NCBI RefSeq assembly: GCF_027947535.2
Contig: NZ_JAAGKO020000060.1
Coordinates: forward strand, 1 to 47,071
Origin: Streptantibioticus silvisoli
GTDB lineage: Bacteria; Actinomycetota; Actinomycetes; Streptomycetales; Streptomycetaceae
Reading direction: 5' to 3'
Length of the DNA: 47,071 nt
This document shows positions 1 through 47,071 of the stretch, one piece after another (position 1 is the first letter of the stretch; every line of letters starts with the position of its first letter). The position numbers were made by a program, and so were the translations under genes. Below the pieces are notes generated by a model that was not told the DNA's origin, did no database searches, and saw only the letters and a program-made list of their open reading frames with translations.

Positions 1-2
1 CC

Positions 3-785
3 CCCACCCCGGAACTCCCCGCCCCCGCCCCGGAAAGCCCCACCGCCGGCCCCACCCCCGTACCCCCGGTCGTGGATCCCGTGTGCCGGGTGCGGTGTCT
101 GCGGCGGATCGGGCGGGGGCACGCGGCGCGGTTCGCGCGGGGCGGTGCTGCGGGCGAACTCGCGGCGGCCGATCGGGTGTTGGGGCTGGCGCAGCGGTCG
201 TCACCGGTGGGCGATCCCGGACGGGCGGCGTTGCTGGCCGAGCGGGGCGGAATCCTGGTGGCGTGGACCGGACACGGCGGCGGTGCCGGCACCGCGACGG
301 AGGCGGTCCGGGTGCTGCGCGAGGCGCTGGCGCAGACGGCGGACGAGGACCCGGCGCTGGCCCGGCGGCGTCTGCTGTTCGCCGAGGCGCTGCGCCGGCG
401 CTGGGCGGCGGGCGGTGCGGCCTGCGACCTGCACGAGGCGGAGTGGACACTGCACCGGGCCGCCCGTGCGGCGCCGGACCGGGTAACGGCCGCGCGGGCC
501 TGGCTGGAGCGCGGCGAGGTACTGCGCGACCTGGTGCGGGACGCCGACGCGGCGGAGTCGCTGCGCCGGGCGGCCGGCGCGGCACAGGACGCCCGGCTCT
601 GGCTGCTGGCCGCCCGCGCCCGCCACCAACTCGGCGCGATCCTCCAGCGCTGCGGCGACCGGGCCGGCGCGACGACCGCGTTCCGCGCCGCCCAGACCCT
701 CTGGTGGCGCGGCGGCGTGGTGCGCGGACCGGACGCGGCGGCCACGGATGACCGCTTGCGCCGGTTGACGGGGGGCCTGCCGTGA
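3..785 (+). CDS. TPR-like helical repeat protein, C-terminal part (5' truncated by window edge)
   Basis: The frame is open from the first bases of the window through a Pro-rich stretch into an Ala/Arg/Leu-rich helical region and ends at TGA 783-785, so the gene begins upstream. A GTG at 72 could be an internal start, but the upstream frame stays open and reads as a proline-rich linker. The visible 260 residues show a repeated pattern of about 35 residues (A..L..A..L...), as in TPR solenoids; for example a segment with LRRAAGAAQDARLWLLAAR is followed by one with LGAILQRCGDRAGATTAFR. I see no catalytic motif. TPR arrays usually mediate protein-protein contacts. Such a C-terminal array is common in large Streptomyces CHAT-domain or regulator proteins, but the N-terminal identity cannot be known from here. 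The last codons (DDRLRRLTGGLP, stop) recur in degenerate form downstream. Confidence 0.6.
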   Translation, partial: PTPELPAPAPESPTAGPTPVPPVVDPVCRVRCLRRIGRGHAARFARGGAAGELAAADRVLGLAQRSSPVGDPGRAALLAERGGILVAWTGHGGGAGTATEAVRVLREALAQTADEDPALARRRLLFAEALRRRWAAGGAACDLHEAEWTLHRAARAAPDRVTAARAWLERGEVLRDLVRDADAAESLRRAAGAAQDARLWLLAARARHQLGAILQRCGDRAGATTAFRAAQTLWWRGGVVRGPDAAATDDRLRRLTGGLP

Positions 786-1290
786 GCACCGGGGGATGCG
801 GTGGCAGGGGGTGCGGTGTGGAGGCCGTCGGTGATCGCTTGCGTCGGCTGACCGGCGGCCTGCCGTGACCCCCCGGGAGCGGGGGAGCGGCCCGGCGCTG
901 CGGGGACCGCCGAGCACCGCTCGCGCCGGTTGGCGAGCGGCCTGCCGCGAACGCCCGGTGTGCGGTGGTCGGTGCGGTGCCGCGCCGGTGTGATCCGGTC
1001 GCCCACGCCCCCTGCGCCGACTGACCGGAGGCCCGACGTGAACACCCGGCGCGCGGCAGCCGACCGCGCGGCAGCCGGCCGCGCGGCAGCCGGGGGAGCG
1101 GCGGCGCGTCGAGCCGATGCGGCGGTCACCGACGATCCGGTGCGCGAGCTGGACAGCGGCCTGCCGCGAACGCCCGGCGTGCGGCAGCCGGGGGAGCGGC
1201 AGCCGGGGATGCGGCGGCGCGTCGAGCCGATGCGGCGGTCACCGACGATCCCGTGCGCGAGCTGACGAGTGGGGTGCCGTGAGCGCCGGG
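741..1290 (+). repeat. Degenerate tandem copies of the 3' end of the TPR-like gene
   Basis: The terminal coding motif GATGACCGCTTGCGCCGG..GGCCTGCCGTGA at the gene end reappears about five more times: near 830-868 (GATCGCTTGCGTCGGCTGACC, then GGCCTGCCGTGA), 913-950, 987-1040, 1131-1175 and 1243-1282. The best pair is a 51-bp direct repeat, 1101-1151 and 1214-1264, with one mismatch and a 113-bp period. Stop codons interrupt the copies, so they are not an extension of the protein. This stretch holds no other recognisable gene. Confidence 0.75.
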
Positions 1291-1299
1291 TGTGCACCG

Positions 1300-1546
1300 C
1301 CGCGCCAGTCCAACGCGGCGCCAACCAACGCCCCGCACCAACCACCAAGCGCCGCGCCAGTCCGACACCGCGCCCACCAGCACCCCCCCAACCAACAAAC
1401 ACACCCCCGCCAGCAACCAAGCCCCCGCCAACAACCAAGCCCCCACCGGCAACCCCCTCCGGGAAATGCCGAAAGCCGAAGGCCGAAAGCCCCAACCCAA
1501 AGCCCAAAACCCAAAGCCCAAAGCCCAAAGCCGAAAGCCCCAAAGC
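1300..1546. repeat. C/A-rich low-complexity spacer with CCCAAAG-type microrepeats
   Basis: About 250 bp of low-complexity sequence (CAACCAAC, CAACCAAGCCCCC and then many CCCAAAG/CCGAAAG units) lies downstream of the kgd terminator on its strand. The CGAAAG/CAAAG units resemble the left arm of the adjacent terminator, so they may derive from it by slippage. On the minus strand they give recurrent TTT tracts after the hairpin. No gene is seen. Confidence 0.6.
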
Positions 1547-1582
1547 CGAAAGGCCCGGCCGCCGGAGCGGTCGGGCCTTTCG
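1547..1582 (-). terminator. Intrinsic terminator of kgd
   Basis: A perfect 11-bp stem (CGAAAGGCCCG at 1547-1557 with CGGGCCTTTCG at 1572-1582) encloses a 14-nt loop. It starts 28 nt downstream of the kgd stop. On the minus strand it runs into sequence with several TTT tracts. Confidence 0.85.
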
Positions 1583-1610
1583 GGTGGGGCGGGTGGTGCG
1601 GGGACCGGGG

Positions 1611-5459
<3,849 letters not shown>

Positions 5460-5624
5460 GGCGGCAACCGCCCTCTTCCGCTTCACAAGGTGATGGACAG
5501 CGGAAATAAAGGCTACGCCTTCTGGACGGGTCGGCGCAGGCTACGAGGGCCACACGTCGCGTACGTCACACTCGAAGACTGGTTTGACCGCTGTCTTTGG
5601 CGGGAAACTGGCACTCTTTTGGGT

Positions 5625-5654
5625 GCCTTCGCGTCGCTGTGCTTACGCGAAGGC
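5625..5654 (-). terminator. Hairpin upstream of kgd
   Basis: A perfect 10-bp stem (GCCTTCGCGT with ACGCGAAGGC) and 10-nt loop. It is the second of two hairpins between the sensor-kinase stop and kgd. There is no clear U-run; it could help to end the kinase transcript or sit in the kgd upstream region. Confidence 0.5.
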
Positions 5655-5656
5655 AT

Positions 5657-5682
5657 GAATTCGGCCGGTGTCGGCCGAATTC
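5657..5682 (-). terminator. Terminator-like hairpin after the sensor-kinase gene
   Basis: A perfect 11-bp inverted repeat (GAATTCGGCCG and CGGCCGAATTC) with a GTGT loop, 36 nt past the kinase stop at 5719. It lacks a long U-tract, as is common in Streptomyces. On the plus strand it is followed by GGGTTTTG, so it may act in both directions. Confidence 0.65.
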
Positions 5683-5718
5683 GGGTTTTGTGCCCGTTCT
5701 CCCGTTCGGAATCTTACG

Positions 5719-7011
5719 TCAGTCCGACGATGGACTCTTCCCCGGAAGGGTGAGGTGCATACAGCAGCCCCGGACCGTTTCGGCCACCTGGATCCGGCCG
5801 CCGTGCAGCTCGACGGCCCAGCGGGCGATGGCCAGGCCCAGGCCGGTGCCGCCGTCACTGCCCGAACCGTGCGGCGCCGGTATCGCGCCGCGGCTGAAGC
5901 GTTCGAAGACCTTCAGGCGCTGGGCCTGCGGGATGCCCGGGCCCTCGTCCTCCACCTCCAGCTGGAGGCTGTCCGGCGTCGGGCCGCGGCGGGCCCGTAC
6001 CGTCACCCGGCCGCTGGGCGGGCTGTGCTTGACGGCGTTGTCGACCAGGTTGGAGATCACCTGGTGCAGCCGTTCGGGGTCGGCGTAGCCGGTCAGCTCG
6101 GGCGGGGAGACGTCCAGGTGCAGGTGGACGTCGCTGCGTGAGCCGGACCGGGCGGCCATCGCCACGCCCGGTTTGATGCTCGCCGCCTTCAGCACGCCGG
6201 ACAGGAACGGCCAGACCTCGAAGCTGTGGGCCCGCAACGGCACCACGCCGCTGTCGAGCCGGGACAGGTCCAGCAGGTCGGCCACCAGCCGGCCCAGCCG
6301 CTCGGTCTGCGCCAGCGCCGCCCGCATGGTCTCCGGGTCGGCCTCGGAGATGCCGTCCACCACGTTCTCCAGCAGGGCGCGCAGCCCGGAGATCGGGGTG
6401 CGCAGCTCGTGCGAGACGTTCGCCACGAGTTCCTTGCGGTGCCGGTCGTTGGCGCCCAGGTCGGCGGACATGCTGTTGAACGCCGCCGCCAGGTCGCCCA
6501 GCTCGTCGCGGCGCCGTCCGGTGCGCACCCGGCGGCTGTAGTCGCCGTGCGCCATCGCCCGCGCGACCGCGGTCATCTCGCGCAGCGGCGACGTCAGCCA
6601 GGTGGCCACGTACTGCATCAGCCACATCGAGATGATGAGCGAGAAGACGGTGATGACCCGCAGCTCGGTGTCGGAGTGGATGGCGACCGTCACCAGCAGC
6701 GTGGTGACCACCACCGAGGTGATCACCAGGAAGCCCAGCGCCGCCTTGATCGAGCGGTACGGGTCGACGGGTGCCAGTCCGTCCCACAGCTGCGTCCAGA
6801 AGCCGCGCCCGGCCCGGTCGCGCAGTCCTCCGGGCCGCTTCGCGGCACCGCGGGCCGCCAGCCGCAGCGAGCGGGCGGCGTCGCGGGCCGGGTTCTTCGA
6901 TGCCCGGGGCGTGCCCTGGACGCGTGCGGTCTCCAGCACGGCGCGCAGCCGGCGCCTGCGCGCCCCCCGTGCCCGCGGGAAACCCGTTCCGGGGGCCTCG
7001 TCGCGCGCCAT
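5719..7011 (-). CDS. Membrane sensor histidine kinase (HAMP, HisKA, HATPase)
   Basis: This is a 430-residue class I sensor kinase, the likely partner of the OmpR-type regulator encoded just upstream. A basic cytoplasmic N-terminus (1-90) precedes two membrane helices (about 91-111 and 118-138) with almost no extracytoplasmic loop. A HAMP-like segment (139-190) follows, then HisKA with ANVSHELRTP (phospho-acceptor His201) and a HATPase_c domain with N-box NLVDNAVKHS, DEGPGIP and GGTGLGLAI. The short periplasmic loop suggests sensing in or at the membrane rather than of a soluble ligand. A good ribosome site (GAAAGGAAGG) lies 8 nt before the ATG. The regulator gene ends 159 bp upstream, so the pair is probably co-transcribed in the order regulator, kinase. 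The stimulus is unknown. Confidence 0.93.
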   Translation of the reverse strand: MARDEAPGTGFPRARGARRRRLRAVLETARVQGTPRASKNPARDAARSLRLAARGAAKRPGGLRDRAGRGFWTQLWDGLAPVDPYRSIKAALGFLVITSVVVTTLLVTVAIHSDTELRVITVFSLIISMWLMQYVATWLTSPLREMTAVARAMAHGDYSRRVRTGRRRDELGDLAAAFNSMSADLGANDRHRKELVANVSHELRTPISGLRALLENVVDGISEADPETMRAALAQTERLGRLVADLLDLSRLDSGVVPLRAHSFEVWPFLSGVLKAASIKPGVAMAARSGSRSDVHLHLDVSPPELTGYADPERLHQVISNLVDNAVKHSPPSGRVTVRARRGPTPDSLQLEVEDEGPGIPQAQRLKVFERFSRGAIPAPHGSGSDGGTGLGLAIARWAVELHGGRIQVAETVRGCCMHLTLPGKSPSSD

Positions 7012-7170
7012 GCGCGCACCTTCCTTTCGGGGTGTCCCGTTCGTTCGGTGCCCGTCGGTCCGTCCGGTGCCGCCGCCCTGCCCGGTGGCGCCGGTCCTTC
7101 GGTGACTCCCGTTGTGCCGCCGCCGGCCGCGCGGTGCGGCCCGCCCGGTCGCGCCCGGCGGCGGCGGGCG

Positions 7171-7917
7171 TTACGGCGCCGGGGTCTCCAGCGCGTAACC
7201 CACGCCGTGCACGGTACGGATGCGCTCCGCGCCGATCTTGCGGCGCAGCGCCTTGATGTGGCTGTCGACCGTACGGGTGCCGGAGGCGTCGGCCCAGTCC
7301 CACACCTCGGCCAGCAGCTGCTCGCGGGAGAGCACCGCGCGCGGCGTCTGGGCGAGGCAGGCCAGCAGGTCGAACTCCGTGGGCGTCAGGTGTACGTCGT
7401 CGCCGCGGACCCGGACCCGGCGCTGCGCGTGGTCGATCGACAGGTCGCCCAGCTGAAGCGTGCCCCCGCGCGGGCTGCGCGCCGCGACCGTCGCCCGTTC
7501 CACCCTTCTGAGCAGCACGTGTACCCGCGCCGCCAGCTCGCGCATGGAGAACGGCTTCGTCATGTAGTCGTCCGCGCCGACCCCGAGACCCACCAGCATG
7601 TCGGTCTCGTCGTCGCGCGCGGTCAGCATCAGTACCGGTACCGGCCGGAGCGCCTGAACCCGACGGCACACTTCCAGGCCGTCGTAGCCGGGCAGCATGA
7701 TGTCCAGTACCAGCAGGTCGGGCTGCCAGGCGTGCGCGGTGTCCACGGCCGTGGGGCCGTCGTTCGCGGTATGCACCTGGAAGCCCTCGGCGCGCAGCCG
7801 TGCCGCGATCGCCTCGGCGATCGTCGGATCGTCCTCGACGACCAGGACCCGGCGCTGGGTTCCCGGCAACGGTGGATTGCCACCGCCGCTGACCGTCGTC
7901 GTTTGTGTGTTGTCCAT
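7171..7917 (-). CDS. OmpR/PhoB-family response regulator
   Basis: The 248-residue protein has a receiver domain (about 23-135) and a C-terminal winged-helix DNA-binding domain (about 150-245). Receiver landmarks are VVEDD (acidic pocket), Asp72 in VLDIMLPG as phospho-acceptor, LTAR, and Lys121 in MTKPFS. The effector domain shows LTPTEFDLLACL and the recognition-helix region TVDSHIKALRRKIG, ending in VHGVGYAL. A 20-residue Thr/Gly/Pro-rich N-terminal extension precedes the receiver. The ATG at 7915-7917 has an AGGGGCGGG ribosome site. It is first in the minus-strand pair with the kinase and divergent from lon, with 750 bp between. Confidence 0.94.
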   Translation of the reverse strand: MDNTQTTTVSGGGNPPLPGTQRRVLVVEDDPTIAEAIAARLRAEGFQVHTANDGPTAVDTAHAWQPDLLVLDIMLPGYDGLEVCRRVQALRPVPVLMLTARDDETDMLVGLGVGADDYMTKPFSMRELAARVHVLLRRVERATVAARSPRGGTLQLGDLSIDHAQRRVRVRGDDVHLTPTEFDLLACLAQTPRAVLSREQLLAEVWDWADASGTRTVDSHIKALRRKIGAERIRTVHGVGYALETPAP

Positions 7918-8418
7918 TCGGGCCCGCCCCTACGTGGTCGCGCTGCTTGGCATGCAGCGTAAGGGGCGCGCGTGGCCTGCGGCTACGTCGGGCCACCCGG
8001 GCACTCGGCGAGATGCACCACATCCGGAACACCTCGGACAACCAGTGCCGTGACGGTCTTCACCCGGACGAATGCGGTGTTACGTCACGCCCGCGCCAAC
8101 GTCCGGGGCGGCAACGCCGACCGGGCGGCCGGTATGTCCGCCCGTCACGAGCCGTCCCGAGCCGTTCCCGGGACCGGCCGACGCGTGCGGCGCGGGGCGC
8201 GAGCCGGTGACCGCCGATTGCGGTCCGTTGCCGCAGTCCGGGCGCAACATGCCGTACCGCTCGCCGGCCGGGGGCGGGCAGCGGGCCAGATCACTAGATC
8301 ACTGTCGATGACGTGTGCCCGCGGATCGTCCGGCACGCCGGCCGGTGAACAGTGCCGGTGCCGCCGGTGCCGGATGCCGCTGGTGCCGGATGACGCCGGC
8401 GGCGGTCGACCGCCACCC
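7918..8418. other. Spacer between the response regulator and lon
   Basis: A 750-bp divergent intergenic region. Its left part should hold the regulator promoter, but I could not fix a convincing -35/-10 pair. A tandem 8-bp repeat AGATCACTAGATCACT lies at 8288-8303, the kind of direct repeat OmpR-type regulators can bind. GGTGCCG-type repeats occupy about 8349-8400. Open frames here have poor codon structure and are not called. Confidence 0.5.
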
Positions 8419-8523
8419 GTTCCCGCTCCGGCGTCAGCCGTTCCTGCTCCGGTGCCACCTGTTCCCGCTCCGGTGCCACCCGTCCCAGCTGCGGCCGCCG
8501 CGATTCCCGCTCCGGCGCCCCGA
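8419..8523 (+). repeat. Five 21-bp tandem repeats upstream of lon
   Basis: Units at 8419-8439, 8440-8460, 8461-8481, 8482-8502 and 8503-8523 follow GTTCCCGCTCCGGTGCCACC with 1 to several mismatches; unit 4 is the most diverged. The period is a multiple of three and one frame reads VPAPVPP repeats, but that frame has no convincing start or ribosome site. Confidence 0.8.
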
Positions 8524-8625
8524 TCCCCTGCCCGGCGCCGCGCTCCGCATCCGGCGCGGTCCGGGTGCCGCCGGCCGATCGCTCACGGCGAACAGATGAC
8601 GGGGAACATCCAAGCCGTTCCAGGC

Positions 8626-8646
8626 ATTGAGTGGATGAAGCTCAAC
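8626..8646 (+). promoter_or_regulatory. HAIR (HspR-binding) operator of lon
   Basis: The sequence ATTGAGT, 7 nt, GCTCAAC matches the HAIR consensus CTTGAGT-N7-ACTCAAG in 11 of 14 defined positions, with the core TTGAGT...CTCAA intact. It ends 21 nt before the lon ATG. Actinobacterial lon is known to belong to the HspR heat-shock regulon, so repression by HspR with induction on heat shock is expected. Confidence 0.85.
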
Positions 8647-8667
8647 TAGTTTGCCTAGGGAGAGATC

Positions 8668-11118
8668 ATGGCTCACGAGTCCACGACGTCCGCGCCGCTC
8701 ACCCTGCCCGTGCTGCCGCTCGACGACGCGGTCGTGCTGCCCGGGATGGTCGTGCCGCTGGACCTGACCGACAGCGAGGTGCGGGCCGCCGTGGAGGCTG
8801 CCCGGGCCATGGAGAACCGCGCGGATGCCGAGCGTGTTCCCGGCATCCGTTCCACCGCCGCGGCCCGCAAGCCGCAGGTCCTGCTGGTGCCGCGGGTCGA
8901 CGGGCGGTACGCGGCCGTGGGCACCCTCGGCAGCGTCGAGCAGATCGGCCGGCTGGCCGACGGCGACCCCGGCGCGGTCATCCGCGGGGTGAGCCGGGTG
9001 CGCATCGGCGCCGGCACCGCGGGCCCCGGCGCCGCGCTGTGGGTCGAGGGCACCGAGATCACCGAACCGGAGCCCACCGAGGCGCCCGGCGTGGTGGCCG
9101 ACCTGGTCCGCGAGTACAAGGCGCTGGCCACCAGCTGGCTGCGCAAGCGCGGCGCCTGGCAGGTGGTGGACCGGGTCCAGCAGATCGACGGCCCCTCCCA
9201 GCTGGCCGACAACGCCGGCTACTCCCCGTACCTGAGCACCGCACAGCGCGTCCAGCTGCTGGAGACCACCGACCCGGTGGAGCGGCTGCGCCTGGCCCTG
9301 ACGCTGCTGCGCGAGCACCTGGCCGAGCAGGACGTCGCCGAGACCATCCGGCAGGACGTCCAGGAGGGCATGGACAAGCAGCAGCGCGAGTTCCTGCTGC
9401 GCCGCCAGCTGGAGGCCGTGCGCAAGGAGCTGTCCGAGCTGAACGGCGAGCCGGAGGACGAGGCCGGCGACTACCGGTCCCGCGTCGAGGCCGCCGAACT
9501 GCCGGACAAGGTCCGCGAGGCGGCGCTGAAGGAGGTCGAGAAGCTGGAGCGCTCGACCGAGGCGTCCCCCGAGGGCGGCTGGATCCGCACCTGGCTGGAC
9601 ACCGTCCTGGAACTGCCGTGGAACACCACGTCCCAGGACGCCTACGACATCACCTCCGCACGCGCCGTGCTCGACGCCGACCACGCGGGTCTGGACGACG
9701 TCAAGGAGCGCATCACCGAGTACCTGGCCGTCCGCAAGCGCCGGGCCGCGCGCGGGCTCGGCGTGGTCGGCGGCCGGCGCGGCGGGGCCGTGCTGGCGCT
9801 GGTCGGCCCGCCCGGTGTCGGCAAGACCTCGCTGGGCGAGTCGGTGGCCCGTGCGATGGGCCGCGAGTTCGTCCGGGTCGCCCTCGGCGGCGTGCGGGAC
9901 GAGGCGGAGATCCGCGGCCACCGGCGCACCTACGTCGGCGCGCTGCCCGGCCGTATCGTCCGCGCCATCAAGGAGGCCGGCTCGATGAACCCGGTGGTCC
10001 TGCTGGACGAGATCGACAAGGTCGGCTCCGACTTCCGCGGCGACCCGGCGGCCGCCCTGCTGGAGGTGCTGGACCCGGCGCAGAACCACACGTTCCGCGA
10101 CCACTACCTGGAGGTCGAGCTCGACCTGTCCGACGTGGTGTTCCTGGCCACCGCCAACGTGCTGGAGGCCGTGCCGCAGCCGCTGCTGGACCGCATGGAG
10201 CTGGTGCGGCTGGACGGCTACACCGAGGACGAGAAGGTCACCATCGCCCGCGACCACCTGCTGCCCCGCCAGCTCGAACGCGCCGGGCTGGCCGACGGCG
10301 AGGTGACCGTCGACGACGCGGCGCTGCGCCGGCTGGCCGGGGAGTACACCCGTGAGGCGGGCGTGCGGAACCTGGAGCGTGCCGTCGCCCGGGTGCTGCG
10401 CAAGGTCGCCGCGAGCACCGAGCTGGGGGAGACCGAACTGCCGCAGCACGTCGGCGCGGACGACCTGCGCCGGCTGATCGGGCGCCCGCACCACACGCCG
10501 GAGGCCGCCCAGGACCCGGACGAGCGGCGCACGGCGGTGCCGGGCGTGGCGACCGGGCTGGCGGTGACCGGCGCGGGCGGTGACGTGCTCTTCGTCGAGG
10601 CGTCGCTGGCCGACCCGGAGACCGGCGGCACCGGGCTGACGCTCACCGGGCAGCTGGGCGACGTGATGAAGGAGTCGGCACGCATCGCGCTGTCGTTCCT
10701 GCGCTCGCACGGCGCCGAGCTGGAACTGCCGGTCGGCGACCTGAAGGAACGCGGCATACACCTGCACGTTCCGGCGGGCGCGGTGCCCAAGGACGGCCCG
10801 AGCGCGGGCGTGACCATGACGACCGCGCTGGCGTCCCTGCTGTCGGGCCGCCGGGTGCGCGCCGACGTGGCCATGACCGGGGAGGTCTCCCTCACCGGTC
10901 GGGTGCTGCCGATCGGCGGCGTCAAGCAGAAGCTGCTGGCGGCCCACCGCGCCGGGGTGACCACCGTGATCATCCCCAAGCGCAACGAGGCCGACCTGGA
11001 CGACGTGCCCGCCGAGGTGCTGGAACGCCTCGACGTCCACCCGGTCTCCGACGTCCGCCAGGCCCTGCGGATCGCCCTGGAACCGGCCGCCGAGTCCGTC
11101 ACCGCGGTGGCCGCCTGA
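8668..11118 (+). CDS. lon: ATP-dependent Lon protease
   Basis: The 816-residue, full-length LonA-type protease degrades misfolded and regulatory proteins in the cytoplasm. Order: N-terminal substrate-binding domain (about 10-210, LPVLPLDDAVVLPGMVVP), a helical region including QQREFLLRRQLEAVRKEL, the AAA+ module with Walker A GPPGVGKT (380-387) and Walker B VVLLDEIDK (about 441-449), and the C-terminal serine protease domain. The catalytic dyad is visible as Ser712 in PKDGPSAG and Lys755 in GGVKQKLLAA. The ATG has a GGGAGAG ribosome site 4 nt upstream. The gene stands alone, between the HAIR operator and a strong bidirectional terminator, consistent with stress-regulated monocistronic expression. 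Confidence 0.97.
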   Translation: MAHESTTSAPLTLPVLPLDDAVVLPGMVVPLDLTDSEVRAAVEAARAMENRADAERVPGIRSTAAARKPQVLLVPRVDGRYAAVGTLGSVEQIGRLADGDPGAVIRGVSRVRIGAGTAGPGAALWVEGTEITEPEPTEAPGVVADLVREYKALATSWLRKRGAWQVVDRVQQIDGPSQLADNAGYSPYLSTAQRVQLLETTDPVERLRLALTLLREHLAEQDVAETIRQDVQEGMDKQQREFLLRRQLEAVRKELSELNGEPEDEAGDYRSRVEAAELPDKVREAALKEVEKLERSTEASPEGGWIRTWLDTVLELPWNTTSQDAYDITSARAVLDADHAGLDDVKERITEYLAVRKRRAARGLGVVGGRRGGAVLALVGPPGVGKTSLGESVARAMGREFVRVALGGVRDEAEIRGHRRTYVGALPGRIVRAIKEAGSMNPVVLLDEIDKVGSDFRGDPAAALLEVLDPAQNHTFRDHYLEVELDLSDVVFLATANVLEAVPQPLLDRMELVRLDGYTEDEKVTIARDHLLPRQLERAGLADGEVTVDDAALRRLAGEYTREAGVRNLERAVARVLRKVAASTELGETELPQHVGADDLRRLIGRPHHTPEAAQDPDERRTAVPGVATGLAVTGAGGDVLFVEASLADPETGGTGLTLTGQLGDVMKESARIALSFLRSHGAELELPVGDLKERGIHLHVPAGAVPKDGPSAGVTMTTALASLLSGRRVRADVAMTGEVSLTGRVLPIGGVKQKLLAAHRAGVTTVIIPKRNEADLDDVPAEVLERLDVHPVSDVRQALRIALEPAAESVTAVAA

Positions 11119-11281
11119 CCCGCCGCGAGCCGTGACCGGCGCCAGCGGCACACCGCCTGACGTGCCGTGGAGGTGTGACCGACGGCGGGTGACCGAGCCG
11201 CCTGACGCGGTGTCCGGCCGATGGCGCCGGACGCGGCACCGCCGGGCGCCCGACCCGGCCTCCGCCGCCCGGCGCGACGTC

Positions 11282-11323
11282 CCGTGGCCCCCGTCCGACG
11301 CCCTGTGCGGACGGGGGCCACGG
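11282..11323. terminator. Bidirectional terminator between lon and the lysozyme gene
   Basis: A perfect 16-bp stem (CCGTGGCCCCCGTCCG at 11282-11297 with CGGACGGGGGCCACGG at 11308-11323) and a 10-nt loop, between two convergent genes (lon stop 11118, lysozyme stop 11355). There is no U-run, but the stem is very stable. Confidence 0.85.
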
Positions 11324-11354
11324 CGTGCCGTGCGGTGCGGCGGTGCCGGTGGTG

Positions 11355-12236
11355 CTACTGGTTCAGCGCCAGTGCCTGGAGGCGGTCCAGGGCGCCGTTG
11401 AAGTAGTCCTGGTCACCGGGGAAGGTGCCGGAGTCGGCGTACTGCCAGAAGGTGTAGAAGCCCCAGCCGGCCGGCAGGGTACCGGCGCTGGAGGAGTACC
11501 GGGCGATGAACAGCGGGTCGTTGGTGGAGAACGCCGAGCTGTTGCCGGTGCAGGTGGTCCACCAGTCCGTGGTCGAGTAGATGGTGGGCCAGCGGGTGGT
11601 CTTGGCGTGCACCTCGTTGACGAACGAGGAGATCCAGCCGACCATCCCGGAGGCGCTCAGGCCGTAGCACTCGGCGCCGTAGGGGTTGTACTCGATGTCG
11701 AGCATCGGGGGCAGCGTCTTGCCGTCCGCCGACCAGCCGCCGCCGTGCGCGACGAAGTAGTCGGCCTGGGCGGCGCCGGAGGAGGTGTCCGGGGTGGCGA
11801 AGTGGTAGGCGCCGCGGATCATGCCGACGTTGTACGACCCGTTGTACTGCTGGGTGAAGTCCGGGTTGGTGTACGTCGTCGCCTCGGTGGCCTTGATGTA
11901 CGCGAACTTGCCGCCGTTGGCCCAGGCGCCGGCCCAGTTGACGGAGCCCTGGTACGCGCTGACGTCCATGCCGGGGGTCTGGGCGACCAGCGGTCCGACG
12001 GTGCCCGGCGCGGCCTGCGCGGTGCCCTCGTGGGCGGCGACGGTCGAGCCCATCCAGTCCAGCTGGGGGTGGCTGATGTGGCTGTGCGCGGCGGCGGGCG
12101 CCGGGGCGGTGGCGGCGGTGGCAGTGCCCGGGACCGCGAACGCCAGGGCCGTCAGGCCGGCCAGCGCGCCGCCCGCGACGGCGAGGGAGCGGCGGAAGGC
12201 GGATCTGTGCCGGAAGGGGGTGCCGGTGACCTTCAT
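11355..12236 (-). CDS. Secreted GH25 lysozyme (N-acetylmuramidase)
   Basis: The 293-residue protein cleaves peptidoglycan glycan strands. A signal peptide is clear: a basic start (KVTGTPFRHRSAFRR), a hydrophobic core (about 18-35) and small residues near 38-42. A linker (43-85) precedes the GH25 domain, with GMDVSAYQG (Asp91), YIKATEATTYTNP, GAYHFA and the catalytic MLDIEYNP (Asp180, Glu182), as in Streptomyces cellosyl/lysozyme M1. The frame continues upstream to 12644, but the ATG at 12236 follows TTGGAGGC at ideal spacing and begins the signal peptide. It is convergent with lon and divergent from the MarR gene. It has no phage neighbours, so I read it as a host wall hydrolase used in growth, sporulation or competition. 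Confidence 0.93.
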   Translation of the reverse strand: MKVTGTPFRHRSAFRRSLAVAGGALAGLTALAFAVPGTATAATAPAPAAAHSHISHPQLDWMGSTVAAHEGTAQAAPGTVGPLVAQTPGMDVSAYQGSVNWAGAWANGGKFAYIKATEATTYTNPDFTQQYNGSYNVGMIRGAYHFATPDTSSGAAQADYFVAHGGGWSADGKTLPPMLDIEYNPYGAECYGLSASGMVGWISSFVNEVHAKTTRWPTIYSTTDWWTTCTGNSSAFSTNDPLFIARYSSSAGTLPAGWGFYTFWQYADSGTFPGDQDYFNGALDRLQALALNQ

Positions 12237-12301
12237 GGGAATGCCTCCAAGGGCGCGAGGGGGTGGTTCCTTGGTGTGGCCATGACAGAACAGCGCGAAT
12301 G

Positions 12302-12311
12302 TACGCGCGTA
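12302..12311. promoter_or_regulatory. Palindrome in the lysozyme/MarR divergent spacer
   Basis: TACGCGCGTA is a perfect 10-bp palindrome, close to GCGCG-N6-CGCGC dyads, in the 193-bp region between two divergent starts. It could be a MarR operator. The evidence is only position and symmetry. Confidence 0.25.
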
Positions 12312-12429
12312 GAACCGGCCGTGGAAGAGTGCGGCGCAGCGCCGTTGGTCTACTCCTGCGAAATACTGAGGGAACTGCGGTGATGCCGGAGACTGGCGGA
12401 ATCTTTCACCGGCGGGAAAGGGCACTGAC

Positions 12430-13062
12430 GTGCGCAAGGCCGAACACGAGCACGACGGACCACAGGTTCCCCCACCGAGCGCGGTCCGCGCGACGGCGGT
12501 CGTCACCGCGGACGGCGCGGTCACCGGGCCCGGCGCTGCCGCCCGGCACCCCGGCGGGCCCGCCGCACCGGGCGGCACCGGCCCCGGCCCCGGGAACACC
12601 CCCGGCACCGGCACGGGGATCGGCCCCGACATCGGCCCCGACATGGAGGCGCTGGAGCGTGAGTTGACCGTGCTCTACCGCCGGGCGCGGGCCTCCTCCG
12701 GTGAGATGGCCCGTCAGATGCACCCCGACCTGGAGGCGGCCGCCTACGGGCTGCTGGTGCGGCTGGCGGAGTCCGGGGAGGAGCGCGCCACCGACCTCGC
12801 CGGGTACTTCGGCGTCGGCAAGGCCACCATGAGCCGCCAGCTGCGCGCCCTGGAGGAACTGGGCTTCGTCAGCCGCGAACCCGACCCGGCCGACGGCCGC
12901 GCCTTCCTGGTCCGGCTCACCCCGGGCGGACTCGCCCGCTTCAACGAGGTCCGCGACGCCCGCCGGGCCGGCTACCGCAGCCGGCTGTCCGCCTGGGACC
13001 GCGCCGACATCCGCGACCTCGCCCGGCTGCTGAGCCGCCTCAACGCGGACACCCCGGCGTAG
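12430..13062 (+). CDS. MarR-family transcriptional regulator
   Basis: The 210-residue protein has a winged-helix core in its C-terminal two thirds: YGLLVRLAESGEERATDLA, then GVGKATMSRQLRALEELG (recognition helix, about 131-148), the wing REPDPADGRAFLV and a final dimerisation helix. The first 70 residues are a Pro/Gly/Ala-rich low-complexity extension absent from typical 140-160-residue MarR proteins. An ATG at 12643 (MEALERELTVLYRRAR) could give the standard-size protein. I kept the GTG at 12430 because it has a GGGAAAGGG ribosome site and the frame is open, but the later start is a real alternative. It is divergent from the lysozyme gene, which it may control together with itself; that is inferred from position only. 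Confidence 0.85.
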   Translation: MRKAEHEHDGPQVPPPSAVRATAVVTADGAVTGPGAAARHPGGPAAPGGTGPGPGNTPGTGTGIGPDIGPDMEALERELTVLYRRARASSGEMARQMHPDLEAAAYGLLVRLAESGEERATDLAGYFGVGKATMSRQLRALEELGFVSREPDPADGRAFLVRLTPGGLARFNEVRDARRAGYRSRLSAWDRADIRDLARLLSRLNADTPA

Positions 13063-13181
13063 CCCCTCCGCGCGGTCCCGCGCCCGCGCCGTCCCGCGCC
13101 CGCGGGTTCCCACATCTGCGCGCGCTCCCGCGTCCCGGTGCGCCCGCCCTCCGGTGCGCCCCCGCCGGGGCGGCCGGGGCA

Positions 13182-13206
13182 GCGGACCGCCCTCGCGCGG
13201 TCCCGC
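13182..13206. terminator. Possible hairpin terminator between MarR and phosphatase genes
   Basis: GCGGACCGC at 13182-13190 pairs with GCGGTCCCGC at 13197-13206, with one bulge and a 6-nt loop, between two convergent stops (13062 and 13220). The stem is modest. Confidence 0.4.
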
Positions 13207-13219
13207 GTCCCGTCCGGCC

Positions 13220-14065
13220 TCACAGTTCCGCCAGTGCCGCCGTCGCGTCGTCGTGGCGTTTGCCGCGGGGGTGGGCCGTGCCGTCGGGGTCGGCGTGCTC
13301 GGCGGCGCGGACGGCGGCGATCAGCCCGTCGCAGCCGGCCGTGCGCAGCAGGGCGAAGGCGCCGGGCCAGTCGGTGCGGCCGAAGACGTCCACCAGGCGG
13401 CCGGCCCCGTCGGACAGCGCGGCGACCGCGCGGACCGCGGCGCGCGGGTCGCAGCCGGTGACCGCGTGGTCGGCGACGCCGGGGTCGGCGGCCGCGGTCA
13501 GGAAGCCGTCCTCCGCGTTGCGCAGCGCCTCGACGGCGGCCGTGTACTCCCGCCGCGTTGCCGCCCGTTGCCCGCTGTCGCGGGGGAGCGCGCGCAGCCG
13601 GGCGCGCAGCGACGGCACCGGTTCCGGCAGCCGGTCGAGGCGGTCGTCGAGCACCGGGCGGACCGCGCCGGACGGCGACTCCAGCAGCAACACCGAGTCG
13701 GAGAGCACCAGATGCTCCACCGCCTCGTCGTCCCAGCGCACCGCGACGACGGTGGACTGAGGGGTATTTGGGTGAGAAAGGTCACACGTGTCGCGGTGTG
13801 CCGCCGCCGTCCGCCCGATGGCCTGCGCGAGACACTGCGACAGCGTCATATCCCGTCGCGACGCCGACAGTTCCAGGAGCACCCCGCCCAACCGGGCGAC
13901 GTACCAGGGCAGTCCGTGCGTGCAGCCGGTGCCGTCGGGATGCGGCGTGACACCGTCCAGTACGGCCAGGACGCCACCGCGGCCGGAGCCGGGGCAGATG
14001 ACCCCGGTGAAGTCCTCGTTGGGCCGGTCCGGGTCGCCCGCGGCAGTGGCCGTCTCGATACGCAT
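13220..14065 (-). CDS. PP2C-type protein phosphatase domain protein
   Basis: The 281-residue protein is probably a cytoplasmic metal-dependent Ser/Thr phosphatase. Motifs in order fit the PP2C fold: DPDRPNEDF (metal-binding region 1), VLAVLDGVTP (the DG motif), STVVAVRWDDEAVEHLVLSDS (central strands), ALSDGAGRLVDVFG (late SDG motif) and a C-terminal RHDDATAAL, where Asp corresponds to the last metal ligand. The metal-ligand aspartates therefore seem intact. It has no transmembrane or sensory domain. The frame runs upstream to 14203, but the ATG at 14065 starts directly before the conserved strand. It is divergent from the conservon (430 bp apart) and convergent with the MarR gene. A role beside the conservon kinase is possible but not shown. 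Confidence 0.8.
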   Translation of the reverse strand: MRIETATAAGDPDRPNEDFTGVICPGSGRGGVLAVLDGVTPHPDGTGCTHGLPWYVARLGGVLLELSASRRDMTLSQCLAQAIGRTAAAHRDTCDLSHPNTPQSTVVAVRWDDEAVEHLVLSDSVLLLESPSGAVRPVLDDRLDRLPEPVPSLRARLRALPRDSGQRAATRREYTAAVEALRNAEDGFLTAAADPGVADHAVTGCDPRAAVRAVAALSDGAGRLVDVFGRTDWPGAFALLRTAGCDGLIAAVRAAEHADPDGTAHPRGKRHDDATAALAEL

Positions 14066-14495
14066 GCGACCAGTTTGCCCCGGGCGGGGCGCGGGGGCCG
14101 GGATGCGTGGGTCCGCCCGGGATGATCTGTGGAGATACCGTGAGTTGTTTGCGCCGTCCGGCTGCGGGTGGGCATCCTTCCAGCAGCCCGTACGCTTCAC
14201 CAAACCGTGCCGACGGCGCGGGAGGCCCGTGCCGTGGCGTCGAGTTGAAGGTCAACTTCGGCTTGTTGTTCACTCCATCAGGTGCTGCGGCGCAAAGACG
14301 TGCCACCCCCGCCCGCCGGGCTGCGAAGGTCGCAGTCATGACGGGGTCGGACCGGGTGCGCCACCGCGTACCGCTGTGACCACCACGCATCGGGGGAAGC
14401 GCCGGCGGCGACGCGCGAGTCGCGCCCGGCGCGGTGCCCAACTGATTTGTCGTCACCTCGGCCGTACGGACGGCCGCACGACGGACGAGACAGGA
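14066..14495. promoter_or_regulatory. Divergent spacer with AGTTGA-AGG-TCAACT palindrome
   Basis: This 430-bp region separates the phosphatase gene from cvnA. It contains a perfect 6+6 palindrome, AGTTGA AGG TCAACT, at 14243-14257, embedded in TTGAAG/TTGACC sequences that could be -35 elements on either strand. On the plus strand TTGAAG (14246) is 17 bp from TTCACT (14269), a weak -10. No gene is recognised in the region. Confidence 0.4.
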
Positions 14496-17447
14496 ATGCG
14501 AGAAGCGGTGCGGACTACGCGGAAAGGGCGCGACGCGACGCGCACGGCGCCCCCGACGACGCCGGCCGACCGGCCCGGACGCCGCCTGCGGACCAGACTG
14601 CTGGCCGCCGTCCTGGTCACCCTGGTCGCGGTCCTCGCGGCCGGTGCCCCTTCGGTGGCCGTCGCGGCCGGTGATCTGACCGCCTCCCAGCACCTGCTGC
14701 GGCTGACCCAGCTGAACACCTCGGCCATCGCGCTCTCCCACGCCCTGGCCGACGAACGCGACACCGTCACCGCCTTCGCCGCGGCCGGCCGCCCGCACGG
14801 CGGCGGCCTGACCCCGGACCAGGAGGCCGGCGTCGACCGGCAGATCGCCGACGTCGGCCAGTCCGCCGCGAGCCTGGACACCCAGGGCTCCGCCGACCTC
14901 GCCGACGTCACCCGGGACCTGCGCACCGCGCTGGCCGGCGTGCCGAACATCCGGCAGGCGGCGCTGGCCGGCACCGCCAACGCCGACCAGGTCTTCGACT
15001 CCTACACCCCGGTCGTCGACGCGCTCGACGCGGTCAGCGGCGCGCTGGCCCGCGCGCTGCCCGACCGGGCCGCCGACCCCGACACCAGCGCCGGGCCCGC
15101 GCTGGCCCGCGCGGTCACCCAGACCTCCGCCCAGCACGGCCTGCTGATCGCCGCCCTCGACTCCGGCGGCAGCACCTCCTCGCTGGTCGGCGCGGCCCGG
15201 ATCGCCCGGCTGCGCGAGCAGGCCGCCGAGGACGACTTCACCACGGCCGCCAGCGTCACCGCCCGCACCCAGTACGACCAGACGGTCACCGGTTCCGACG
15301 TACAGGCCGCCGACGGCTACCTGCGCCGGCTGACCGCGACCGCGGACCTCACCCCGGCCGACCGGCAGCTGAACGTCTCCACCGTCGACCAGGCGGTCTC
15401 GGCCCGGATCGACCGGATGCGCGCGGTGCAGGCCTCGCTGGCCGCCGACGACAGCAGCCGGCTCACCGCGCTGCGCGACCACGACGTCACCGCGCTGGAG
15501 CTGCGCGCCGCCCTCGTCGGCCTGTGCGCCCTGCTGACCCTCGGCATCGGCGCACAGACCGCCCGCTCGGTCACCCGCCCGCTGGCCCGGGTACGCCGCT
15601 ACGCCGCCGAGCCCACCGGGCCCGCCCCGGTCGCCAGCGGCGACGAGTTCGCCGTCGTGGCACGCGCCATCGAGCGACTGTCCGGCGAACTCGACACCCT
15701 GCGGCAACGCGTCGCCGAGCGCGACGAGGAACGCGCCCGGATCGCCGCCGTCCGGCAGGCCGCGGCCGCCGAACGCGACGAACTGCGCCGCCGCGAGGCC
15801 GTGCTGCTCGAAGAACGCACCGCGGTCGCCGCGCAGAAGGACACCCTCGCCCGCGACATGCGCGCGCTGGCCCGGCAGATGGACGAGCTCGTCCAGGACC
15901 GCGAGGCGCTGCTGGCCCGCCTCGGCTCGCTCCAGGGCACCGTCCACTCCACCTTCGTCAACCTCTCGCTGCGCACCCTCGCGCTGGTCGATCGCCAACT
16001 CGCCCTGATCGAGGGGCTGGAGAACCGCGAGCAGGACCCGCACGAGCTGGAGACCCTCTTCCGCCTCGACCACCTCGCCACCCGCATGCGGCGCAACAGC
16101 GAGAGCCTGCTGGTGCTGGCCGGCGCCGACACCGGCGGCGGCGCGGTCAGCAGGCCGGTCCCGCTGGTCGACGTGGTCCGGGCCGGCGTCTCGGAGATCG
16201 AACGGTACGAGCGGGTGCGCATCCCGTTCCTGCCACGCGCCCAGCTGGTCGGCTTCGTCGCCGACGACGCGGGCCACCTGGTCGCCGAACTGCTGGAGAA
16301 CGCCACGGCGTTCTCCCCGCCGGACGCCGAGGTCCGGGTGGCCGGCTGGCTGCTGGAGACCGGCGAGGTCATGCTCTCCGTCGAGGACCACGGCATCGGC
16401 ATCCCCGCCGCCCGGCTCGACGAGCTGAACCGGATGCTGGCCGACCCGCACCCCGACGAGTCCACCTCCACCGCCGGACTCGGCCTGTACGTCGTCGCCC
16501 GCCTCGCCGGCCGGCACGGCATCCGGGTGGAGCTGCGCCCGCAGTCCCAGGGCGGCACCTGCGCCATCGTCGTCCTGCCGGCCGCCCTGGTCACCGGCCC
16601 GCCGGACTCCGACTGGACCCAACTGACGCCCCCCGCCGACCCCTTCGCCGCCCACGACACCACCCCGGACGCCGGCACGCTGACCCAGGGCACCGCTCCG
16701 GCCGACGGCACCCCGGCTTACGGCGCGACTCCGAACCACGGTGCCGATCCGGCTCAGGGCACCCCGGCGCACGGCACGCCGGCGCACGGCACCCCGGCGC
16801 ACGGCACCCCGGCCCACGCGGCGCCCGAGCACACCGCCGGGCCCACCACGCCGACCCCGACCACCCCCGCGCAGGCCGGCCCGGCGCACGCCACTCCCGC
16901 GCAGGCCGGCCCGGCGCACGCAGCCCCCGCGCAGGCCGCACCGGTGCACAACGTCCCGGCGCAGACCGGCCCGGCGCACGCCGCCCCCGCGCACACCACC
17001 CCCGCCCCCGGTGCCGAGCACGCGCGGTCCGCCGCCGGGCCGGGGGCCGGGGGGCTGCCCACCCGTCCGCGGGCCGGCGGCGCACCGGGATCTGACGAGC
17101 CGGCGGCACCGGACAGCACGCGGTCCGGCGCGCCGACGGCGGGCGGCACGGCCCCGGACGGCCTGGCCGGTGCCGGGGGCGGCCGGCCGGCGCCCGCCGG
17201 GGCGGCGCTGCCCAAGCGGATACCACGGGCCAGCGGCCTCAGCGGGGAGCCCGCCGTACGCGGCCGGGACACACCGGTGGACGCCGACGCGCTGCGCCGC
17301 AAGCTGGGCGGGTTCGCCGCCGGGCTGCGCCACGGGCGCCGGGACGCCGAGGCCGAGGCCGAAGCCACGGGCGCGGTACCGCTGCCCGCACCACGGACAC
17401 CGGGGGACCGCAGCGACAGTGAACCCTCCGAGGAGGCACGCGGGTGA
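14496..17447 (+). CDS. cvnA: Conservon sensor kinase CvnA (nitrate/sulfonate-sensor-like, HATPase)
   Basis: The 983-residue membrane kinase-like protein is the first gene of a four-gene conservon. A first membrane helix (about 34-55, LLAAVLVTLVAVLAAG) is followed by a large extracytoplasmic helical sensor (56-335), a second helix (about 336-352), a HAMP-like region, and a charged coiled coil (about 390-480, many ERDE/RRREA heptads). Next come the family signature FRLDHLATRMRRN and a HATPase_c domain with ELLENATAFSPPD (N-box, about 595-608), DHGIGIP (about 630) and GLGLYVV (about 662). From about 720 the chain is a disordered Ala/Pro/Gly/Thr/His-rich tail with repeats, ending in ALRRKLGGFAAGLRHGRRDAE. 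No classical H-box is visible, as usual for this class. The ATG at 14496 has a GAGACAGG ribosome site and gives the N-in basic start; the frame is open much further upstream. Its stop overlaps cvnB by 4 nt. Confidence 0.92.
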   Translation: MREAVRTTRKGRDATRTAPPTTPADRPGRRLRTRLLAAVLVTLVAVLAAGAPSVAVAAGDLTASQHLLRLTQLNTSAIALSHALADERDTVTAFAAAGRPHGGGLTPDQEAGVDRQIADVGQSAASLDTQGSADLADVTRDLRTALAGVPNIRQAALAGTANADQVFDSYTPVVDALDAVSGALARALPDRAADPDTSAGPALARAVTQTSAQHGLLIAALDSGGSTSSLVGAARIARLREQAAEDDFTTAASVTARTQYDQTVTGSDVQAADGYLRRLTATADLTPADRQLNVSTVDQAVSARIDRMRAVQASLAADDSSRLTALRDHDVTALELRAALVGLCALLTLGIGAQTARSVTRPLARVRRYAAEPTGPAPVASGDEFAVVARAIERLSGELDTLRQRVAERDEERARIAAVRQAAAAERDELRRREAVLLEERTAVAAQKDTLARDMRALARQMDELVQDREALLARLGSLQGTVHSTFVNLSLRTLALVDRQLALIEGLENREQDPHELETLFRLDHLATRMRRNSESLLVLAGADTGGGAVSRPVPLVDVVRAGVSEIERYERVRIPFLPRAQLVGFVADDAGHLVAELLENATAFSPPDAEVRVAGWLLETGEVMLSVEDHGIGIPAARLDELNRMLADPHPDESTSTAGLGLYVVARLAGRHGIRVELRPQSQGGTCAIVVLPAALVTGPPDSDWTQLTPPADPFAAHDTTPDAGTLTQGTAPADGTPAYGATPNHGADPAQGTPAHGTPAHGTPAHGTPAHAAPEHTAGPTTPTPTTPAQAGPAHATPAQAGPAHAAPAQAAPVHNVPAQTGPAHAAPAHTTPAPGAEHARSAAGPGAGGLPTRPRAGGAPGSDEPAAPDSTRSGAPTAGGTAPDGLAGAGGGRPAPAGAALPKRIPRASGLSGEPAVRGRDTPVDADALRRKLGGFAAGLRHGRRDAEAEAEATGAVPLPAPRTPGDRSDSEPSEEARG
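16755..17012 (+). repeat. 15-bp and 30-bp in-frame repeats in the cvnA tail
   Basis: GGCACCCCGGCGCAC-type 15-bp units (coding GTPAH) are repeated four times from about 16758. They are followed by 30-bp units coding AQAGPAHAxP, repeated three to four times with drift. All are in frame, so copy-number change would alter only tail length. Confidence 0.8.
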
Positions 17448-18001
17448 GCACGTCGAGTACGGACCGCAGCAGCACCCAGGGCGGCGCCCCCGGCACGCAC
17501 GACACCGCCCCCGGCGGTGCCAGTGCCGCGGCGCGCAACCTCCAGTGGCTGCTGGCCAACCTGGTGGAGGAGGTGCCCGGTGTCCGCTCGGTCGCCGTCA
17601 TCTCCTCCGACGGGCTGATGCTCTGCTCCTCCGACGCCGACCAGAACGCCGCCGCGGCGCCGGTGGACCCCGGTGGACCGGCGAAGTCCGGCGGCGACCT
17701 GGCCACCGTGGTCTCCGGACTCGCCTCGCTCACCGACGGCGCCGCCCGGCTGATGGACGCCGGCCCGGTCAAGCAGTCGGTCGTCGCGATGGACAACGGC
17801 TGCCTGTTCGTCATGTCGATCAGCGACGGCTCGCTGCTGGGCGTGCACTCCTCCCCGGAGTGCGACATGAGCGTCGTCGCGTACCACATGGCGCTCTTCG
17901 TCGGCCGGGCCGGACACGTCCTCACCCCGGAACTGCGCAGGGAACTGGCCGGGCCCGGCGACCCGATCGCCATCGACCGCGGGCCGGGGGAGGAACGTTG
18001 A
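17444..18001 (+). CDS. cvnB: Roadblock/LC7-domain protein CvnB
   Basis: The 185-residue second conservon protein carries a roadblock/LC7 domain. These proteins act as GTPase-activating or scaffold partners for small Ras-like GTPases such as CvnD. After a disordered Ser/Thr/Gly N-terminus (1-30), the domain covers about 31-155 and contains LVEEVPGVRSVAVISSDGLM and MDNGCLFVMSISDGSLLGV, the strand-helix pattern of the fold. The GTG start overlaps the cvnA stop (GTGA), which implies translational coupling, and its stop shares one base with the next ATG. Confidence 0.93.
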   Translation: MSTSSTDRSSTQGGAPGTHDTAPGGASAAARNLQWLLANLVEEVPGVRSVAVISSDGLMLCSSDADQNAAAAPVDPGGPAKSGGDLATVVSGLASLTDGAARLMDAGPVKQSVVAMDNGCLFVMSISDGSLLGVHSSPECDMSVVAYHMALFVGRAGHVLTPELRRELAGPGDPIAIDRGPGEER

Positions 18002-18423
18002 TGACCGCGCAGGCGCTGCCGGTGCGCGGCGGCGACCGCAGACCGTCCCGGGTCAGGCCGTACGCGCTGACCGGTGGGCGGACCCGGTCCGCCCACGTCC
18101 TGCTCGTCGAGACCTTCGTGGCCACCGCCGAGGGGTACCAGGGCCGCGACGGCCAGGCGCACCTGGAGGAACCGGCCGGCCCGGGCGGCGAAACCGCGGC
18201 CGCGGTGATGCCGGAGAGCCGGGCGATCGTCACGCTCTGCCGCCGCATGCGGTCGGTGGCGGAGATCTCGGCCCTGCTGCGCATCCCGCTCGGCGTGGTG
18301 CGCGTACTGCTCAGCGACCTGGCGGACCAGGGCATCATCCGCGTCTACGGCACCGGCCAAGGACCGGCCCAGCCCGACCGCGCGCTGCTGGAAAGGGTAC
18401 TCAGTGGACTTCGCAGGCTCTGA
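18001..18423 (+). CDS. cvnC: DUF742 protein CvnC
   Basis: The 140-residue third conservon protein has the DUF742 pattern: VRPYALTGGRTR near the N-terminus, a middle linker, then a winged-helix-like C-terminus with ALCRRMRSVAEI-like sequence (here TLCRRMRSVAEISALL), IPLGVVRVLLSDL and the terminal RVLSGLRRL. The fold suggests DNA or protein binding; its biochemical role is unsettled in the family. The start overlaps the cvnB stop (TGATG). The 3' end overlaps cvnD by 20 nt. Confidence 0.92.
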   Translation: MTAQALPVRGGDRRPSRVRPYALTGGRTRSAHVLLVETFVATAEGYQGRDGQAHLEEPAGPGGETAAAVMPESRAIVTLCRRMRSVAEISALLRIPLGVVRVLLSDLADQGIIRVYGTGQGPAQPDRALLERVLSGLRRL

Positions 18424-19057
18424 GACGGCGGCCCCGGTGGCCGAGTCCGCTCTCGCGGCGATCCCGGAGACGGAGGAGCACATACAGGACTGGCAGAAGG
18501 ACACCAGCCGCGCGCCGTCCTCTGCCAAGATCGTCATCGCGGGCGGATTCGGGGTCGGCAAGACCACGTTCGTCGGTGCCGTCTCCGAGATCACCCCGCT
18601 GACCACCGAGGCGCTGATGACCCGGGCCAGCGAGGACATCGACGACCTCGGCTCCACCCCGGAGAAGACCACCACCACGGTGGCCATGGACTTCGGGCGC
18701 ATCACCCTTGACCAGGACCTGGTGCTCTACCTGTTCGGCACCCCCGGCCAGCAGCGGTTCTGGTTCATGTGGGACGACATCGCGCGCGGCGCGATAGGCG
18801 GCGTCATCCTGGCGGACACCCGCCGGCTCGCCGACAGCTTCCCGGCGCTGGACTACTTCGAGACCTGCGGCATGCCCTTCGTGGTGGCCGTCAACCAGTT
18901 CGAAGGGTCCCCCCAGTACGGTGAGGACGACGTGCGCGAGGCGCTGTCGGTGCCGAACCACATCCCGGTGCTGCTGTGCGACGCGCGCAAACGGTACTCG
19001 GTGGTCGAGGCGTTGCTCGCGCTGTGCGGGCACGCCCTCACCGCGCTGCCGAACTGA
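18404..19057 (+). CDS. cvnD: Ras-like GTPase CvnD (ATP/GTP-binding protein)
   Basis: The 217-residue small GTPase completes the conservon. The P-loop GGFGVGKTT is at 47-55; the switch region holds TTTTVAMDFG. The G3 position reads FGTPGQQRF (111-119), the conservon variant of DxxG with Gly in place of the Asp. VNQFEG (about 164) stands where NKxD is expected. It probably cycles GTP under the influence of CvnB, and CvnA-D are thought to form a membrane-proximal complex resembling eukaryotic G-protein signalling. The N-terminal 38 residues are an extension before the first strand. The GTG start lies inside cvnC, so expression is coupled. Confidence 0.93.
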   Translation: MDFAGSETAAPVAESALAAIPETEEHIQDWQKDTSRAPSSAKIVIAGGFGVGKTTFVGAVSEITPLTTEALMTRASEDIDDLGSTPEKTTTTVAMDFGRITLDQDLVLYLFGTPGQQRFWFMWDDIARGAIGGVILADTRRLADSFPALDYFETCGMPFVVAVNQFEGSPQYGEDDVREALSVPNHIPVLLCDARKRYSVVEALLALCGHALTALPN

Positions 19058-19105
19058 CGTCTCCTCCGGGGGCCGGGCGGCCCCCGCGTCCCGTTAAGGA
19101 TCCGT

Positions 19106-20338
19106 ATGCGCAAGATACTCGTGGTGGGAGCCGGCCAGTCCGGGCTCCAACTGGCCCTCGGTCTGCTGTCGCACGGCTACGAGGTCACCCTGATGACCAA
19201 TCGCACGGCCGATGAGGTCCGCGACGGCAAGGTGATGTCCACCCAGTGCATGTTCGCCTCCGCCTTGCAGACGGAACGTGACCTCGGCCTGAACTTCTGG
19301 GAGCCGCAGGCCCCGCGCATCGAGGGCCTCGGCGTGTCGGTCGCCGCCCCGGACGGCACCCGGCCCATCGACTGGGTCGGTCGGCTCGACGGCTACGCCC
19401 AGTCCGTCGACCAGCGCGTCAAGATGGCCGGCTGGCTGAAGGCGTTCACCGAGCGCGGCGGCCAGCTCGTCATCCACGGCGCGGCCGTCTCCGACCTCGA
19501 CTACTTCGCGGGCCGCTACGACCTGGTGCTGGTCGCGGCCGGCAAGGGCGAACTCGTCGGGATGTTCGGCCGTGACGCCGCCCGCTCGCCGTACACCAGC
19601 CCGCAGCGGGCGCTGGCCGTCTCCTACGTGCACGGCCTCGGCCCGCGCCCGGAGCACCCCGACTTCCACGCGGTGCGCTGCAACCTGGTGCCCACCGTCG
19701 GCGAGTTGTTCGTCATGCCGACGCTCACCACCTCCGGACCGGCCGACATCCTGTTCTGGGAGGGCGTCCCCGGCGGCCCGCTCGATGTCTTCGACGGCGT
19801 CAACGACCCCGCCGAGCACCTGCGGACCACCCTGGAGCTGATGAAGCAGTTCGTGCCCTGGGAGTACGACCGGGCCCGCGGCGTCGAACTCACCGACGCC
19901 AACGCCACGCTGGCCGGCCGCTACACCCCAGTGGTCCGTGACGCGGTCGGCGAACTGCCGTCCGGCGGCCTGGTCCTGGGGGTGGCCGACGTCGTCGTCG
20001 CCAACGACCCCATCACCGGCCAGGGGTCGAACAACGCCGCCAAGTGCGCCGCCTCCTACCTCGACAGCATCCTCGCCCGCGGTGACAAGCCGTTCGACGG
20101 CGAGTGGATGCGCGCCACCTTCGAGCGGTACTGGGACTACGCCGGCCACGTCACCAAGTGGACCAACGCGATGCTCTCCCCGCCGCCCGAGCACGTCCTC
20201 GGCCTGATCGGCGCCGGCGGCCAGCTCCAGCCGGTCGCCGACCGGTTCGCCAACGGCTTCGACGACCCCTCCGACTTCGAGGAGTGGTTCTTCGAGCCCG
20301 AGCGCGCCCAGAACTACCTGGCGAGCCTGTCCGCCTGA
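19106..20338 (+). CDS. Styrene/indole monooxygenase-like FAD protein (StyA family)
   Basis: The 410-residue flavoprotein resembles the epoxidase component of two-component styrene or indole monooxygenases. An N-terminal dinucleotide fold with VVGAGQSGLQLALGL (GxGxxG from residue 7) is followed by MTNRTADEVRDGKVMSTQCMF-like family sequence. The C-terminal half has ANDPITGQGSNNAAKCA, the second FAD-contact region typical of StyA. StyA enzymes need FADH2 from a reductase (StyB); no reductase gene is in this window, so a distant one must serve. It follows cvnD by 48 bp with its own AAGGA ribosome site and is likely part of the conservon transcript, occupying the place where other conservons carry a cytochrome P450. 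The substrate is unknown. Its last 25 bp overlap the convergent NlpC/P60-like gene. Confidence 0.88.
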   Translation: MRKILVVGAGQSGLQLALGLLSHGYEVTLMTNRTADEVRDGKVMSTQCMFASALQTERDLGLNFWEPQAPRIEGLGVSVAAPDGTRPIDWVGRLDGYAQSVDQRVKMAGWLKAFTERGGQLVIHGAAVSDLDYFAGRYDLVLVAAGKGELVGMFGRDAARSPYTSPQRALAVSYVHGLGPRPEHPDFHAVRCNLVPTVGELFVMPTLTTSGPADILFWEGVPGGPLDVFDGVNDPAEHLRTTLELMKQFVPWEYDRARGVELTDANATLAGRYTPVVRDAVGELPSGGLVLGVADVVVANDPITGQGSNNAAKCAASYLDSILARGDKPFDGEWMRATFERYWDYAGHVTKWTNAMLSPPPEHVLGLIGAGGQLQPVADRFANGFDDPSDFEEWFFEPERAQNYLASLSA

Positions 20339-21795
20339 CCATCCCCGCCCGCCGCACCCCGGGCACCGCCGAGTCCTGCGGTGGTGCCCGGCGGCGCCGG
20401 GTGGTCCGCCGCCGCCGGGATCTCGGCGGGCGGCCGGAGGTTCGGTACGGGGGATCGCCCGGTGCCTGGCCACAGCGGGCCGCCGGCCGGCCCGGTGGTG
20501 CTCGGCGGTACCGGGTCGTACGCCGCTGCCAGGAGGCCGGCGGCCGGCCGGAAGTCCCGCACCGGTGGCTGCCCGGCGTCCGGTCGTACCGCGCCCAGGA
20601 GCGGGTCCGCCGCCATCGGGGTGACCGTCACCGCCGCGCCCGGTCGCGGCACCCGTGCCACCAGCCCGCCGCCCACGTACAGCGCCGCCTGCGCCGGGTG
20701 CCGGCAGGAGACGACCAGGTCGCCCGGCCGCACCCGGTCCAGCGGCACCCGCGGCAGCCCGGACCACCGCTCCCCGCGGGTACGCGGCACCGGTTCGCCC
20801 GCCCGCCGCCGGGCGCCCCGCGCCGGCCGCGAGGAGCCGAACGCGGCCGGTGCCCGCGCGCCCGGGCCGGACGGCTCGTCCAGCCGCGCCGGCGCGAAGT
20901 CCACCGGCCGCGTCCTGGCCCGCGTCGGCCGCGGTGCCCCGCCCGGCGGCTTACCGTCCTCCAGGTCCTTCCCGGCGTCCGGCCGCGCGCGGGCGGCGGC
21001 CGGCGCCCGCCGTCCGGGCGGCTTGTCCTGCTCTGACGCTGCCGGTGTGCCCGACGCGCCCGGCTGGTCGCCGTCCAGCGACGCGATGGTCCGTTCCACC
21101 CGCGCCAGGTCGGCCGTCATCCGGTCGCGGTCGCGCTGCGCCCGCCCGGACAGCTCGCGCACCGACTTCAGCGCCTTCGCCGCCTGCGCCGTGCCCCGGG
21201 TCAGCGCTTTCTCCCCGGACCGCAGCCGGGCGACCGTGACCGCCTGGGCCGCCTCCGCACGGGCCAGCACATGCGCCTGCGACAGCGCCTCCGTCGGATC
21301 GTCCGACAGCAGCAGCCGCGCGTACGGCGAGATCCCGCCGGTGCGGTACTGCTCGCGGGCCAGCGTGCCGATGGCGTCCCGCGCCGCCCGCATCGCCGCC
21401 CGGCGGCCCGTCAGACCGCGCGTCGCCGTGTCGTAGGCCCGCTGACGCTCCGCCAGCTTCCTGCGCGTCCCGTCGTACGCCTCCGTCGCCCGTTCCGTCT
21501 GCCGGTACAGCGTCCGCAACCGCCCGAGCAGCTCCCCGGCGCTCGGCGGGCGGCCGTCCGGGAGGCCGTCGGGGGCGCCGTCCGCGGTGTCGTCCGGTTC
21601 CCCGGCCGGCCCGGCGGTCGCGCCGGCCGCCGCACCGGACGCGGCAGGCGGTACGGCGGCCGGTGCGGCCGGCACCGTCAGCGGCCCGACCGCGGCGAGG
21701 CACACCGCCAGGACGGCGCAGCGGAACGCCCTGCGGCGCCCTTCGCGGCGGGCCGGACGTCGGACGGCGCGGGAAGTCCTGCGGTCGCGGGTCAC
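20314..21795 (-). CDS. NlpC/P60-like coiled-coil protein with substituted catalytic residues
   Basis: A protein of about 493 residues with a Tat/Sec-like signal (Arg-rich start, then AVLAVCLAAVGPLTVP), a long coiled coil (about 85-240) as in RipA-type wall hydrolases, a Pro/Arg-rich linker, and a C-terminal NlpC/P60-type region. In active members the domain reads FDCSG...HVGIYVG...HAPRPG. Here the aligned segments are FGSSRPARG (Ser321 at the Cys position), QAALYVGGG (Gln369 at the His position) and ARVPRPG (Arg at the third position), while RVRPGDLVV and LYVGGGLVARVPRPG keep the fold signature. I infer a pseudo-peptidase, perhaps a regulator or scaffold for other hydrolases. The start is uncertain: GTG 21795 gives a proper signal but is close to GGAGG; the frame is open to 21921. 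The 3' end overlaps the StyA-like gene on the other strand. Confidence 0.7.
   Translation of the reverse strand: MTRDRRTSRAVRRPARREGRRRAFRCAVLAVCLAAVGPLTVPAAPAAVPPAASGAAAGATAGPAGEPDDTADGAPDGLPDGRPPSAGELLGRLRTLYRQTERATEAYDGTRRKLAERQRAYDTATRGLTGRRAAMRAARDAIGTLAREQYRTGGISPYARLLLSDDPTEALSQAHVLARAEAAQAVTVARLRSGEKALTRGTAQAAKALKSVRELSGRAQRDRDRMTADLARVERTIASLDGDQPGASGTPAASEQDKPPGRRAPAAARARPDAGKDLEDGKPPGGAPRPTRARTRPVDFAPARLDEPSGPGARAPAAFGSSRPARGARRRAGEPVPRTRGERWSGLPRVPLDRVRPGDLVVSCRHPAQAALYVGGGLVARVPRPGAAVTVTPMAADPLLGAVRPDAGQPPVRDFRPAAGLLAAAYDPVPPSTTGPAGGPLWPGTGRSPVPNLRPPAEIPAAADHPAPPGTTAGLGGARGAAGGDGQADRLAR
20359..20391 (+). terminator. Hairpin after the StyA-like gene, inside the opposing gene
   Basis: CCGGGCACC at 20359-20367 pairs with GGTGCCCGG at 20383-20391, with further partial pairing inside. 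It begins 20 nt past the StyA-like stop and lies within the coding region of the convergent gene, since the two genes overlap. Confidence 0.55.
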
Positions 21796-22346
21796 GCCTC
21801 CCGATCCTGACAGGCGGTCAGCGATGCGCCAGCGGGGGAGGGATGGACGGGTGAGGGGTCCGGCTTCGCGGGAACGGGTCCACGGGGCCACGGGTGACGG
21901 GGCTGACGGTGAAGGGTCCACACGGGTCCCCGGGTGACGGGCGGGGGCTCAGGGGTGAGGGGTGAGGTCCGGTGGTTGACGGGGGCACGGGTGACGGGTG
22001 CGGGCTCGCGGTTGACGGGGCTACGGGTGACGTTGAGGGCTCAAGGTTGACGGGGGCCACGGGTGACGGAGGGTGCGCTGTTGACGGTGGCTCATGGGTG
22101 CCGGGGTGGGCACGGGGGCGGCGACGACGGTACGGCGTTGTGGCGGCAGGGTGCGATGGCGGCACGGCAACCGCCCGCCCGCCCGGCGCGTTGGCGGCGA
22201 CGACGGCGACGGTGCGGCGTGGCAGCGGTGCCACGGCGCACTGGTGTCACAGCGCACCGGCGGCGCGGCATGACGGGGCTCGGCGCCGTCGCCCGGCCAC
22301 GTCCCGGTGTCGCGGCGGCACCGCTCACCGGCCGGGCGGCTCCCCG
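21796..22346. repeat. Spacer with 35-bp tandem repeats
   Basis: Units beginning GGTTGACGGGG..ACGGGTGACG lie at 21974-22009, 22010-22044, 22045-22079 and, weaker, from 22080. Looser copies (ACGGGTGACGG, GGTCCACGGG) reach back to about 21870. The rest, 22105-22346, is low-complexity G/C sequence. Frames through it give Gly/Asp-rich or Pro-rich runs without a credible start, so I call no gene. Confidence 0.7.
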
Positions 22347-22793
22347 TCAGGCGCCGGCGACCGTCCATGCCACGTCGGGCGGCCGTACCGCCGCGCAGCG
22401 CGGGGAACCGTCGGCGGCGGACAGCCGTATGCGGGTGGTGAGCGGGAGCGCGTCGCGCAGGGCGGTGTCGAGGACCGCGGCGGGGATGTCGGCGAGCCGG
22501 AGCTTGGCCCGGCGGAACATGGTGAAGGCGCCGGCCGGGTCGACGTCGCCCCAGGTGAGGTAGAGGAAGCGGCCGCCGGGGCGGCCGTGGACGTAGGGGC
22601 CGCGGAAGTCCCAGGTGCCGTCGGCGGCCGGGCGCGGGCTCACCCGGAAGGTGAAGACGGCGGCGGGGGCGTCGGCGGGCACCAGGTCCACCGGGTCGGC
22701 GCCGCGCTGGACGCCGACGTGGACGGCCTCGTGGCCGCACCAGCGCAAGCCGGGCAGCGTGTGGCCCTCGACGCGCAGGGTCAGGTCGGTCAT
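22347..22793 (-). CDS. DUF5990-like small protein
   Basis: The 148-residue soluble protein matches what I recall of the DUF5990 family. It shows an N-terminal strand (LTLRVEGHTLPGL), HVGVQRGADPVDLVPAD, a central RGPYVHGRPGGRFLYLTWG and GAFTMFRRAKLRLADIP, and ends CAAVRPPDVAWTV. The function of the family is unknown. The ATG at 22793 has AAAGGGCGG upstream and overlaps the stop of the preceding small gene (ATGA), so the two are co-translated. A start six codons earlier is possible but would lie further inside the upstream gene. Confidence 0.8.
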   Translation of the reverse strand: MTDLTLRVEGHTLPGLRWCGHEAVHVGVQRGADPVDLVPADAPAAVFTFRVSPRPAADGTWDFRGPYVHGRPGGRFLYLTWGDVDPAGAFTMFRRAKLRLADIPAAVLDTALRDALPLTTRIRLSAADGSPRCAAVRPPDVAWTVAGA

Positions 22794-23050
22794 GATCCGC
22801 CCTTTCCCCACGGCCAGCGCGGCCGGGCGACCGCGGGCCCGTCGGGGGCGTAGTCGTACCGCCAGGTGTCGGTTCGGCGGCCGCGCGCCACCGGGGCCAG
22901 CCGGTACACGAGCACGCCGGCGGGCGCGTCGCCGGTGGCCGGCACCGGCACGCGGTAGTACTTGGGCGGTCGGCCGGTGGGTCCCACCAGCACCGCCAGC
23001 ACTCGTCCGTCCAGCGGTCCTCCGACGAACCGCGTCTGCTCGCTTCGCAC
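22790..23050 (-). CDS. Small conserved-looking protein of unknown function
   Basis: The 86-residue frame has good codon bias. It reads TRFVGGPLDGRVLAVLVG, PPKYYRVPVP, GVLVYRLAPV and DTWRYDYAPDGP, a beta-rich pattern with FVGGPLDG-type openings seen in small actinobacterial proteins. I cannot name a family with confidence. The start is GTG 23050. The stop overlaps the ATG of the DUF5990-like gene by 4 nt, which supports translation of both as a unit. Confidence 0.65.
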   Translation of the reverse strand: MRSEQTRFVGGPLDGRVLAVLVGPTGRPPKYYRVPVPATGDAPAGVLVYRLAPVARGRRTDTWRYDYAPDGPAVARPRWPWGKGGS

Positions 23051-23282
23051 GCCCTCAGCATGGCACCCGCCACCGACAACGGCCCACGCCGGGCACCCGG
23101 CCCACCCCGGCCGCCGGTTCCGCCCGCCCCGGCCCCCGGTTCCGCCCGCCCCGACCGACCCGCGCGCCACGATCCCGGCGCCGTCCGCACCACAGCCGTC
23201 CGGCCGCACCGCCAGCTCACCCACCCGCACCGCTGGCCAGGCCCACGCGCCGCCGGCCCGAGCCCGGTACCGCCGTCCGGCC

Positions 23283-23382
23283 GCACCGTCGGCCCCCCAC
23301 GGCACCGTCGGCCCACCCGCACCGTCGGCCCCCCGCACCGTCGGCCCCCCGCACCGTCGGCCCCCCGCACCGCCATCCGCCC
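23283..23382 (-). repeat. 16-17-bp tandem repeats between TetR and the small-gene pair
   Basis: GCACCGTCGGCCCCCC recurs at about 23283, 23302, 23319, 23335 and 23351, with a diverged sixth copy at about 23367. It lies in the 340-bp spacer downstream of the TetR stop; the rest of the spacer (23051-23282) is C/G-rich with GGTTCCGCCCGCCCC repeats. I see no gene here. Confidence 0.7.
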
Positions 23383-23390
23383 CCCGCGCC

Positions 23391-24227
23391 CTACCCCACG
23401 AGCCGTGCGGCGACCTCCGCCGTCGCCGGGTCGTCGGCCGCGGCGGCGGTGATGACGGCGACGAACTGGTTGACGAGCCAGCCGCGCAGTTCCTGGGCCG
23501 GCGGGGTGCGGCCCTCGTCGAGCCAGATGAGGGAGACCGCCTCGACGGCCGCGATCCAGGAGCGCACGGCCATCCGCAGCCGCAGCGAGGGCGCGGTCTC
23601 CTCCAGGTGGACGAGGACCTGCTCGGCGGCGCCGCGGCGGACCCCGTCGATGATGGCGCTGGTGCGGCTGGTCTCCGTGACGCAGCCGCCGCGCACCAGC
23701 GCGGAGAAGCCGGCGTCGTGTTCGGCGACGAAGGCCAGGTAGCGGTCGAGCACGTTGGACAGCCGGCCGGCCGGGGTGCCGGTGGGCGGCTCGACGAAGC
23801 AGGCCAGCAGTTGTTCGGCGGCGCTGCGCAGCGCCGCCTCGTAGATCTGCTGCCGTCCGCCGGGGAAGTAGCGGTAGACCAGCGGGCGGGAGGCGCCGGC
23901 GGCCCGCGCGATGTCGTCGACGGAGACGTCCTCGGGGGAGCGGTGGCCGAACCGGTCGAGCGCGGCGTCCAGCAGTTGGCGCCGGCGTTCCTCCACCGGC
24001 AGCCTGCGGTACCCGCCGCTGTCCCGCGTCCCGCCGGACCCCGGCCTCCCGCCGGCCTCCCGCGCGCCCCCGGCAACCGGCTTTCCGCCGACGCCCTGCC
24101 TTCCGCCGGACCCCGGCCTCCCGCCCGAACTCCCGTCGCGCGCGGGCGCGTTGTTCCCCGTGACCGGGCCGGTGCCGCCCGGTGGTCCCTCCGCGTTTCC
24201 GCGCGGTTCGGCGGCTCGGCTCCCCAT
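23391..24227 (-). CDS. TetR-family regulator with Gly-rich N-terminal extension
   Basis: The 278-residue protein has the TetR HTH at about 75-120: ERRRQLLDAALDRFG, VSVDDIARAAGASRPLVYRYF, then a helical ligand-binding domain. The first 70 residues form an unusual Gly/Arg-rich tail with repeats (RPGSGG, GGKPVAGG, GGRPGSGG) not found in typical 190-220-residue TetR proteins. A later start just before YRRLPVEERRR would give a standard size, but no better start codon with a ribosome site is seen there. It lies 38 bp downstream of the AurF-like gene on the same strand and probably shares its transcript. It is the best candidate to control the divergent diiron genes. Confidence 0.88.
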   Translation of the reverse strand: MGSRAAEPRGNAEGPPGGTGPVTGNNAPARDGSSGGRPGSGGRQGVGGKPVAGGAREAGGRPGSGGTRDSGGYRRLPVEERRRQLLDAALDRFGHRSPEDVSVDDIARAAGASRPLVYRYFPGGRQQIYEAALRSAAEQLLACFVEPPTGTPAGRLSNVLDRYLAFVAEHDAGFSALVRGGCVTETSRTSAIIDGVRRGAAEQVLVHLEETAPSLRLRMAVRSWIAAVEAVSLIWLDEGRTPPAQELRGWLVNQFVAVITAAAADDPATAEVAARLVG

Positions 24228-24265
24228 GCGGGGCAGCCTAACCGCCGTGCCGGGCGGGGCACCGG

Positions 24266-25162
24266 TCAACCGAGCAGGCCGGAACTGACCCAGAGGCGGC
24301 GGCCGGGGCCGCGCAGCACGCCGGTCTCGTCGAGGAAGTCGGTCAGCCGCTGGGCGGAGCGCTTCATCACCTCGCGGCGGTGCGGGCTGTCGCGGGCGGC
24401 GCGCATCGCGAGTCGCGGGTCGAGCCCGACGGACTCGTAGACCTTGGGGCCGATGAGCGAGGCGGCGACCACCCGGGCGGTCTCGCCGGACATCACCCGG
24501 GTCAGGCCCTTCTCCCAGGCCGGTGCGGAGACCATCTGGCGGCGCAACTCCTCGCGGGCGTACCGCACGTGGCGGGCCTCCTCGACCACGTGGATGCGGG
24601 TCACGCCGCGTACCAGCGGCTGGACGCGCTCGTCGGGGAAGGTCTGGCGCTGCATCCAGTCGAGGATCTCCTCGACCAGCAGGGTCGCGGTGAAGGCGCC
24701 GGGCGTGGTGGAGACGGTCTTCATCAGCCGGGCCAGGCCGTGGTGCAGCGGGCTGGGCCGGTAGACCGGGGTGCCGGACTTGCGGATCAGCCGGGCGAAC
24801 ATCATCGAGTGCCGGCATTCGTCGGCGACCTCGGTCAGCGCGTACCGCACGTGGTCGCTGGTCGGGTCGAGGTCGTAGATGTGCCGGGCCAGCAGCTGGA
24901 GCAGGATCGTCTCGAACCAGATGCCCACCGAGGCCAGCGACGCCGACTCGTGCCGGCTCAGTTCGATCTGCTGCTCCAGCGACATCTGCCGCCACAGCGG
25001 GGTGTCGTAGAGCGAGAGCAGTTCCGGCGGCCAGAACCACAGGCCGTCCTCGAACGGCGCGTCCCAGTCCAGTTCGGTGTCGGGGTCGAAGGAGTGCTTG
25101 GCGGATGCCTCCAGCAACCGGGCCGCGACCTCTTCGCGTTCCTTGATCTTCAGTGGCGTCAT
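24266..25162 (-). CDS. AurF-like diiron oxygenase
   Basis: The 298-residue helical protein has the carboxylate-bridged diiron signature of the AurF/CmlI N-oxygenase family: Glu84 (IWFETILLQ), E115xxRH118 (EVADECRHSMMF), Glu164 (LLVEEILDW) and E195xxRH198 (HVVEEARHVRY). AurF oxidises aryl-amines to nitro groups using O2. The substrate here cannot be read, and there is no biosynthetic cluster around it, so an oxidative or fatty-acyl role is equally possible. The ATG has AAGGGGG 7 nt upstream and a TTGACG-17-TCTCAT promoter. It is divergent from a second diiron protein and upstream of the TetR gene. Confidence 0.88.
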   Translation of the reverse strand: MTPLKIKEREEVAARLLEASAKHSFDPDTELDWDAPFEDGLWFWPPELLSLYDTPLWRQMSLEQQIELSRHESASLASVGIWFETILLQLLARHIYDLDPTSDHVRYALTEVADECRHSMMFARLIRKSGTPVYRPSPLHHGLARLMKTVSTTPGAFTATLLVEEILDWMQRQTFPDERVQPLVRGVTRIHVVEEARHVRYAREELRRQMVSAPAWEKGLTRVMSGETARVVAASLIGPKVYESVGLDPRLAMRAARDSPHRREVMKRSAQRLTDFLDETGVLRGPGRRLWVSSGLLG

Positions 25163-25199
25163 TCGACTGCCCCCTTGGGGTTACCGGCGGTCACCCCGC

Positions 25200-25221
25200 T
25201 TATGAGACTCTTTGTCAGTAA
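25200..25221. promoter_or_regulatory. Possible TetR operator overlapping the AurF-like promoter
   Basis: TTATGA at 25200-25205 and TCAGTAA at 25215-25221 form an imperfect dyad with 9 nt between. It covers the -10 hexamer of the minus-strand promoter, a usual place for TetR repressors. The symmetry is incomplete. Confidence 0.35.
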
Positions 25222-25230
25222 CGACGTCAA
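25202..25230 (-). promoter_or_regulatory. Promoter of the AurF-like gene
   Basis: On the minus strand TTGACG (25225-25230), a 17-bp spacer and TCTCAT (25202-25207) precede the ATG at 25162 by about 40 nt. On the plus strand TTGACT at 25247-25252 may be the -35 of the divergent gene, without a good -10. Confidence 0.55.
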
Positions 25231-25355
25231 GCCCTCCGCCGGCTTGTTGACTCACCGGTAACGTCCGTGTGACGCTGCCGGGGAGCCGTCAGGCGGCGGG
25301 AACGACCGCGCCGGACCGCCCGCACCCGAGCCACAGCACCGCTGAGGAGCCGCCG

Positions 25356-26462
25356 GTGTCCAGCCACGACCGTTACGCCATCGCCCCCGGAGCACCCGAC
25401 TGGGCCGTCCCGGCCGCCGGGAACGCCCGCTTCAGCTGGGAGTACGACGACGGGCGCGACCGCCTGCTCGCCCTGTACCAGAAGGGCAAGGACAAGCAGT
25501 GGGACGGCGCCCGGCGCATCGACTGGGACATCGAGGTCGACCCCTACGACCCGCTGGGCGTGCCCGACGAGAACCTCACGCTGTACGGCACCCGTTACTG
25601 GTCGGCGATGACCGAGGCCGACCGGCGCGAACTGCGCCGGCACTACGCCTCCTGGCAGTTCAGCCAGTTCCTGCACGGTGAGCAGGGCGCGATGATCTGC
25701 GCCGCCCGCATCGTGGAGAGCGCCCCGGACCTGGACGCGAAGTTCTACTCCGCCACCCAGACCATGGACGAGGCACGGCACGCCGAGATCTACGGGCGCT
25801 TCCTGCACGAGAAGGTCGGGATGCTCTACCCGGTCAACGACAACCTCCAGTCGCTGCTGGGCGACACGTTGCGCGACTCGCGCTGGGACATGCCCTACCT
25901 CGGCATGCAGGTGCTCATCGAGGGCCTCGCGCTGGCCGCGTTCGGGATGCTGCGCGACACCACGCGCAAGCCGCTGCCGCAGCAGATCCTGTCCTACGTC
26001 ATGCAGGACGAGGCCCGGCACGTCGCCTTCGGGCGGATGGCGCTGCGCGACTACTACCGGCAGCTGTCCGACGCCGAACTGCGCGAGCGCGAGGAGTTCG
26101 TCATCGAGGGCTGCTACCTGATGCGCGACCGGCTGCGCGGCGCCGAGGTGCTGGAGAACTTCGGCATCGGCGCCCGCGAGGCCGGCGAACTCAGCGAGCA
26201 GTCGCAGTACCTGACGATGTTCCGCGCGCTGCTGTTCAGCCGGATCGTGCCGTGCGTGAAGGACATCGGCCTGTGGGGCCCGCGCCTGCAACGCGCCTAC
26301 GTCGACATGGGCGTCTTCGACCTGGGCGACTCCAACCTCGACCAGCTGATGGCCCAGGACGAGGAGATCGCCGAACGGCTCGACGCCCGCCGCTTCGCCG
26401 CCGAGGAGGCCGCCCGCACCGAGGAGGTCGCCACCGCGATCCGCGACGGCGCCCAGGACTGA
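25356..26462 (+). CDS. Ferritin-like diiron protein
   Basis: The 368-residue protein has a ferritin-like/ribonucleotide-reductase-small-subunit-type diiron site: Glu109 (FLHGEQGAM), E139xxRH142 (TMDEARHAEIYG), Glu189 (VLIEGLALAAFGML) and E219xxRH222 (MQDEARHVAFG). The motif order is that of diiron oxidases or oxygenases. The exact reaction is unknown. The GTG at 25356 is chosen because GAGGAG lies 6 nt upstream; the frame opens at 25269. It is divergent from the AurF-like gene, so two different diiron proteins share one control region, which suggests a joint oxidation step or a common stress signal. Confidence 0.88.
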   Translation: MSSHDRYAIAPGAPDWAVPAAGNARFSWEYDDGRDRLLALYQKGKDKQWDGARRIDWDIEVDPYDPLGVPDENLTLYGTRYWSAMTEADRRELRRHYASWQFSQFLHGEQGAMICAARIVESAPDLDAKFYSATQTMDEARHAEIYGRFLHEKVGMLYPVNDNLQSLLGDTLRDSRWDMPYLGMQVLIEGLALAAFGMLRDTTRKPLPQQILSYVMQDEARHVAFGRMALRDYYRQLSDAELREREEFVIEGCYLMRDRLRGAEVLENFGIGAREAGELSEQSQYLTMFRALLFSRIVPCVKDIGLWGPRLQRAYVDMGVFDLGDSNLDQLMAQDEEIAERLDARRFAAEEAARTEEVATAIRDGAQD

Positions 26463-26658
26463 CCCCGGCCGTCCTCCGTTCCCCGTTCTTCGTCCTCCGC
26501 CGACCCCGGACGCGCCGCCGGCCCCCCCGCCGTTCCCGCTGCGGCGCGCCCCGTCCGCGGACCGGCCGCGCCGAATCCGGTGGCCACTTCGGCGGCGGCG
26601 GCCGTCACCCGTACGGCGGCCGGGCCGCCGGGGCCGGCCGGCTGCCACGGTGTGCGGC

Positions 26659-27819
26659 ATGACCCGACGCGAAGCCCTCGCCACCCGCGCCGTGCACGCC
26701 GGCCGCGACGACCTCACCGACCTCGGCCTGCACGCGCCGCCGCTCGACCTGTCGACCACCTACCCCTCGCGCGACAGCCTGGAGGAGGCCCGGCGGCTGG
26801 ACGTGCTCGCCACCGGTGAGATGCCGCCCGGGCCGCCGGTCTACGGCCGGGCCGGCAACCCCACGGTCGCCCGGTTCGAGACCGCGCTGGCCGAACTGGA
26901 GGGCTGCGAGGCCGCGGTGGCGTTCGCCAGCGGCATGGCCGCGCTGACCGCCTGCCTGCTCGCCGCCGTCGCGGCCGGCCGCCCGCACGTCGTCGCGGTC
27001 CGCCCGCTGTACGGCACCAGCGACCACCTGCTCTCCTCCGGCCTGCTCGGCACCGAGGTCACCTGGGCCGAACCCGGCAAGGTCGCCCCCTCGCTGCGCG
27101 CCGACACCGGACTCGTGCTGGTCGAGACGCCCGCCAACCCCACGCTCACCGAGGTCGACCTGCGGGCGCTGGCCGACGAGTGCGGCGACGTGCCGCTGCT
27201 GGCCGACAACACCTTCGCCACGCCCGTCCTCCAGCGCCCGGCCGAGCACGGCGCCCGGATGGTGCTGCACAGCGCCACGAAGTTCCTCGGCGGCCACGGC
27301 GACGTGCTCGGCGGGGTGGTGGCCTGCGACGAGTCCCGCGCCCGCACGCTGCGCCAACTGCGGTTCGTCACCGGCGCGGTGCTGCACCCGCTCGCCGGGT
27401 ACCTGCTGCTGCGCGGCCTGGCCACCCTGCCGCTGCGGGTCCGCGCCGCGTCCGCCACCGCCGGGGAACTCGCCGCCCGGCTCGCCGCCCACCCCCGCGT
27501 CACCCGCGTCTTCCACCCCACCGTCCGGCCGCGCCCCGCCGGGCAGATGGAGACCGGCGGACCGGTGCTGGCGTTCGAGACCGACGGCGATCCGCACGCG
27601 CTGATCGCGGCGGTACGGCTGATCACCCCGGCCGTCAGCCTGGGCAGCACCGACACCCTCATCCAGCACCCGGCGTCCATCAGCCACCGCATCATGGACC
27701 CCGAGGACCGCACCGCGACCGGCATCAGCGACCGCCTGCTGCGCCTGTCGGCCGGCCTGGAGGACGTGGACGACCTGTGGGCCGACCTCAGCCGGGCGCT
27801 CGACGCGGCGGCACGGTAG
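26659..27819 (+). CDS. Trans-sulfuration family PLP enzyme (cystathionine synthase/lyase type)
   Basis: The 386-residue PLP enzyme is of the Cys/Met metabolism family. Signatures: TRAVHAGRDD at the N-terminus, PPVYGRAGNPTVARFE, AFASGMAAL (phosphate contact), LVETPANPTL, LLADNTFATP (Asp that pairs with the PLP nitrogen) and the Schiff-base lysine Lys208 in HSATKFLGGHGD. The C-terminal SLGSTDTLIQHPAS is typical. Cystathionine gamma-synthase, gamma-lyase and methionine gamma-lyase cannot be separated by eye. GTG 26650 is an alternative start three codons earlier; neither has a strong ribosome site. It lies 196 bp after the ferritin-like gene on the same strand and may be independent of it. Confidence 0.9.
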   Translation: MTRREALATRAVHAGRDDLTDLGLHAPPLDLSTTYPSRDSLEEARRLDVLATGEMPPGPPVYGRAGNPTVARFETALAELEGCEAAVAFASGMAALTACLLAAVAAGRPHVVAVRPLYGTSDHLLSSGLLGTEVTWAEPGKVAPSLRADTGLVLVETPANPTLTEVDLRALADECGDVPLLADNTFATPVLQRPAEHGARMVLHSATKFLGGHGDVLGGVVACDESRARTLRQLRFVTGAVLHPLAGYLLLRGLATLPLRVRAASATAGELAARLAAHPRVTRVFHPTVRPRPAGQMETGGPVLAFETDGDPHALIAAVRLITPAVSLGSTDTLIQHPASISHRIMDPEDRTATGISDRLLRLSAGLEDVDDLWADLSRALDAAAR

Positions 27820-27946
27820 GGCGGTCGGCGCGGAAGCGTGACAGGGCGGCGGCGCGACAGAGGTGGGCGCGGCGGCGCGACAGGGCGGTCGGCGCGGAAG
27901 CGCGACAGGGCGGCGGCGCGACAGGGGTGGGCGCGGCGGCGCGACA
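27819..27946 (+). repeat. 64-bp perfect-length tandem duplication
   Basis: Two adjacent 64-bp copies, 27819-27882 and 27883-27946, differ at two positions. Each contains smaller GCGACAGGGCGG units. The first copy starts at the last base of the PLP-enzyme stop codon. The following 27947-28108 is rich in CGTCACCGC and CGTCAACCGC words, with no gene. Confidence 0.85.
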
Positions 27947-28108
27947 GGGCCGTCAGGCGTTCCGCGGGCGATCGGGCCGCCACCGCCCCGCCGGCCGTCA
28001 CCGCGCCGTCAGCAGTCAGCCGCCCCCTCAGCCGTCACCACCGCGTCAGCCGGTCACCGCCCCGCCCTCGCCCCCGTCAACCGCGCCGCTCGTCAACCGC
28101 ACCGCCCG

Positions 28109-29572
28109 TCAACCCCCGCCCCCCAGCGCCGCCTTCATGACCGCGCGGGCCACCGGGGCCGCGCTGCCGCCGCCGGAGGCCCCGGTCCGGGCGGCGGCGG
28201 TGTCCTCGACGACGACCGCGACCGCCACCGGCGCGGTCGCGGCGCGGGCCGGCCTCGCCCAGGAGACGTACCAGGCGTACGGCGTGCCCCGGTCGCCGGT
28301 GCCGGTCCTGGCGGTGCCGGACGTGCCGCCGACCCGGGCGCCGGGGACGGCCGCGCCGGTGCCGGTGCCGTCGGTGACGGCGCCGGCCATCAGGTCCGCC
28401 AGCACCGCCGCGGTCCGCCCGCTCATCGCCCGGCCCAGCGGCCGGGGCCGGGTGGTGCGGACGGTCCGCCCGGTCGCGTCGGTCTCCCGGTCGATCAGGT
28501 ACGGCGCCATCACCGTGCCGCCGTCGGCCACCGCGGCGGCCACCATCGCCATCTGCAACGGCGTGGCCCGGGTGTCGTCCTGGCCGACGCAGGACCGCGC
28601 GAGCCGCGCGTCGTTCATCGAGGTGTCGAACACGCTCTCGCTGACGTGCGACGGTATCGACGTGCCGGGGTCGTCGAAGCCGAAGGCGCGGGCCGCGCCC
28701 ACCATCCCCGGCAGCCCCACCCGCACGCCGAGGCGGGCGAAGACGGTGTCGCAGCCGGCTTCGAAGGCGTACCGCACGGTGGCGTCGCGGCAGCGGGGCG
28801 TGCGGTCGGCGAGCCGGTCGCCGGTGCCCGGCGGTGTGTACGGGTCGGGGGAGTCGGTGGCGGCGTCCGGGCCGGTGACGGCGCCGGAGTCCAGCGCGGC
28901 GGCCGCGGTGACCACGGTGAACGTCGAACCGGGCGGGTAGGTCTGCCGGATGGCCCGGTTCAGCATCGGCTGCCGCGGGTCGGTGGTCAGCCGCCGCCAG
29001 GCGGCCAGCGCGCCGCGCCCGTCGCCCGCGACCTCCGCCGGGTCGTAGGACGGGGTGGACACCAGCGCCAGGATGCGGCCGGTCGACGGATCGAGGGCCG
29101 CCACCGCACCGGTGCGCACGCCCAGCGCCCGGTAGGCGGCCCGTTGCGCCGCCGGGTCGACGGTGGAGACCACCCGGCCGCCGCGCACCGGCCGCCGGGT
29201 CACCGCGTTCCACAGCGGCGCCGCCGACAGCGCCGGGTCGGTGCCCGACAGCACCGGGTCGCCGGCGTTCTCCAGCAGCGTGGTGCCGTACGCCTGCGAG
29301 GCGTACCCGGTCACCGGCGCGAAGACCGGCCCGGCGGTGTACGCGCGCTGCCAGGCCAGGGTGCCGCCGGTGCGCACCGAACCGGTCAGCCGGGTGCGGC
29401 CGGCGTAGACGTCGCCGCGCGCGCGGGCGTAACGGGACATGGTGGTGCGGCCGTTGGCCGGGTTGGCGTTGTACGAGGGGGCGTCGAGGACCTGGATGCG
29501 GGTGAGGTTGACCAGCAGGGCGATCAGCAGCAGCAGGCTGAAGGCGGCGGCGTGCCGGATGTAACGGGTCAA
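28109..29572 (-). CDS. Class B PBP (PbpA-like) with substituted active-site motifs
   Basis: The 487-residue membrane-anchored PBP resembles actinobacterial PbpA: one N-terminal helix (about 8-25, AAAFSLLLLIALLVNL), a PBP dimer region (SRYARARGDVYAG, PVTGYASQAYGTTLLE) and a transpeptidase domain (AVAALDPSTGRILALVSTPSYDP). The three motifs needed for beta-lactam-type acyl-enzyme chemistry are altered. SxxK is STFT (216-219, in YPPGSTFTVVTA), SxN is GCD (273-275, EAGCDTVFARLG) and KTG is TSG (417-419, GGTSGTAR). The flanking sequence (TPLQMAMVAAAVADGG, VAVAVVVED) is well kept and the frame is intact, so it is a maintained pseudo-transpeptidase rather than a decayed gene. The start is TTG 29572, overlapping the SEDS stop (TTGA). 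Partner: the SEDS protein just upstream. A structural or regulatory role in wall synthesis is my inference. Confidence 0.88.
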   Translation of the reverse strand: MTRYIRHAAAFSLLLLIALLVNLTRIQVLDAPSYNANPANGRTTMSRYARARGDVYAGRTRLTGSVRTGGTLAWQRAYTAGPVFAPVTGYASQAYGTTLLENAGDPVLSGTDPALSAAPLWNAVTRRPVRGGRVVSTVDPAAQRAAYRALGVRTGAVAALDPSTGRILALVSTPSYDPAEVAGDGRGALAAWRRLTTDPRQPMLNRAIRQTYPPGSTFTVVTAAAALDSGAVTGPDAATDSPDPYTPPGTGDRLADRTPRCRDATVRYAFEAGCDTVFARLGVRVGLPGMVGAARAFGFDDPGTSIPSHVSESVFDTSMNDARLARSCVGQDDTRATPLQMAMVAAAVADGGTVMAPYLIDRETDATGRTVRTTRPRPLGRAMSGRTAAVLADLMAGAVTDGTGTGAAVPGARVGGTSGTARTGTGDRGTPYAWYVSWARPARAATAPVAVAVVVEDTAAARTGASGGGSAAPVARAVMKAALGGGG

Positions 29573-30963
29573 AACTCCAGCCCCCCGCTCGGCCGGACCA
29601 TCGCGATGACGCCGGTCTCCGCCTCCAGCGGACCGGGGGCGCGGGCGGAGTCGCTGAGCCGGATCAGCAGGGCGACGATGATCCAGTTGGTCACCACCGA
29701 CGACCCGCCCTGCGCCAGGAACGGCATGGCCATCCCGGTCAGCGGGATCAGGTCGGTGACGCCGCCGACGATGACGAACACCTGGAGCGCCACGATGGTG
29801 GCCAGTCCCACCGCCAGCAGCCGTCCGAAGGCGTCGCGCACCGCCAGCCCGGCCCGGAAGCCGCGGGCCACCAGCAGCGCGTACAGCAGGATCAGCACGG
29901 TGACCCCGGCCAGGCCCAGTTCCTCGCCCGCGGTGGCCACGATGAAGTCCGACTTGGCGGCGAAGCCGATCAGGATGGAGTGCCCGCGGCCCAGCCCGGT
30001 GCCCAGCAGCCCGCCGGCGGCGAACGCGAACAGCGCCTCCGCCAACTGGCCGGCGCCCTGGCCGGCCCGGATGGAGGCGAACGGGTGCAGCCAGTCGACG
30101 ACCCGGCTGTGCACGTGCGGTTCCAGCGACCCGACGACGCCCGCCCCGGCCGCCGCCAGCATCAGGCCGACCGCGATCCAGCCGCGCCGGCCGGTGGCCA
30201 CGTAGAGCATCACCACGAACAGGCCGAAGAACAGCAGTGAGGTGCCCAGGTCGGTCTCCAGCACCAGCACGCCGATGCTCATCGCCCACACCAGCAGGAT
30301 CGGGCCCAGTACCCGGCCGGTCGGCAGCTGCACCTTCCACAGCACCCGGCGGCCGGTGTACGCCAGCGCGTTGCTGTTGGCCGCGAGGTAGGCGGCGAAG
30401 AAGACCGCCAGCAGGATCTTGGCGAACTCACCGGGCTGGATGGACAGCGCGCCCTCCCGGATCCAGATGCGGGCGCCGTTGATCGCCGGGAAGAAGATCG
30501 GCACCACCAGCAGCGCCAGCGCGACCGCCATCGACACGTACCCGTAGCGGGCCAGCACCCGGTGGTCGCGCAGCAGCACCACCACCGCGACGCACAGCGT
30601 CATGCCCAGCGACGACCAGATCACCTGGCTGGGCGCCCCGGCCCGCTCGTGCGGGGTGGCCAGGTCCAGGCGGTGGATGAGCACCAGCCCCATGCCGTTG
30701 AGCAGCACCGCGATCGGCAGCAGCAGCGGGTCGGCGTACGGCGCCCGCCACCGCACCGCCAGGTGGGCCAGCACGACCGGGACGCAGAGCGCCGGACCGT
30801 ACAGCAGGACGCCGCGCGGCACCCTGCCGTCCTGGGCCAGGCCGACATTCACGTAACCGAACAGTGCGATCAGCACCGCGGCGGCCAGCAAGGACAGCTC
30901 GACCCCGCGGCGCCGGGGCTGCCGTACGGGGGCCACGGGAGCGGCAGCCCTGGGAGCGCTCAT
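29569..30963 (-). CDS. SEDS-family protein (RodA/FtsW-like), catalytic Asp apparently missing
   Basis: The 464-residue polytopic membrane protein has about 12 helices and many RodA-type signatures: INGARIWIREGALSIQPGEFAKIL, AAKSDFIVATAGEELGLAG, GGVTDLIPLTGMAMPFLAQGG. SEDS proteins polymerise glycan strands with a partner class B PBP; the essential Asp sits in WLDPFADxxxxGYQ of actinobacterial RodA. Here residues 291-298 read WLHPFASI, followed by RAGQGAGQLAEALFAFAAGG, so the Asp position is Ser297 (or Arg in a shifted alignment) and the GYQ is lost. With the PBP coupled downstream by a 4-nt overlap, both partners look catalytically impaired. The start ATG 30963 has only a weak ribosome site. 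It is divergent from an MFS exporter gene. Confidence 0.88.
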   Translation of the reverse strand: MSAPRAAAPVAPVRQPRRRGVELSLLAAAVLIALFGYVNVGLAQDGRVPRGVLLYGPALCVPVVLAHLAVRWRAPYADPLLLPIAVLLNGMGLVLIHRLDLATPHERAGAPSQVIWSSLGMTLCVAVVVLLRDHRVLARYGYVSMAVALALLVVPIFFPAINGARIWIREGALSIQPGEFAKILLAVFFAAYLAANSNALAYTGRRVLWKVQLPTGRVLGPILLVWAMSIGVLVLETDLGTSLLFFGLFVVMLYVATGRRGWIAVGLMLAAAGAGVVGSLEPHVHSRVVDWLHPFASIRAGQGAGQLAEALFAFAAGGLLGTGLGRGHSILIGFAAKSDFIVATAGEELGLAGVTVLILLYALLVARGFRAGLAVRDAFGRLLAVGLATIVALQVFVIVGGVTDLIPLTGMAMPFLAQGGSSVVTNWIIVALLIRLSDSARAPGPLEAETGVIAMVRPSGGLEF

Positions 30964-31123
30964 GGCCGCAACCTAGCAAGCGGCGCCGCGGCCGCGCTGG
31001 CGCTCGCACGTTGCGTGTGTCGATGGCCAGGGTTTTCATGGGGGAGGTGCCTATTTCTTATGCTTCTCATATTTTGTCTTTTTCTCGCCGGTTCCGCACT
31101 TCCGTCCAGGAAGGTCCCCGCCC

Positions 31124-32677
31124 ATGGCATCCGATGCCCAGCCGTCCCCGGCCCAGCAGACCGCCGACAACGACCCGCGCCGGTGGTGGGGCCTCGCCGT
31201 CATCGCCGTCGCCCAGCTGATGATCGTCCTGGACGCCACCATCGTGAACATCGCGCTGCCCACCGCCCAGCGCGACCTGGGCATCTCGGTGGCCAACCGG
31301 CAGTGGGTGATCACCGCCTACACGCTGGCCTTCGGCGGCCTGCTGCTGCTCGGCGGCCGCGTCGGCGACCTCTTCGGCCGCAAGCGCGTCTTCATCATCG
31401 GACTGCTGGGCTTCGCGGTGGCCTCCGCGATCGGCGGCGCCGCGCAGGGCCAGGAGATGCTGTTCGCCGCCCGCGCCCTCCAGGGCGCCTTCGGCGCGCT
31501 GCTGGCGCCCGCCGCGCTGTCCTTGCTGTCCACCACCTTCACCGAGCCGAAGGAACGCTCCAAGGCCTTCGGCGTCTACGGTGCCATCGCCGGCGGCGGC
31601 GCGGCCGTCGGCCTGGTGCTGGGCGGGCTGCTCACCGAGTACCTCAACTGGCGCTGGTGCCTGTTCGTCAACACCCCGATCGCCGTCATCGCCGCCCTCA
31701 GCGCCACCCGGACGCTCAAGGACACCATGCGGCAGTCCAGGATCCGGCTCGACCTGGTCGGCGCGGTCCTCGGCTGCGGCGGCCTGCTCGCCATCGTCTA
31801 CGGCTGCGCCGAGGCCGTCACCCGCGGCTGGCTGTCCCCGCTGGTGCTGGGCATGCTGACCGGCGGCGTCTTCCTCCTGGTGGTGTTCTACTTCGTGGAG
31901 TCCGCGATCAAGAACCCGCTGCTGCCCCTGCACATCGTCCGCAACCGCAACCGCGGCGGCGCGGCGATCGCGGTGGCCCTGGCGATCATCAGCCTCTTCG
32001 GCCTGTTCCTGTTCCTGACGTTCTACCTTCAGACCATCAAGGGCTACTCGCCGGTGGTCGCCGGCATCTCCTTCCTGCCCATGACGGCCGGCATCGTCAT
32101 CTCCTCCACCCAGGTCGCCAGCCGGCTGATGACCCGGGTGCCGGCCCGCGCCCTGATGGTGCCCGGACTGCTGCTGGCGGCCGGCGGCATGTTCCTGCTG
32201 ACGTTCCTGCGCGCCGACAGCTCCTACGTCGACATCGTGCTGCCCGCCGAACTGCTGCTGGGCTTCGGCATGGGCATGGTCTTCATGCCGGCGATGAGCG
32301 TGGCGACCTTCGGCGTCGCACCGCGCGAGTCCGGCAGCGCCTCCGCGGTCGTCAACACCGCGCAGCAGGTGGGCGGTTCCATCGGCACCGCGCTGCTCAA
32401 CACCATCGCCGCCAGCGCCGCCACCGCCTGGATCGCCTCGCACGCCGCCGGCCGGGTCACCCCCGCCCTGCGCGTCGCCGGTACCGTCCACGGCTACAAC
32501 ACCGCCTCCGCGACCGCGGCCGGCATCATGCTCGCCGCCGCGATCGTCGCCGCGATCATGGTCAACCAGCGCCCCGAGGGACAGCACCGCACGACCCGCC
32601 CGGAGACGGGGACGCCGGCCGGCGCCGGCGCGCGACGGCACGCACGGACGGGCGGGCGCGCGCACCGGCACGGGTGA
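31124..32677 (+). CDS. MFS drug:H+ antiporter, 14-TM (EmrB/QacA type)
   Basis: The 517-residue integral membrane protein is a probable efflux pump. It shows IVLDATIVNIALP (motif D1 of the DHA2 group) in helix 1, the loop motif GGRVGDLFGRKRVF, WRWCLFVNTPIAVIA in helix 5-6, and about 14 hydrophobic segments. The C-terminal 35 residues are a basic cytoplasmic tail. The ATG has CAGGAAGG 8 nt upstream. Its leader is unusually AT-rich for this genome (31045-31085), and TTTTCA, 17 bp, TCTTAT is a possible promoter. No regulator is adjacent; the divergent gene is the SEDS protein. The substrate is unknown. Confidence 0.92.
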   Translation: MASDAQPSPAQQTADNDPRRWWGLAVIAVAQLMIVLDATIVNIALPTAQRDLGISVANRQWVITAYTLAFGGLLLLGGRVGDLFGRKRVFIIGLLGFAVASAIGGAAQGQEMLFAARALQGAFGALLAPAALSLLSTTFTEPKERSKAFGVYGAIAGGGAAVGLVLGGLLTEYLNWRWCLFVNTPIAVIAALSATRTLKDTMRQSRIRLDLVGAVLGCGGLLAIVYGCAEAVTRGWLSPLVLGMLTGGVFLLVVFYFVESAIKNPLLPLHIVRNRNRGGAAIAVALAIISLFGLFLFLTFYLQTIKGYSPVVAGISFLPMTAGIVISSTQVASRLMTRVPARALMVPGLLLAAGGMFLLTFLRADSSYVDIVLPAELLLGFGMGMVFMPAMSVATFGVAPRESGSASAVVNTAQQVGGSIGTALLNTIAASAATAWIASHAAGRVTPALRVAGTVHGYNTASATAAGIMLAAAIVAAIMVNQRPEGQHRTTRPETGTPAGAGARRHARTGGRAHRHG

Positions 32678-32737
32678 GACGCGACCGTCCCCGCTCCGCC
32701 CGGCGCCGTTGTCGGACCCGCGCGCTAGCGTCGCACC

Positions 32738-33427
32738 ATGGACAACCCCGCCTCGCTCCGCGACCTGCCGTACGCGGACCTGCTCCAGCCGCACGAGGGC
32801 GCCGGCCTGCGGTCCGGCGAGCGCTACGACACCGTGCACTTCGACGCGACGGCCTTCGGCGGCGTCGAGGCGCTCGACGCGCGGTTCCTCGAATGCGCCC
32901 TGACCGACTGCGCGTTCACCGACGGATCGCTGCGCGGCTGCGGCCTCAACGACGTCTTCGTCAGCGGCAGCCGCTTCGTGGGCACCTCGCTGGCCGAGAC
33001 CGAGTGGCAGGACGGCACGGCCGACGCCTGCGTGCTGGCCGGCGTCGAGGCGTTCGGCGCGCGCATCCGCCGCACGGTCTTCCGGCGCTGCAAGTTCGAG
33101 TCGGTCAACCTGCGCTCCGCCACGCTGCGCGAGGTCGTCTTCGAGGACTGCGTGCTGCGCGACACCGACCTGGGCGGCGCCACCCTCACCGACGTCTCCT
33201 TCCCCGGCACCGCCCTGCACCGGCTGCGGCTGGGCCGGGCCGCGCTGACCCGCGCCGACCTGCGCGGCGCCACCGTCCTGGACCTCGCCGACGGCCACGA
33301 GGCGCTGCGCGGCGCCACCATCACCCCCGGCCAGCTGCTCGACCTCGCCCCCGCCCTCGCCGCCTCCCTCGGCGTCGCGGTCGCCGCCCCCGGCATACCG
33401 CTGCCCGGCCGCACCCGCCGCCGCTGA
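32738..33427 (+). CDS. Pentapeptide-repeat protein
   Basis: The 229-residue protein has about 25 A(D/N)LxX-type five-residue repeats through residues 35-195, e.g. FLECALTDCAFTDGSLRGCG and DTDLGGATLTDVSF, which should fold as a right-handed beta-helix. Some members mimic DNA and protect gyrase; others have unknown roles, and nothing here decides. The start ATG lies 60 bp after the exporter gene. No signal peptide or membrane segment. The C-terminus (PLPGRTRRR) is basic. Confidence 0.88.
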   Translation: MDNPASLRDLPYADLLQPHEGAGLRSGERYDTVHFDATAFGGVEALDARFLECALTDCAFTDGSLRGCGLNDVFVSGSRFVGTSLAETEWQDGTADACVLAGVEAFGARIRRTVFRRCKFESVNLRSATLREVVFEDCVLRDTDLGGATLTDVSFPGTALHRLRLGRAALTRADLRGATVLDLADGHEALRGATITPGQLLDLAPALAASLGVAVAAPGIPLPGRTRRR

Positions 33428-33475
33428 CCGGGCCCCGGCGGCGGACGGGACGGCGTCGGGTGGGACGGCACCGGG

Positions 33476-33520
33476 CGGTGCGACAGCGGACGGTGCGACA
33501 CCGGACGGTGCGATGGTGGA
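33476..33520 (+). repeat. Three 15-bp tandem repeats
   Basis: CGGTGCGACAGCGGA, CGGTGCGACACCGGA and CGGTGCGATGGTGGA follow each other exactly in the 153-bp spacer before the oxidase gene. Confidence 0.8.
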
Positions 33521-33580
33521 CCGGCGGCCTCCCGGGTAGGTTCCGGCACGGCGGGGCGAGCGGGGACCGGGGAGGAACGT

Positions 33581-34528
33581 GTGACGCAGGCCGACGTGAT
33601 CGTGGTGGGCGGCGGGGTCATCGGGCTGACGACCGCCGTCGTCCTGGCGGAGTCCGGCGCCGCGGTACGGGTGTGGACGGAGCGGACCGCAGCGCACACC
33701 ACGTCGGCGGTGGCCGGCGGGCTGTGGGAGCCGTACCGGATCGCGCCGCGGGAGCAGGCCGAGCGGTGGGCCGTCGAGGCGTTCGCGGTCTTCGCCCGGC
33801 TGGCGGAGCGGCCGGCCGAGACCGGGGTCCGCATGGTCGACGGCCTCCAGGCGCAGTCCGGCGCCGGCTGCCCGCCGCCCGGCTGGGCCGCCTCGGTCCC
33901 CGGCGTCCGCCCGGCCACCGCGGCCGAACTGCCCGACGGCTACCGCTCCGGCCACCGCATGCGGCTCCCGCTCGTCGACATGCCGGCCTACCTCGACCAC
34001 CTGACCCGGCGGCTGACCACGGCCGGCGGCACGGTGACCGTTCGCACGGTCGGCACGCTCGACGAGCCGGCCTGCGAGGCGCCCGTCGTCGTCAACTGCA
34101 CCGGCCTCGGCTCGCGCGAACTGCTCGGCGACCGTGAACTGACGCCGGTACGCGGTCAGTTGGTCATCGTGGAGAATCCGGGCATCACCGAGTGGTTCGT
34201 CGACGCCGACGAGGAGTCCGCCGAACCCGTCTACTTCTTCCCGCAGCCCGGCCGCCTCCTGCTCGGCGGCACCGCGGACCCCGGTGCGTGGGACACCACC
34301 CCCGACCCGGCCGTCGCCGACGCCATCCGGCGCCGCTGCGCCCGCGTCGACCCGCGCATCGCCGGCGCCCGGGTGCTGGCCCACCGCGCCGGACTGCGCC
34401 CGGTGCGCTCCGAGGTCCGGCTGGATCGCGAGGGGGACGTCGTCCACCACTACGGCCACGGCGGAGCCGGCGTCACCGTCTCGTGGGGCAGCGCGGCGCG
34501 GGCGGCGGCACTGGTGACGGGGGACTGA
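33581..34528 (+). CDS. D-amino-acid oxidase-like FAD enzyme
   Basis: The 315-residue flavoenzyme is of the DAAO family and probably deaminates D-amino acids with O2 to 2-oxo acids, ammonia and peroxide. It shows VVGGGVIGLTTAVVLAESG (FAD dinucleotide motif, residues 8-26), TTSAVAGGLWEPYRI, a central VVNCTGLGSREL, LTPVRGQLVIVENPG, and a C-terminal HRAGLRPVRSEVRL followed by HHYGHGGAGVTVSWG, the DAAO signature. The GTG start has GGGGAGGAA 5-11 nt upstream. It ends 6 bp from the convergent cold-shock gene. Confidence 0.92.
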   Translation: MTQADVIVVGGGVIGLTTAVVLAESGAAVRVWTERTAAHTTSAVAGGLWEPYRIAPREQAERWAVEAFAVFARLAERPAETGVRMVDGLQAQSGAGCPPPGWAASVPGVRPATAAELPDGYRSGHRMRLPLVDMPAYLDHLTRRLTTAGGTVTVRTVGTLDEPACEAPVVVNCTGLGSRELLGDRELTPVRGQLVIVENPGITEWFVDADEESAEPVYFFPQPGRLLLGGTADPGAWDTTPDPAVADAIRRRCARVDPRIAGARVLAHRAGLRPVRSEVRLDREGDVVHHYGHGGAGVTVSWGSAARAAALVTGD

Positions 34529-34534
34529 CCGGGG

Positions 34535-34921
34535 TCAGCCCTCGACCCAGTTGTGGGTCTGGACCAACTCCATGACACGCCGGCGCACCTGCACGATCTG
34601 CGCGCCGGACAGCGTGGGGACGCCGTCGAGGATGGCCTCGGTCAGCTCCAGGGAGAAGTCCGCGTACGACAGCACGTCGCAGAGGATCTCCTCGTCGTCG
34701 GCGCGCTTCTTCGGCTGTTCCAGGAGATGGACGTCGGAGGCCTTCAAACCGCGGTCTCCGTCCTCCACCTCGAAGCCGACCCGCAGGCCGGCGCGGTAAC
34801 GGAACTTCTCGTCGCGCAGGTCGTTCGCGTGGACGAACACGTCCTCGCCACCGTCGTCGGGCGCGATGAAGCCGTACCCGCGCACATCGTCGAACCGCAC
34901 AATCCGGCCAGTGACCACCAC
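34535..34921 (-). CDS. Cold-shock-domain protein with C-terminal extension
   Basis: The 128-residue protein has an N-terminal cold-shock domain (1-67) with RNA-binding motifs GYGFIA (RNP1) and VFVHAND (RNP2), followed by an acidic helical extension of about 60 residues (EEILCDVLSYADFSLELTEA, ending RRRVMELVQTHNWVEG). Classical Csp proteins stop at about 67 residues; the extended form is known in actinomycetes. It probably acts as a nucleic-acid chaperone. The GTG start is preceded by AGGGG. Convergent with the oxidase gene; its promoter must lie in 34922-35050. Confidence 0.92.
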   Translation of the reverse strand: MVVTGRIVRFDDVRGYGFIAPDDGGEDVFVHANDLRDEKFRYRAGLRVGFEVEDGDRGLKASDVHLLEQPKKRADDEEILCDVLSYADFSLELTEAILDGVPTLSGAQIVQVRRRVMELVQTHNWVEG

Positions 34922-35057
34922 AGCTACCCCTACCCCTGCAACATTCCACTCGGATCAGGCCGAAGCCTAGCGCCTGCTCCGCCGGGTGGCCACGGCCGGG
35001 CAGGTGGCAGCCGGTGCGCGGGCGTATCAGGGCGCGGGCCCGGGGTACGGGTGCGGT

Positions 35058-36527
35058 ATGAGACGGCTGTTGAAGTGGGACCGGCAACTGTTCGGGCAGG
35101 TCGCGGCGACCCGGTGGCCGGGGGCGGACGCGGTACTGCCGCGGCTGAGCCGGGCCGCCAACCACGGCGTGCTGTGGATGGGCGCGGCCGCCGCGCTCGC
35201 GGCGGCCGGCGGCAAACCGGGCCGACGTGCCGCGCTGCGCGGCCTGGGGTCGCTGGCCCTGGCGTCCGCGGTGGTCAACACCGTCGGCAAGCACGCCGTG
35301 GGCCGGCCCCGGCCGGTGCTCGACGCGGTGCCGCTGATCCGGCGGCTGCACCGCCAGCCGTTCACCACCTCCTTCCCCTCCGGGCACTCCGCCTCGGCCG
35401 CCGCCTTCACCGCCGGCGTCCTGCTGGAGACGCCGGCCTGGGGGCTGGCGCTGGTTCCGCTGGCCGCTGCGGTGGCCTTCTCCCGCGTCTACACCGGCGC
35501 CCACTACCCCAGCGACGTGCTGGCCGGCGTCGCGGTCGGGGCCGGCGCGGCGCTGGCGGTGCGCGGCCTGGTCCCCGAACGCCGCGACACCGCCCCGCCG
35601 CGCGCCGAGGCACCGGCGCTGAACGCCGGCGAGGGGCTGACCGTCGTGGTCAACACCGCCTCCGGCGTCCCGGAGATCCTGATGCCCGCCGCCGACCAGC
35701 TGCGGCTGCTGCTGCCGAAGGCCCGGGTGCTGGAGGCCACCGAGGACGACGACCTGGCCGCCCTGCTCGACGAGGCGGCCCGCGCGGCCGCCGAGGACGG
35801 CGGCGCGCTCGGGGTGCACGGCGGCGACGGCACCATCAACACCGCCGCGGCCGCCGCCACCCGGCACCACGTCCCGCTCGCCGTCTTCCCCGGCGGCACC
35901 CGCAACCACCTCTCCGTCGACCTGGGCATCCGGGACCTCGGCGACACCGCCGCCGCCGTGCAGGCCGGGCACGCCGCCGCCATCGACCTGGCCACCTTCC
36001 AGGGCGCCGACGGCGAACCCGTGCTGTTCGTCAACACCTTCAGCATCGGCGCCTACCCCGAGCTGGTCCGCGTCCGGGAACGCTGGTCGCGCCGGCTGGG
36101 CAGCTGGCCGGCGAGCGTGCTGGCCGCCGTCCACGTGCTGCGCACCGCCGAGCCGGTCGAGATCACCCTCGGCGGCCGGCCGCGCCGCATCTGGCTGCTG
36201 TTCGCCGGCAACTGCGCGTACCGCAGCGTCGGCCTGGCACCGCTGCGCCGTACCGACCTGGCCGACGGCACGCTCGACGTGCGGTTGGTCGACGCCGGCC
36301 CCTACCCGCGCTCCCGGCTGGTCGCCGCCGCGCTCACCGGGGGCCTGGGCCGCAAGGGCAGCGCCGGTTCGCCGGTGTACACCGCGGTACGCCGCCGCAG
36401 CCTGCGCGTCGGGGGCCTGCACCCGGGCACCCGGCTGGCGTACGACGGCGAAGTGGCCGCCGCGCCGGAGGAGTTGACGATCCGCAAGTCGCAGCGCGGG
36501 CTGGTCGTCTACCGCCCGCAGCGCTGA
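35058..36527 (+). CDS. PAP2 phosphatase fused to diacylglycerol/lipid kinase
   Basis: The 489-residue fusion begins with a membrane PAP2 domain (1-180), with the three phosphatase motifs KHAVGRPRP, PSGHSAS and SRVYTGAHYPSD. It continues with a lipid-kinase catalytic domain (about 195-489) holding GVHGGDGTINTA (nucleotide-binding GGDGT) and FPGGTRNHLSVDLG. Fused enzymes could dephosphorylate and phosphorylate lipids such as phosphatidate/diacylglycerol or isoprenoid carriers; the direction is not known. All catalytic motifs appear intact. The ATG at 35058 is preferred over an in-frame upstream GTG/ATG at 34986 because the PAP2 fold starts here. Divergent from the cold-shock gene. Confidence 0.9.
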   Translation: MRRLLKWDRQLFGQVAATRWPGADAVLPRLSRAANHGVLWMGAAAALAAAGGKPGRRAALRGLGSLALASAVVNTVGKHAVGRPRPVLDAVPLIRRLHRQPFTTSFPSGHSASAAAFTAGVLLETPAWGLALVPLAAAVAFSRVYTGAHYPSDVLAGVAVGAGAALAVRGLVPERRDTAPPRAEAPALNAGEGLTVVVNTASGVPEILMPAADQLRLLLPKARVLEATEDDDLAALLDEAARAAAEDGGALGVHGGDGTINTAAAAATRHHVPLAVFPGGTRNHLSVDLGIRDLGDTAAAVQAGHAAAIDLATFQGADGEPVLFVNTFSIGAYPELVRVRERWSRRLGSWPASVLAAVHVLRTAEPVEITLGGRPRRIWLLFAGNCAYRSVGLAPLRRTDLADGTLDVRLVDAGPYPRSRLVAAALTGGLGRKGSAGSPVYTAVRRRSLRVGGLHPGTRLAYDGEVAAAPEELTIRKSQRGLVVYRPQR

Positions 36528-36600
36528 GCCGCCCGCTCCGCCCGGCGCCGTGGTGTGGCGACCGCCACCCGCGACGGGCACCCACCGCGCCGCCCGCCCC

Positions 36601-36623
36601 TATAAACTGAACGCGACGTACAG
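36601..36623 (+). promoter_or_regulatory. Promoter -10 with overlapping dyad operator before the MFS gene
   Basis: TATAAA at 36601-36606 is a strong -10 in this GC-rich setting. It is followed at once by CTGAACG-CGA-CGTACAG (36607-36623), a dyad with 6 of 7 matching positions. The half-site CGTACAG with a following AAA-rich stretch recurs at the TetR/aldo-keto reductase promoter. Confidence 0.6.
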
Positions 36624-36658
36624 AAAGACGGGCGCGGCCGGCGAGGGGTGGGGTTCAG

Positions 36659-37966
36659 GTGGGGGAGACCCCTCGGACGACGACGGGCGGCGCCACGGCG
36701 GCCGTCCCGGACGCGGGCCTGCCGCCCGCCCGGCTGCGCCAGGTCATCCTGGTGCTGGCCATCGGCTGCGGCGTCACCGTCGCCAACCTCTACTACGCCC
36801 AGCCGCTGCTGGCCGCGATCGGCTCGGCCTTCGGCGTCGGCCAGGGCAGCGCCGAGCTCGTCGTCACCCTCACCCAGCTGGGCTACGCGATCGGCATGGT
36901 CGTGGTGCTGCCGCTGGGCGACCTGCTGGAGAACCGGGCGCTGGCCTCCCGCACCCTGCTGGTCACCGCCGTCGCGCTGTTCGCCGCCGGCCTCGCGCCG
37001 GGCTACGGGCTGTTCCTGGCGATGTCGGTGCTGGTCGGCGCCACCTCGGTGGTCGCCCAGGTCCTGGTGCCGCTGGCCGCGCACCTCGCGCCGGAGAAGG
37101 ACCGCGGCCGCTACGTCGGCACCGTGATGACCGGACTGCTGCTGGGCATACTGCTGGCCAGGACCGTCTCCAGCCTGGTGGCCGCGGCCTGGGGCTGGCG
37201 GACCATCTACTTCGCCTCCGGCGTGCTGATGCTGCTGCTGGCGGTGCTGCTGGTGCGGGCGCTGCCCACCCGGCACCCCACGCACACCGCCGGCTACCGC
37301 GAACTGATGCTGTCCATCGGCCGCCTCGCCCGGGCCGAGCCCGCGCTGCGCCGCCGCGCCGCCTGCCAGGCGATGATGTTCGGCGCCTTCAGCTGCTTTT
37401 GGACCTCGGTCGCCTTCGAGCTGATCGGCCGCCACCACCTCGGCCAGGTCGGCATCGCGCTGTTCGCACTGGTCGGCGCGGCGGGCGCGGCGATCGCACC
37501 GGTGGCCGGCCGGATCGGCGACCTGGGCCACGGCCGGCTCGGCAGCGGCATCGCGCTGGCGCTGGCCGCCGTCTCCATGGTGCTGGCCGACGTGTGGGCC
37601 GGGAACCTGGTGCTGCTCGGGCTGGCCGGCGTCCTGCTGGACATCGCGGTCCAGGGCCACCAGGTCTTCAGCCAGCGGGAGATCTACGGCCTGCGCGCCG
37701 AGGCCCGCGCCCGGATCAACACCGTCTTCATGGGCTCGGTCTTCCTCGGCGGCGCGGTGGCCACCGGCGTGGCCGGCGTCGTGCACGACAGCTACGGCTG
37801 GACCGGGGTGACGCTGCTCGGCGCCGCCCTGCCCCTGTTCGGCCTGGTGCTGTGGACCGTCTCCACCGTCGGACAGCGCCGCGCCGAACGCGCCGCGGCG
37901 GCCGACACCTTCCCGGCCGCCGGCGCCGGTGCACGCGAGCCGGTGCGCGACGAGTCCTCCCGGTGA
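36659..37966 (+). CDS. MFS transporter, 12-TM (YNFM-like)
   Basis: The 435-residue membrane protein has 12 predicted helices. It shows GCGVTVANLYYAQPLLAAIG in helix 1, TQLGYAIGMVVVLPLGDLLENR (motif A variant after helix 2) and LVPLAAHLAPEKDRGRYVG in the loop before helix 5. This group is annotated as putative exporters without known substrate. The start GTG 36659 is preceded by GAGGGGTGGGG. The promoter/operator at 36601 resembles that of the TetR gene and aldo-keto reductase 2.4 kb downstream, so the three may form a regulon. The last 50 bp of the gene are duplicated in the spacer. Confidence 0.88.
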   Translation: MGETPRTTTGGATAAVPDAGLPPARLRQVILVLAIGCGVTVANLYYAQPLLAAIGSAFGVGQGSAELVVTLTQLGYAIGMVVVLPLGDLLENRALASRTLLVTAVALFAAGLAPGYGLFLAMSVLVGATSVVAQVLVPLAAHLAPEKDRGRYVGTVMTGLLLGILLARTVSSLVAAAWGWRTIYFASGVLMLLLAVLLVRALPTRHPTHTAGYRELMLSIGRLARAEPALRRRAACQAMMFGAFSCFWTSVAFELIGRHHLGQVGIALFALVGAAGAAIAPVAGRIGDLGHGRLGSGIALALAAVSMVLADVWAGNLVLLGLAGVLLDIAVQGHQVFSQREIYGLRAEARARINTVFMGSVFLGGAVATGVAGVVHDSYGWTGVTLLGAALPLFGLVLWTVSTVGQRRAERAAAADTFPAAGAGAREPVRDESSR

Positions 37967-37967
37967 C

Positions 37968-37995
37968 GCGCCCTCCCCGGCCGGGGAGGTGGCGC
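37968..37995 (+). terminator. Terminator of the MFS gene
   Basis: CCTCCCCGG at 37972-37980 and CCGGGGAGG at 37981-37989 form a perfect palindrome, extended by GCGCC/GGCGC, one base after the stop codon. It is followed by CGGTTTCCC. Confidence 0.65.
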
Positions 37996-38358
37996 CGGTT
38001 TCCCGCGGAGGCCGCGGAGGCCCCGGTGACCGCTGCGGCGGCCCGCGCCGGCAGGTTCCGCGCCGCAGGTTCCCCGCCGGCGGGTTCCGCGCGGCCGGGA
38101 AACGGTTGAGCCGGGTGCCGTTCGCGCCGCCGGCTCGTCGGCGGCCGTGACGGTGCCCACCAGAAGGCGCCGGCGGCCCGTACGCCCCGCCGGGGGAGCG
38201 GCCGCGGTCGCCACCTCGCCACTGTCGACGCGCCCGGTCACGGCGGCCGGCCGCGGCGGTCGGCACCGCCCCGGCCGCCGGCCGCCGGCGCCGGTGCGCC
38301 CGAGCCGGTGCGTGACGAGTCCTCCCGGTGGGACCGCGGTGGCGCCCGGTCCCGGTTT
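37996..38358. repeat. Spacer with a duplicate of the MFS gene's last 50 bp
   Basis: 38281-38330 matches 37916-37965 (the end of the MFS gene, coding ..GAREPVRDESSR) in 47 of 50 positions. Three GCAGGTTCCGCGCC-like 14-15-bp repeats lie at about 38050-38092. No gene is supported in this 390-bp convergent spacer. Confidence 0.8.
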
Positions 38359-38991
38359 TCAGGACCGCGGCGGACGCGGGGGCCGCAGGCCGCCCAGCAA
38401 CTGCCGGACCAAAGTGGCCGCCAGGTCGTCGGCCAGCGGTTCGTGGCCCAGCAGCAGGCGGTAGTAGACCGGCGCGAACAACTGGTCCACGGCGGCGGCG
38501 ACATCGAGGCCGGGGGTCAGTTCGCCGCGTTCCACCGCCGCGCGCAGCAGGCCGGCCGACGCCTGGCGGCGCGGTCGCACCCAGCGCTCGTCCAGCGCCG
38601 CCCGGATGTCCGGGTCGCTCTGGGCGGCGGCGATCAGGTCGCCCAGCAGCGCGCCGCCGGTGGTGTCGCGCACCAGCCGGGCCAGCGCGGCCACCAGCGA
38701 GGTCAGCGACTCCTCCAGCGACAGGCCCTCGGGCACCTCGGTGGTCTCCCGGGTGCGGCTGAAGAACGACTCCAGCATCACGTGCGCCCGTGACGGCCAC
38801 CACTTGTAGACCGTCGCCTTGCTGACCTTGGCCCGCGCCGCGATCGCCTCCATGGTGACCGCGTCCATGCCGCCGTCCACCAGCAGGTCGGCCGCCGCCT
38901 CCAGCACCGCCGCCCTGGCCCGCTCGCTGCGCGGCCGGCCCCGGGGCGCGCCGACCGTCCCGGCCCCCGGTGCCCGCGTCACCCGTTCCAC
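38359..38991 (-). CDS. TetR-family regulator
   Basis: The 210-residue protein has the TetR HTH at about 15-60: RSERARAAVLEAAADLLVDG, VTMEAIAARAKVSKATVYKWWPSR, then a C-terminal helical domain with LRDTT..ALLGDLIAAA and ALDERWVRPRR, as in the TetR_C_11-like group. Starts at 39030 and 39015 are in frame, but the former overlaps a TATAAT on the other strand. The GTG at 38991 has GAGGAGG 10 nt upstream, so I chose it. It is divergent from the aldo-keto reductase and convergent with the MFS gene, both of which carry a similar CGTACAG element next to their -10, making it their likely repressor. Confidence 0.9.
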   Translation of the reverse strand: MERVTRAPGAGTVGAPRGRPRSERARAAVLEAAADLLVDGGMDAVTMEAIAARAKVSKATVYKWWPSRAHVMLESFFSRTRETTEVPEGLSLEESLTSLVAALARLVRDTTGGALLGDLIAAAQSDPDIRAALDERWVRPRRQASAGLLRAAVERGELTPGLDVAAAVDQLFAPVYYRLLLGHEPLADDLAATLVRQLLGGLRPPRPPRS

Positions 38992-39029
38992 CCCGACCCC
39001 GCCCTCCTCGCGCATACCACGCGCCGCCA

Positions 39030-39050
39030 TATAATGGTCGCACCGTACAG
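39030..39050 (+). promoter_or_regulatory. Promoter and operator of the aldo-keto reductase/TetR pair
   Basis: TATAAT at 39030-39035 is a perfect -10 for the reductase (GTG at 39073). It runs into GGTCGCACCGTACAG, with a GGT-CGC-ACC core dyad and the CGTACAG half-site at 39044-39050. The minus strand offers CATTAT as a -10 for the TetR gene in the same place, so one bound repressor could block both. Confidence 0.6.
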
Positions 39051-39072
39051 TAAAAGGCGAAGGGAGTTCCCG

Positions 39073-39903
39073 GTGAGCACCGCCCCGGTCCGTCGGCTCA
39101 ACGACGGCACGACCGTTCCGGCCCTGGGCCTCGGTACCTACCCGATGGACGACGCGCAGGCCGAGCGGGCGGTGGCCGGCGCGCTGGAGCTGGGATACCG
39201 GTTGATCGACACCGCCGTGCGGTACGGCAACGAGGCCGGCACCGGCCGCGGCATCGCCCGCTCCGGGGTGCCGCGCGAGGACATCACCGTCACCACCAAG
39301 CTCCCCGGCCGCGACCACGGCTACGACAGCACCCTGGCGTCGTTCGAGGCGTCCCGCCGGCGGCTGGGCCTGGAGTACGTCGACCTCTACCTCATCCACT
39401 GGCCGCTGCCCCGGGTGGGGAAGTTCACCGAGTCGTGGCGGGCGATGGTCAAGCTGCGCGAGGACGGCCTGGTGCGCTCCCTCGGCGTCTCCAACTTCAC
39501 GCCGCAGCACATCGACCGCCTGGAGCGGGAGACCGGCGTGCTGCCCTCGGTCAACCAGGTCGAACTCCACCCGATGCTGCCCCAGCACGCCCTGCGGGCC
39601 GCCGACGCCGAGCGGGGCGTCGTCACCCAGAGCTGGAGCCCGCTGGGCCGGGGCAGCGGCCTGCTGGCGGACCCGGCGGTGGCCGCGGTCGCCGCCGCCC
39701 ACGGCGTCACGCCGGGGCAGGCGCTGCTGCGCTGGCACGTCCAGCTCGGCGCGGTGCCCATCCCGAAGTCCGGCGACCCGGAGCGCCAGCGGCTCAACCT
39801 CGACGTCTTCGGCTTCGAGCTGACCGACGCCGAGATGGCCGCGATCGGCGACCGCCCCGAACGCCGCCTCGGCGGCGACCCGGACACCCACGAGGAGTTC
39901 TGA
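39073..39903 (+). CDS. Aldo-keto reductase
   Basis: The 276-residue NADPH-dependent reductase is of the 2,5-diketo-gluconate reductase-like group. The catalytic tetrad is visible: Asp in YRLIDTAVRYGNE, Tyr in RYGNE, Lys in TVTTKLPG and His in LYLIHWPLP. Later motifs are LGVSNFTPQHIDRL, VNQVELHPMLPQ and IPKSGDPERQRLN (cofactor binding). It reduces aldehydes or ketones; the substrate is unknown. GTG 39073 has AAGGGAG 8 nt upstream. The frame starts at 39034, but that codon overlaps the operator. It is probably controlled by the divergent TetR protein, perhaps as a detoxifying response to a carbonyl compound. Confidence 0.93.
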   Translation: MSTAPVRRLNDGTTVPALGLGTYPMDDAQAERAVAGALELGYRLIDTAVRYGNEAGTGRGIARSGVPREDITVTTKLPGRDHGYDSTLASFEASRRRLGLEYVDLYLIHWPLPRVGKFTESWRAMVKLREDGLVRSLGVSNFTPQHIDRLERETGVLPSVNQVELHPMLPQHALRAADAERGVVTQSWSPLGRGSGLLADPAVAAVAAAHGVTPGQALLRWHVQLGAVPIPKSGDPERQRLNLDVFGFELTDAEMAAIGDRPERRLGGDPDTHEEF

Positions 39904-40405
39904 CCCGGGCACGCCACGGCTCCCGTTCCCCCGCTCCACCGCCCGCCCGGCACCGCTCCCACTCCACCGCCCGGTACGCCACGGCCGCGCCACCGCCCGG
40001 CACGGTCGGCCCGGCCCCCGTTCCACCGCCCGCCCGCTCGCCCGTCCGCCCGGTACGCAACGCCCGCGCCGCCCGCCCGGCGCCCCACCGGCCCGCTGCC
40101 GCCGCGCCGCAGCCCCCGGCCGTCCCCATCCGCCCCCGCGCCGCCGGCCCCCCCGCCGTCCAGCGCCCGAGGCGATGGTCGCGCGCCGGTCCGCCCTACC
40201 ACGGGCCGAAGCGCCGCACCATGGGTCACCTGCGCCCCGCCGGGCCGTCGCGCCCCGCCGTCCCCCCGCCGCCCGCCCTCACCTCCCAGGTGGGGGCGGG
40301 TGTGCCGTCGGTCGTGGCGCCGGCGGAAACGCGCACCCCGCCGGAGGCGTCGCATATCGGGGTGATAACGGGCGCCTGCCAGCGGAAACGGGGGTGCCGG
40401 ATGTC
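39904..40405. other. C-rich spacer without a recognised gene
   Basis: About 500 bp of Pro/Arg-coding-type low complexity with many CCACCGCCCG and CCCGGTACGC words. Nothing looks like a gene. The right end (40330-40405) leads into the ABC-importer promoter. Confidence 0.6.
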
Positions 40406-40434
40406 TTGACAGCGGACCCGAGGGTTGGTGATAT
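40406..40434 (+). promoter_or_regulatory. Sigma-70/HrdB-type promoter of the ABC importer operon
   Basis: TTGACA (40406-40411), a 17-bp spacer and TGATAT (40429-40434) give a near-consensus promoter. The likely start at about 40441 leaves a 45-nt leader to the TTG start. ACACGTTCGATTGTGT just downstream (40443-40458) is an ACAC/GTGT dyad, a possible repressor site. Confidence 0.8.
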
Positions 40435-40486
40435 CTGACGGGACACGTTCGATTGTGTGTTCTTTTCTGCTTCCCCGGGAGGGGTC

Positions 40487-41833
40487 TTGGACATAAAGCC
40501 GGCCGACGGCCGTACGACGAGCTCCGGCACCACCCACCCCGCCCGTACCCTGGACCGCCGTTCGCTGCTGCGCGGCTCCGCGCTCGGTATCGCCGCGATG
40601 GCGGCGAGCCCGCTGCTGGCCGCCTGCGGTGGCAGCGGCTCCTCGGGCTCGGGCGGCGGCACCACGGTCACCTTCGGTTCCAACGCGGCCGTCCCGCAGC
40701 CGAAGGGCGCCTACGAGACGCTGTTCAAGGCCGCGCACACCGCGACCGGGATGAGCGTCAAGCCCAACTGGGTCGACCACAACACGTTCCAGCAGAACAT
40801 CTCCACCTATCTGCAGGGCCACCCCGACGACGTCTTCAACTGGTTCGCGGGCGAGCGCATGCAGTTCTTCGCCGGGCAGGACCTGGTCAGCCCGGTCGAC
40901 GACGTGTGGCAGACCATCGGCGCGCACTACACCGACGCGATGAAGGCCCAGAGCAAGGGCAAGGACGGCCACTACTACCTGGTGCCGTTCGACTACTACC
41001 CGTGGGCCGTCTTCTACAGCAAGAGCATGTGGAAGGCCAAGGGGTACGAGGAGCCGACCACCTGGGACGAGTGGATCGCGCTGGCCAAGCGGATGAAGAA
41101 GGACGGGTCCATCCCGATCGCCTTCACCGACAAGGACGGCTGGCCCGCCATGGGCACGTTCGACTACCTGAACATGCGCATGAACGGCTTCGACTTCCAC
41201 ATCTCGCTGATGCGCAACGGCGACAAGTGGAACACCCCGCAGGTCAAGGCGGTCCTCGACCAGTGGCGGCAGCTCATCCCGTACTACTCGCCGGGCTTCC
41301 TCGGCCTGACCTGGCAGGAGGGCGCGCAGCAGCTGCTCAACCACCAGGCCGGGATGATGGTCATCGGACTGGACCAGATCGGCACGATCTTCACCGGTGC
41401 CAAGGCCGACGACCTGGGCTTCTTCGCCTTCCCGGAGATCGACCCGGCCAACGGGCAGCAGGCGGTCGAGGCGCCCATCGACGGCATGATGGTCTCCAAG
41501 TCGCCGAAGAACCACGCCGGCGCGGTCAAGCTGCTGAAGTACCTGGGCACCGCCAAGGCGCAGCAGTTGTGGCTGGGCAGCAACCCGGCCGACATCGCCA
41601 CCGCCACCGGCGTGGACGCCAGCAAGTACACCGCGCCGCAGAACGCCGCCGTCAAGCTCATCGGCGGCGCGAAGAACCTCTCGCAGTTCATGGACCGCGA
41701 CACCCGGCCGGACTTCGCCGACCCGGTGATGCTCCCGGCGCTGCAGAAGTTCCTCAACAGCCCCGGTGACGCCGCCTCGATCCTGTCGAACGTCGACAAG
41801 CAGGCCAAGTCCATCTGGGCGGCCGGCGGCTGA
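40487..41833 (+). CDS. Sugar ABC transporter substrate-binding lipoprotein (Tat signal)
   Basis: The 448-residue solute receptor is of the extracellular sugar-binding family 1. The N-terminus has a twin-arginine motif (LDRRSLLRG) and a lipobox (LLAAC, Cys47), followed by a Gly/Ser linker, so it is exported folded and lipid-anchored. The mature domain shows the periplasmic-binding pattern VTFGSNAAV, FNWFAGERMQFF, YLVPFDYYPWAVFYSKSMW, TTWDEWIALAKRMKKDG, GMMVIGLDQ. A GTG at 40457 opens the frame but has no ribosome site and is only about 16 nt from the predicted transcription start. The TTG at 40487 directly follows GGGAGGGG and is preferred. First gene of the operon with two permeases; a stable hairpin follows it. 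Confidence 0.93.
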   Translation: MDIKPADGRTTSSGTTHPARTLDRRSLLRGSALGIAAMAASPLLAACGGSGSSGSGGGTTVTFGSNAAVPQPKGAYETLFKAAHTATGMSVKPNWVDHNTFQQNISTYLQGHPDDVFNWFAGERMQFFAGQDLVSPVDDVWQTIGAHYTDAMKAQSKGKDGHYYLVPFDYYPWAVFYSKSMWKAKGYEEPTTWDEWIALAKRMKKDGSIPIAFTDKDGWPAMGTFDYLNMRMNGFDFHISLMRNGDKWNTPQVKAVLDQWRQLIPYYSPGFLGLTWQEGAQQLLNHQAGMMVIGLDQIGTIFTGAKADDLGFFAFPEIDPANGQQAVEAPIDGMMVSKSPKNHAGAVKLLKYLGTAKAQQLWLGSNPADIATATGVDASKYTAPQNAAVKLIGGAKNLSQFMDRDTRPDFADPVMLPALQKFLNSPGDAASILSNVDKQAKSIWAAGG

Positions 41834-41846
41834 TCGAAGCCATCGA

Positions 41847-41891
41847 CGGTCCCGGCGGCCGGCCCGCACCCGCGGGCGGCCGCCGGGACCG
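41847..41891 (+). terminator. Stable intercistronic hairpin (attenuator or 3' mRNA stabiliser)
   Basis: A 20-bp stem with one bulged G (41847-41867 against 41872-41891, loop ACCC) lies between the binding-protein gene and the permeases. Such hairpins allow the binding protein to be made in excess over the membrane parts. Confidence 0.75.
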
Positions 41892-41930
41892 TGACTTACG
41901 CATGTCCGCTCGCGCGTTGGAGGAACTGGC

Positions 41931-42866
41931 ATGACCGAGGTGGAGCTCGCCCCGCGCGGCACGCCGAAACGGCGCCGCACCAGGCGGCTGTCCGGGTGGG
42001 ACCGGGTGGTCATCACGCTGATGGCCGGGGTGCCCACCCTGCTGACCGTGGCGCTGGTGTGGCTGCCGGCGCTGGCGTCGGTGGGCCTGTCGTTCTCCAG
42101 CTGGTCCGGGTACGGCAGCGTGTCGTCCATCCAGTGGGTGGGCCTGGAGAACTACAAGAACATCTTCACCATCTACCCGGAGTTCCCGCCGGCCATCGAG
42201 CACAACCTGGAGTGGCTGGCGGTCTTCTTCTGCCTGCCGGCGCCCTTCGGGCTCTTCCTCGCGGTGCAGCTGGACAAGCGCATCCGCTTCTCCCGGCTCT
42301 ACCAGAGCATCCTGTTCCTGCCGGTGGTGCTGTCGCTGGCGCTGATCGGCTTCATGACCGAGCTGATCTTCTCGCCCACCCAGGGCCTGATCAACAACCT
42401 CACCGGCCACACCCACGGCCACGTCACCGACTGGCTGGGCAATCCGCACCTGAACATCTGGGCGGTCATGCTGATGGCCTGCTGGCGGCAGACCGGCTAC
42501 GTCATGGTGCTCTTCCTGGCGGGGCTGAAGTCCGTCGACCCGTCGCTGAAGGAAGCGGCCTCCCTCGACGGCGCCAACGGCCGGCAGATCTTCCGGCACG
42601 TCACCTGGCCGTCGCTGCGGCCCATCAACGTCGTCGTGCTGGTCGTCACCGTCATCGAGTCGCTGCGGGCCTTCGACATCGTCTACGTGATCAACAAGGG
42701 CACCGACGGCCTGGAACTGCTGTCGGTGCTGGTCACCGACAACATCATCGGCGAGGCAAGCCGGATCGGCTTCGGCTCGGCGCTGGCGACCATCCTGCTG
42801 GTCATCTCGCTGGCGTTCATCGTGCCGTACCTCGTCAGCGTCTTCCGGAAGGACAGCCGCCCATGA
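41931..42866 (+). CDS. Sugar ABC transporter permease, MalF-like
   Basis: The 311-residue integral membrane protein has six helices and the cytoplasmic EAA loop EAASLDGANGRQIFRHVTWP that docks the ATPase. The N-terminus is basic and cytoplasmic. The ATG has GGAGGAA 7 nt upstream. It pairs with the next permease through an ATGA overlap. There is no ATPase gene in the operon; in Streptomyces a shared multiple-sugar ATPase (MsiK) encoded elsewhere often powers such importers. Confidence 0.94.
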   Translation: MTEVELAPRGTPKRRRTRRLSGWDRVVITLMAGVPTLLTVALVWLPALASVGLSFSSWSGYGSVSSIQWVGLENYKNIFTIYPEFPPAIEHNLEWLAVFFCLPAPFGLFLAVQLDKRIRFSRLYQSILFLPVVLSLALIGFMTELIFSPTQGLINNLTGHTHGHVTDWLGNPHLNIWAVMLMACWRQTGYVMVLFLAGLKSVDPSLKEAASLDGANGRQIFRHVTWPSLRPINVVVLVVTVIESLRAFDIVYVINKGTDGLELLSVLVTDNIIGEASRIGFGSALATILLVISLAFIVPYLVSVFRKDSRP

Positions 42867-43792
42867 CCGCCCCCGGCACGCTCCCCGCCGCCGCGCCCGC
42901 CCGCCGGTCCCGCAAGGCCGACCGCGCCCGCGGCGACTCCCCGGCACCGGCCCGGATAGCCCTGCACATCTTCCTGGCCGGTACCTGCCTGGTGTGGCTG
43001 GTCCCGCTGCTGTACGCCTTCTACACCGCGCTGCGCCCGTACGCCGACACCGCCCGGCGCGGCTACGTCTCGGTCGGCGGGCACTACGGCACCGGCAACT
43101 TCTCCGCCGCCTGGGTGCAGGCGCAGCTGCCGCACTACTTCTGGAACTCGGTGCTCATCACCGTTCCGGCGCTGGTGCTGACGCTGTGGCTGGCCAGCAT
43201 GGTGGCGTTCGTGGTCGCCCGGTTCCGCTTCCGGATCAACATCGCGCTGCTGATGCTCTTCACGGCCGGCAACCTGCTGCCCCAGCAGGCCATCGTGACG
43301 CCGCTGTTCAAGCTCTACCAGCTGGTTCCGCTGCCGCAGTGGCTGGCGGCCTCCGGCAAGCTGGACGACTCCTTCCCGGGGCTGATCCTGATCCACGTGG
43401 CGTTCCAGACCGGTTTCTGCGCGTTCGTGATGTCGAACTACATGCGCACGATCCCGGCCGAACTCGGCGAGGCCGCGGTGATGGACGGCGCCTCGGTGTG
43501 GCGGCAGTACTGGCAGGTGATCCTGCCGCTGTGCCGCCCGGTGCTGGCGGCGCTGGCCACGCTGGAGTTCACCTGGATCTACAACGACTTCTTCTGGGCG
43601 ACGGTGCTGATGCAGACCGGTGCGAACCGGCCGGTCACCGCGGCGCTGAACAACCTCACCGGTGAGTTCTTCGTCAACAACAACCTCATCGCGGCCGCCG
43701 CGCTGATCGTGGCGATCCCGACCCTGGTGGTCTTCTTCGCGCTGCAACGCCAGTTCGTCTCCGGCCTGACGCTGGGGGCCAACAAGGGCTGA
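42863..43792 (+). CDS. Sugar ABC transporter permease, MalG-like
   Basis: The 309-residue second permease has a charged, Ala/Pro-rich N-terminus, about six helices, and the EAA-type loop ELGEAAVMDGASVWRQYWQV. GNLLPQQAIVTPLFKLYQLV is the family's conserved membrane region. The start ATG overlaps the MalF-like stop by 4 nt, so the two are coupled. The operon ends here at a strong terminator. Confidence 0.94.
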   Translation: MTAPGTLPAAAPARRSRKADRARGDSPAPARIALHIFLAGTCLVWLVPLLYAFYTALRPYADTARRGYVSVGGHYGTGNFSAAWVQAQLPHYFWNSVLITVPALVLTLWLASMVAFVVARFRFRINIALLMLFTAGNLLPQQAIVTPLFKLYQLVPLPQWLAASGKLDDSFPGLILIHVAFQTGFCAFVMSNYMRTIPAELGEAAVMDGASVWRQYWQVILPLCRPVLAALATLEFTWIYNDFFWATVLMQTGANRPVTAALNNLTGEFFVNNNLIAAAALIVAIPTLVVFFALQRQFVSGLTLGANKG

Positions 43793-43815
43793 CGTGACGT
43801 CAGTGCGTTCCGCTT

Positions 43816-43855
43816 GGGTGGTGGGAGTTGCCGGGGGCGGCAATTCCCACCACCC
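43816..43855 (+). terminator. Intrinsic terminator of the ABC importer operon
   Basis: An 11-bp outer stem (GGGTGGTGGGA/TCCCACCACCC) continues in a 7-bp inner stem (GTTGCCG/CGGCAAT, one GU pair) with a GGGG loop, followed by ACTGTTTTCC. It begins 23 nt after the permease stop. Confidence 0.9.
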
Positions 43856-44058
43856 ACTGTTTTCCCTCCCCGCCCACTGGTCAACGGAGGGCCGAGCGAG
43901 CATCATTGCGGTGCTCCACGCTCGACCCGCTGCCGTCCCAGGTCGTTTAATTTGTCATGGGCATGGCAGTCGTCCGCGCTCCACGGAAGTCCGCGCCCGG
44001 GCCGCACCCCCGCCCGGCAGCGCACCCCGAATCCGCGTCCGACGAAGGGAAACAGCTC

Positions 44059-44481
44059 ATGGCATGCGGTTCCACCCAACTGTGGGCGGGTGAGAGCTCC
44101 TGGTTCTGCTGCGGCAGTTCCTGGGGTCCCTGCGGAAGCGCCGGCACCGGCGCCTGCGGCACCTGTCAGTCCAGCAAGAACATGGCCGCCTGGCCCAACA
44201 CCACCGCCGCCTGCTGGGACACCACCAACCCCGGCGCCTGCGGCGAGAACATGCCCAGACGCGGTTGCGGGTCGGTGATGAACGTCAAGCACCAGTGCTC
44301 CGGCGCCACCGTCTGCATCACCGTCGCCGACTGCGGCCCCAACGTGCAGGACTGGTGCAGCGAGCAGACCTGCTGCAACGGCGTCTGCCGCACCCACCGC
44401 GTCATCGACCTGACCCCGGCGGCGTTCTCCGTCATCGGCAACCTCAGCTCCGGCCTGGTCCCCGTCTACATCTACGAGTGA
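44059..44481 (+). CDS. Cys-rich small protein with double-psi beta-barrel-like C-terminus
   Basis: The 140-residue protein has 16 cysteines (3, 17, 18, 25, 33, 36, 52, 61, 70, 80, 86, 92, 100, 105, 106, 110) and six tryptophans. The C-terminal part, VCITVADCGP (85-94) and RVIDLTPAAFSVIG (114-127), ending SSGLVPVYIYE, is the signature of barwin/expansin/RlpA-type double-psi barrels. The pattern of cysteines demands an oxidising compartment, yet the ATG at 44059 (GAAGGGA 9 nt upstream) gives no signal peptide, and the upstream in-frame extension to 43957 has no hydrophobic segment. It could be exported in complex with the Tat protein encoded next, or by another route. First gene of a three-gene operon. 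No assigned function. Confidence 0.8.
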   Translation: MACGSTQLWAGESSWFCCGSSWGPCGSAGTGACGTCQSSKNMAAWPNTTAACWDTTNPGACGENMPRRGCGSVMNVKHQCSGATVCITVADCGPNVQDWCSEQTCCNGVCRTHRVIDLTPAAFSVIGNLSSGLVPVYIYE

Positions 44482-44493
44482 GGAGGAAGACCC

Positions 44494-45105
44494 ATGAGTG
44501 AGACCCGTAAGGGCTTCGACCGACGCCGGTTCCTGACCACCGCAGCCGTCGGCGGTGCCACCATCGTGGGCGCCTCCGCGCTCGGCGGATTCGACGCCGA
44601 CGCCGCCTTCGCCGCCCCCACCCCCTCCCTGGACCCGGCCATCGCCCGGTCCACCTTCGCCGAGGGCCGCATCACCGCCATCAAGGGCAGCGTGCTGGAG
44701 GTCGCCGGCTCCTACGGCGAGAAGAACCTCATCCAGCTCACCAACGCCACCAGCATCTGGAAGCTGGAGACGGTCACCGCCGAGTCCGTCCATGTCGGCG
44801 ACGGACTCTACGCGCGTGGCGTCCCGATGCCCGACGGCACCATGGCCGCCGACGCGGTGTGGGTCAACATCGTCAACCTCTACGTCACCGTGCGCGGCAT
44901 CGAGAAGAAGCGCCTGCACTTCAGCCACGGGCGCAACGCGCTGGTCGGCAACATCGTGGAGAAGAAGACCGCCGCGGCCTTCCGCGGCGGCGCCCTCACC
45001 TCCAACCTGTCGCAGCTGAAGATCGGCAACCACGCCCAGGTCCTGGGCGCCTGGCGGCCCGAGGACGACAGCGTCGACATCGCCCGGATCACCGTCGGGC
45101 ACTGA
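44494..45105 (+). CDS. Tat-exported beta-rich protein (DUF5666-like)
   Basis: The 203-residue protein starts with a textbook Tat signal: FDRRRFLTTAAVGGATIVG (RR at 10-11), ending near AFAAP (about 41). The mature part (42-203) is beta-rich with two half repeats, GRITAIKGSVLEVAG...VHVGDGLYARG and VTVRGIEKKRLHFSH...KIGNHAQVLG, similar in layout to DUF5666-type OB-like repeats. It has no cysteine. GAGGAGGAAG lies just before the ATG, 12 bp after the Cys-rich gene. It is probably a folded secreted partner; function unknown. Confidence 0.8.
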   Translation: MSETRKGFDRRRFLTTAAVGGATIVGASALGGFDADAAFAAPTPSLDPAIARSTFAEGRITAIKGSVLEVAGSYGEKNLIQLTNATSIWKLETVTAESVHVGDGLYARGVPMPDGTMAADAVWVNIVNLYVTVRGIEKKRLHFSHGRNALVGNIVEKKTAAAFRGGALTSNLSQLKIGNHAQVLGAWRPEDDSVDIARITVGH

Positions 45106-45120
45106 GTCAGGGGGAACGGC

Positions 45121-46011
45121 ATGGCCTCGCTCATCACGAACCTCGCGCCCCTCGCGCTCGGCGTCCTGCTCATCGCCACCGGCGTGGGCAAGGCGTTCGG
45201 ACGCCAGGTGGCGCGCCAGGCGGCCGGCACGGTGCTGGTCCGCGTCCTCAACGACGGCCGGCGCGCCACCTTGGTGCTGCGCGCCACCGGCGTCGCCGAA
45301 CTCGTCATCGCCGCCGGCCTGCTGGCCGCGCCGACGACGGTGGTCCCCGCGGTGGCGGGCACCGCGCTCGGCGTGGGCTTCGTCGGATACCTCGGGTACG
45401 CCCGGGTCACCGCGCCGGAGTCCTCCTGCGGATGCACCGCACGGGACAACGGCCCGGTCTCCTGGCGGTCCTTCGTCCGCGCGGGCCTGGTCGTGGCGGG
45501 CGGCGCCTTCGCCATCGCGGCCCGGTCGGCCTGGTGGACCCAGGCCGACCGGCACCCGGTCACCGCGGTCGTCTTCCTGGCCGTCACCGCGGCGCTGCTC
45601 GTCGCCGTCTCGCGCGACCTGGACCACCTGTGGCTCACGCCGCTGCGCAAGGCCCGGATCAAGGTCTTCGGCCACCCGCTCACCGCGGCGGCCGCCGACG
45701 TCCCGGTGGCCGCCTCCGTGCAGCTGCTGGAACGCTCGCTGGCCTGGACCGCCGCCTCACCCGTCGTGCGGTCCGGCCTGATCGACCACTGGGAGGCCGA
45801 CGGCTGGCGCTTCCTGCAGTACTCCGGCGTCCACGAGACCCCGCAGGGCGGCGCCCGCCCGGTGACCGTGCTGTTCTCGCTCGACCCGCACGACACCATC
45901 GACACCGCGCCCAGCCCGGCGGTCCGCGTCACCCTCATCGACGACATCAGCGACGAACTCGTCGACGTCGACCTGACGGAGGGCTTCGTCCCCACCCTGC
46001 CGATGGCCTGA
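45121..46011 (+). CDS. MauE/DoxX-like redox membrane protein with C-terminal domain
   Basis: The 296-residue protein has five hydrophobic segments (about 5-25, 50-70, 76-95, 118-136, 146-164) and a Cys pair SSCGC (Cys103, Cys105) in the loop, as in MauE. MauE is needed with MauD to make the disulfide-rich small subunit of methylamine dehydrogenase. After the last helix comes a soluble part (about 170-296) absent from MauE, with IDHWEADGWRFLQYSGVHE and VRVTLIDDISDELVD. It starts 15 bp after the Tat gene and closes the operon before a strong hairpin. I infer a role in oxidising or handling the Cys-rich partner. There is no MauD, MauA or MauB in the window, so methylamine oxidation itself is not implied. 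Confidence 0.8.
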   Translation: MASLITNLAPLALGVLLIATGVGKAFGRQVARQAAGTVLVRVLNDGRRATLVLRATGVAELVIAAGLLAAPTTVVPAVAGTALGVGFVGYLGYARVTAPESSCGCTARDNGPVSWRSFVRAGLVVAGGAFAIAARSAWWTQADRHPVTAVVFLAVTAALLVAVSRDLDHLWLTPLRKARIKVFGHPLTAAAADVPVAASVQLLERSLAWTAASPVVRSGLIDHWEADGWRFLQYSGVHETPQGGARPVTVLFSLDPHDTIDTAPSPAVRVTLIDDISDELVDVDLTEGFVPTLPMA

Positions 46012-46025
46012 CACGGCGGGGCCGC

Positions 46026-46057
46026 CCACCGCGCCGGTCCCCGGACCGGCGCGGTGG
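46026..46057 (+). terminator. Terminator of the Cys-rich/Tat/MauE operon
   Basis: A perfect 15-bp stem (46026-46040 with 46043-46057; arms CCACCGCGCCGGTCC and GGACCGGCGCGGTGG) begins 15 nt past the stop. No U-tract. The formal loop is only CC, so the innermost pairs will open. Confidence 0.8.
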
Positions 46058-46124
46058 CCGGCGCGCGGCCCCCGCGGCGTAAAGCGGTTGCCGCCGCCGG
46101 GCGCCGCGGGGTATCGGTGGGCCC

Positions 46125-47071
46125 ATGGCATCCGACGGCACGACCGCGGCCGCACCCCCGGCCACCCCGCCGGGCACCCCGCCCGCCTCCCTGTGGCGGC
46201 ACCGGCCGTTCCTGGCGCTGTGGGCCGGGCAGGCGGTCAGCGAGACCGGTTCCGCGGTCTCCACGCTGGTGCTGCCGCTGCTGGCGGTGGCCGTGCTGCA
46301 CGCCACCACCTTCCAGGTCGCCGCGCTCGAGGCGCTGGGCACCGTGCCGTTCCTGCTGCTCGCGCTGCCGGCCGGGGTGATCGCCGACCGGGTCCGCAAA
46401 CGGCGGCTGATGCTCGGCTGCGACCTGGCCCGCCTGCTGTTCACCGCCTCCCTGCCGGCCGTCGCCTGGTGGGGCCACGTCACGCTGGTCCAGCTGTTCG
46501 CGGTCGCCGCCGGCATCGGCGTGCTCACCGTCTTCTTCGACGTCGCCTACCAAAGCTGCCTGCCCGCGCTGGTGGCCCCCGGCCAACTCATGGACGCCAA
46601 CGGCAAACTGGCCACCACCGAGGCCCTCGCCCGGTTCGCCGGACCCCCGCTGGGCGGCGCGCTCACCGGGCTGTTCGGCGCCGCCCGCGCCGTCACCGCC
46701 GACGCGCTGTCCTACGCGGCCAGTGCCGCCGCCCTGCTGCTGATGCGGCTGCCCGAGCCGCGCACCGCGGCCGCCGCCGACCGCCCCGGCTTCCGCGCGG
46801 CGATGGGCGAGGGGCTGACCTACCTGGCCCGGCACCCCATCCTGCGCAAGGTGGTGGCCTGCACCACGACCGCCAACTTCTTCGGCGGCGGCGTCAGCGC
46901 GGTCACCGTCGTCTTCCTGGTCCGCGTCCTGGGGGCGTCGCCCGGCACGGTCGGCGCGGTCCTCGGCCTGGCGTCCCTCGGCGGGGTGGCCGGCGGCCTG
47001 CTGGCCGGCCCGCTGACCCGGCGGATCGGCTCGGCCCGCATCATCTGGCTGTCGATCCTGCTGCCCGCCCC
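46125..47071 (+). CDS. MFS transporter (EntS/MFS_3-like), 3' truncated by window edge
   Basis: The frame is open from ATG 46125 to the end of the window (about 315 residues). It has a disordered Thr/Ala/Pro N-terminus, then LWRHRPFLALWAGQAVSETG, the typical start of this MFS group, and helices with the motif LPAGVIADRVRKRRLML (motif A region). YQSCLPALVAPGQLMDANGK follows, as in enterobactin-exporter-like transporters. Probably 12 helices in the full protein, of which eight or nine are visible. Substrate unknown. The ribosome site is weak. It follows the terminator of the preceding operon, so it has its own promoter. Confidence 0.88.
   Translation, partial: MASDGTTAAAPPATPPGTPPASLWRHRPFLALWAGQAVSETGSAVSTLVLPLLAVAVLHATTFQVAALEALGTVPFLLLALPAGVIADRVRKRRLMLGCDLARLLFTASLPAVAWWGHVTLVQLFAVAAGIGVLTVFFDVAYQSCLPALVAPGQLMDANGKLATTEALARFAGPPLGGALTGLFGAARAVTADALSYAASAAALLLMRLPEPRTAAAADRPGFRAAMGEGLTYLARHPILRKVVACTTTANFFGGGVSAVTVVFLVRVLGASPGTVGAVLGLASLGGVAGGLLAGPLTRRIGSARIIWLSILLPA

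Follow-up and report, generated by a model that had tools for sequence, protein, structure and literature searches.

Among the closest described systems are those in which a SEDS polymerase works with a class B penicillin-binding protein (bPBP) that cannot cross-link. Passages of PMC12713402 state that SEDS polymerases are activated by their bPBP and that catalytically inactive C. difficile SpoVD partly supports asymmetric division and needs its SEDS partner; as presented in those passages, SpoVD S311A and B. subtilis PBP2b (the latter cited there) are inactive bPBPs that still serve a SEDS partner. In E. coli, according to part of PMC6207328, RodA keeps polymerising when transpeptidation by PBP2 is blocked by mecillinam, and uncoupled polymerisation by RodA amounts to a toxic futile cycle. 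The need for a bPBP beyond its transpeptidase activity has so far been tested with engineered mutants and drugs, and the open-access literature that we searched (most subscription journals lay outside its scope) reported no SEDS partner that is transpeptidase-dead by nature. Among actinobacteria, excerpts of PMC4751497 describe four SEDS clusters in S. coelicolor, with the transpeptidases SCO2090, SCO2608, SCO3847 and SCO5301, and M. tuberculosis PbpA (3LO7, 3UN7) has been solved, judging from the structure titles, in acyl-enzyme complexes with beta-lactams.

Here, we examine a SEDS-bPBP pair encoded in a 47,071-nt stretch of DNA (the window), which is contig C88 of the 8.7 Mb genome of Streptantibioticus silvisoli. 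Its PBP differs from SpoVD S311A, a laboratory mutant of the nucleophile, in that the changes are natural, affect the other catalytic residues and leave the nucleophile Ser in place. As proposed below for the window pair, the SEDS protein of mecillinam-treated RodA-PBP2 polymerises and the bPBP cannot cross-link (PMC6207328, in part); that case, however, is brought on acutely by a drug and entails a toxic futile cycle, whereas the state of the window pair would be heritable.

The gene pair and its setting

Both genes lie on the minus strand of the window:

29569..30963, minus strand: SEDS glycosyltransferase (FtsW/RodA family), 464 aa, retaining the known catalytic residues (Pfam, PDB alignment, orthologue columns)
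28109..29572, minus strand: PbpA-type class B PBP, 487 aa, TTG start, transpeptidase catalytic residues lost (PF00905 161.8 bits, PF21922 69.2 bits; by fold nearest to the solved M. tuberculosis PbpA, Z 48)
29171..29419, minus strand: PbpA dimerisation (pedestal) domain PF21922, residues 52-134 of the PBP, still recognisable (Pfam)

The PBP start and the SEDS stop overlap by 4 nt (TTGA), and both frames are open over 487 and 464 codons; stops and frameshifts, the marks of a pseudogene, are absent, and both proteins are full length against their orthologues. The gene order DAO-type oxidase, pentapeptide protein, SEDS, PBP, AurF (names by Pfam) is common to the window, Streptantibioticus ferralitis (locus L123) and genome G013 (locus L205), with an MFS gene between the SEDS and pentapeptide genes in the window and the two genes close together in G013. 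Ten other loci were compared, of which nine have part of this order in common and one (L135) has the pair alone. Synteny shows the orthology of the pair and, judged from these sequence comparisons, it is the accessory SEDS-class B PBP pair that most of the family genomes examined carry at this locus.

The window genome contains four SEDS matches and nine matches to the transpeptidase domain. The KTG motif is present in all eight transpeptidase-domain matches other than the window PBP, and an S-x-x-K expression matched in seven of the eight. As S. coelicolor has four SEDS clusters, so the window genome has four SEDS genes, and we tentatively take the window pair to be the counterpart of the fourth S. 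coelicolor cluster, that of SCO5301. We looked for a second intact copy of the pair and rejected this possibility, since the PBP query (P0001) finds only the window PBP, a PbpA on contig C46 and a PBP on contig C51. The pair seems to be dispensable in the family, given that only three SEDS matches are present in 9 of 16 genomes that were re-examined for want of a clear PBP orthologue (their best P0001 match being paralogue-like). One genome, G034, carries a 54-aa SEDS fragment that lacks the usual flanking genes; it may be a remnant or may have been transposed.

Catalytic residues of the two proteins

The sequence-only reading of the locus had proposed that both partners are catalytically dead. 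We checked the PBP at the level of residues and codons, and the three motifs read as it had given them:

28916..28927, minus strand: motif 1, S216-T-F-T219, SxxK in orthologues; the nucleophile Ser remains but the general-base Lys has gone (AAG to ACC)
28748..28756, minus strand: motif 2, G273-C-D275, SCN in orthologues (orthologue comparison, codons)
28316..28324, minus strand: motif 3, T417-S-G419, KTG in orthologues (orthologue comparison, codons)

An active DD-transpeptidase is expected to carry SxxK, SxN and KTG or KSG, and the window PBP (STFT, GCD, TSG) has none of the three. The codons are ACC at position 219, GGC and GAC in motif 2, and ACG and TCC in motif 3, which against the commonest orthologue codons correspond to AAG to ACC, TCC/TCG to GGC, AAC to GAC, AAG to ACG, and ACC/ACG to TCC. 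A sequencing error was considered and judged very unlikely because at least seven nucleotide changes are involved, in five codons at three places. By comparison, the genome's own PbpA (C46) has STFK, SCN and KTG, and M. tuberculosis PbpA aligns with the same three motifs. Both share the PbpA-type domain plan with the window PBP, and the C46 PbpA is also encoded beside a SEDS gene; the difference lies in the catalytic residues, which these proteins keep and the window PBP has lost.

The orthologue set comprised loci L018-L105 (88 loci) minus the paralogue-like L101, L103, L104 and L105 (L106, a 100-base placeholder, was also left out), and the motif counts that follow cover the fetched loci, out of 121 genomes listed. 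The Lys, SCN and K[TS]G are kept in 83 of the 84 other orthologue loci read (one has KSG), the exception being L074 from genome G103, which reads SAFE/SCD/KGG. Likewise, S..K, SCN and KTG are found in 80/80 named loci, among which Streptantibioticus ferralitis is closest (63%). Intact motifs in orthologues at the same locus were named in the sequence-only reading as evidence that would refute it, and for the PBP this evidence is at hand. The loss in the PBP is therefore local to the window lineage and does not mark a conserved pseudo-elongasome. The window PBP itself is best read as a transpeptidase-dead pseudoenzyme in the window lineage, so that the motifs support the part of the sequence-only reading in which a probably dead PBP has kept its fold, frame and coupling.

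Retention of the fold is also suggested by the domain searches and a structure model. Both the transpeptidase domain (PF00905, 161.8 bits against a cut-off of 22.1) and the pedestal domain (PF21922, 69.2 bits against 27) score well above threshold. The model (pLDDT 82.3) has an N-terminal helix at residues 2-29 and the class B PBP fold, and it keeps the fold of M. tuberculosis PbpA (3un7_B; Z 48.4, rmsd 2.4, 418 residues aligned).

For the SEDS protein, the proposal was not borne out. It belongs to the family at large (PF01098, FTSW_RODA_SPOVE, 222.6 bits against a cut-off of 26.4) and scores below the cut-offs of the NCBIfam equivalogs (ftsW, 230.6 against 337.5; rodA_shape, 170.3 against 336.7). 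Three features bear on its activity:

29947..29949, minus strand: SEDS catalytic Asp, D339 (KSDF), counterpart of T. thermophilus RodA D255 (PDB alignment, orthologue columns)
30070..30093, minus strand: WLHPFASI, residues 291-298, usual for this SEDS subfamily and not the catalytic Asp site (orthologue columns)
30034..30039, minus strand: SEDS Q309E and S310A, two of three near-invariant departures (orthologue columns)

The sequence WLHPFASI at residues 291-298 is as had been claimed, and it had been taken to lack the essential Asp, by comparison with WLDPFAD. This is the wrong Asp. According to the sections available of PMC10449877, PMC8765783 and PMC10764723, the catalytic SEDS Asp is E. 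coli RodA Asp262 and FtsW Asp297, in the (H)TDF loop; in PDB alignments D255 of T. thermophilus RodA (Ala in chain 6bas_A) aligns with D339 of the window protein. D339 is Asp in 83/83 sequences (window included) and in 80/80 named loci. Part of PMC10449877 lists W102, Q111, E114, K117, D159 and D262 as residues of importance in E. coli RodA. The window residues D238, W167, Q176, E179 and K182, which we placed on the published residues by motif (D339 by alignment), are invariant in the 83 sequences (window included) and the 80 named loci; the set of 83 leaves out loci with a SEDS match of 380 residues or shorter. A His at position 293 occurs in 57/83 sequences and 74/80 named loci, mostly next to PBPs whose motifs are intact, and WLHP is therefore normal for the subfamily. 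The window SEDS protein departs from near-invariant columns at 3 of 120 (Q309E, S310A, L342V). Sequence comparison thus shows that the SEDS protein keeps the known residues for glycan polymerisation, and the claim that it is dead is not supported, since all the published key residues that could be placed are present.

These results also bear on the proposal that both partners are dead, forming a non-catalytic pseudo-elongasome that senses lipid II or serves to scaffold or titrate other proteins. The lost PBP motifs would fit, as would Q309E and S310A shortly after WLHPFASI; against this, D339 and the other published SEDS residues (these placed by motif) are present, and WLHP, at the frequencies given above, stands mostly beside intact PBPs. 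We consider this proposal extremely unlikely.

Instead, our preferred reading, to which sequence, structure model and analogy lead us to give about an even chance, is that the window PBP serves a live SEDS polymerase as a partner with no catalytic role of its own. The PBP would still fold and bind its SEDS partner through the TM helix and pedestal, and would activate it as a structural activator, with the glycan being cross-linked by other transpeptidases, either the genome's other PBPs or LD-transpeptidases. The work of the pair would thereby have narrowed from polymerising and cross-linking to polymerising only. If this is true, the pair would be a natural case of a dead transpeptidase beside a polymerase that looks intact, showing that the two functions can come apart in evolution. 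It would also offer a way to study how the cell escapes the toxic futile cycle to which uncoupled RodA polymerisation leads in E. coli.

Concentrated loss and possible early decay

A close rival, just behind in our estimate and a little short of even, is early decay: the accessory pair would be dispensable, selection on the PBP would have relaxed first so that a pseudogene is under way, and decay of the SEDS gene would have begun later. If so, the locus would reveal which parts of an accessory wall synthase are lost first and which later. To compare catalytic with other positions, we used 110 PBP columns that are at least 98% invariant in 83 other orthologues. The window PBP departs at eight (K219T, S273G, N275D, I329V, K417T, T418S, N427D and F435Y), that is, at 5 of 7 catalytic columns versus 3 of the 103 others (Fisher 9.2e-6; 3.0e-4 when only fully invariant columns are used and 5.8e-5 at 95%), a post hoc value, since the motifs were the reason for choosing this case. 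In the 83 other sequences, 65 near-invariant departures occur in all, of which one is catalytic. The changes in the window PBP are concentrated at catalytic positions. Were the excess divergence neutral, about 12 or 21 of the 103 non-catalytic sites would be expected to have changed, on the assumption, drawn from branch lengths, of 0.12 or 0.23 extra changes per site, compared with the three seen (P 0.003 or 1.2e-6), which speaks against decay.

Other measures point in both directions. Synonymous differences (0.26-0.37 of codons with the same amino acid) look saturated, and we accordingly used branch lengths, near-invariant columns and PBP/SEDS distance ratios in place of dN/dS. The terminal branch of the window PBP is long (0.468, rank 3/83; median 0.108). 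Its identity to three sister genomes is 63-65%, compared with 74-76% among the sisters, and is about 10 points lower in every domain; such a PBP-specific loss over all domains is what decay would produce. The raised second-position GC of the PBP (0.648 versus 0.548-0.569 in the three sisters) also favours decay, as does the fact that family members seem able to do without the pair (9 of 16 genomes with only three SEDS matches, the G034 fragment). In contrast, SEDS identity to the sisters is normal (76-79%, the same as among the sisters), and PBP GC3 (0.975) is not below that of four compared orthologues (0.932-0.965). The PBP/SEDS distance ratio of the window is 1.67 (rank 5/82, leaving out L102; mean 1.43, sd 0.14), and this only moderate rise weakens the claim of a strong acceleration, and with it the case for decay. 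The absence of a stop in either frame is weak evidence against decay because a stop-free frame also arises by chance in 14-36% of simulations. On the other side, the SEDS branch of the window is somewhat long (0.179, rank 9/83) and Q309E and S310A are unusual, observations that count against the non-catalytic partner reading.

The region upstream of the pair was compared as well:

30970..30980, minus strand: CTTGCTAGGTT, -10-like element common to orthologues, ends 6 nt before the SEDS start (upstream comparison)
30981..31011, minus strand: upstream stretch; the ACATAA..GGACAT-like sequence of many orthologues is not recognisable in the window (upstream scan)

Of 79 upstream regions from orthologues (among which L204 and L205 repeat L074 and L020), 74 have a -10-like TAnnnT 4-9 nt ahead of a possible start, and the retention of this element and of the 4-nt coupling in the window argues against decay. 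By contrast, the loss of the promoter element further upstream would favour it, as would the PBP start codon, which is TTG in the window and GTG in the three sisters. In a scan of 85 regions meeting the search rule (82 distinct), the window scores lowest of the 82 for the ACATAA..GGACAT-like stretch (-9.9; median 9.2), and has the lowest A+T too. However, conservation of this element is only moderate (a GG[ACG][ACT]A expression matches 35 of the 81 others, and four others score below -5), and its loss is weak evidence by itself; it hints that expression of the window pair may be changed or reduced. The L074 locus, judged by eye, keeps the ACATAA..GGACAT-like stretch.

A second degenerate PBP in the family

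The exception among the orthologues, L074 of G103, has lost K219, N275 and T418 in its PBP, with the SEDS Asp intact, and this loss occurred independently of that in the window. L074 departs at seven near-invariant PBP columns, three of them catalytic (Fisher 0.005; 0.042 with fully invariant columns, 0.021 at 95%). Its PBP branch is the second longest of 83 and its SEDS branch ranks 5th; the PBP/SEDS distance ratio, at 1.73 (rank 2/82, leaving out L102), is again only moderately high.

Both degenerate PBPs keep S216 and G419. Their retention could indicate a PBP with changed chemistry, in which S216 works with another base, or one that holds beta-lactams or stem peptides without turning them over, acting as a sensor or as a form that cannot be inhibited; I329V, N427D and F435Y, at near-invariant sites of the window PBP, could similarly mean a remodelled site. 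The window PBP, however, has lost the Lys of both SxxK and KTG together with Ser and Asn of SxN. These are the established catalytic partners of the PBP nucleophile, and their loss makes this explanation very unlikely. Returning to the non-catalytic partner reading, we tentatively extend it, in a form that we think somewhat improbable as a whole, to a natural SEDS-bPBP synthase without cross-linking. Here, the bPBP would be purely an allosteric activator and anchor, the glycan would be cross-linked in trans, and, as the two sequences suggest, the arrangement would have arisen at least twice independently in one family, with the same kind of residues lost and the nucleophile Ser kept.

We then considered how widely such PBPs occur. 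Two DNA patterns, each run on 394 family genomes and defined as YPPG-x-[TA]F followed by a non-Lys codon (blind to Asn codons or a changed YPPG), returned a non-Lys YPPGS[TA]F among PBPs only in the window and G103; the other 14 sites fall in loci where neither the PBP query nor the SEDS query matches. In 60 relatives of G103, no PBP matched the same pattern, and two other sites were not PBPs. Each degenerate case has thus far been found in one genome only, a point in favour of early decay, and since the window is the sole genome of its genus in the searched set and the relatives of G103 were negative, persistence through speciation was not seen. A looser, class-wide search of 197 genomes, run without the pattern for Thr, Arg, Ser, Ile and Met codons, listed 21 sites, of which 20 are in loci that were read, none matching the PBP or SEDS query, and one (G507) has no locus assigned. 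Nine of the class-wide sites, all from one genus, share a protein that presumably resembles an AraC-type regulator.

Upstream region of the SEDS-PBP operon

A promoter-like layout recurs upstream of the SEDS-PBP operon across the family. It comprises, in order, an ACATAA..GGACAT-like element of moderate conservation, a spacing of ~16 nt (by eye), CTTGCTA(C/G)GTT, and 4-9 nt leading to the start codon.

30970-31011, minus strand: region of the window corresponding to the promoter-like layout
31124-32677, plus strand: MFS transporter gene (PF07690)

Because the start codon lies 4-9 nt past CTTGCTA(C/G)GTT, the operon mRNA is probably leaderless. In the window, the MFS gene separates the SEDS gene from the pentapeptide-repeat gene; the latter two lie near each other in G013 (locus L205). 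With its arrival, the MFS gene may have taken the place of the promoter element upstream of the window pair.

SEDS catalytic loop

The housekeeping RodA of the window genome (L004, contig C46) carries WLDPMQGV and KSDY, and the window SEDS subfamily carries KSDF. Whereas Pro257-Glu258 precede HTDF in E. coli RodA, both residues are missing from these proteins. Since Pro257Ala abolishes E. coli RodA activity (PMC10449877), the catalytic loop may be set differently in actinobacterial SEDS proteins.

Degenerate and fragmentary copies in relatives

An independent degenerate PBP is encoded on contig C2 of G103 (locus L074, repeated as L204), with the motifs SAFE/SCD/KGG and a Pro-Glu-Asn low-complexity insertion of ~31 residues close to the C-terminus; its SEDS partner retains the catalytic Asp. 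G034 is without a clear orthologous SEDS-PBP pair, which G013 and G025 of the same genus retain. The usual locus neighbours were not found around a SEDS-like stretch in G034:

L203:7979-8140 (contig C7): 54 aa, 57% identity to SEDS residues 293-346

In G004, a PbpA-like gene (C4:117452-118980) is matched in two pieces (query residues 4-254 and 256-484), perhaps representing a broken paralogue.
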